Assembly (NCBI GenBank): GCA_020831485.1
Contig: JAFIGG010000039.1
Coordinates: forward strand, 1-33,237
Direction: 5' to 3'
Source: Opitutales bacterium
GTDB lineage: Bacteria; Verrucomicrobiota; Verrucomicrobiia; Opitutales; Oceanipulchritudinaceae
DNA length: 33,237 nt
Part shown: positions 1 to 33,237 of the stretch, piece by piece
How the letters are laid out: every line of letters begins with the position of its first letter
Position numbering within the stretch: the first letter of the stretch is position 1
Notes under the pieces: generated by a model
Told to the model about the DNA's origin: nothing
The model's database searches: none
Seen by the model: the letters and a program-made list of their open reading frames with translations, nothing else
Made by a program: the position numbers and the translations under genes

Positions 1-546
1 GCTCCAGTTGGAATCGACCACGACACCCCCTAGTTCGGGTGCGGCATAAGATACCCGGCCAGCTGGAAAGAGCCCAAGCAGTCCACCGCCCCGCAAATGC
101 TCCATCGCCCGCTTGAGTCCGTGTCGATTTCTCCTTCGCGCTTCAGGACGGCGCGCCAGCGGATCCAGAGGAATGAATTTCTCCTCAAACCCCTGTATTG
201 AACACAATAAATCGTTGGCTAGAAACTTCCATTGCCCTGGTCGGATTTTTTCCATCAAGGCCACCAGCGCTAAAAACTCGATCCCTCCAAAAGGATGGTT
301 CGCGGCCAGAATCAAGGGTCCATTTATGGACCTGAGTTTGTCAAAGTCGACCTCGCTGAATTCCGCTTCGACCCCCACGTAGTCCAATGCACGACCTGAA
401 ATTGCGACCGCGTCGAAGGGCTCCCGCACACAGGTATCATGCATTTGCCGCAATGCCCGAAAACCCAGGGCACTCTCAAGCATCGGCTGAATCAGCCGAT
501 AGCACCTTCTTCTCAGGCCAGGCCGGATCAGGGCCGAGGTGTCCAT
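1..546 (-). CDS. Lysophospholipid acyltransferase (PlsC-like), 3' end cut by window
   Basis: The reading frame is open from 546 to the window edge without a stop, so at least 182 residues are present and the C-terminus is missing. Residues 83-90 read NHPFGGIE, matching the acyltransferase motif I (NHxxxxD/E) with catalytic His84. FPAG at 160-163 fits a later conserved block. PlsC-type enzymes acylate lysophospholipids or related lipids at the inner membrane; the exact acceptor cannot be told here. It is the last gene of a minus-strand set after the DinB-like and NRDE genes. An in-frame GTG at 567 overlaps the upstream TAG stop by one base (TAGTG) and could be the true start. I used the ATG at 546 because it is the first ATG. 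Confidence 0.8.
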   Translation of the reverse strand, partial: MDTSALIRPGLRRRCYRLIQPMLESALGFRALRQMHDTCVREPFDAVAISGRALDYVGVEAEFSEVDFDKLRSINGPLILAANHPFGGIEFLALVALMEKIRPGQWKFLANDLLCSIQGFEEKFIPLDPLARRPEARRRNRHGLKRAMEHLRGGGLLGLFPAGRVSYAAPELGGVVVDSNWS

Positions 547-566
547 AAAACTGTAGTTGCTTTCCA

Positions 567-1334
567 CTAATAACGCCCTGCTTGTTTCTGCGGTAATTCT
601 TCGCAAACCGTTAATTCAAGCTCCGGTGGCTGGGAATCTTTCACCCTGAAATAATCCATCCATGCCCACTCCACGGATAACTCAATCTGGGTCAGGCTAA
701 CTGTTCGCGCATCAGGCCGGGACATCAGCACGGACGTCTCGGGAGAACGGCTGTCATGCCAACGGTGGAAAGCCTGCAGGGCGGCGGGATTAGGCGACTC
801 CAGATCGCTTACAAAGCTCGTGTATGCATCTTTGCGGGCCTGCGCTACCCGGTCCTGCTCAAAGGATGAGGTGGACAGAAAACAGGGCGATGGGCGCTCA
901 ATCACCTGTAGCTCGGATCCATTCCAACACCTTATCCGGCAATCCCCCCTGGCATCCAGAGCAAGCAAGATAAACGGCTGATAGGTCTCCTCGGACAGCA
1001 GATTTTCCAAGCCATGTATGCATTCAGCCAAACCTCTCGATACTGCCAGATCCACCAGCAAAAGCCCACGACTGCGTACGGATTGCCCGCCCTCAGTCGA
1101 CACACCCAGCGCATCCTTTCCGTAGTAGTTGAGCACTGCAGCACACAAGCCCTTCTCATTGACCGATATCCAACTCCCCCCAGCCTGCGGATCGACTGGA
1201 GCCAGAAATCGAGCGCCGCCATCTTGTGGATTCCACAGCTTCGGGGCTTCGGCCTCAGGCCGGCTGCGCTGTTCATCCCGATTGAAAAAAACCTCGTACC
1301 CCCCTGGTTTGATTCGCCATGAAACTGTGCACAT
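567..1334 (-). CDS. NRDE/TANGO2 family protein
   Basis: This 255-residue protein begins Met-Cys-Thr and carries the hallmark NRDE at residues 18-21, followed by SRPEA. Both are diagnostic of the NRDE (TANGO2, former DUF833) family. A Cys directly after the initiator Met is conserved there and has been taken to suggest an Ntn-hydrolase-like fold with Cys2 as nucleophile. The biochemical role of bacterial members is not established; eukaryotic TANGO2 is linked to Golgi organisation, lipid and heme handling. The start lies 10 bp after the DinB-like gene's stop, and its stop touches a possible start of the acyltransferase, so the three are probably co-transcribed. A lipid-related context would fit the acyltransferase neighbour, but that is inference. 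Confidence 0.85.
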   Translation of the reverse strand: MCTVSWRIKPGGYEVFFNRDEQRSRPEAEAPKLWNPQDGGARFLAPVDPQAGGSWISVNEKGLCAAVLNYYGKDALGVSTEGGQSVRSRGLLLVDLAVSRGLAECIHGLENLLSEETYQPFILLALDARGDCRIRCWNGSELQVIERPSPCFLSTSSFEQDRVAQARKDAYTSFVSDLESPNPAALQAFHRWHDSRSPETSVLMSRPDARTVSLTQIELSVEWAWMDYFRVKDSQPPELELTVCEELPQKQAGRY

Positions 1335-1344
1335 ACCTGAATCC

Positions 1345-1881
1345 CTATCGCTGCTGGCAGACTTGGGGCGCCTGCCTGTATTTAACTGTGGATGGAGCTA
1401 CGCCGAATCCGGAGGGAAGCTCAAGCCCCCGCATACGGCAAATGACACCGATTAAGGCATAGTGGTGAACGGCGTGAACCACCGCATATACCGCTTCGCG
1501 GGCCAAAGTAGTGTCGACCCATGGGGAACCATCGTCCAGGCAGGAAACCCTGCAGCGCAGCTTCACTGATCGGGCCAGTCCTTTAGCCTCCATTTGCTCC
1601 AGCTGATCCAAGAGTGCAAAAGTGGTCTGCAGAGCCTGCTCACGGTCGGTCTCGAGAACAGGATCCCGCTTGCGGGCATCGTAATCCAAATGATCACCCT
1701 CAGTCACCAAGTTCTGAAAATGCTCCAGGCAATGCCGGTAGTGGCCACCAATTGAGGCGTCATAGACATCTGGAATCCTTTCCCTATAGAGAGAATCGGA
1801 CAGCAATTCCAACAACTCCGCACCCTGCCGAAGCGTTTCAATCAATGCGGATTTAATGTGCTCTTTATCAGATGCTGTCAT
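1345..1881 (-). CDS. DinB-like four-helix metal-binding protein
   Basis: A 178-residue, mostly helical protein. His47, His50 and His54 (GHYRHCLEH) sit on one predicted helix and His136, His139 and His140 (VHAVHH) on another. This spacing resembles the three-His metal site of the DinB/YfiT superfamily. Members include thiol transferases and many uncharacterised proteins; no substrate can be inferred. It is the first gene of the minus-strand set, 58 nt or so downstream of a predicted sigma-70-like promoter. The ATG at 1881 has no clear Shine-Dalgarno sequence. Assignment to the superfamily is fairly secure from the His pattern, the function is not. Confidence 0.7.
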   Translation of the reverse strand: MTASDKEHIKSALIETLRQGAELLELLSDSLYRERIPDVYDASIGGHYRHCLEHFQNLVTEGDHLDYDARKRDPVLETDREQALQTTFALLDQLEQMEAKGLARSVKLRCRVSCLDDGSPWVDTTLAREAVYAVVHAVHHYALIGVICRMRGLELPSGFGVAPSTVKYRQAPQVCQQR

Positions 1882-1945
1882 CAGTCAAAATTCATGCTTA
1901 AGCAGAGCCTTGTCGGGTTCATCCATGCCGGACGAACAGGCAGCC

Positions 1946-1976
1946 ATTATATTCCATGCATCATCCCCGGTGCCAA
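1946..1976 (-). promoter_or_regulatory. Predicted sigma-70-type promoter for the DinB/NRDE/acyltransferase genes
   Basis: On the minus strand a perfect TATAAT (1951-1946) lies 19 bp from TTGGCA (1976-1971). The -10 box is ideal and the spacer is slightly long. Transcription would start near 1939, giving a leader of about 58 nt before the ATG at 1881. Confidence 0.5.
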
Positions 1977-2050
1977 GGTAATACTCGTTTAAACAATGAC
2001 CCGCGGCAGTTCTCCCCCAAAGCCCTATTGCGCATTCAGTCACTTAACCC

Positions 2051-2075
2051 GGAATAAAGCCCCAACCGAATCGTC
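2051..2075 (+). promoter_or_regulatory. Predicted ECF-sigma-type promoter upstream of the sigma gene
   Basis: GGAAT (2051-2055) and CGTC (2072-2075) are separated by exactly 16 bp. This matches the common ECF sigma consensus GGAAC-N16/17-CGTC. The sigma ATG is at 2087, so a start site 7-10 bp after the -10 element would leave only a few leader bases. The arrangement suggests the sigma factor transcribes its own operon. Confidence 0.6.
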
Positions 2076-2086
2076 TCAAAGTTCAG

Positions 2087-2629
2087 ATGCATCCGGATAA
2101 CTTCAATCAAATCGTCCACGAATGGTATGATCCGCTCTACCGCTTCGCACTTTCCCTGTGTCGCAATCCGGACGAAGCACTCGACCTGACTCAAAGCGCC
2201 TTTCACAAGCTCGCCGGGAACGCCAAATCGATTAAAGATGGAACCAAGGTGAAGTCCTGGCTGTTCACCGTAACCTACCGCGAGTTCCTGGACCAGTACC
2301 GCAAATCTCAGCGTTTTCCCTCGACCTCTCTCGACCTGGTCGCAGAACCCAGACAAAAAAACCAAAAGACACCCGGAAGCTCCGTTGACGCCGCTGAAAT
2401 GATGACCGTTTTGAGCGCGATGGACGAAAAGTTCCGCGCTCCACTGAGCCTGTTTTATATCGAATCCTTTTCATACAAAGAAATTGCCGAAGTTCTTGAA
2501 ATCCCGATCGGGACGGTCATGTCACGCTTACGGCGCGGCAAAGACCGGCTGCGTCAGCAACTCGAAGCAGGTGCCGCAAACCAGGCGTCCGAACCCATTC
2601 CTTTCCGTAAGGAGGCCAACAATGGATAA
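2087..2629 (+). CDS. ECF-type RNA polymerase sigma factor (sigma-70 family)
   Basis: This 180-residue protein has only regions 2 and 4 of sigma-70, the ECF layout. The N-terminal part (YDPLYRFALSLCRNPDEA, then LTQSAFHKL) is region 2, which binds the -10 element and core polymerase. The C-terminal part (FSYKEIAEVLEIPIGTVMSRLRRGKDRL) is the region 4 helix-turn-helix that reads the -35 element. The linker is short. It is followed by an overlapping gene for a single-pass membrane protein that is likely its regulator. No Shine-Dalgarno sequence precedes the ATG, and a candidate ECF promoter ends about 12 bp upstream, so the message may be nearly leaderless. The inducing signal is unknown. Confidence 0.93.
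   Translation: MHPDNFNQIVHEWYDPLYRFALSLCRNPDEALDLTQSAFHKLAGNAKSIKDGTKVKSWLFTVTYREFLDQYRKSQRFPSTSLDLVAEPRQKNQKTPGSSVDAAEMMTVLSAMDEKFRAPLSLFYIESFSYKEIAEVLEIPIGTVMSRLRRGKDRLRQQLEAGAANQASEPIPFRKEANNG
2609..2615 (+). promoter_or_regulatory. Strong Shine-Dalgarno sequence for the sigma partner gene
   Basis: AAGGAGG lies 6 nt before the ATG at 2622, inside the 3' end of the sigma gene. It is one of very few strong ribosome sites in the window and decides the start of the next gene over longer upstream frames. Confidence 0.85.
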
Positions 2630-3368
2630 CCTCACAGCCAAAGAAATTCTCAGCGCCTACCGCGCAAGTGGTGCAGACGCACAAGATCCCAATTTTAAGG
2701 GAGCGCTCGACCAATGCCGCCGAGATCCGGAGATGGAGGCATGGTTTGAATCCGAGCAGTCTTTCGACCGCAAGATGGCCCGGGCCTTCGAATCCGTCCG
2801 GGGTCCCGTTGAAGGCAAACGCTCAATCATGACGACGGTCTCCTTCAGTCAGCCGACGACCTCCGATCAAAACCGACGCAGGTGGTTCGGTGGAAGGATA
2901 GCAATCGGAATAGCAGCGGTTTTGCTCATTTCCCTGTCGATCTTCAGCCTGATGCCGGATCCAGGCGGACGGTTCGATGAATCCGATTTCAGCCTGGCAC
3001 GATTGGCTGACAGCGCAATGCCCCTGCAGTTCAAGGCATCCGATCCAGCGGAGCTGAAGACCTGGCTCGCTAGTCAGTCCGCCCCACAACCCGCCCAACT
3101 GCCGGATGTTTTCGAGAGCGCCCGCGCCGCCGGCTGCAAGGTCTTCCTCGGCAGAGACGGAAGCAAAATCAGCTTGATCTGCTACGAAATCGACGGGCAG
3201 ATCGTCCACGTTTTCAGCTTTGACGAGCGCAGCCGAAATCTCCTTCAGGGAGCGGAGAATGAATGGTGGCAGGAAGATGGATGGAACATGGTCGCCCTGA
3301 ACCATGGCTCCAGCCCCATCGCCCTCGCCACCCGAGGCAGCAAAGACCTGCTTAAGGCTTATCTTTAG
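2622..3368 (+). CDS. Single-pass membrane protein, probable anti-sigma factor
   Basis: The protein is 248 residues when started at the ATG that follows a perfect AAGGAGG; the start overlaps the sigma stop by 8 nt, implying coupled translation. Residues 1-90 are hydrophilic and cytoplasmic. About 92-111 form one membrane span (IAIGIAAVLLISLSIFSL). The remaining roughly 135 residues would be periplasmic and include GCKVF, KISLICYEIDG and VHVFSF segments. The classical zinc anti-sigma signature HxxxCxxC is absent, with only Cys32 in the cytoplasmic part. Position, topology and coupling support an anti-sigma or sensor role; this is inference, since I cannot assign a named domain. Confidence 0.75.
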   Translation: MDNLTAKEILSAYRASGADAQDPNFKGALDQCRRDPEMEAWFESEQSFDRKMARAFESVRGPVEGKRSIMTTVSFSQPTTSDQNRRRWFGGRIAIGIAAVLLISLSIFSLMPDPGGRFDESDFSLARLADSAMPLQFKASDPAELKTWLASQSAPQPAQLPDVFESARAAGCKVFLGRDGSKISLICYEIDGQIVHVFSFDERSRNLLQGAENEWWQEDGWNMVALNHGSSPIALATRGSKDLLKAYL

Positions 3369-3425
3369 AACGAATCGACATTCAACCCCAAATTCATCGC
3401 CCCCGATTCGATTGTTAATAAAAAC

Positions 3426-3551
3426 CTATCAATCAGCATTTTAGGTCAAAAACCGGGGTGCCTGGCACCAAATAGAACCCCCTGACTTGGTTTTATGTAA
3501 GAAGCTATCAATCAGCATCTTAGCATAAAAATCGGAGTGCCTGGCACCAAA
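3426..3551 (+). repeat. Two 47-bp direct repeats, each carrying a GTGCCTGGCAC palindrome
   Basis: Copy 1 spans 3426-3472 and copy 2 spans 3505-3551. They have equal length and differ at only a few bases. Both begin CTATCAATCAGCAT and end in GTGCCTGGCACCAAA. The 11-bp palindrome GTGCCTGGCAC is at 3458-3468 and 3537-3547. Copy 1 extends it to GGTGCCTGGCACC. The layout resembles short interspersed or REP-like elements. No transposase is present nearby. The rest of 3369-3640 is AT-rich and shows no gene. Confidence 0.8.
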
Positions 3552-3601
3552 CAAAATCCCTTCCAATCCCTCGAATCGAGTCGAGAAGCACCATTTTATG
3601 T

Positions 3602-3626
3602 TATTTTAAAGTTGAACTTTAAAATA
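3602..3626. promoter_or_regulatory. Perfect 25-bp AT-rich palindrome before the DUF4143 ATPase
   Basis: Arms TATTTTAAAGTT (3602-3613) and AACTTTAAAATA (3615-3626) are exact reverse complements around one central G. The palindrome ends 14 bp before the ATG at 3641. It may be an operator or a promoter-overlapping binding site. A terminator is unlikely because the stem is AT-only and no gene runs into it closely. Confidence 0.6.
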
Positions 3627-3640
3627 CTCAAAACATCACT

Positions 3641-4840
3641 ATGGGTATGGTCTCGAAAACCAAAAGTAGAGATGAATGGATCCAGCGGGAACTAAGAGAG
3701 CCGCTGCTGCTGAGCGCGCGGCACTACCCGATCGTGACGGTGCTTGGGCCTCGCCAGTCCGGCAAAACGACTCTGGTCCGCTCCGCTTTTCCGGATCATA
3801 CCTATTGCAATATGGAGGACCCGGAGTTGCGGGCCTTGGCAACAGCGGACCCCAAAGAGTTTTTACACCGTCACCGTGCACCGCTGATTCTAGACGAGGT
3901 GCAACGTGTCCCGGAAATTCTGAGTCTGCTACAGGTCCATGTGGACGAGCGACCATCCGAAAAAGGTGTCTTCATCTTGACCGGTTCGCACCAACCAAGG
4001 CTCCGGGAAAGCATCAGCCAATCGCTTGCCGGGCGGACCTCGATTCTCAAATTGCTCCCGCTCTCTATTGCCGAATTGACTTCGGCTGACGTAAAGCAAG
4101 ATCGGGATGAATGGCTGACCCGCGGCTGCCTGCCTCGCCTTTACCGGGACGCCTTACCCGCCAATGACCTCTACCGAAATTACTATGAAACCTACGTCGA
4201 GCGGGACGTGCGTCAGCTAATCGAGCTGCGGAACATTCAGGCCTTTGAGCTCTTTATGAAATTGCTGGCGGGGCGTATCGGACAGGTTCTTAATCTGCAT
4301 GCACTCGCCGGAGAGGTTGGGGTCAGCTCACCGACTCTGCGCGAATGGCTTTCAGTGTTAGAGGCCTCATTTGTAGTCTTTCGCCTGCCGCCTTACTATG
4401 AGAACTTCGGCAAACGCTTTATCAAATCGCCAAAACTCTACTTTACTGAGCCGGGCCTCGCAGCCTACCTGCTGGAAATTCGCACTCCAGAGCAAATGAG
4501 CCGAGACCCCCTTCTCGGCAGCCTCTTCGAAAACCTCGTCGTCATCGAAGCTCTCAAAGCACGCTGGAACCACGGACTCGACGCAGATCTGTATTACTTC
4601 CGGGATCAAGCAGGTTTTGAAATCGATCTGATCCTATCGCGCCAGCGCCGATTGTTTCCGGCGGAGATTAAAGCGGCTCGCACCTTTCGAACAGAGCACT
4701 TCAAAAACCTCGAAAAATTCGCTACGTGGAATGAATCGATCGAGCCAGGAGCAGTGATCTACGCGGGAGACCAAGAGCAGGTGGTGAGCGGAATGTCGCT
4801 GCTGCCTTTCGGAAAAACTGCCTCGTATTTCGGACCATAG
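3641..4840 (+). CDS. AAA+ family ATPase with C-terminal DUF4143
   Basis: This 399-residue protein has a Walker A motif GPRQSGKT (36-43), a Walker B motif LILDEVQ (82-88) and a sensor-like LTGSH near 125. The second half has the usual DUF4143 features: an ERDVR segment, a winged-helix-like stretch (LAGEVGVSSPTLREWLSVLEASFVVF) and a nuclease-fold-like end (YFRDQAGFEIDLIL...AEIKA). Such ATPases are widespread, often on accessory DNA, and their cellular role is mostly unknown. The C-terminal D-E-K pattern hints at a PD-(D/E)xK-like fold. The gene stands alone, with repeats and a palindrome upstream, which fits an acquired gene. No Shine-Dalgarno sequence precedes ATG 3641; a second ATG is at 3647. 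Confidence 0.9.
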   Translation: MGMVSKTKSRDEWIQRELREPLLLSARHYPIVTVLGPRQSGKTTLVRSAFPDHTYCNMEDPELRALATADPKEFLHRHRAPLILDEVQRVPEILSLLQVHVDERPSEKGVFILTGSHQPRLRESISQSLAGRTSILKLLPLSIAELTSADVKQDRDEWLTRGCLPRLYRDALPANDLYRNYYETYVERDVRQLIELRNIQAFELFMKLLAGRIGQVLNLHALAGEVGVSSPTLREWLSVLEASFVVFRLPPYYENFGKRFIKSPKLYFTEPGLAAYLLEIRTPEQMSRDPLLGSLFENLVVIEALKARWNHGLDADLYYFRDQAGFEIDLILSRQRRLFPAEIKAARTFRTEHFKNLEKFATWNESIEPGAVIYAGDQEQVVSGMSLLPFGKTASYFGP

Positions 4841-4983
4841 GAAATGGCTGGCACGCGCTAGTGGTTCGACCATTAGTGGTGCGAGCCGTAGGGAGCATCT
4901 GCTTATACGCTTGGTCATTGACCCATTGCGGGGAGCTTACAAGACTCCTGTTCTGCTCTCTACTCGTCTGCACCGCCTTTCTA

Positions 4984-6330
4984 ATGAAGACCGCTCAGAA
5001 TCCAGATTCAGGCACCCAGGTTCGGGCCCCTAAGCGGGAAATTTTCGGCTGGGCGATGTTTGATTTCGCAAATCAGGCCTACACTCTGCTGATTTTGACG
5101 GTTGTCTTTGGCGATCTCTTCACCCGTGTGATCGTCGCTGATGGACCCGACTATCGGCTGGGCAATCTGCTGTGGAGTGTATCGCTGGCCATCAGCTACC
5201 TGCTGGTCGTACTCAGTGGCCCGTTTTTTGGGGCGGTTATGGACTACACCCGGACCAAGAAGTGCTTTCTTTTCGCGAGTTACCTGTTGACGGTCGTCTG
5301 CACGGCTCTGCTGTATTTTGTCGCTCCGGGCTATGCCTTGCTGGGTATGCTGCTGATCATCCTGTCCAATTTCGGCTATTCCTCGGGTATGTCCTTCATA
5401 TCCAGCTTTCTGCCCGACCTGGGCCCCAAGCGCGATCTCGGATGGATTTCGGGGCTGGGCTGGGCACTTGGCTATGTTGGCGGCATGTGCTCAGCGGTAT
5501 TTGTCCTGATGGTTCTGGGTGATGTTACGGCAGAAAACTTCGATCGAATTCGCTGGGTCGGGCCATGGGCGGCCTTCTTTTTTCTAGTAGCCGCCCTCCC
5601 CACTTTTATTTTTCTCAAGGAGAGAGGTCGCCGTCAAAAACCCCCGCAAGGCATTAGCTACCCTGCCCTAGGGTTCAGCCGGGTTCGCCAAACCCTCATG
5701 GATGCCCGTCGCTACCACAACCTGTGGTGGCTTTTCGTTTCGGTGTTTTTTGCCATGAGCGGCACTTCACTGGTCATTACCTTCTCCTTTATATACGGAT
5801 CACAGGTCGTGGGATGGGATGAATCTGTGCGCGTGCTCATGTTTGTCATTGTTCAAATCACCGCAGCCATCGGTGCCCTGAGTTTTGGGTTCCTACAGCA
5901 TCGAATCGGCCCCCAGCGCACATACCAAATCACCCTGGGTCTGTGGATTGCCGCCATTGTACTGATCTTCGCCACTCCAGAGCTGGAGGGTTGGCTCCAC
6001 AGCATCTTCGGACTCGAGTGGCAGGCCCAGCACATTTTTCTCGTGGTGGGTTGCGTTGCCGGGATCTCGCTTGGCTCTTGCCAATCGGCCATTCGCACCC
6101 TCGTCGGTGTGCTCGCTCCATCTGGCCGCACCGCTGAGTTTTTCGGTTTCTGGGGCCTCAGCGTGCAACTGGCCAGCGCCTTCAGCCTGCTTGCTTTGGG
6201 CCTGTTGCAAGCGCTTGTCGGGCTACAGCTAGCCGTACTCCTTTGTGCCGTCTTCTTCAGCCTGGCGTTGGTTCTGAGCGGCAAGTTTAGCGATTCACCG
6301 GGAAATACAGCCGGAGGGGAATCTCAATGA
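4984..6330 (+). CDS. MFS transporter, UMF1/Atg22-like family
   Basis: The protein is 448 residues from the ATG at 4984 and has about 12 hydrophobic segments. The N-terminus reads EIFGWAMFDFANQAY, closely matching the UMF1 family signature WALYDFANSAY shared with the yeast vacuolar effluxer Atg22. A cytoplasmic loop follows TM6 (KERGRRQKPP), as in MFS proteins. The substrate of bacterial UMF1 proteins is unknown; amino-acid efflux is the usual guess by analogy. The frame is open from 4861, but the extra 41 residues look unlike the family, so I chose the later Met. The copper ATPase begins 57 bp downstream on the same strand; a functional link is not evident. Confidence 0.88.
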   Translation: MKTAQNPDSGTQVRAPKREIFGWAMFDFANQAYTLLILTVVFGDLFTRVIVADGPDYRLGNLLWSVSLAISYLLVVLSGPFFGAVMDYTRTKKCFLFASYLLTVVCTALLYFVAPGYALLGMLLIILSNFGYSSGMSFISSFLPDLGPKRDLGWISGLGWALGYVGGMCSAVFVLMVLGDVTAENFDRIRWVGPWAAFFFLVAALPTFIFLKERGRRQKPPQGISYPALGFSRVRQTLMDARRYHNLWWLFVSVFFAMSGTSLVITFSFIYGSQVVGWDESVRVLMFVIVQITAAIGALSFGFLQHRIGPQRTYQITLGLWIAAIVLIFATPELEGWLHSIFGLEWQAQHIFLVVGCVAGISLGSCQSAIRTLVGVLAPSGRTAEFFGFWGLSVQLASAFSLLALGLLQALVGLQLAVLLCAVFFSLALVLSGKFSDSPGNTAGGESQ

Positions 6331-6331
6331 C

Positions 6332-6348
6332 GCTTTGACTATCAAAGC
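6332..6348. promoter_or_regulatory. 17-bp palindrome between the MFS and copper ATPase genes
   Basis: GCTTTGA (6332-6338) and TCAAAGC (6342-6348) are exact inverted repeats around CTA. The site starts right after the MFS stop and lies 40 bp before the CopA start. It could bind a regulator of the ATPase gene. It lacks a T-run, so it is a poor terminator. Confidence 0.35.
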
Positions 6349-6387
6349 AAGACAGCCATCCATACCCCAAAGAACACAAACCATTCT

Positions 6388-8676
6388 ATGCCCAAAGAAC
6401 CTCATCCACCCAGCTCGGTAACTCTGAATGTCGAAAACATGTCCTGCGCCTCCTGCGTTGCACGTGTCGAAAAAGCCTTTGCAGCGGTCGACGGCGTCGA
6501 ACGTGCCCAGGTAAACCTCGCCACAGGCAAGGCAAGCATACAGTTGAACAGAGAGGTCTCGATCGAACGCCTAATTGAAGCATCCACCCAGGCGGGCTAT
6601 CCCAGCAGGCCGGTAGAAGATAAAGGCGACCAGGACGACGGTGAAGCAACGCGCCAGCTCAGACGCTCGCTGCTGGTGGCGACTGGACTGACATTGCCGA
6701 TCTTCGTTCTGGATATGGGCAGCCACTTCATCCCTGCTTTCCATGACTGGCTGGCGCACACCGTCGGCACGCAGAACCTGTGGTATCTGTTTTTTGCATT
6801 GGCCAGTGTCGTGCAATTTGGTCCCGGGCTGCGTTTCTACCGCAAGGGCTGGCCCGCACTGTTGCGGGGTGGACCGGACATGAATTCGCTGGTCATGATC
6901 GGCACCAGTGCGGCCTGGGGGTATTCAGTGGTTGCGACCTTTGCAGCCGGAGTGTTGCCGGAAGGAACCGCCAACGTGTATTTCGAAGCCTCCGCGGTGA
7001 TCATTACCCTGGTGCTGCTCGGGCGCTATCTGGAAGCCATTGCCCGGGGCCGCACCAGCAGTGCCATCCGTAAACTTCTCAGTCTACAAGCCAAGAAGGC
7101 CAGGGTCTTACGCGACGGCAAGGAAGTCGAAATAGACATTGCCGAGGTTCGAATCGGCGAACTCCTCCGCGTGCGCCCGGGGGAGCGGATTCCAGTCGAT
7201 GGCGACATAGACGACGGTCAGTCATTCATCGACGAATCGATGATCAGCGGCGAACCCATCCCTGTCCAGAAAGGACCGGGTGATGAGGTCGTCGGTGGAA
7301 CCGTCAACCAATCAGGTAGCTTCACTTTTCGCGCCACCCGTATTGGCGATGATACGGTGCTGGCACAGATCATCCGCATGGTCGAAGAAGCCCAGGGCTC
7401 AAAACTTCCCATTCAGGCGCTGGTCGACCGCGTTACAGCTTACTTTGTTCCGGCCGTCATTGCTGCCGCACTTATCACATTTGGGATCTGGATGGGATTT
7501 GGGCCAACGCCAGCCCTAACCTTCGCCCTGGTGAATGCAGTTGCCGTGCTGATTATTGCCTGTCCCTGCGCGATGGGTCTGGCGACGCCAACCTCGATCA
7601 TGGTCGGCACGGGCAAAGCGGCCGAAAGCGGAATCCTGTTCCGGCGTGGCGATGCTCTACAGATGCTGCGCGACGCCGAGGTGATTGCCCTGGACAAAAC
7701 CGGAACACTGACGCTGGGACAGCCCCGCCTGACCGACTACGAAAGCGCCGAAGGGGAAGACCGGGATACCCTGCTCCAGCTCATTGCCTCCGTAGAGCGC
7801 TCCTCGGAACACCCGATCGCGCGGGCTATTGTTCGGGCTGCTGAAGACAAAGGATTGAGCCTGCATGACAGTTCTCAATTTGAGAGTTTAACCGGCCTCG
7901 GCATCCGTGCGCAAATTCAGGATCAGACACTTGAGATCGGTTCCGCAACACTGATGGGGGAACAATCCATTTCCACCGAGCGATTCGACGAAGCGGCGGA
8001 ACAGCATGCGAATGCCGGCAAATCCCTGCTCTATGTTGCCGTCGACGGCAAGTGCCGGGCCCTGCTGGCGGTCTCGGACCCCATTAAGGAAAGCACAGAC
8101 AAAGCCATCGCCCGCTTCCATGGCGAAGGGCTGAAAGTCGTCATGATTACCGGTGACAACGAACGCACGGCCAAAGCCATCGCCAGCGAGCTCAAAATCG
8201 ACGAGGTCATCGCCAACGTGAAGCCGGATGGCAAAGTTAAAGCCGTTCAGCAGCTGCAGCAAGGCGGTCGTAAAGTTGCCTTTGTCGGCGACGGCATCAA
8301 CGATGCCCCTGCCCTCGCCCAAGCCGACATCGGCATCGCGATTGGCAGCGGTACCGACATCGCCATCGAATCCGCCGAAGTTGTATTGATGTCCGATGAC
8401 CTCGGCAAGGTCAGCACCGCAATCGCCCTGTCCAAAGCGACCCTGCGCAATATCCGCCAGAATCTCTTCTGGGCTTTTGCCTACAACACTCTGTTGATTC
8501 CCGTTGCCGCCGGCGCGCTGTATCCGGCTTTTGGAATCCTGCTTTCACCTGTATTTGCGGCGGGGGCAATGGCCGCGTCCAGCGTTTGCGTTCTGGGCAA
8601 TGCGTTGAGGTTGAAGCGATTTCCGGTGGGTAAAAAAAAGGGGGCGGAGGACGCCTCGTCCGCCCGATACAATTGA
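6388..8676 (+). CDS. copA: Copper-exporting P1B-type ATPase CopA
   Basis: This 762-residue protein has the full P1B-1 layout. An N-terminal heavy-metal domain carries MSCASC (Cys20, Cys23). The actuator loop follows, with SGEP near 290. The metal-binding transmembrane motif CPC is at 392-394. The phosphorylation site DKTGT begins at Asp436, the P1B-specific HP is at 475-476, and GDGIND starts the hinge. YN in the seventh span and MAASS in the last span are the Cu(I) determinants. It should pump Cu(I) from cytoplasm to periplasm for copper tolerance or cuproenzyme supply. No copper regulator gene is adjacent. Its 3' end contains the terminator of the convergent NYN gene on the opposite strand. 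Confidence 0.95.
8632..8665 (-). terminator. Intrinsic terminator of the NYN gene, inside copA
   Basis: On the minus strand GGGCGGA and TCCGCCC form a GC-rich 7-bp stem (within 8665-8641). It is followed at once by eight T residues (8639-8632). The site is 44-77 bp past the NYN gene stop and lies wholly in the last codons of copA. Confidence 0.75.
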
Positions 8677-8708
8677 CCGGCTTCCCCAGCATGAATGCGG
8701 GGGCTACT

Positions 8709-9194
8709 TTAAAGATCCGGCAAGCGGGATTTCCAATCGTCGCTGAGTGGTCCTGACTTTTTCCGCACGGTCCGGGTTTTCTGTGTAAGTCGGCGGCGGG
8801 CGGAATTCACTTCGTCCATAAACTGACCCGGAGACCAGGTTTGAGCTCCGTGGGACTCAACTGTTTGGGCAAGAGCCCGATCGCCGGTGACCACGGTCAA
8901 TTCGGCGGGGTTCGGCCAGCGGCAGACCCAGCGCTCAATGACCGTATCTGCGGAAATGCCCTTCGGGGCATAAGCCCAGGAGAGATGGGGTTCACTGGTT
9001 GGATGGTGCCAATCGATGGTTTCACCCTTGCCGTCAATCACCAGAGAAACGGGCAGTCCATCCAGATCGTGAAAGACCCTCGCCTCCTGTGTCAGTTGAT
9101 CCAGGGCCGCATCAAAATTATGCGCCATCAGCTCCCGGTAATCCGGGCTGGCATGGAGCAGGTTACAGGCATCCAATATCAAAGTTTTGTTCAT
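8709..9194 (-). CDS. NYN-domain protein (YacP/Rae1-like ribonuclease fold)
   Basis: The 161-residue protein opens TLILDACNLLH, the first acidic strand of NYN/PIN-like nucleases with Asp8. It continues with LPVSLVIDGKGE and, later, LTVVTGDRALAQTVESHGA, a typical NYN block with a conserved Asp after TGD. Bacillus YacP (Rae1) is a ribosome-associated endoribonuclease, so an RNA-cleaving role is reasonable but unproven here. The C-terminal 25 residues are basic (ARRRLTQKTRTVRKK) and could contact RNA. It converges on copA and has a good terminator inside that gene. An mscS-type gene starts the same strand upstream with a 32-bp gap, so the two may be co-transcribed. Confidence 0.82.
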   Translation of the reverse strand: MNKTLILDACNLLHASPDYRELMAHNFDAALDQLTQEARVFHDLDGLPVSLVIDGKGETIDWHHPTSEPHLSWAYAPKGISADTVIERWVCRWPNPAELTVVTGDRALAQTVESHGAQTWSPGQFMDEVNSARRRLTQKTRTVRKKSGPLSDDWKSRLPDL

Positions 9195-9226
9195 GCCTGC
9201 ATCTCTCTCAATTTACATCATTTCAC

Positions 9227-10369
9227 TCAGCGAAGCTCGGCGCCCATTTCAGGCGGCAGCTCTTTCAGATCCTGAATGGGGGAAGCCGATTGAATCGGCC
9301 GCCGTTTGTCGCCCGCCAGATAGAGGGTCTGGGAAGGAAATGCAAAATCAATGCCTTCTTCATTAAAGAGGGAAAGGATCGCCTTGTTGAAGCGCTGAGT
9401 AAAAGCCAGGTAATCCACAAACACCGGTGGATGGTACCAATAGATCACAATGATGTTCAGCGAATCGGCATTGAAGTCATTGAAGAAAATCCGCGGCGGA
9501 AACTTTTCATCGAAGCCCTCATGGTTGTCCAGCTGCTCGCGGATAATCTCCAGTGCCCGGTCCACTTTCTCCGGAGGCGTATCGTAAGTGATCGTAATGT
9601 TCAGCAAGCGGCGGATATAAGGGCGCTTGGAAATGTTGGTGATGCTCTTGTTGGCCAGCTCTCCATTGGGAACAGTGATCAGGTGCCCTTCAAGGTTGCG
9701 GACTTTAGTGGACCGGAATCCGACACTCTCGATAAAACCATCGATTGCATCCACGTTGATACGGTCACCAACTTCAAAAGGCCTGTCGGCAAAAATCACC
9801 ACCGAACCGAAAAGGTGCTTAATTGAGTCCTGAGCGGCCAAGGCAAGAGCCAGGCCACCAATTCCAAGACCCGCGAGCACGGAGGAAATGGGCCGGTCAC
9901 TGAGAATCTGAGCAATTTGAACAATGGCCAGTATGACGATGGCAATCCGCAGACTGGATTCCATAATCGGCGCCAGCATATCCGTGAGCTTGGACTGCTG
10001 TTTGGCAGACCAGCGGCGATACACCTTGGACGGCACATCAACCAGGCGAAAGAGCACAACCGCAATGGCGATCGTCGCCAGAATGGCGGTACCTTCATCA
10101 GCCAGAGACCGTACACGGGGAGGCATCTGGATAAATAATAAGCCGATCCGAATACCAACGACGATGCCTGGGAGCACCAGCGAGCGCGCCAGAGCAGTGA
10201 CCGATGTCCCCAGCAACTCACGCCCTTTTGCGATCAAATGATTCCCGGCCTTAGCCAGGAAATAGGCGCCCACCTTAGCTACCAGCCAACCGAGCATGAT
10301 CGCAAATGCCAAGCCACCGAAGCGCCACAGCTCAACTCCCAACAACGTCATATGAGTCCACTCGTCCAT
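9227..10369 (-). CDS. Small-conductance mechanosensitive channel (MscS family)
   Basis: A 380-residue protein with several N-terminal membrane spans (about residues 12-32, 62-80, 88-108 and 138-160). The pore helix and beta domain follow, seen as GLGIGGLALALAAQDSIKHL and then PFEVGDRI and VPNGELANKSI. These blocks are characteristic of MscS. The channel opens on membrane tension and releases solutes in osmotic downshock. The C-terminus is short, with no cyclic-nucleotide or RCK domain. It sits at the downstream end of the folC run, 51 bp after the folC stop. Confidence 0.92.
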   Translation of the reverse strand: MDEWTHMTLLGVELWRFGGLAFAIMLGWLVAKVGAYFLAKAGNHLIAKGRELLGTSVTALARSLVLPGIVVGIRIGLLFIQMPPRVRSLADEGTAILATIAIAVVLFRLVDVPSKVYRRWSAKQQSKLTDMLAPIMESSLRIAIVILAIVQIAQILSDRPISSVLAGLGIGGLALALAAQDSIKHLFGSVVIFADRPFEVGDRINVDAIDGFIESVGFRSTKVRNLEGHLITVPNGELANKSITNISKRPYIRRLLNITITYDTPPEKVDRALEIIREQLDNHEGFDEKFPPRIFFNDFNADSLNIIVIYWYHPPVFVDYLAFTQRFNKAILSLFNEEGIDFAFPSQTLYLAGDKRRPIQSASPIQDLKELPPEMGAELR

Positions 10370-10420
10370 GATCTGTCAAATAAAGCTAAAATGATACCAA
10401 AGCCGCCGCAATTGAGGCAT

Positions 10421-11716
10421 TCAATCCTGTAAGGTCTCCTCACCGACCGGAACTTCATGGTAAAGGGCCTCCATAATCTCGCCGATCAGATAAATGGAAC
10501 CAGTGGCGACCACGGTCTCGCCGGCCTCGCCGACCACACACTCGCCAGGGGCGGGAAAGAGCTCCCGTATCTTTGCCTTTATAATGCGGCCTTCAAATTC
10601 GGGAGGAATCCAGGTCAGCAATTCCTCCTCGGAACAGGCACGCGGCTGATTGGGCCGCAGCAAATAGATCTCACGCGCATAGCGGGCGACTATCGGCATC
10701 AGTGATTGAGCGCGGTGATTGCCAAGGGTTCCGGCCAGAATCACAGGACGCACCCCTGTTTGAGCAATCAGACGCTTCAGGTTCGCTTCAAGAAAAACAG
10801 CCCCCTCGGGATTGTGCGATGCGTCTAGGATCAGCTGTTTTGAGCCAACGGCATGGGTTTCCCAGCGCCCGGACCAACTGACGTCGAGCAAGGCCTCGTG
10901 GATTTGCGCATCGGACACCGGCAGGCGTTCCCTCAGGACCTCAGCAGCCAAGGTAGCGGCAGCCGCGTTAAAACGCTGGTAATCGCCCGGCAAAGCTGTT
11001 TCAGGCATAGAGTCCAAATTCGGCCCAAAGCGCTCATGAATGGAATGGACCACGCTCCCACGCTCCGCCGCAATCCGGCGGATCACCGCCTCGGCTGCCG
11101 GTGGCAGATGCCCAATCACCAAAGGTTTGCCAGCTTTGATGATGCCAGCTTTTTCGGCGGCAATGGCCTCGATCGTATCCCCAAGAATATCAACATGGTC
11201 GAGGCTGATCGACGTAATGATCGAGATCGCTGGATCCACCACATTGGTTGCGTCCAGCCGTCCTCCCAAACCGGTTTCGAGCATGGCCACATCCACTGCG
11301 GCCTCCTCGAAACGCAGCAAGGCCATTGAAGTCATGAATTCAAAAAAGGTCGGGTGGTAGCCCGGCTCACGAGTCTCAATAGTTTCGGCAATCGGGCGCA
11401 ACTTGCGGGTAAAATCCATGACCTGCTGCTGGCTCAGAGGAACCCGATCCACTTGCACCCGTTCGCCTTGGAAAACCAGGTGCGGAGAAGTGAACAGGCC
11501 GGTCCTCTGCCCCGCCCTGCGGTAGATTGCCTCCAACAGGGCACAGGTGGACCCCTTGCCATTGGTGCCGGCCACATGAATGATTGGATGGCGCCCTGTA
11601 GGAACGCCCAGGGCATCCACCATGCGCTGCATGCGTTCGATGCCGTAATTCGCGCCCCGATGCTTGAGGCCGTACAGGTAGGCCTTAACTTCCGCGTAAT
11701 CCGCTAATGATGACAT
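10421..11716 (-). CDS. folC: Folylpolyglutamate/dihydrofolate synthase FolC
   Basis: A 431-residue Mur-ligase-like enzyme. HVAGTNGKGSTCALLE near residues 46-61 is the ATP-binding P-loop of FolC, and TSPHLVFQGERVQVD is the FolC signature. ETGLGGRLDATNVV and SLDHVDILG follow in the expected order, then ILDASHNPEGA. It joins L-glutamate to dihydropteroate and extends the glutamate tail of folates in the cytoplasm. Whether both activities are present cannot be told from sequence. accD lies 35 bp upstream on the same strand, the same accD-folC order known from many bacteria. Confidence 0.95.
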   Translation of the reverse strand: MSSLADYAEVKAYLYGLKHRGANYGIERMQRMVDALGVPTGRHPIIHVAGTNGKGSTCALLEAIYRRAGQRTGLFTSPHLVFQGERVQVDRVPLSQQQVMDFTRKLRPIAETIETREPGYHPTFFEFMTSMALLRFEEAAVDVAMLETGLGGRLDATNVVDPAISIITSISLDHVDILGDTIEAIAAEKAGIIKAGKPLVIGHLPPAAEAVIRRIAAERGSVVHSIHERFGPNLDSMPETALPGDYQRFNAAAATLAAEVLRERLPVSDAQIHEALLDVSWSGRWETHAVGSKQLILDASHNPEGAVFLEANLKRLIAQTGVRPVILAGTLGNHRAQSLMPIVARYAREIYLLRPNQPRACSEEELLTWIPPEFEGRIIKAKIRELFPAPGECVVGEAGETVVATGSIYLIGEIMEALYHEVPVGEETLQD

Positions 11717-11751
11717 AAATGGATAGGTGCGCCGGATACAGTGCTTCGGAA

Positions 11752-12609
11752 TCAGGCCTCGAGCGGTTTCCCCGCAAAGGCCTTCAGAAAATGGATAATG
11801 CGGGGACGCAGCTGGTGTCGGTGGACAATCTGATCAACGAGCCCCCGATCCAGCAGGAATTCGGATTTCTGAAAGCCGGGGGGCAATTCCTGATTGGTGC
11901 CCTCTTTGATGACCCGCGGTCCGGCAAAACAAATCAGCGCTTCAGGCTCTGCGAGGATGACGTCACCCAAAGTCGCAAAACTAGCGGTCACGCCACCGGT
12001 AGTCGGATGCGTCAGCACAGAAACGAAGGGCAGCCCAGCCTCTCTCAGGCGTCCCAGGGCGGCACTGGTTTTGGCCATCTGCATGAGGCTGTAAATGCCC
12101 TCCTGCATACGCGCTCCACCGGATGCGCTGACAATGATGACCGGCAGTTTCAATTCGATGGCCCGCTCAATCGCGCGGGTAATCTTTTCCCCCACCACGG
12201 AACCCATCGATGCTCCGCCAAATCGAAAGTCCATTACCGCAAGGCTCACGCCCATCCCAGCCATCTTGCCCAAACCGCTGACCACAGCATCCTTCAGGCC
12301 GGTCTTGCGCTTGTATTCCTTAAGCCGGTCGGCATAGGCCTTTTTATCGACAAAACCCAAAATATCCACCGATTCCAAATCCCGGTCCTTTTCCTCCCAG
12401 GTTCCCTCATCGATCAAGGACTGAATCCGCAGGTCGGAGGCCAAGGGGAAGTGGTAGTCGCTCTTCGGAACCACCATCCAGTTCTTCTTCAGCTCACGCG
12501 AATATACGAGTTCGCCGGATTTCGGGCAGCGGGTGTAGAGATCCTTCGGGATGTCCTTCTTGCGCGGCGCAGTGATGGTTGAATAAGTTGGCTTAGAAAA
12601 AAATGGCAT
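11752..12609 (-). CDS. accD: Acetyl-CoA carboxylase carboxyltransferase subunit beta, degenerate zinc ribbon
   Basis: The 285-residue protein carries the carboxyltransferase core: [28 protein letters not shown] and [13 protein letters not shown]. These bind carboxybiotin and acetyl-CoA, and with AccA it makes malonyl-CoA for fatty-acid synthesis. The N-terminal zinc ribbon normally has two CxxC pairs. Here the first is Cys28-Pro-Lys-Ser31 and the second is Val47-Pro-Lys-Ser50, so three of four ligands are gone, although the surrounding sequence aligns. The ribbon therefore cannot bind zinc in the usual way. I chose ATG 12609 (MPFFSK) over an upstream codon at 12636, because AccD proteins usually begin near the ribbon. 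accA is not in the window. Confidence 0.95.
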
Positions 12610-12642
12610 AACGTTGATGACGGTTAGCGATCCCAAACATGC

Positions 12643-13389
12643 TCATCCGTGGGCGAGAGTAAAGACTTTGAGTTGTTTTCCACCCGCGGCCGCCAAAGTT
12701 CGGGCACAGGCATTCAACGTGGATCCCGTGGTCAATACATCGTCCACAATCAGAAATGTTTGGTCCGCATCCAAGACGGCTTTTGGATGAATGGCAAAGG
12801 CATTTTTCATGTTCTCCCGGCGCTCGTCAGCCCCCAGCCGTGTCTGGGTTTCCGTATCCCGGCTGCGGAGGAGACAGGGATTGAAACGGGCATCGGGAAG
12901 AAAGCCGACCAGCTGCCGCGCAATCCAATCGCTCTGATTGTAGCCGCGCTCCCGCTCCCGCCGGGGATGCAGGGGCACAGGCACGACCTGAAGGGCACCC
13001 TGGCGCAGCAACCAGGGCTCGCAGGCGTGCAGCATCAGCTGAAGATCGGGCCCGAGAAAGGTGCCGTTCTGATACTTCAGGCTGTGAATGAAGGTAGCCC
13101 CCGCTCCGCGGTGCAGAAACAGGGAGCGGCCACCATCGAAAATAGGATTCAAATCGCGGCATTTGGGACAGTGTCGACTGCTTACCATCTGGCCCCAGAA
13201 TGGGTAGCCGCAGGTGATGCAACTGGGATCCCGAATATATTCCACACTGGCCCGACAATGGGCACAAAGGTAAGCGAACTGCCCAAACTCGACCGGTGCC
13301 GCACAATGAATGCAATGGCGTGGAAAAAACAGGTCCAAGCCCCATCGCAGGCAGTGATTGAAGACCCTCCGATCCACCGTTCGAGTCAA
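12643..13389 (-). CDS. ComF-family phosphoribosyltransferase-like protein
   Basis: A 248-residue protein with an N-terminal cysteine-rich region of CxxC pairs (HCIHC, CAHC, CITC, HCPKC) likely to bind zinc. The C-terminal PRTase domain carries LIVDDVLTTGST as its PRPP loop. It also has the ComF-typical RGYNQSDWIA and RSRDTETQTRLGADERREN. In naturally competent bacteria ComF acts in DNA uptake at the inner side of the membrane; elsewhere the role is unclear. The likely start is TTG at 13389, overlapping the upstream TGA as TTGA; an alternative is GTG at 13377. No in-frame ATG precedes the conserved region, so coupling with the CPBP gene seems needed for expression. Confidence 0.9.
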   Translation of the reverse strand: MTRTVDRRVFNHCLRWGLDLFFPRHCIHCAAPVEFGQFAYLCAHCRASVEYIRDPSCITCGYPFWGQMVSSRHCPKCRDLNPIFDGGRSLFLHRGAGATFIHSLKYQNGTFLGPDLQLMLHACEPWLLRQGALQVVPVPLHPRRERERGYNQSDWIARQLVGFLPDARFNPCLLRSRDTETQTRLGADERRENMKNAFAIHPKAVLDADQTFLIVDDVLTTGSTLNACARTLAAAGGKQLKVFTLAHG

Positions 13390-14360
13390 TGCACGGAAAC
13401 GGGTTTACTCGCCGGTGGAAGCGCAAGCCAAACGATGACCGCCAGCAGGATGAAGATGGGCAGTATGCCATCCACCACTCCGCGACTGCCAACCCAAACC
13501 GTAGCCGGACTCTCTGCGACCACGACCCAATCACCCCAGAGGCCCCGCACAGTCACCCAACCGGCGTGCAAACCCATACAGGCGGCCAGGTTGCGGGTCC
13601 GCAGGAAAACGAGGTTCAGGAGAATTCCGGCCAGCAGCAAATTGACAAAATGGAACAACTCGAAGGTGTAAATAAAGCTAAAGACACCCATGCCTGCGAC
13701 CTCCAGGCCCGACCAGAGCCCGACCTCGGCATCGCGGTCCCAGGGCACTCGCTTAAAGTGCACGATCGCAAAGACAAATGCGCTCAGCAAAATAGCCGTC
13801 CAGCGGGCAAAGGCGGTCCAGAAAATACGCAGCAACATGCCCCGAAATATAGCCTCCTCCAACCAGCTCAAGAGCGATGCGGCTAGAACAGCAGCGAGCA
13901 GCGCCTGCAGCAAGCCCGGAAACGCTCTCGGCAGTTGCCACTGCAGATCCAGGAAAACAAACTGCAAGGGCAACATCAGCCCCAGCATAATCACTCCAGC
14001 CGCGAAGGCCCACAGGAATTGACGGGTTCCATTGCGACTCCAGTCAAAGCCAAAGCGTCCCCACAAGCCACAGTACCGGATGAGCCAAAGCACCGCGACT
14101 GCTGTAGCCAGCATACGAACCCGGTCGACATATCGGTCAAAGGGCTTGGAATGCAGGTAGGCCCACAACGACTCCTCGCCCCCGCGTTCCGCAAGCCAGC
14201 CGACCAGCGCATACAAGGGCGGTGCCAACAATCCAGCCAGCAGAAAGGCCCCCAGATAGACGCCGGCGAACCAGAGCAGACCCCGGTAGCTGTATTTCCC
14301 TTCGCGCAGCCCAAAGAGCTTCAGAGCAGGAACCGCTGTGTCTGGATTGGAATCGGACAT
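13386..14360 (-). CDS. CPBP-family intramembrane metalloprotease
   Basis: A 324-residue protein with about eight hydrophobic segments. EEAIFRG gives the glutamate pair of motif 1 (EExxxR) of the CPBP (Rce1/Abi) family, FAIVHF gives the FxxxH motif and GLHAGW a later conserved His. Family members cleave prenylated proteins or bacteriocin-related peptides in the membrane, but most bacterial ones have no known substrate. It ends by overlapping the comF start. A GT26 glycosyltransferase lies 31 bp upstream on the same strand. No immunity or peptide gene is beside it, so a bacteriocin role is not supported. Confidence 0.88.
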   Translation of the reverse strand: MSDSNPDTAVPALKLFGLREGKYSYRGLLWFAGVYLGAFLLAGLLAPPLYALVGWLAERGGEESLWAYLHSKPFDRYVDRVRMLATAVAVLWLIRYCGLWGRFGFDWSRNGTRQFLWAFAAGVIMLGLMLPLQFVFLDLQWQLPRAFPGLLQALLAAVLAASLLSWLEEAIFRGMLLRIFWTAFARWTAILLSAFVFAIVHFKRVPWDRDAEVGLWSGLEVAGMGVFSFIYTFELFHFVNLLLAGILLNLVFLRTRNLAACMGLHAGWVTVRGLWGDWVVVAESPATVWVGSRGVVDGILPIFILLAVIVWLALPPASKPVSVH

Positions 14361-14391
14361 AACGAGCAGGAAATAACTTAATTTTAATTAG

Positions 14392-15132
14392 TCAAACACA
14401 GGTTCGCAGCATTTGTGCAAAAAGCCGGAAGGCACGGATGTAGCGTCGCCCATAGATCCGTGGATGCGAAAATATCCGCAGCAACCAGCCCAGGAACATG
14501 CGGTCGGCCCACCATGGAATCCGCACCTGACTGCCGGTGACAAAAGCCATTGCTGCACCCGTGCAGACAATTGCGTGCGGGCCCTCCAAGTTGGATTTCA
14601 GCCAAGCTCCAAGAGGCTCCTGAACACCGCCGCCAACTTGAATCAAAACCCAGTGCACCGGCCGCTGGCGCAGGCGCTCCAAAAGAATGGGATCCCAAGC
14701 CTCACCGTCTTCATACATCGGTGCGATGTAAATAGCTTCATCCGGCAGTGGCTGGCCATGTGCCTGCATGTAAGCGCGCCAGCGATTGGCCTCAGCCACA
14801 GACGGCAGCACCCACAAACTGTCGCCTGCCCAGTCAATGCCTTTGGAAGCAATCAGATGATCGAAGAAGGCGTATCCGGAAAGCCTGGGCAACCACTCTC
14901 CCGTCATCAGAGCCCAACCCAAAACCAGCGCACCGCTGTCGATAAGTACAAGATCCGCATCCCGCAAAGCCTCGGCATAGAGAGGAAACCGATCCACCTC
15001 TGCCAAGCCCGGTCCGGACGGCGCCACCAGAAGCCCTCCCCGCTGCCGAAGGCGGTCCACGGCCATCGCCGCATTGCCGCGGAAGAAGGACAACCCGAAG
15101 GGCCTGGGAAGCTCTGAAGACGATTCGCACAT
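14392..15132 (-). CDS. WecB/TagA/CpsF family glycosyltransferase (GT26)
   Basis: The 246-residue sequence ends with CTGAAMAFVTGSQVRIPWWADRM and then WLLRIFSHPR, the GT26 C-terminal block (usual form GAxxDFxxG...PxWxxxxGLEWxxRL). An SGAL segment near residues 66-69 and IQVGGGVQEP fit the nucleotide-sugar site. These enzymes add N-acetylmannosaminuronic acid or related sugars during surface polysaccharide synthesis. Acceptor and donor are unknown here. The typical Asp of the DF motif appears replaced (AAMAF), so substrate use may differ. It is the first gene of the minus run and faces radC across 132 bp. Confidence 0.82.
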   Translation of the reverse strand: MCESSSELPRPFGLSFFRGNAAMAVDRLRQRGGLLVAPSGPGLAEVDRFPLYAEALRDADLVLIDSGALVLGWALMTGEWLPRLSGYAFFDHLIASKGIDWAGDSLWVLPSVAEANRWRAYMQAHGQPLPDEAIYIAPMYEDGEAWDPILLERLRQRPVHWVLIQVGGGVQEPLGAWLKSNLEGPHAIVCTGAAMAFVTGSQVRIPWWADRMFLGWLLRIFSHPRIYGRRYIRAFRLFAQMLRTCV

Positions 15133-15239
15133 GTCCCACCATCATTTGCATCAGCCTTCCAACGGACAATGTTAATTTTCCCGGAATATCTAGCTTGATC
15201 CAAATAAAAATAACGTTTTAAAGATTATTGAAAATTATC

Positions 15240-15257
15240 GAAATCGGGATCGATTTC
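15240..15257. promoter_or_regulatory. Inverted repeat in the divergent GT26/radC promoter region
   Basis: GAAATCG (15240-15246) and CGATTTC (15251-15257) pair around GGAT. Outer ATTGAAA and TTTCAAT blocks give an alternative pairing. The repeat ends 7 bp before the radC ATG. The surrounding 15133-15264 is clearly more AT-rich than its neighbours and must hold promoters for both directions. TTGATC with TTAAAG 17 bp later is a weak candidate for radC. Confidence 0.4.
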
Positions 15258-15264
15258 AATTCTA

Positions 15265-15984
15265 ATGACTGAAACAAACTACACATCCTCCCGAATTGCT
15301 CAGCTCGCCATTGCGGAACGGCCGCAGGAACGGCTTGAGTCGAACGGGGCTGAAAGTCTTTCGGACGCGGAGTTGCTAGCGGTGCTGCTGCGCACGGGCA
15401 CTCAAAAGCAGGACATCCTGCAACTCTGCCGACGCATCATTGCGGAGGCCGGCTCCCTCAGTGGGCTACTGGCTTTTGACCTTCAGCGATTCAGAGAATT
15501 TGACGGCATTGGCCTGGTAAAAGGGCTGCAATTAATCGCTCTGGTTGAAATGGCACGCCGCATTCTCAGTCAGGGCCCAACTGTGAAGCCTCTGCTCGAC
15601 ACACCGGAGAAGGTTTTTCACTGGCTGCGCCCTCGCCTGCACGGTTTGGATGTCGAGCGCTTCTGGGTTCTCTGTCTCAACCGCAAGAACCGTCTCATTG
15701 CTGCCCGCGCAGTCACCAGCGGCACCGCTACCGCCAGCTTGGTCCACCCACGCGAGGTCTACCGCGAAGCCATCCGCCACAATTCCGCTGCCATCCTCTG
15801 CGCCCACAATCACCCCAGCGGCGACCCCGCTCCCAGCGCAGCCGACATTCAGGTCACCCGTGAACTGCGCAAAGCCGGTGAGACCCTGCAAATCGACTGT
15901 CTCGACCACATTATAATCGGCCAAACCGAACACGATCCACGCGGTATCGGCTACTACAGTTTCAATGAGTCGGGGTTGATTTGA
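15265..15984 (+). CDS. radC: RadC family JAB-domain protein
   Basis: The 239-residue protein has the two RadC parts. An N-terminal helix-hairpin-helix-like region reads LSDAELLAVLLRTGT and later FDGIGLVKGLQL. The C-terminal JAB/MPN metal site reads HNHPSGDPAPSAAD near residues 178-191. The His-Pro-Ser-Gly and Asp pattern predicts a zinc-dependent hydrolase fold. A role in DNA repair, as the old name claims, has been doubted and the true activity is unknown. It stands alone on the plus strand, divergent from the GT26 gene and followed by REP-like hairpins. No Shine-Dalgarno sequence is seen. Confidence 0.93.
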   Translation: MTETNYTSSRIAQLAIAERPQERLESNGAESLSDAELLAVLLRTGTQKQDILQLCRRIIAEAGSLSGLLAFDLQRFREFDGIGLVKGLQLIALVEMARRILSQGPTVKPLLDTPEKVFHWLRPRLHGLDVERFWVLCLNRKNRLIAARAVTSGTATASLVHPREVYREAIRHNSAAILCAHNHPSGDPAPSAADIQVTRELRKAGETLQIDCLDHIIIGQTEHDPRGIGYYSFNESGLI

Positions 15985-16016
15985 GGTGAACGAAGCCGGA
16001 CCTCTTTTGATTCGCG

Positions 16017-16113
16017 GCGCTCTCGGCGAGAGCGCCCTAGCTTGATTCGGGTTCAGATGGCGTTGGATCGGGCCCGTCTCGCCGAGACGGCCGCTGGCCG
16101 AAGGCGGGGCCCT
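16017..16113. repeat. Pair of REP-like GC-rich hairpins sharing a CCCTAGCT tail
   Basis: Hairpin 1 has arms GGCGCTCTC (16017-16025) and GAGAGCGCC (16029-16037). Hairpin 2 has arms CCGTCTC (16075-16081) and GAGACGG (16085-16091), within outer GGGCCC blocks at 16071-16076 and 16108-16113. Each is followed by CCCTAGCT and a nearby GATTC. The similar TCTCGGCGAGA-like cores and tails indicate two copies of one repeat family. They lie between convergent radC and vapC and could also stop transcription, though T-runs are missing. Confidence 0.7.
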
Positions 16114-16184
16114 AGCTGATGATTCAAAACGTGTCAAAGTTCGCCCTCCTGAGCAGGAAGGTAGAAGCGAAAGAAGGCCTTAGA

Positions 16185-16580
16185 CTACAACTGGAGCGTG
16201 ATATCTGCGGGACGGGCGGCTTTAATGGGCGAAAGCCTGTAATCGGAGAGATTACGGGTGACAATGACTTGCGCGCCAAAAAGTAGAGCGGTGGCGGTCT
16301 GCATGGCATCTTCGAGGTCGGAAAAGCCCAACTGCAGGGCTCTCTTCAATTCCGGCGTTCCCGCTCCGGGGACCACGCAAAAGTCAGTCAGTTCCTCAAT
16401 GAAGCCCCAAGCCCCGTCTTTGCTGAGATAATGGATATTTGCCAACCCATGCCAGGAAACCGCACATTTTCCCGGATGGGCTTCCGCCCAATCAAGGACG
16501 GCTGCACTGGCTTCAAAGTGCTCCTCGCGTTCCAGCAGCACATCCAGAAGAATGTCGGTATCCAGAAAAAGCCGCATCAT
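16185..16580 (-). CDS. PIN-domain toxin (VapC-like)
   Basis: The 131-residue protein starts RLFLDTDILLDVLLERE, the first PIN strand with the catalytic Asp, and has FSDLEDAMQTATA with further acidic residues and VTRNLSDY near the end. The order matches PIN ribonuclease toxins such as VapC. These cleave RNA, often initiator tRNA or rRNA, when free of antitoxin. Its ATGATG start overlaps the antitoxin TGA by 4 nt, the usual antitoxin-first arrangement. Met1 (16580) and Met2 (16577) are both possible starts. Target RNA is unknown. Confidence 0.88.
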   Translation of the reverse strand: MMRLFLDTDILLDVLLEREEHFEASAAVLDWAEAHPGKCAVSWHGLANIHYLSKDGAWGFIEELTDFCVVPGAGTPELKRALQLGFSDLEDAMQTATALLFGAQVIVTRNLSDYRLSPIKAARPADITLQL

Positions 16581-16822
16581 TGCTTGGACAGTTTGTATTT
16601 AGCGTGCAGGCGAGAGGAACGTTCGTCCGACGAAGGCTCCAGCTCCATCTTCCCTTTCCAACGCTCGGAGAAAGGAGTGGAAGATTTCGCAGACGACGGG
16701 CAGGCAGCCTCGGCCAGCAATTTTTCCACCAATGCGGAAAGGCTGATCCCCTGACGTCGCGCCACATCTTTGGCTCGATGAGAGACCTTGGGGTCAACAG
16801 TAAGAGTTACTCTAGTTTTCAT
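16577..16822 (-). CDS. Ribbon-helix-helix antitoxin, DUF6364-like (VapB role)
   Basis: From ATG 16822 the protein is 81 residues. MKTRVTLTVDPKV at the start is a ribbon strand, and AKDVARRQGISLSALVEKLLAEA forms the two helices of an RHH DNA-binding fold. The C-terminal 40 residues (SSTPFSERWKGKMELEP...) would wrap the toxin. The frame stays open to 16858 through a TTG, but that region carries the operator palindromes, so I prefer ATG 16822; ATG 16828 is an alternative. It should repress its own promoter together with the PIN toxin and neutralise the toxin. Confidence 0.85.
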   Translation of the reverse strand: MKTRVTLTVDPKVSHRAKDVARRQGISLSALVEKLLAEAACPSSAKSSTPFSERWKGKMELEPSSDERSSRLHAKYKLSKQ

Positions 16823-16858
16823 ACGCATACGTATATTAGATACGCATGCGTATTTCAA
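16821..16858 (-). promoter_or_regulatory. Promoter with twin palindromic operators for the toxin-antitoxin pair
   Basis: Two near-identical 14-bp boxes lie 19 bp apart: ATACGCATGCGTAT (16840-16853, perfect palindrome) and ATACGCATACGTAT (16821-16834, near-perfect). On the minus strand TTGAAA (16858-16853) is 17 bp from TATACG (16835-16830). One box fills the spacer, the other covers the -10 and the start codon. Transcription would begin at or near the ATG, giving a leaderless message under autorepression. Confidence 0.7.
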
Positions 16859-16942
16859 GTATTTTCAACGAAATGCAGCTATCCAAAACTCCAACATTCC
16901 ATCAATCCATCCAAACTCCCCCCCTGTTCGTCGAACCGGGCG

Positions 16943-17701
16943 CTACCCTATTTGTTCCTGAAGCTGCTTCAAGGCAAGCGAGGCCAGGGCGAAGCCGAGG
17001 GCGCCGGTGACGGTTGTGACGCTGCCGAGGCCGCCGTCGCAGTTCAGGCGGGTGGAGTCGCAGCTGACATCGTCGGGCAGTGGCCGGGGCAGTTCTTCGG
17101 AGAAGACACAGGGGATGTTGAACTTCTTGCCCTTGCGGGGGAACCCGTAGTGGACGCGCAGTTGTTTGCGGGTGACCATCAGCAGGCGGTCGTTGAAGCT
17201 CTTGGTCAGGTCGGCGGTGCGGATTGCGGTGGGGTCGGTGCGTCCACCACCGCTGCCACAGCTGACAACGGAAATGCCGCGTTCGCGGCAGGTTGCCAGC
17301 AAGTGACATTTTTGGAAATGACTGTCGATGGCATCGATCACCAGGTCGTAGCCCGGTGCCAGCAGGCGGTCGGATGTCGATTCGGTATAAAAAACCGGTT
17401 CGACAATCACCTCACACTGCGGATGGATTTCGCCAATGCGCTCCTTTAAGACCTCCGCTTTGAGTCGACCAATCGTCGACGACAAAGCCGGCAGCTGGCG
17501 GTTGATATTGGTCAGGCAAACCTCGTCGAGATCAATCAGGGTCATCTTCCCAATGCCGCTGCGGGCCAGAGCCTCGACCGTCCAGGAGCCGACACCTCCC
17601 AATCCAATCACAGCAATGCGACTGGCCTGAAAACGATCCAGAGCTGCCTGACCATAGAGGCGGGCGATGCCGCCGAAGCGCTGCGCGTGATCCTCAGGCA
17701 T
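16943..17701 (-). CDS. tcdA: tRNA threonylcarbamoyladenosine dehydratase TcdA (CsdL)
   Basis: A 252-residue E1-like (ThiF/MoeB) protein. IGLGGVGSWTVEALARSGIG is the ATP-binding glycine loop; LIDLDEVCLTNINRQ follows, as in TcdA. DAIDSHFQKCHLL and SCGSGGGRTDPT complete the family pattern. TcdA uses ATP to cyclise t6A to ct6A at position 37 of ANN-decoding tRNAs. The C-terminal part GGLGSVTTVTGALGFALAS is also typical. The start overlaps the carA stop by 8 nt, so carA and tcdA are probably cotranscribed. No csdA/csdE genes are adjacent. Confidence 0.92.
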   Translation of the reverse strand: MPEDHAQRFGGIARLYGQAALDRFQASRIAVIGLGGVGSWTVEALARSGIGKMTLIDLDEVCLTNINRQLPALSSTIGRLKAEVLKERIGEIHPQCEVIVEPVFYTESTSDRLLAPGYDLVIDAIDSHFQKCHLLATCRERGISVVSCGSGGGRTDPTAIRTADLTKSFNDRLLMVTRKQLRVHYGFPRKGKKFNIPCVFSEELPRPLPDDVSCDSTRLNCDGGLGSVTTVTGALGFALASLALKQLQEQIG

Positions 17702-18872
17702 TGCCCGAAGCCTTGCGGGCTTCGGCCCGTTTGGCGACCAGCTGGTAGAAGTGGTCGAAAAGCGGATCGCTGTCGTGCGGGCCAGGCGAGGCTTCCGGGT
17801 GATACTGGACGCTGAACACCGGCAAGCTTGCGTGGCGCAGGCCCGCGACGGTCTGGTCGTTCAGGTTCACTTCGGTTACGACCGCTCCGCAGCCCTCAAT
17901 GTCCTCACGGCGGGAGGCGAATCCGTGATTCTGGGCGGTAATGGATACAGCACCCGTCTCGAAATTCTTGACCGGCTGGTTAGCGCCACGGTGACCAAAC
18001 TTCAGCTTCATCGTCTTTGCACCCAAAGCATGACTGATGATCTGGTGCCCCATGCAGATGCCAAAAGTCGGGTAATCTTCGAGCAAATCAGCAATCGTCT
18101 TGTGCGCATAGGTCACGGCCGCCGGATCGCCCGGGCCGTTGGAGATGAACACGCCGTCTGGATTCAATTCCCTGATGCGCTCCGCTGAGGTATCGGCGGG
18201 AACAACCGTGACGTCCATACCGTGCTGACTGAGTTTCCGGAAAATATTGCGCTTGGCACCCATGTCAAAAGCGACCACCCGATAGCGCGTGCGCGGCTCT
18301 TCAGTTTTTCGGTGCAAGTGGGTGCCCTCGACGGTGAAAGGCTCCTGATCATTCTCCCAGTCGTAAATTTCCTTGCAGGTCACCTCACGCACATAGTCGA
18401 CACCGACCAGGCCCTCCCAGTCGCGAGCACGTCGCACTGCCTCTTCGTCGCTGATGTCCTCGGTGCTCAGGCAGGCTTTCAAGGCGCCATGCACACGGAT
18501 ACGCTTGGTCAAGGCACGGGTATCTATGCCACTGAGGCCGGGAATGTCGTTGGCCTTGAGGTAATCGTCCAGCGATTGACGGCTGCGCCAGTTACTCGCA
18601 ACCGGACTCAGGTCGCGCACAACAAATGCAGCTACCTTTGGTCCATCCGACTCTTCGTCGTCCGGGTTCACGCCGTAATTACCGATCTGGGAAGCCGTCA
18701 TCGTCACGATCTGACCGAAATATGAGGGATCCGTGAGAATCTCCTGGTATCCCGTCATCGACGTGTTGAAAACGGCCTCGCCGACCACGGTTTTCCCCGC
18801 GCCGAAAGCCAATCCGCGAAAGACAGTGCCGTCTTCCAATGCCAAAATACCTGTTTGCCGATTCATCATCAT
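17694..18872 (-). CDS. carA: Carbamoyl-phosphate synthase small subunit CarA
   Basis: The 392-residue protein has the CarA N-terminal domain (LALEDGTVFRG, TGYQEILTDPSY, GIDTRALTKRIR) and a class I glutamine amidotransferase domain. Catalytic Cys is in FGICMGHQ, and His-Glu in YHPEASPGPHDS. It releases ammonia from glutamine for carbamoyl phosphate, feeding pyrimidines and arginine, together with CarB, which is not in the window. The frame is open up to 18932, but the first 20 residues look unrelated to CarA. I chose the first Met of the MMMNRQTG run at 18872; the next two are also possible. Confidence 0.95.
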   Translation of the reverse strand: MMMNRQTGILALEDGTVFRGLAFGAGKTVVGEAVFNTSMTGYQEILTDPSYFGQIVTMTASQIGNYGVNPDDEESDGPKVAAFVVRDLSPVASNWRSRQSLDDYLKANDIPGLSGIDTRALTKRIRVHGALKACLSTEDISDEEAVRRARDWEGLVGVDYVREVTCKEIYDWENDQEPFTVEGTHLHRKTEEPRTRYRVVAFDMGAKRNIFRKLSQHGMDVTVVPADTSAERIRELNPDGVFISNGPGDPAAVTYAHKTIADLLEDYPTFGICMGHQIISHALGAKTMKLKFGHRGANQPVKNFETGAVSITAQNHGFASRREDIEGCGAVVTEVNLNDQTVAGLRHASLPVFSVQYHPEASPGPHDSDPLFDHFYQLVAKRAEARKASGNA

Positions 18873-18932
18873 TTGGGAGCCGCGATTTAAGTCCGCATTT
18901 CGCGGGCCGCAACAAAAATCCACCCAAAGCAC

Positions 18933-19829
18933 TCAATCGGCGAAAGCCTCAAGGTAAGCCTGGCGCTCACGCTCCGGCAAAGGCATCCAGTCTTCCGCCT
19001 CCAACCGGGAAAGCACCGTGTCCGATAACAGCACTTCAAGGAGCTTGCTGACCACTCCAGCGGCATCGCCGCCATCACGCCAATGCAAATAAAAAGGCAA
19101 GCGCATCGCATAATCCCCGAACAATACGTTTTCGGCGGATGGCGGGTAAGCCTGCTGCTCGGCATCCGGCGCAACCGCAAGCACCCGCAGGCCATCGCCA
19201 ACGACTGCAGACGGAATCAAGGCAATGCCACCTATTTCGTTACGCAACTGATTCAGGGCTGATGATGAGGAATCAAAGAACCGGACGTTGGAACGAGGTA
19301 CCCGCCCTTCCAGAGCATGCTGACTGAATATCTCGAAACTTAAGTGATCCCCGTGCCGGACCGCAAGCGGCTGAACTGGACGGCTGCGCCAGGCGCCTCC
19401 TTCGACGTATCGACCCCACTGGTCACCGCGTCCACCGTCTCCAAAAATCTCGCGCAACTGCCGATAATCGATGGTCTGCAGAGGGTTCGCCTCAGGGACT
19501 ACCACCCGAACCAGCTGAAAGGCATAGGCCATCGATTGAACTCCCTCGGTCGCTTCCGACACGTCCACCTGACCAACCACTATCAGGTCAACCTCAGCCC
19601 TCTCGAAGGCATTCTGCGCATGCACCGTCCCGGGCACCTGAACAGTGACCGTCAGTCCAGCTTCAGCCGCAGCAGTCTGAACAGCTTCCACCCATGCGGG
19701 CGGCATCAAATCACTCGCAGCGATCCGTAGCTCGCCCGCGGACAACTGAAATCCGAACGCCCAAAACAAAACAAGATTCGCGCCCCAACGCATACAGGGT
19801 AACCAAAGAGAAGCCATAAGGCCATCCAT
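18933..19829 (-). CDS. Periplasmic phosphate-binding-like (PstS/PBP) protein
   Basis: About 298 residues from ATG 19829. The N-terminus contains a hydrophobic stretch ([16 protein letters not shown]) that fits a signal peptide, then LRIAASD begins the mature domain. [42 protein letters not shown] resemble the PstS-like periplasmic binding domain. It could bind phosphate or another anion, or serve as a sensor; no ABC transporter genes are adjacent. Alternative starts are 19862, 19817 and 19793. The last would give the neatest signal peptide. The start region faces hpt. Confidence 0.75.
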
Positions 19830-19917
19830 CAAGGCTTCAGAAAGCTCCAGAGACAAGTGCATACTTTGCGGAAACGGGTTCCAGACATCGCAAAAACCCT
19901 ATTCAATTCCTTCAGGG

Positions 19918-19946
19918 TTGACACTCGAGCGGGCTTTGAAACTTAT
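19918..19946 (+). promoter_or_regulatory. Predicted sigma-70-type promoter of hpt
   Basis: A perfect TTGACA (19918-19923) is followed after 17 bp by ACTTAT (19941-19946). A start near 19953 fits the ATG at 19977 and argues against the longer frame opening at 19857. Confidence 0.55.
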
Positions 19947-19976
19947 CCAAGTGGTGAGACTACTAATCTAGAAGTT

Positions 19977-20531
19977 ATGCATCCCGATCTCCAGAAAGTC
20001 CTTGTCAGCCCCGAAGCCATCGAGTCGCGCATTCGGGCGCTGGGCCAGGCGATTACCAAAGCCTACGGGGATTGCGAGGAACTGACACTGATTGCAATTA
20101 TCAACGGCGCGGTTCCGTTCACCGCAGACCTGATGCGCCGCATCCAGTGCCCGCTCCGCTTCGACTGCATGCGGGTGGCCAGCTATCTGGACAGCGACTC
20201 GCCTCAGCAAGAACCCGAAATCGTCGATATGTTGCGGCTCGACCTGAAGGACCGCCACGTGCTGATCATCGATGATATTCTCGATACCGGCCACACCATG
20301 GCCAGGGTGCGCAAGGAAATCCAGCGCCTGAAACCGGCCTCACTTCGCTTCTGCGTGCTGCTGGAAAAGACCGGGCGCCGGGAGGTTGCGCTGAAGCCTG
20401 ACTTTGTAGGATTCAGTATCCCGGATGAGTTTGTGGTCGGCTACGGTCTGGACTTTGCCGAGCGTTATCGCGAGCTGCCCTGCATCGGCGTTCTCAAGCC
20501 CGAATGCCAGAACCCGCCAATGTGGCAGTGA
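19977..20531 (+). CDS. hpt: Hypoxanthine phosphoribosyltransferase
   Basis: The 184-residue protein has [15 protein letters not shown], the PRPP-binding loop of purine phosphoribosyltransferases. [19 protein letters not shown] and [20 protein letters not shown] are the HPRT-specific segments, the latter contacting the purine ring. It salvages hypoxanthine or guanine with PRPP to IMP or GMP. I chose ATG 19977 because a good promoter lies just upstream and HPRTs are about 180 residues. The 40 extra residues in the open frame are not HPRT-like. A terminator lies inside the convergent tatA. Confidence 0.93.
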
Positions 20532-20538
20532 CAAAAGC

Positions 20539-20868
20539 TTACTTGGAGCCGCTGGTTTCCTGCGGCTTTTTAGCTTCTTCAGTTGTCGGGTCTTCCGGAT
20601 CCCGCTTCAGGCCTTCAGAGGCCTTGGGAGCAGACTCATCCTGCTGCTTCGGGTAAGGCTTGCTTGGATCTGCTGAATCCATGGCTTCCTTGAAGTCTTC
20701 CTGCACTTCCTGAGTCGCTTTCTTAAACTCCTTCATGGACTTACCCAGCCCTTTGGCCAGCTCAGGTAAGCGCTTTGCGCCAAAGAGGAGCAGAATAATC
20801 ACAAGGATGATCAGCAGCTCGGGACCACCGATCCCCTGAATAAAAGCAAGATTTGGATGGAAATTCAT
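20539..20868 (-). CDS. tatA: Sec-independent translocase protein TatA/TatE
   Basis: The 109-residue protein has one N-terminal membrane span ([22 protein letters not shown]), the FGAKRLPEL hinge and an amphipathic helix ([17 protein letters not shown]), the TatA layout. The rest is a charged, probably unstructured tail ([14 protein letters not shown]...). TatA forms the pore part of the twin-arginine system that exports folded proteins. tatB and tatC are not nearby, so this gene is separated from the rest. Its start lies only 23 bp from the divergent start at 20892. Confidence 0.93.
20547..20571 (+). terminator. Intrinsic terminator of hpt, inside tatA
   Basis: AGCCGC (20547-20552) and GCGGCT (20562-20567) form a stem with a 9-nt loop, ending in TTTTT (20567-20571). 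It lies 15 bp past the hpt stop, within the last codons of the opposite-strand tatA. Confidence 0.75.
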
Positions 20869-20891
20869 TAAGATCAAGATAGTTGTTTAGC

Positions 20892-22082
20892 ATGCCCATA
20901 CGCAAGGCATTTCTACTGGCCCTATTCCTGTTCATCGTCCTGACGCTGAGCTGGTTTCTGTTTTTCCTGAAATGGCGCGAATCGGTCGAGCGCTACGAAG
21001 CACCGGCTCAGGAACAACAGGAGCCCGGTTCCTCGTCCATGTACCATATGCCCGGCGGCGACCAACCGCCTACACGGAGCGACGGGCTTCCCCGCCCTCA
21101 CCTGGAGTCCACTGGCTTTGACTTCAGCGAGCTGGGCCTGCAAGCGCATGCTGCCGCAGTCAACGGCCCGGCGCTGGAAGCCCTGCGCACAGAACTTGAA
21201 GCCCTTGCGCTCGATGAAGCTCTGGCCCAGCTGCTCGCCTGGCTTGAGGCCGGAATCGACCTGCCTACCGGAATCTGGTTCGAGCTGGCGGCCAAGGGCA
21301 AGCTGGTGGGAGCTCCAAGCTTCAGAACCTTTGCCATCGATCAGCTCGCGCGCATGAGCCCGGAACTGGCCGCGGAGTATGCGCAAGCCGCCTTTCGCCG
21401 GGAGCTACCGGACTTCGCCGACGAATTTGCCCTGCAACTGCGCAACTTTGGCCGCTATGCCCTGGACAGGGATCCTTCCGCGCCGGAACAGCTGGAAACG
21501 CAGATGCAACGCCTCATCCTCAAGGCCGACTGGGTTCAAGCGCCCGGAGTCGGATTCCTCGAAGCATTTGACACCTGGGTGGCACTGGAGTCCACAGCCG
21601 CCCTGCCAACACTCACCGAATGGCTGGGCCACGGTCCGCAGGATCCGGTGCTCGGCCATGCTGCTTACCTTACTCTGGAACGACTGATTGACCGCAGTGG
21701 GGCGGAAACATTCAGCGAGCTCGCAGTCTGGACGGAAACCCCTCTCAGGGGTGATCCGGCCAAGCGCCGCGCCGCGCTCTGGGCACGTGCTCCGCTGGAG
21801 CAACCGGAGGGGGTCCAGCTCGCCGAAGTCTATCTGCTCAATCCCGCATTGACGCCCGCCGAGCGGAGGGCCTTCTATGCTCAGGTGCCTAACCTCCATT
21901 TCAGTCATTCCCATAACCTTTTGTCCGAGGGAGTTTACCCGGATGCCGCGACCATCCTCAGCCGTCTGCAGGCAAGCCGCGACCAGCTGGCAAACTGGCG
22001 GCAGGATAGCCGCTTCGCCGCCGACCAGGCAGCGATCGAAGAAGCCCTGCAACGCCTGCAAGGCGTTCTCGGCCAGCATTGA
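20892..22082 (+). CDS. Uncharacterised membrane-anchored helical protein
   Basis: I do not recognise this 396-residue protein. Residues 6-29 (FLLALFLFIVLTLSWFLFFLKW) form a single N-terminal span, probably an anchor with the rest outside the cytoplasm. Residues 36-75 are rich in Pro, Gln and Gly. The remainder is rich in Ala, Leu and Glu and looks all-helical, perhaps a TPR/HEAT-like solenoid. No catalytic motif or Cys pair stands out. ATG 20892 is better than the TTG at 20883. A copper-type P-ATPase begins 12 bp downstream on the same strand, so they are probably coexpressed, and a helper role is possible but unproven. Confidence 0.8.
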   Translation: MPIRKAFLLALFLFIVLTLSWFLFFLKWRESVERYEAPAQEQQEPGSSSMYHMPGGDQPPTRSDGLPRPHLESTGFDFSELGLQAHAAAVNGPALEALRTELEALALDEALAQLLAWLEAGIDLPTGIWFELAAKGKLVGAPSFRTFAIDQLARMSPELAAEYAQAAFRRELPDFADEFALQLRNFGRYALDRDPSAPEQLETQMQRLILKADWVQAPGVGFLEAFDTWVALESTAALPTLTEWLGHGPQDPVLGHAAYLTLERLIDRSGAETFSELAVWTETPLRGDPAKRRAALWARAPLEQPEGVQLAEVYLLNPALTPAERRAFYAQVPNLHFSHSHNLLSEGVYPDAATILSRLQASRDQLANWRQDSRFAADQAAIEEALQRLQGVLGQH

Positions 22083-22094
22083 AGTGTCCTCGCA

Positions 22095-24104
22095 ATGACG
22101 ACCTCTGGAGACACCACGCTGGATCCATCGCTTCCGGTTACCGAACTCGCCTGCGCCTGCCACGGCAGCGACGAGCAGCCAGCGGAGCCGCGCGACCGCT
22201 TTGTCTTTAAGCTGGCGATCTGCCTCGCCCTTGCCGGCCAGGGCATGGTGGTCGGCCTGGGCTACAACAACGCCCGCCTTGCGGGCGAAGGGCCGACTCC
22301 TTTCGGCGCGGCCTACTGGGGCATTCACGGTTTTCTAATTTTCACCGTCGTGGTGGCGCTGCTGCTGTTTGGGCGCACACTGCTGGTCGAAACCTGGAAC
22401 AACCTCAGCCGCGGCCGCATTTCGGTCGAGTCACTGTTTATGCTCAGCCTTCTCGGCGCCTTCACTGGCTCCGTTATCGCCACCGCTACGGCGGCCGCCA
22501 GCGTCTATTACGAAGTCGTCGTTGTTGTGCTACTGATTTACAGCCTCGGCAAATGGATGGGACGAATTCAGCGCGACAAAGCCCGCGGGGCAGTTTCCTC
22601 CCTGCGTTCGGTGTTCTCCGTCGCCAGCCGGATTCAGACAGATGGAGCGAGTGAGCGCGTCAGCGTCAACCGGATCCGCATCGGCGAGCAGATTCAGGTG
22701 CAACCGGGCGAACCAATTCCCTTAGACGGCAGAATTTTAATAGGAGAAGCATACATTCGCGAAACCGCCTTGACCGGGGAACTGAACCCGGTTTCACGCG
22801 CCGCGGGCGACGCCGTGCAAGCCGGATCCTGGTCGGTCGATGGCGACCTGCGGATCGAGGTTGGCCGGGACCAATCCGGACGCCGGGCCCTGGACCGCAT
22901 GCTCGAAATGGTCGAAAGCGCACGCCAGTCCCCTTCCCAGCTCCAGCAGCAGGCAGACCGCATCATGGTCTGGTTTGTGCCGCTGGTGGCTCTGGTCAGC
23001 CTGGCAACCCTGCTGTTCTGGCTCTGGCTGCAACCGATCTGGTGGGTGGCCCTTTTCAACAGCATGGCCGTGCTGCTGGTCGCCTGCCCCTGCGCGCTCG
23101 GACTGGCGATGCCGGTCGGGCTGGCGCGCGGACTGTATGCGCTCAGCCAGCTGGGTATCCACTCACGCAGCGGGCGCCTGCTCGACGCCCTCGCCACCAC
23201 CGACCGCATCGTTTTCGACAAAACCGGCACCCTCAGCGAAGAAGAACTCGAAGCCCGCACCGTGCACTTCAGTGCCGACTGGCAAGCGCGCCAGCGCGAG
23301 CTACTGGACACCCTCGCCTCCCTCGAAGGCATCAGCCAACACCCGGTTGCCCGGGCCCTAGCCAAACTGCGCAAAGGCCCGCGCAAGGAAGTCGAGGAGT
23401 TTCATGAATTTCCCGGTAAAGGCGTCGAAGGCCGGGTTGAAGGACTGCGAATCCGTGCCGGCGAACCCTCATGGTTTGGCGCTGAAACCCGTGACTGGAT
23501 GCAGAGCCGAACCACCACGAACAGTGGCGGCAAAGGCAAGAAGCAGATCCTGGTCAGCGTCAACGATCAGCCCGCAGCCCTCGTCCTGCTTGAGGAAGCC
23601 TGGCGCTCCGATACCCTCAGCGCACTGGAAGAACTCAAGCAACTCGGCATCCGCTGCGACGTCCTCACAGGAGACCCTCAACAGGCCGCCGGTTTACCCG
23701 CAGGGCTGCCTATCGAATCCGGACTTCTGCCCGAGGCCAAAGCCGAGCGAGTGCGCAGTTGGAAGACCGAACACCCGCGCCTAGTCTACGTCGGCGATGG
23801 CATCAACGATGCTGCCGCCATGGCCGAAGCGCCTGTATCCATAGCAATGGCCAACGCTGCCCCGTTGACCCAGTCCACCTCCGACGCCCTGCTAATGGGG
23901 GCCAAGCTCGAACCCCTGATCCTCGGTATTCGGCAATCCCGCAAAATCCGTAACCGGCTGCAGGGCAACATGACTTATGCACTCATTTACAACGTATTCG
24001 GCATGGGCCTCGCGGCCGCCGGCATGCTGCACCCTGTCGTCGCCGCGCTGATCATGGTGGTGTCCAGCGCCTGGGTTTCCTGGAGGGCTCTCAATGTCCA
24101 CTGA
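22095..24104 (+). CDS. Copper-type P1B ATPase without HMA domain (CcoI-like candidate)
   Basis: A 669-residue P-type ATPase. TGE lies in the actuator domain (ALTGELNP), CPC is at 331-333, DKTGT begins at Asp375, HP is at 416-417 and GDGIND follows. YN in the seventh span and MVVSS in the last span suggest Cu(I). Unlike the 6388 gene it has no HMA domain; instead a short N-terminus has Cys20-Ala-Cys22-His23. This is reminiscent of copper ATPases that load cytochrome oxidase (CcoI/FixI), though no oxidase genes are nearby. Its 3' end overlaps nadD by 11 nt. Zinc or other metals are less likely given the TM motifs. Confidence 0.88.
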   Translation: MTTSGDTTLDPSLPVTELACACHGSDEQPAEPRDRFVFKLAICLALAGQGMVVGLGYNNARLAGEGPTPFGAAYWGIHGFLIFTVVVALLLFGRTLLVETWNNLSRGRISVESLFMLSLLGAFTGSVIATATAAASVYYEVVVVVLLIYSLGKWMGRIQRDKARGAVSSLRSVFSVASRIQTDGASERVSVNRIRIGEQIQVQPGEPIPLDGRILIGEAYIRETALTGELNPVSRAAGDAVQAGSWSVDGDLRIEVGRDQSGRRALDRMLEMVESARQSPSQLQQQADRIMVWFVPLVALVSLATLLFWLWLQPIWWVALFNSMAVLLVACPCALGLAMPVGLARGLYALSQLGIHSRSGRLLDALATTDRIVFDKTGTLSEEELEARTVHFSADWQARQRELLDTLASLEGISQHPVARALAKLRKGPRKEVEEFHEFPGKGVEGRVEGLRIRAGEPSWFGAETRDWMQSRTTTNSGGKGKKQILVSVNDQPAALVLLEEAWRSDTLSALEELKQLGIRCDVLTGDPQQAAGLPAGLPIESGLLPEAKAERVRSWKTEHPRLVYVGDGINDAAAMAEAPVSIAMANAAPLTQSTSDALLMGAKLEPLILGIRQSRKIRNRLQGNMTYALIYNVFGMGLAAAGMLHPVVAALIMVVSSAWVSWRALNVH

Positions 24105-24717
24105 GCCCAACAAAGCAATCCGGCCTCCGCAACGCCTCGGGCTTTTCGGCGGCAGCTTTGACCCGATTCACCGCGGCCATCGGCTGATGGCCGAGACGGC
24201 ACTCGAACAAGCTGGGCTGGACGCCGTCTGGTTCATTCCGGCAGCTCAGAGCCCGCTAAAAGGCAGCCGTCCACAGGCCGACGACCATGACCGCCTGGCC
24301 ATGATCCGCGCGGCGATCCGGGGCCGGCCAAAGCTGAATGTTTGGGAGGGCGAACTGCAACTGCCTCCGCCCAGTTACTCGCTGCGCACCGTTGAGGCCA
24401 TTCGCGCGGAACAAGCCGACACCGACCTCTACTGGCTGCTCGGAGCCGACCAATTTACCCAACTGGAGCAGTGGTGGCGAATTGAAAAACTCGTTGAATT
24501 GGTCCGCTTCCTTGTGTGCGTGAGGCCTGGAAGCGTCGTAAAGGCGCCAGCGTTGCCCGGGCTGCGCTGGCAGGCGATCGAAAATGAACCAATCGACCTC
24601 GCTTCCAGCCAGATTCGCGAGCGCATTCAAACAGGAAAGTCAGTTGACAATCAGCTCGATCCGGATGTATTTAATTGGATCAAGCATAAGCAACTCTACG
24701 GATATAGCGCACAATGA
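24094..24717 (+). CDS. nadD: Nicotinate-nucleotide adenylyltransferase NadD
   Basis: The 207-residue nucleotidyltransferase begins GLFGGSFDPIHRGH, the ATP-binding (H/T)xGH motif region of NadD. FIPAAQSPLK, WLLGADQF and WWRIEKL follow in family order, and SSQIRERI near the end is the second ATP motif. It makes deamido-NAD from nicotinate mononucleotide. The start overlaps the ATPase by 11 nt; rsfS begins 1 nt after its stop. The nadD-rsfS pair is a conserved arrangement in bacteria. Confidence 0.94.
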   Translation: MSTEPNKAIRPPQRLGLFGGSFDPIHRGHRLMAETALEQAGLDAVWFIPAAQSPLKGSRPQADDHDRLAMIRAAIRGRPKLNVWEGELQLPPPSYSLRTVEAIRAEQADTDLYWLLGADQFTQLEQWWRIEKLVELVRFLVCVRPGSVVKAPALPGLRWQAIENEPIDLASSQIRERIQTGKSVDNQLDPDVFNWIKHKQLYGYSAQ

Positions 24718-24718
24718 T

Positions 24719-25117
24719 ATGATGGATATAGAAGCGAACCAAAAGGACGCCACCTACGAACAAATACGCGCCTGCTGCCAGGTGCTCGACGCAAAAAAGG
24801 GGGAGAATATAAAAGTCCTCTGCGTCAAAGGGATATCATCCATCACCGACTATTTCATCCTCGCGACGGGCAACAGCGACCCTCACCTTCGTGCACTCGG
24901 CAAATACGTCAACGAGGCTTTAGAGCCTTTCGATGTCGAGACCATGGGCACCAACCCAAACGACCGCTCCGGTTGGACCGTTGTCGATGCCTACGATTTC
25001 ATCGTGCATATTTTCACCAAGGAGATCCGGGAATACTACAATCTCGAAGGCCTTTGGAAAGATGCTGAGTTAATTCCTCTGGAAGAATTTGTGCCGCCAA
25101 TCGCGGTCAATTCCTAA
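24719..25117 (+). CDS. rsfS: Ribosomal silencing factor RsfS
   Basis: A 132-residue protein of the RsfS/Iojap family. ITDYFILATGNSDPHLRAL and WTVVDAYDFIVHIFTKEIREYY are its signature segments. RsfS binds uL14 on the 50S subunit and blocks subunit joining during starvation. The start is in ATGATGG; both ATG 24719 and ATG 24722 are possible. The frame is open back to 24584 within nadD, but those residues are not RsfS-like. Coupling with nadD is likely. Confidence 0.93.
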   Translation: MMDIEANQKDATYEQIRACCQVLDAKKGENIKVLCVKGISSITDYFILATGNSDPHLRALGKYVNEALEPFDVETMGTNPNDRSGWTVVDAYDFIVHIFTKEIREYYNLEGLWKDAELIPLEEFVPPIAVNS

Positions 25118-25224
25118 AGTTCTCGGCCAGGTAGTCGGTCTTGGAATCCCCGAATAGACTTTACACGCCTTCATTACATTAGTTCATTTTTCAGGAAACT
25201 TAATCTAAAATAAGTAACATTAAT

Positions 25225-26211
25225 ATGAAAAAGCCTATTCGCGTCGCCGTCACCGGTGCAGCCGGTCAAATTGGATATGCACTGCTCTTCCGCATTGCAT
25301 CCGGAGCCATGTTTGGCCCGGACCAGCCGGTCGCCTTGAATTTGATTGAAATTGAACCCGCCCTGCCCGCGCTGAAAGGCGTAGTCATGGAGCTCGACGA
25401 CTGTGCCTTTCCGTTGTTGACGGATGTTGTGGCCACGGCAGACCTCAATGAGGGCTTCAAAGACGTCAATTGGGCCCTGCTCGTGGGTTCGGTCCCACGC
25501 AAAAAAGGCATGGAGCGCGCCGATCTGCTCGGCATCAACGGCAAGATCTTTGTCGGCCAGGGCAAGGCCATCGAGGCCAATGCGGCGGACGATGTTCGCA
25601 TTGTCGTTGTCGGCAACCCCTGCAACACCAACTGCCTCATTGCCATGCACAGCGCACCATCAATTCCGCAGGATCGCTGGTTCGCAATGACCCGCTTGGA
25701 TGAAAACCGTGGCCTGACGCAGCTCGCGCAGAAGGCCGGCGTCCCCGTGACCGAGGTCAGCAACCTCGCCATCTGGGGCAACCACTCCCCCACCATGTTC
25801 CCGGATTTCTACAACGCCAAAATCGGCGGCAAACCGGCGAACGAAGTCATTGGCGACGAAGCCTGGCTGAAGGAAACCTTTGTCCCCACCGTCGGCAAAC
25901 GCGGCGCCGCCATCATCGAAGCCCGAGGTGCCTCTTCCGCCGCCTCCGCAGCCAACGCCATCATCGACACCGTCGTCAACCTCACCACCCCGACCAAAGC
26001 CGGGGACTGGAACAGCGTCTGCGTAGCCAGCAAGGGTGAATACGGAATCGAAGAAGGCCTTATCACCAGCTTCCCCGTCACCAGCGACGGCAAGAACTGG
26101 AAAGTCGTCGAGGGCCTTCCCCTCAACACCTACAGCAAACAACAGATCCAAACCAGCATCGACGAACTCATCGCCGAACGCGATACCGTCAAAAGCCAGG
26201 GCATTATCTGA
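25225..26211 (+). CDS. mdh: Malate dehydrogenase
   Basis: A 328-residue NAD-dependent malate dehydrogenase of the cytosolic/type 2 kind. [11 protein letters not shown] near residues 10-20 binds the cofactor, VGNPCNTNC and LDENRGL follow, and the catalytic His is in [11 protein letters not shown]. It interconverts malate and oxaloacetate in the TCA cycle. The gene stands alone, after a 107-bp AT-rich region that must contain its promoter, and ends at a strong hairpin. No good Shine-Dalgarno sequence is seen. Confidence 0.95.
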
Positions 26212-26238
26212 GCTGACCCAGTCAATCTTTTATCAAAC

Positions 26239-26270
26239 AGAAGCTGAAGGAGCCCGCTCCTTCAGCTTCT
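26239..26270. terminator. Bidirectional hairpin between mdh and yraN
   Basis: A perfect 15-bp stem pairs AGAAGCTGAAGGAGC (26239-26253) with GCTCCTTCAGCTTCT (26256-26270) around a CC loop. T-rich sequence follows on the plus strand (26270-26275). The two genes converge here, 5 bp from the yraN stop, so it likely ends both transcripts. Confidence 0.75.
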
Positions 26271-26275
26271 TTGTT

Positions 26276-26656
26276 CTAAACATACCGGCCAAACAAGCCC
26301 ACATTTTCGTAATGACGGATGTCCTTAATCATGCCCGCCTCGTGTTGGACGGCGACGACGTCAAAGCGCAGGGTTTTCGGACGCCAGTAGAGCCGGCGGT
26401 AGTAAGCGAGGGCGGTTCGCCGGAGAACACGCCATTTGTGCTGGCGGATGCTTTCATAGGGCGGCACTTTGGCTCCGCTGCGGCGGGCGCGCACTTCGAC
26501 AAATATCAGGGTCGATTCGTCGCGCAGGATCAAGTCAATCTCACCGCGGCCATGACGCCAGTTACGGGCAAGCAGGCGAAAGCCCTTCTCGCCCAAATAG
26601 CCCAAGGCCGCCGCTTCTCCCATATTCCCCAATGCTTGGCTGTCCGCAGATTCCAT
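26276..26656 (-). CDS. YraN/UPF0102 family nuclease-fold protein
   Basis: A 126-residue protein. LGNMGEAAALGYLGEKGFRLLARNWR begins the family, and GEIDLILRDESTLIFVEVRARRS is the PD-(D/E)xK-like core with Asp, Glu and an Arg where the nuclease Lys would be. Members resemble Holliday-junction-resolvase folds, but the function is unknown. A TTG at 26686 would add 10 residues; I chose ATG 26656, which fits the family N-terminus. The RluD-type gene starts the same strand upstream, 55 bp away. Confidence 0.85.
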   Translation of the reverse strand: MESADSQALGNMGEAAALGYLGEKGFRLLARNWRHGRGEIDLILRDESTLIFVEVRARRSGAKVPPYESIRQHKWRVLRRTALAYYRRLYWRPKTLRFDVVAVQHEAGMIKDIRHYENVGLFGRYV

Positions 26657-26711
26657 GAGGACAAGCTTGCCCGAACACAATGGCAAAACAAGGCACCAGA
26701 CTCATTACTTC

Positions 26712-27653
26712 TTAGCATTCCAAAGACTTGACAGCTTTGGAAAAGTCGTGTGGCGGATCTACCTGAAAATTCAAATCCTGCTGGGACACGGGGTGCCGGA
26801 ACGTAATTTGGGCGGCATGGAGCATTACTCTGGGAAATTCGCAGGGGGAGGTTTTCGACCGGTATCCATAGAGGCTGTCGCCGGCCAGAGGATGGCCGAT
26901 GTGCGCCATGTGAACGCGAATCTGGTGGGTTCGCCCGGTGAAAATGTCGACGTCGACCAGTGCCACCTTATCCGAGGCGTAACTGGCGAGCAGGTGGTAG
27001 CGACTGTGAGAGGGGCGGCCATCGGATCGCACGGCCATCCGGGTTCTCTGGACCGGGTGGCGACCGATGGGTTCGATGATGTCAGCCGTGGCGGGCTGTG
27101 GCCGGCCCATCACGAGTGCTCGGTAGGTTTTCCCGACCTTGCGTTCGGCGAATTGGCGGGCCAGGCCGCTAAAGGCTGCATCGCTCTTGGCAACGACTAT
27201 TAGCCCACTGGTTTCTTTGTCGAGACGATGAACGATTCCGGGCCGTTCAGTGCCGCCAATACCGCTCAGAGCTCCCTTGCAATGGTGCAGTAAGGCGTGC
27301 ACGAGGGTGTCGGGTCCGGTGCCATTGCCAGGGTGCACGACCATTCCGCAGGCTTTGTTGATGACCAGCAAGTCCTCGTCCTCAAAAACCACGTCGAGAG
27401 GAATCGCCACCGGCGTCAAGTCCAGCGGCTCGGGCGGAGGAACTGTAAATTGAATCGTATCGCCTGGCCGAACCTTGTCGCTCTGCGAAAGCGATTCGTC
27501 CTCGCGCCAGACACGACCAACCGCGAACAACTTTTGCAAACGCGAGCGGGAAAACTGCGGGAAGGCTTGGGCCAGGGCCTTATCGGCGCGTTCCGCACGC
27601 CGACCATCGGCGATCGTCAGTGACCACTCGGACGGCTCAGTCGGCTCGGTCAT
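26712..27653 (-). CDS. RluA/RluD-family pseudouridine synthase
   Basis: The 313-residue protein has an N-terminal S4 RNA-binding domain (ADKALAQAFPQFSRSRLQKLF). The catalytic block HRLDKETSGLIVVAKSD holds the nucleophilic Asp, and RTHQIRVHMAHIGHPLAGD is the C-terminal signature. RluD makes pseudouridines in helix 69 of 23S rRNA; the exact target here is not certain. ATG 27653 overlaps the deaminase stop by one base (TGATG), so the two are coupled. The open frame upstream to 27704 lies inside the deaminase gene. Confidence 0.93.
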   Translation of the reverse strand: MTEPTEPSEWSLTIADGRRAERADKALAQAFPQFSRSRLQKLFAVGRVWREDESLSQSDKVRPGDTIQFTVPPPEPLDLTPVAIPLDVVFEDEDLLVINKACGMVVHPGNGTGPDTLVHALLHHCKGALSGIGGTERPGIVHRLDKETSGLIVVAKSDAAFSGLARQFAERKVGKTYRALVMGRPQPATADIIEPIGRHPVQRTRMAVRSDGRPSHSRYHLLASYASDKVALVDVDIFTGRTHQIRVHMAHIGHPLAGDSLYGYRSKTSPCEFPRVMLHAAQITFRHPVSQQDLNFQVDPPHDFSKAVKSLEC

Positions 27654-28666
27654 CAGCGGCCCTTGCGGTAGGCATCCAGGCAGTCCCGTACTTCCTGTAG
27701 CCAAGTGTCTTTCAATGACTTGTCGACCAAGGCTTGTTCGAAGCCATTGGACGCCAGGACCGCCAGTTCATCGGCACTGAATTCGAGCGACTCATGCAGT
27801 GCCATGTATTCGTCTTTCAGGGTATTGCCAAACGAGATGGGGTCGTCCGTGCTAATGGTGCAGGGAATGCCTGCGGACAGCAGCTGCCGAATCGGGTGCG
27901 CCTCCATCGAAGGCACCACACCCAGTTTCAGATTGCTGATAGGGCATTCATCCATACGCACACCGGCCGCAGCCAGACGGGGCAGAATATCGGGATCTTC
28001 TGCAGCCCGAACTCCGTGCTGGATCCGGCTGACACCCAGTTCCTCGACCACCCGCAGAACAAATTCAGGGCCCATGAATTCACCGGCATGCGCCTTGGTG
28101 AACTTACCATTGGCCCGGGCCCGTTCCCAAAGGTCAAAGGCCCAGTCCTCAAGAGGCGTTTCCTCCGCGCCGTGCAAATCCAGTCCGTCGAGTTCCGGCC
28201 AGTGAATGCTGTCCTCAATAAATCCCCGCGATCGATCGGTGTAACCGTCGTGGTGAATACCCATGAACACGCGCACCTCCATCCCGGGCGGGCTCGCTTG
28301 CTTGATTGCACGTGCCACTTGCTGTCCGTCGAGTCCGAAGTGTTCGACGACACCACTGGCGAAACTGGTTTCCAGGTAGCGCACATTCTGCTCATCTTTA
28401 AGTCGGCTCAGAATGCGTTTGGCCGCAATGTGGTAACGCTCGGGACTTTGATACCAGGCCCCGGCCATATCCAGCAGCTCGGTTTCGAAGGCGGCGAACG
28501 ACTGGAAGCGATAATTCTTATCCCAAGAGGCCGGTGGACTCGAAAACCGGCCTGGCTCCAGCTCATTGATCAATTCCCAGGGCAGCGCCCCTTCGATGTG
28601 CAGGTGGGTCTCGGGTTTGGGCAGGCGTTGGATGAAATCAGCGATCGACAAATGTTCGGTGGGCAT
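27653..28666 (-). CDS. Adenosine deaminase family protein
   Basis: A 337-residue metal-dependent TIM-barrel hydrolase. KPETHLHIEGAL holds the first HxH (His21, His23), HAGE near residue 195 the catalytic Glu, IQHG a further His and STDDP the last metal Asp. CPISNLKLG is the family CPxSN block. It should deaminate adenosine or adenine (to inosine or hypoxanthine); the STDDP context does not decide between the two. hpt elsewhere in the window could use the product. It is 24 bp after the aminopeptidase stop and 1 nt overlaps the RluD-type gene. Confidence 0.87.
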   Translation of the reverse strand: MPTEHLSIADFIQRLPKPETHLHIEGALPWELINELEPGRFSSPPASWDKNYRFQSFAAFETELLDMAGAWYQSPERYHIAAKRILSRLKDEQNVRYLETSFASGVVEHFGLDGQQVARAIKQASPPGMEVRVFMGIHHDGYTDRSRGFIEDSIHWPELDGLDLHGAEETPLEDWAFDLWERARANGKFTKAHAGEFMGPEFVLRVVEELGVSRIQHGVRAAEDPDILPRLAAAGVRMDECPISNLKLGVVPSMEAHPIRQLLSAGIPCTISTDDPISFGNTLKDEYMALHESLEFSADELAVLASNGFEQALVDKSLKDTWLQEVRDCLDAYRKGR

Positions 28667-28690
28667 AGACTGAATGACTACGAAGAGGAA

Positions 28691-29806
28691 TCACCCCAAC
28701 AGGTATTCCGGATTCAACTTGTGCAGCGACTTGGGGACAAACAGGCCGTCCTTGCGGATCAACTTACCGTCAAACCAGATCTCACCGCCACCGTATTCAG
28801 GCCGCTGGATATTGACGATGTCCCAATGGATCTGTGAGCGGTTACCGTTGTCCGCCAGCCCTTCATAAGCCTGCCCCGGAGTGAAATGGAAACTACCGGC
28901 AATCTTCTCATCAAAAAGGATATCACGCATAGGTTCCTTGATATGCGGATTAAACCCTATCGCAAATTCGCCGATGTAGCGCGCGCCCTCATCGCTGTCG
29001 AGGATCTGCTTGAGTTTGCGCTGATCGCCGGTGCAGCTGGCTTTAACAATGCGGCCTTCTGAAAACTCAAACCGCACGTTGTCAAAAGAAACACCCTGAT
29101 AAACAGTAGGCGCATTGTAAGTCACTACGCCCTCCACGCTCTTGCGCACCGGTGCAGTGAAAACCTCACCATCCGGGATGTTGTAGGTGCCGGCACACAT
29201 CACACTCTCAATGCCTTTGATGGAAAATCGCAGATCGGTGCCGGGGCCCTTGAGCTCGACTTTGTCCGTGCGGTCCATCAGGCGTTTCAGCGCCCTCTGA
29301 CCGGGCAGCATGCGCGCGTAATCCATGCAGCAGACATCGAAGAAAAAGTCTTCGAATTTTTCCGTGCTCGAAAGCGACTGCTGTGCCATAGACGGTGTCG
29401 GCCAGCGCAGCACCACCCACTTTGTCTTCCCGACCCGCCAGTTTTGCACTGGGCGCATTTGGCTCATGGCCACCTGCATTTTCTTCGTCGGGACGTCGGA
29501 AGTCTCAAAAATATTCAGAGAACCGCGCAGCGCGATGTAAGCATCCATATCCTTCATCTGGGACAGCTCGTGCTTTGCCAGAGTCGCGTATTGGTGTTCA
29601 TTGGCCCCCATCAGCAATTCACGTCCAATTCGACTGTGGTTCAGTTTTACAAAGGGAATGCCCTTGCGCTTCCGCACTGAACGAATCAAGGCCACAACGA
29701 TGTCGTCCGGGACGTCGAAGGCGTCAATCAGCACTTTTTCACCGCGCTTGAGTGAGATGGAATAGCCGGTCAGGTTGTCGGCGAGAATTGCGTAACGGGG
29801 ATCCAT
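28691..29806 (-). CDS. M29-family aminopeptidase
   Basis: The 371-residue protein matches thermophilic-type M29 aminopeptidases (AmpS/PepS). The metal-ligand segments are [14 protein letters not shown] (Glu), [13 protein letters not shown] (Glu), [11 protein letters not shown] (His) and QIHWDIV (His, Asp). It removes N-terminal residues from peptides, in the cytoplasm since no signal peptide is present. It sits 27 bp after the NMP-kinase gene on the same strand and is followed by the deaminase, so a run of catabolic or housekeeping genes is likely. The start at ATG 29806 ([12 protein letters not shown]) fits the family. Confidence 0.9.
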
Positions 29807-29833
29807 AAAATACGTTTGAGTTGCTGTCTTTGA

Positions 29834-31042
29834 TTAACCGCGACGGATCACGGAGCCTTTGAAGTGAATACTGATGCGAAAGATTTTCTTTCGGCGGGTG
29901 AATATGCGCCCGGTCTCCAAATCAACGCGGTCCGGAACCTCTTCCTGACGAACATCCACGGCGGCGTGATAGCCGCGCTCAGAGAATATATCAATCAGCA
30001 TGGCCAGCGCGTTCATGTCGTCGAATAGAGCATCTTCTGTATTGATGTAGGCGCGGCCGGAAATCGCGTGACGAAGAACGATCGGCATGATCTTTTCGTC
30101 GATAAAATCAACCACCCGCACAAATAGAGCTTTGTCCTGAGTGGCATAATTCGCTAGACGTTCCACCAGCTCCTGACGGGCATGCACGAGGATGGACGCG
30201 GCGACGGGAACCCGGGCGATGGTGTCGTAAACCTCCTGATCCAACTCCAGCGAGCTCTGGTATTTCAGCTCATTAATAATCCGGCGCTGAACCTCTTCTA
30301 TCGTCTCCTGCGCATTGATGAAGTGGTAGTAAAAAATCTCCCGCAGGGTCGTGAGGGAATCAAAGGTGATCTCCTTGAAGGTTCGGTAACGGTTGCGGGC
30401 CGCTTCGACGCTGAGGTCGGTCTTGCGAATCTCCATGAGTTCACCGGTTCCGGTGATCTCAACCCGCTTGTTGTGCTCCTGCGCTTTGCGCCCGCGCTTC
30501 AGCTGACGGTCTACGGAGACCGACTCATCGACGTAAAGCACAACAATGTGAAAAATGGGTTTATGAAAGCGGGAAGATTTTTCCGTTCCCAGGTAGCGGG
30601 CCCGCAGGTCGGTGAGTTTCTGATAGAAAAGCTTTAAACACTCAACCTGAACTTGGGTCCGTGGAAAGCCATCCACTACCACGCCGGTAGCGCAGGAGGG
30701 TTCCATCAACTGCCGGATCAGCAGGGACGTCACTTCCCTATCTCCCACCATCATTCCGGCATCCTTCAGGCGTTTGGCTTCCGGACTATTCAGCAAATCG
30801 GAAATAACGATGGGTTTGGCCGTGAGGCCACAATAGTCCATGATGAAGCGGGTCTGCGTGCCCTTACCGGCACCGGGAGCGCCGTTGAGCCAGAAGATTT
30901 CACGCGGAAACGTGAGATTCTCTTCGCCATAATCCTCAACCAGTTCGTTCCAAACCGAATTGAAAATAAGCTGCGCATCTTTGATCTCGAGGTCCAGGGT
31001 CTTGGGCGCCCCCGCGTTATTGGGATTTTGAGACTGTTCCAT
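29834..31042 (-). CDS. Adenylate-kinase-like NMP kinase with a C-terminal tail of about 145 residues
   Basis: A 402-residue protein, nearly twice the usual adenylate kinase length. The P-loop GAPGAGKGT is at 54-62, DGFPRT at 124-129 (nucleotide binding) and RQLKRGRKA near 179 (LID start). The LID lacks the zinc Cys set and is short. A leader of about 45 residues precedes the kinase, and residues beyond about 258 form an extra region with helices (VAASILVHARQELVERLANYA) and a beta-rich end (KKIFRISIHFKGSVI). The tail has no motif I recognise. I chose ATG 31042; GTG 31048 is also possible. It may be a main adenylate kinase or a relative with a regulatory tail. Confidence 0.87.
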   Translation of the reverse strand: MEQSQNPNNAGAPKTLDLEIKDAQLIFNSVWNELVEDYGEENLTFPREIFWLNGAPGAGKGTQTRFIMDYCGLTAKPIVISDLLNSPEAKRLKDAGMMVGDREVTSLLIRQLMEPSCATGVVVDGFPRTQVQVECLKLFYQKLTDLRARYLGTEKSSRFHKPIFHIVVLYVDESVSVDRQLKRGRKAQEHNKRVEITGTGELMEIRKTDLSVEAARNRYRTFKEITFDSLTTLREIFYYHFINAQETIEEVQRRIINELKYQSSLELDQEVYDTIARVPVAASILVHARQELVERLANYATQDKALFVRVVDFIDEKIMPIVLRHAISGRAYINTEDALFDDMNALAMLIDIFSERGYHAAVDVRQEEVPDRVDLETGRIFTRRKKIFRISIHFKGSVIRRG

Positions 31043-31097
31043 CGTCACCCTAGCCCTACCGAAACAAAGGACTACTTGGCAAGGTAGAAGCTTGTTG

Positions 31098-31562
31098 TCA
31101 GTAGTTTACGGAACGACACCGAACCCACTGCCGCCACACCGGCCCTGCGTCCAAAGAAAGCTCGAGGCCGAACCATTCCCCGTTTTCTTCAACCCGCAGC
31201 TGCCATCTGCCATGCGCAAACTGCCTCCAGTCGCCCAGCTCGTCTGCTCTGGATAGGCGGCGTTGCCAGTGATCGCTGCCCTGCCGGCGATACTCAACGT
31301 TCCGCTCCCAGCCGAACAGTCGCAGCGCCCGTGTATGATCGGCCTCAACCTCAACTTCAACGGCCAAAGCAGTGCTGAGGTCTTCTGCCATCGCGGTGAG
31401 GATCTGGCGCGCTTCAAGCCTCAGCTGTGATCCCTGCTGAGCCTCGCTCAAGCGCTCACTGAATGCCACGAACAGCTGCAGGCAGAGCCAGAGCAGGCTG
31501 CCCCCAATCGCCAGCGAAGCCATCAACTCAATCAAGCTGAATCCCTTTTGCGCCGTGTTCAT
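31098..31562 (-). CDS. Minor pseudopilin, GspJ-like
   Basis: A 154-residue protein with a prepilin signal: QKG-FSLIELMASLAIGGSLLWLCLQLF, with Gly at -1 and Glu at +5. The conserved hydrophobic helix anchors it and the C-terminal part is a globular domain with Trp-rich strands. It would be cleaved by a prepilin peptidase and join the tip of a type II secretion pseudopilus or type IV pilus. Start and the previous gene's stop overlap by 4 nt (ATGA). GspJ is judged by order and length, not by a specific motif. Confidence 0.75.
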   Translation of the reverse strand: MNTAQKGFSLIELMASLAIGGSLLWLCLQLFVAFSERLSEAQQGSQLRLEARQILTAMAEDLSTALAVEVEVEADHTRALRLFGWERNVEYRRQGSDHWQRRLSRADELGDWRQFAHGRWQLRVEENGEWFGLELSLDAGPVWRQWVRCRSVNY

Positions 31563-31882
31563 TCGTCGCCTGCGAGGTGATAGGGTCCCAGCCAGCGGCT
31601 GCTGCGGCCGTCGCCTGCATGCACCCTGTAGAACCAGACTCCAGCTGGGGCGGTCCAGGCGATTTCGATCCACTCAGCCTCCCCTGCCCGATTCTTAATC
31701 CCGCTTTTTGCCAGCGCCTTGGCTTCAGGAAGGAGATCCGCCGCGAGGCGGTCCGTGTGGCCAGCGCTCGTCGATGCGTTCAAGCTCCAGCTGACCATAG
31801 ATCCGAGGATGGAAAGCCCCAGAGCAAAGAGTGCTATGGCGACTATGCATTCGATCAAGCTGAATGCCTTTTTCCCTCTCAC
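31559..31882 (-). CDS. Minor pseudopilin, GspI-like
   Basis: From GTG 31882 the protein is 107 residues with a short leader, RGKKA-FSLIECIVAIALFALGLSILGSMV. Glu is at +5, but -1 is Ala where Gly is usual. The GTG overlaps the previous stop by 4 nt (GTGA), which is why I prefer it; ATG 31900 would add six residues and a 22-nt overlap. The globular part is short, as in GspI. It should assemble with the neighbouring GspH- and GspJ-like proteins. Confidence 0.75.
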   Translation of the reverse strand: MRGKKAFSLIECIVAIALFALGLSILGSMVSWSLNASTSAGHTDRLAADLLPEAKALAKSGIKNRAGEAEWIEIAWTAPAGVWFYRVHAGDGRSSRWLGPYHLAGDE

Positions 31883-32379
31883 CGTTTCCACCGCTCCCAT
31901 TCGACAGGTCCACTCAGAAAGAACAAAAGCCTCCAGCCGCTAACAAACTCGCCTCGCCCAGAATCCGAACCCGCAGTCACAAAATCCCATTGCACGCTGT
32001 CTACGGGCCGTCCATGCGGCAGCAGGAGCAGCGTTCCGCCCGACTCCAAAGACCAGCGGGGCGGCAACGGCCTTGAATCAAGCTTCCGCCAGCGGGTCGA
32101 AAACGGCGAATCGCCGCTTTCCATCAGGCACTGATCGCCATCGATGCGGAGGCGCACCACCTTGCCTTCGCTTTGGGCGGTGCGCCGGCCTTGATCAACC
32201 CAGTCCTCAATCTGCTGTTGATACTGCCGGTCCTGGCTGCGCTGCTCGAAATGACGGGACCACTGCAACAGGCCCCAGCCCAGAGCGAGCGATACCACAC
32301 TCAAGACCACCAGTAACTCGATCAGGCTGAACCCAGCCTTTCCCGCCAGCGTAGCTAAAATTGTGAATGGCCCCTTCAA
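31879..32379 (-). CDS. Minor pseudopilin, GspH-like
   Basis: A 166-residue protein. The leader ends GKAG-FSLIELLVVLSVVSLALGWGLLQW, a good prepilin site (Gly -1, Glu +5). The globular part follows, with RTAQSEGKVVRLRIDGDQ typical of GspH/FimT domains. The start appears to be TTG 32379, since an in-frame TAA lies four codons upstream and no ATG or GTG precedes the leader. It is first of the H-I-J-like trio; no secretin, ATPase or major pseudopilin gene is in the window. Confidence 0.78.
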   Translation of the reverse strand: MKGPFTILATLAGKAGFSLIELLVVLSVVSLALGWGLLQWSRHFEQRSQDRQYQQQIEDWVDQGRRTAQSEGKVVRLRIDGDQCLMESGDSPFSTRWRKLDSRPLPPRWSLESGGTLLLLPHGRPVDSVQWDFVTAGSDSGRGEFVSGWRLLFFLSGPVEWERWKR

Positions 32380-32390
32380 TAAATATTCTT

Positions 32391-32425
32391 AAAACAGTTA
32401 GTTTAATTGCAATGCAAACTGTTTT
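32391..32425 (-). terminator. AT-rich hairpin after the acetyl esterase gene
   Basis: AAAACAGTT (32391-32399) and AACTGTTTT (32417-32425) are exact inverted repeats, 26 bp past the esterase stop on the minus strand and just before the GspH-like gene. T residues at the stem end suggest a weak terminator. Stability is modest. Confidence 0.4.
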
Positions 32426-32451
32426 TTGAGATTCACAGGTATTTCCTGCGC

Positions 32452-33237
32452 TCAGGCCAATTCCATCATGAAATTGAAGACCCGGTCATTCACTTTCGGC
32501 AGCTGCTCATGGCCGAAATCCGGGTAAATGGTAAGGTCTTTGTTACTGGTAATGCGGTTGTAGGCCGCGAATTGTGTCGACGGAGGGCAAATCGAATCCA
32601 TCAGGCCAATCGCCATATGCATTTCGGCTCGAATTCGCGGCGCCAGATACTGGCAATCGATGTAGCCCAGGCGCTCAAAAATAGCCTGTTCACGCGCATG
32701 CAGGGGATCGTGTAGACGAAAGAACATGCGCAATTCCTCATAGGCGTGCTGGGCAAGGTCCATTTCCCAGACCCGCTGGTAATCGCATAGGAAGGGAAAG
32801 ATCGAATAAGCCCTGCGAATCCTTGGCTCCAAGGCCGCGCAGGCCAGGGTCAAGGCGCCGCCCTGAGAGCCTCCGGCCGCACCCAGGCGCCCGGGATCGA
32901 CCTCGTCGAAAGCCATCACCACCCGAGCCAGCTGAACCGTATCGAGAAAGATCGAACGAAAGAGCAGCTTCTGAGGATCCGGATCGTCCAAACCGCGTAC
33001 AATATGCCCCCGCAGGGTCGTGCCCTTCACTCCACCGACGTCCTCGGACCGGCCTCCCTGCCCCCGACAATCCAGCGCTGCCACACAGAAACCTTCCGCC
33101 ACATAGCCGAGGCGCTCGCACCAATCGCCGCTATGAGCGCTGTAGCCGTGAAAGAACAGCACGGCTGGACAACTCTTGCGACCTTTTGGGCGTTGGTATT
33201 TGGCGTAGATTCTCGCGCCCCCCACTCCAGTAAACCA
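32452..33237 (-). CDS. Acetyl xylan esterase/cephalosporin-C deacetylase (CE7-like), 5' end cut
   Basis: The frame continues to the window edge, so the N-terminus is missing; 261 residues are visible. The edge reads WFTGVGGARIYAKY, the conserved FTGxGGxRI block of AXE1/CE7 esterases. RGQGGRSED is the RGQ motif, GGSQGG has the nucleophilic Ser, GLMDSICPPST the catalytic Asp and FGHEQ the His. These alpha/beta hydrolases remove acetyl groups from xylo-oligosaccharides or related compounds. The GTG at 33225 is inside this conserved block and is not the start. A role in plant or algal polysaccharide use is an inference. Confidence 0.88.
   Translation of the reverse strand, partial: WFTGVGGARIYAKYQRPKGRKSCPAVLFFHGYSAHSGDWCERLGYVAEGFCVAALDCRGQGGRSEDVGGVKGTTLRGHIVRGLDDPDPQKLLFRSIFLDTVQLARVVMAFDEVDPGRLGAAGGSQGGALTLACAALEPRIRRAYSIFPFLCDYQRVWEMDLAQHAYEELRMFFRLHDPLHAREQAIFERLGYIDCQYLAPRIRAEMHMAIGLMDSICPPSTQFAAYNRITSNKDLTIYPDFGHEQLPKVNDRVFNFMMELA

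Follow-up and report, generated by a model that had tools for sequence, protein, structure and literature searches.

Adenylate kinase (ADK), one of the most conserved enzymes of bacteria, is usually regarded as essential, and the locus described here raises the question of what an ADK-like protein with a long extra C-terminal region (the tail) does, and whether such a protein can be the ADK of its lineage. The locus lies in a window of 33,237 nucleotides, the whole stretch of DNA that was analysed, from an Opitutales bacterium. The gene runs from 29834 to 31048 on the minus strand and encodes a divergent ADK-like kinase with a C-terminal domain, 404 aa in length with a GTG start; an alternative start, an ATG, lies two codons inside the GTG at 31042. 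The reading frame described in an initial annotation was borne out, the length being 404 aa and not the 402 given there.

The downstream neighbour is an aminopeptidase-like gene (28691..29806, minus strand), the product of which presumably resembles an M29-type aminopeptidase and which also sits next to the kinase in a number of related loci, including the tail-less locus L060. When the neighbourhood of related loci was compared, a deaminase-like gene was also considered (27653..28666, minus strand), its product being, we assume, similar to adenosine/adenine deaminase. Across 26712-29806 of the window the order kinase, aminopeptidase-like, deaminase-like, pseudouridine-synthase-like (this last a presumptive name, from sequence) is common to L004, L008, L018 and the tail-less L060, and it is partly kept in further families. 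Copies of the kinase gene with a broken frame are found in two related assemblies (L018 and G004:C91), reflecting either sequencing error or decay.

The kinase core, residues 46-262 (30263..30913, minus strand), has the adenylate kinase fold, as seen both with PF00406 and when a model is compared with the PDB. In Pfam the ADK family PF00406 covers residues 55-140 at 41.6 bits, above its cut-off of 26.8, and the adk models of NCBIfam align to residues 54-262, all of them far under their cut-offs (TIGR01351 scores 58.1 bits against a cut-off of 168 and the best equivalog 55.6 against 187). There are 91 matches to PDB sequences and the 60 of these that are listed all fall on kinase residues. A full-length AlphaFold2 model built from 15 sequences (mean pLDDT 82.7, pTM 0.74) has the ADK fold over approximately residues 46-266 with a mixed alpha/beta region after it, and the best structural match to it in the PDB is 4pzl (Z 16.2, rmsd 3.3 over 191 aligned residues, covering 49-263 of the model). 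The model also contains a conserved extra N-terminal helix at residues 14-40, a feature absent from the initial annotation; this acidic region (residues 14-45, 30914..31009, minus strand) lies outside the ADK fold and is kept in tail-less homologues. The window protein belongs to the ADK fold family but falls outside NCBI's definition of the standard Adk group (TIGR01351 and PRK00279-type models).

An alignment of 77 sequences, 53 tailed and 24 tail-less, has identical residues in all rows at positions 62, 130, 134, 181, 185, 208, 211 and 220. The first of these lies in the P-loop GAPGAGKGT (residues 56-64, 30857..30883, minus strand) and the second in DGFPRT (residues 126-131, 30656..30673, minus strand), and the alignment places K62 on E. 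coli K13 and R130 on E. coli R88, both of them present in 77/77 sequences; the RKTD of the LID side (residues 208-211, 30416..30427, minus strand) contains the invariant R208 and D211. The remaining invariant arginines were placed with R119, R123, R156 and R167 by alignment and motif, and we take positions 181, 185, 208 and 220 to be their respective equivalents, the E. coli numbering past residue 98 being assumed. The pairing of R208 with R156 rests on the R-x-x-D pattern because MAFFT shifts the R208 motif by one.

Where the protein departs from E. coli ADK is in the NMP-binding stretch (residues 79-106, 30731..30814, minus strand), which runs from the P-loop helix to DAG and is 7 residues shorter. 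The standard bacterial Adk is recognised by an STGDxLR motif with the AMP-site R36, and this is not conserved in the family of the window protein, the equivalent position 87 being R in 1/77 sequences and K in 15/77. Position 95 is K in 59/77 and so is not invariant either, and a basic residue occurs at 92 or 93 in 71/77, which at a guess from the sequence might stand in for R36. The residues R36, R88 and R119 are covered in passages of PMC4325324.

Since the AMP-site arginine is not conserved, the substrate could differ from AMP. The protein would then phosphorylate a different nucleotide or a small phosphate compound, with AMP handled elsewhere by a PPK2-type or unrecognised kinase and with the loss of standard ADK in the Opitutales a separate event. 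Such a reading draws on the altered position 87 and the shortened NMP stretch, yet the residues that handle ATP and phosphate are fully kept, and taken with the genome distributions discussed below we consider it unlikely.

The initial annotation had described an ADK-like protein with an unassigned additional domain at its C-terminus, of mixed helix and strand and without a known motif, and this description has stood: the ADK fold extends to approximately residue 262 and a conserved tail of approximately 142 residues lies beyond it. The domain boundary at approximately 262 is also where natural tail-less homologues stop. The C-terminal domain (residues 263-404, 29837..30262, minus strand) belongs to no sequence-recognised family. 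In the full model, in which the alpha/beta region begins after approximately residue 266, the tail consists of helices at 292-304 and 306-326, a strand at 331-337, a helix at 345-355 and a long beta-hairpin with strands at 360-375 and 382-396, and when it is modelled alone (model m59e2627b467f, pLDDT 80, pTM 0.73) the same order of elements is obtained. From the model and the alignment together, the hairpin (29861..29971, minus strand) bears the conserved basic residues R385, K387 and R391, and the protein ends in IRRG (residues 401-404, 29837..29848, minus strand), of which I401, R402 and R403 are present in at least 98% of the 53 tailed rows. The tail is conserved to about the same degree as the core, with mean pairwise identities of 60.5% and 61.1% respectively among the 53 tailed sequences.

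Searches of Pfam, NCBIfam and PDB sequences, single-sequence and profile alike, gave no credible match to the tail: searched by themselves, the last 144 residues have no Pfam match at E<=1, and a tail profile matches no PDB sequence at E<=10. The sole NCBIfam match, TIGR04471, reaches 15.9 bits where the cut-off is 355 (E 0.0069), a chance-level result that was rejected as the identity of the tail, and Pfam matches obtained with single members (E 0.045-0.19) were likewise taken as chance.

It had been considered that the tail might be an artefact of two genes fused in this one assembly. When the tail alone was used as query it was found in 75/387 Verrucomicrobiota genomes, each time in an open frame of at least 399 aa. 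The same fusion is found by tblastn in 15/15 related loci (one of them L018, left out of the alignment for its frame break) and by manual count in 35/141 genomes of the class, and because it recurs in this way both an assembly artefact and a fusion confined to one genome are ruled out.

Not all members of the family carry the tail. Of the 62 low-scoring family matches, 24 were inspected as tail-less; their frames terminate between 3 and 15 residues after position 258, at a stop codon each time and not because a contig runs out. The others are inferred to be tail-less from score, and one of the 62, in G392, is cut by a contig end. Three further sequences that are cut by contig ends or partial (L163, L164 and L168) were excluded from the tree and the counts. 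In L060 the same three downstream neighbours as in the window are present without a tail, and therefore the tail coding is gone from the same place there. A whole-alignment search of 30 genomes, tail-less ones included, did not locate the tail as a separate match. Families with genomes of 0.7-1.1 Mb often have tail-less forms, which are found also in genomes of 1.6-3.1 Mb, as judged by score with 24 inspected. The tree requires at least two changes of tail state and has long branches joining the tail-less rows; an arrangement that groups the tailed with the tail-less f1 rows was not rejected by the AU test (p-AU 0.84, with a likelihood 31.5 higher). One genome of 0.8 Mb has two tail-less family copies side by side (G189:C2:22998-23591 and 23768-24358).

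As homologues without the tail exist, some in genomes where no other ADK was found (e.g. G020), the tail is not needed for the basic job of the kinase, whatever that is. One explanation of the tail is that it is purely a structural or oligomerisation element that stabilises a divergent kinase. The mean pairwise identity of the core is 43% in the 24 tail-less sequences against 61% in the 53 tailed ones, as if core and tail constrained each other, and many of the tail-less homologues come from small genomes; faster evolution of tail-less cores is, however, equally expected from genome reduction or from lineage age alone, and a purely structural tail would seem an improbable, if reasonable, explanation.

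Whether this protein serves as the ADK of its lineage can be approached through the distribution of standard ADK, a strong match to which was defined as PF00406 at E<=3e-20. The divergent family is present in 320/372 Opitutales genomes and a strong PF00406 match in 61/372; the family occurs without strong ADK in 286 genomes, single-contig genomes included, together with it in 34, whilst 27 have strong ADK only and 25 have neither. The 27 are made up of 17 genomes in family f17, 8 in f65, and G030 and G454. In most of the 34 with both, which belong to f1 and f14, the ADK is a two-domain or a single frame, and two of them, G019 and G204, have partial ADK frames only. If only genomes at least 90% complete and at most 5% contaminated are considered, 208/231 have the family and 227/231 some PF00406 match. 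In a draw across the class, counted manually, strong ADK was found in 4/23 Opitutales compared with 114/118 other genomes, those outside the order without it being G069, G101, G147 and G152. Of 14 known genomes, 12 or 13 were positive in the search control.

The single-contig genomes G020, G058, G149, G180, G230 and G329 have one PF00406 match each, and where this was placed (G020 and G180) it is the divergent family; that of G020 is a tail-less member and its only ADK-type match, and the general kinase model PF13207 also found only the divergent family locus in this genome. Another single-contig genome, G219 of f17, has neither a PF00406 match nor a copy of the divergent family, being either ADK-less or affected by a masked or missing stretch, and an absent match is therefore no proof of replacement. 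Genomes of f14 contain a second ADK-like frame, short at 158-185 aa (e.g. G076:C2:925836-926141 and G119:C1:2433509-2433811), which matches only approximately positions 17-118 of PF00406.

The window's own genome had been flagged as one to be checked for a second adk, and one was found, a two-domain ADK cut by the contig edge (C35:1-1131, L001), so the divergent kinase is not the sole ADK there and the genome is one of the 34 that have both. The first half of the L001 protein is standard and the second half degenerate, with K to R in the P-loop and DGFPR changed to KGFPR; the second-half patterns G-x-PGSGRGS and KGFPR are present in 7 of the 8 related frames L097-L104, L103 being the one in which they were not found.

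Some PPK2 proteins can phosphorylate AMP, and PPK2 is present in 15 of 20 Opitutales genomes that were checked, having not been found in G020, G442, G022, G174 and G177. This would accord with a different substrate for the divergent kinase and AMP handled by another enzyme, as would the coexistence of the family with strong ADK in 34/320 carriers inside the order and in 19/23 carriers outside it (9/12 in one draw and 10/11 in another); from the latter the family may have begun with another role. Against this, G020 and the small drafts G022, G174 and G177 keep the family without strong ADK or PPK2.

The reading that we consider probable is that the window protein is a divergent NMP kinase which makes ADP from AMP and ATP, acts as the ADK of most Opitutales and carries a dispensable accessory tail; the fold, the invariant residues and the genome distribution are observed, and both the AMP kinase reaction and an essential role are inferred. 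Under this proposal the core would bind ATP at the P-loop, an NMP, most likely AMP, would sit in the remodelled pocket, and phosphate transfer would be carried out by the conserved arginines, so that in most Opitutales the divergent kinase would keep AMP, ADP and ATP in balance. The tail would be an accessory domain with its own fold that the basic reaction does not require. A wider proposal is put forward more tentatively, as one that could well prove wrong: that in the Opitutales the near-universal Adk was replaced by a divergent ADK whose AMP site is changed and whose tail is new and lineage-specific, that the tail adds a second role in docking to nucleic acid or a partner, and that it was later shed in several lineages with small genomes, which left tail-less forms as natural controls.

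The initial annotation suggested that the tail may link energy charge to another function. Its job may be docking or regulation by way of the hairpin, with its basic residues, and the terminal IRRG, and there is a faint indication that what it docks on is perhaps nucleic acid or another subunit. A specific form of this idea gives the tail an Alba-like fold that binds nucleic acid and so delivers the kinase to RNA or DNA. Foldseek matches the tail to Alba 2h9u with a probability of 1.00 (TM 0.55 by target length, E 0.014), with Rpp20/Rpp25, Pop6/Pop7 and SpoVS also among its matches, and Alba-type chains account for many of the highest VIA rows, with Z 3.7-4.7 (2h9u itself gives Z 4.6, rmsd 4.3 and 87 aligned); furthermore the conserved basic residues R385, K387, R391, R402 and R403 are near the hairpin. 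However, Z values under 8 are of the size that common arrangements give, and other folds score as well: the VIA list is headed by a Rep protein (Z 5.2) and the Foldseek list by a methyltransferase. Pfam Alba has no match among 15 tails, and hhalign gives probabilities of 0.3% for Alba and 0.8% for SpoVS, a weak test as the targets had two sequences each. Overall the tail has no excess of basic residues, with 21 K/R against 23 D/E, and its two matches in a viral library that pass E 0.001 are both to unnamed proteins. A nucleic-acid-binding tail of this kind strikes us as distinctly improbable, docking or regulation being the broader suggestion.

A mobile origin of the kinase gene was also considered and rejected, no full-length relative having been found among viral, plasmid or phage records. 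A single-protein query of viral contigs gave no relative, and among 55 plasmid and 8 phage records none covered 80% of the query. An alignment query of viral contigs gave 29 ADK-like kinases, none matching past residue 265; these are distant relatives, 24-29% identical, on 29 viral contigs (L124-L152).

A search of a library of open-licence papers gave no description of a divergent tailed ADK. If the proposed role is correct, an entire order depends on a divergent ADK whose AMP site is altered and which has an additional domain, and would serve as a natural experiment on what ADK truly requires; the natural occurrence of tailed and tail-less forms permits a direct test of what the tail contributes. 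It would also matter wherever adk is called missing in an Opitutales genome or is used as a marker.

Compared with known systems, the window protein shares with E. coli Adk (1ake, PF00406) the fold over 46-266, the P-loop, DGFPRT and the catalytic arginines; it differs in the NMP stretch that is shorter by 7 residues, in the unconserved R36, and in having both an extra N-terminal helix and an extra C-terminal domain. The short kinases of the UMP-CMP kinase and AK1 type (1tev, 7e9v, 2bwj) are a similar structural match at Z 15.6-15.9, yet TIGR01359 scores only 27.2 bits against a cut-off of 207.6 and the window protein has extra domains. The tail resembles the Alba, Rpp20-Rpp25 and SpoVS fold in its order helix-strand-helix-hairpin and gives weak structural matches to it, with Z under 8 and no support from sequence. 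That a protein of ADK fold can do more than one job has a precedent in AK6/hCINAP, which has a second role in ribosome assembly according to PMC4974663.
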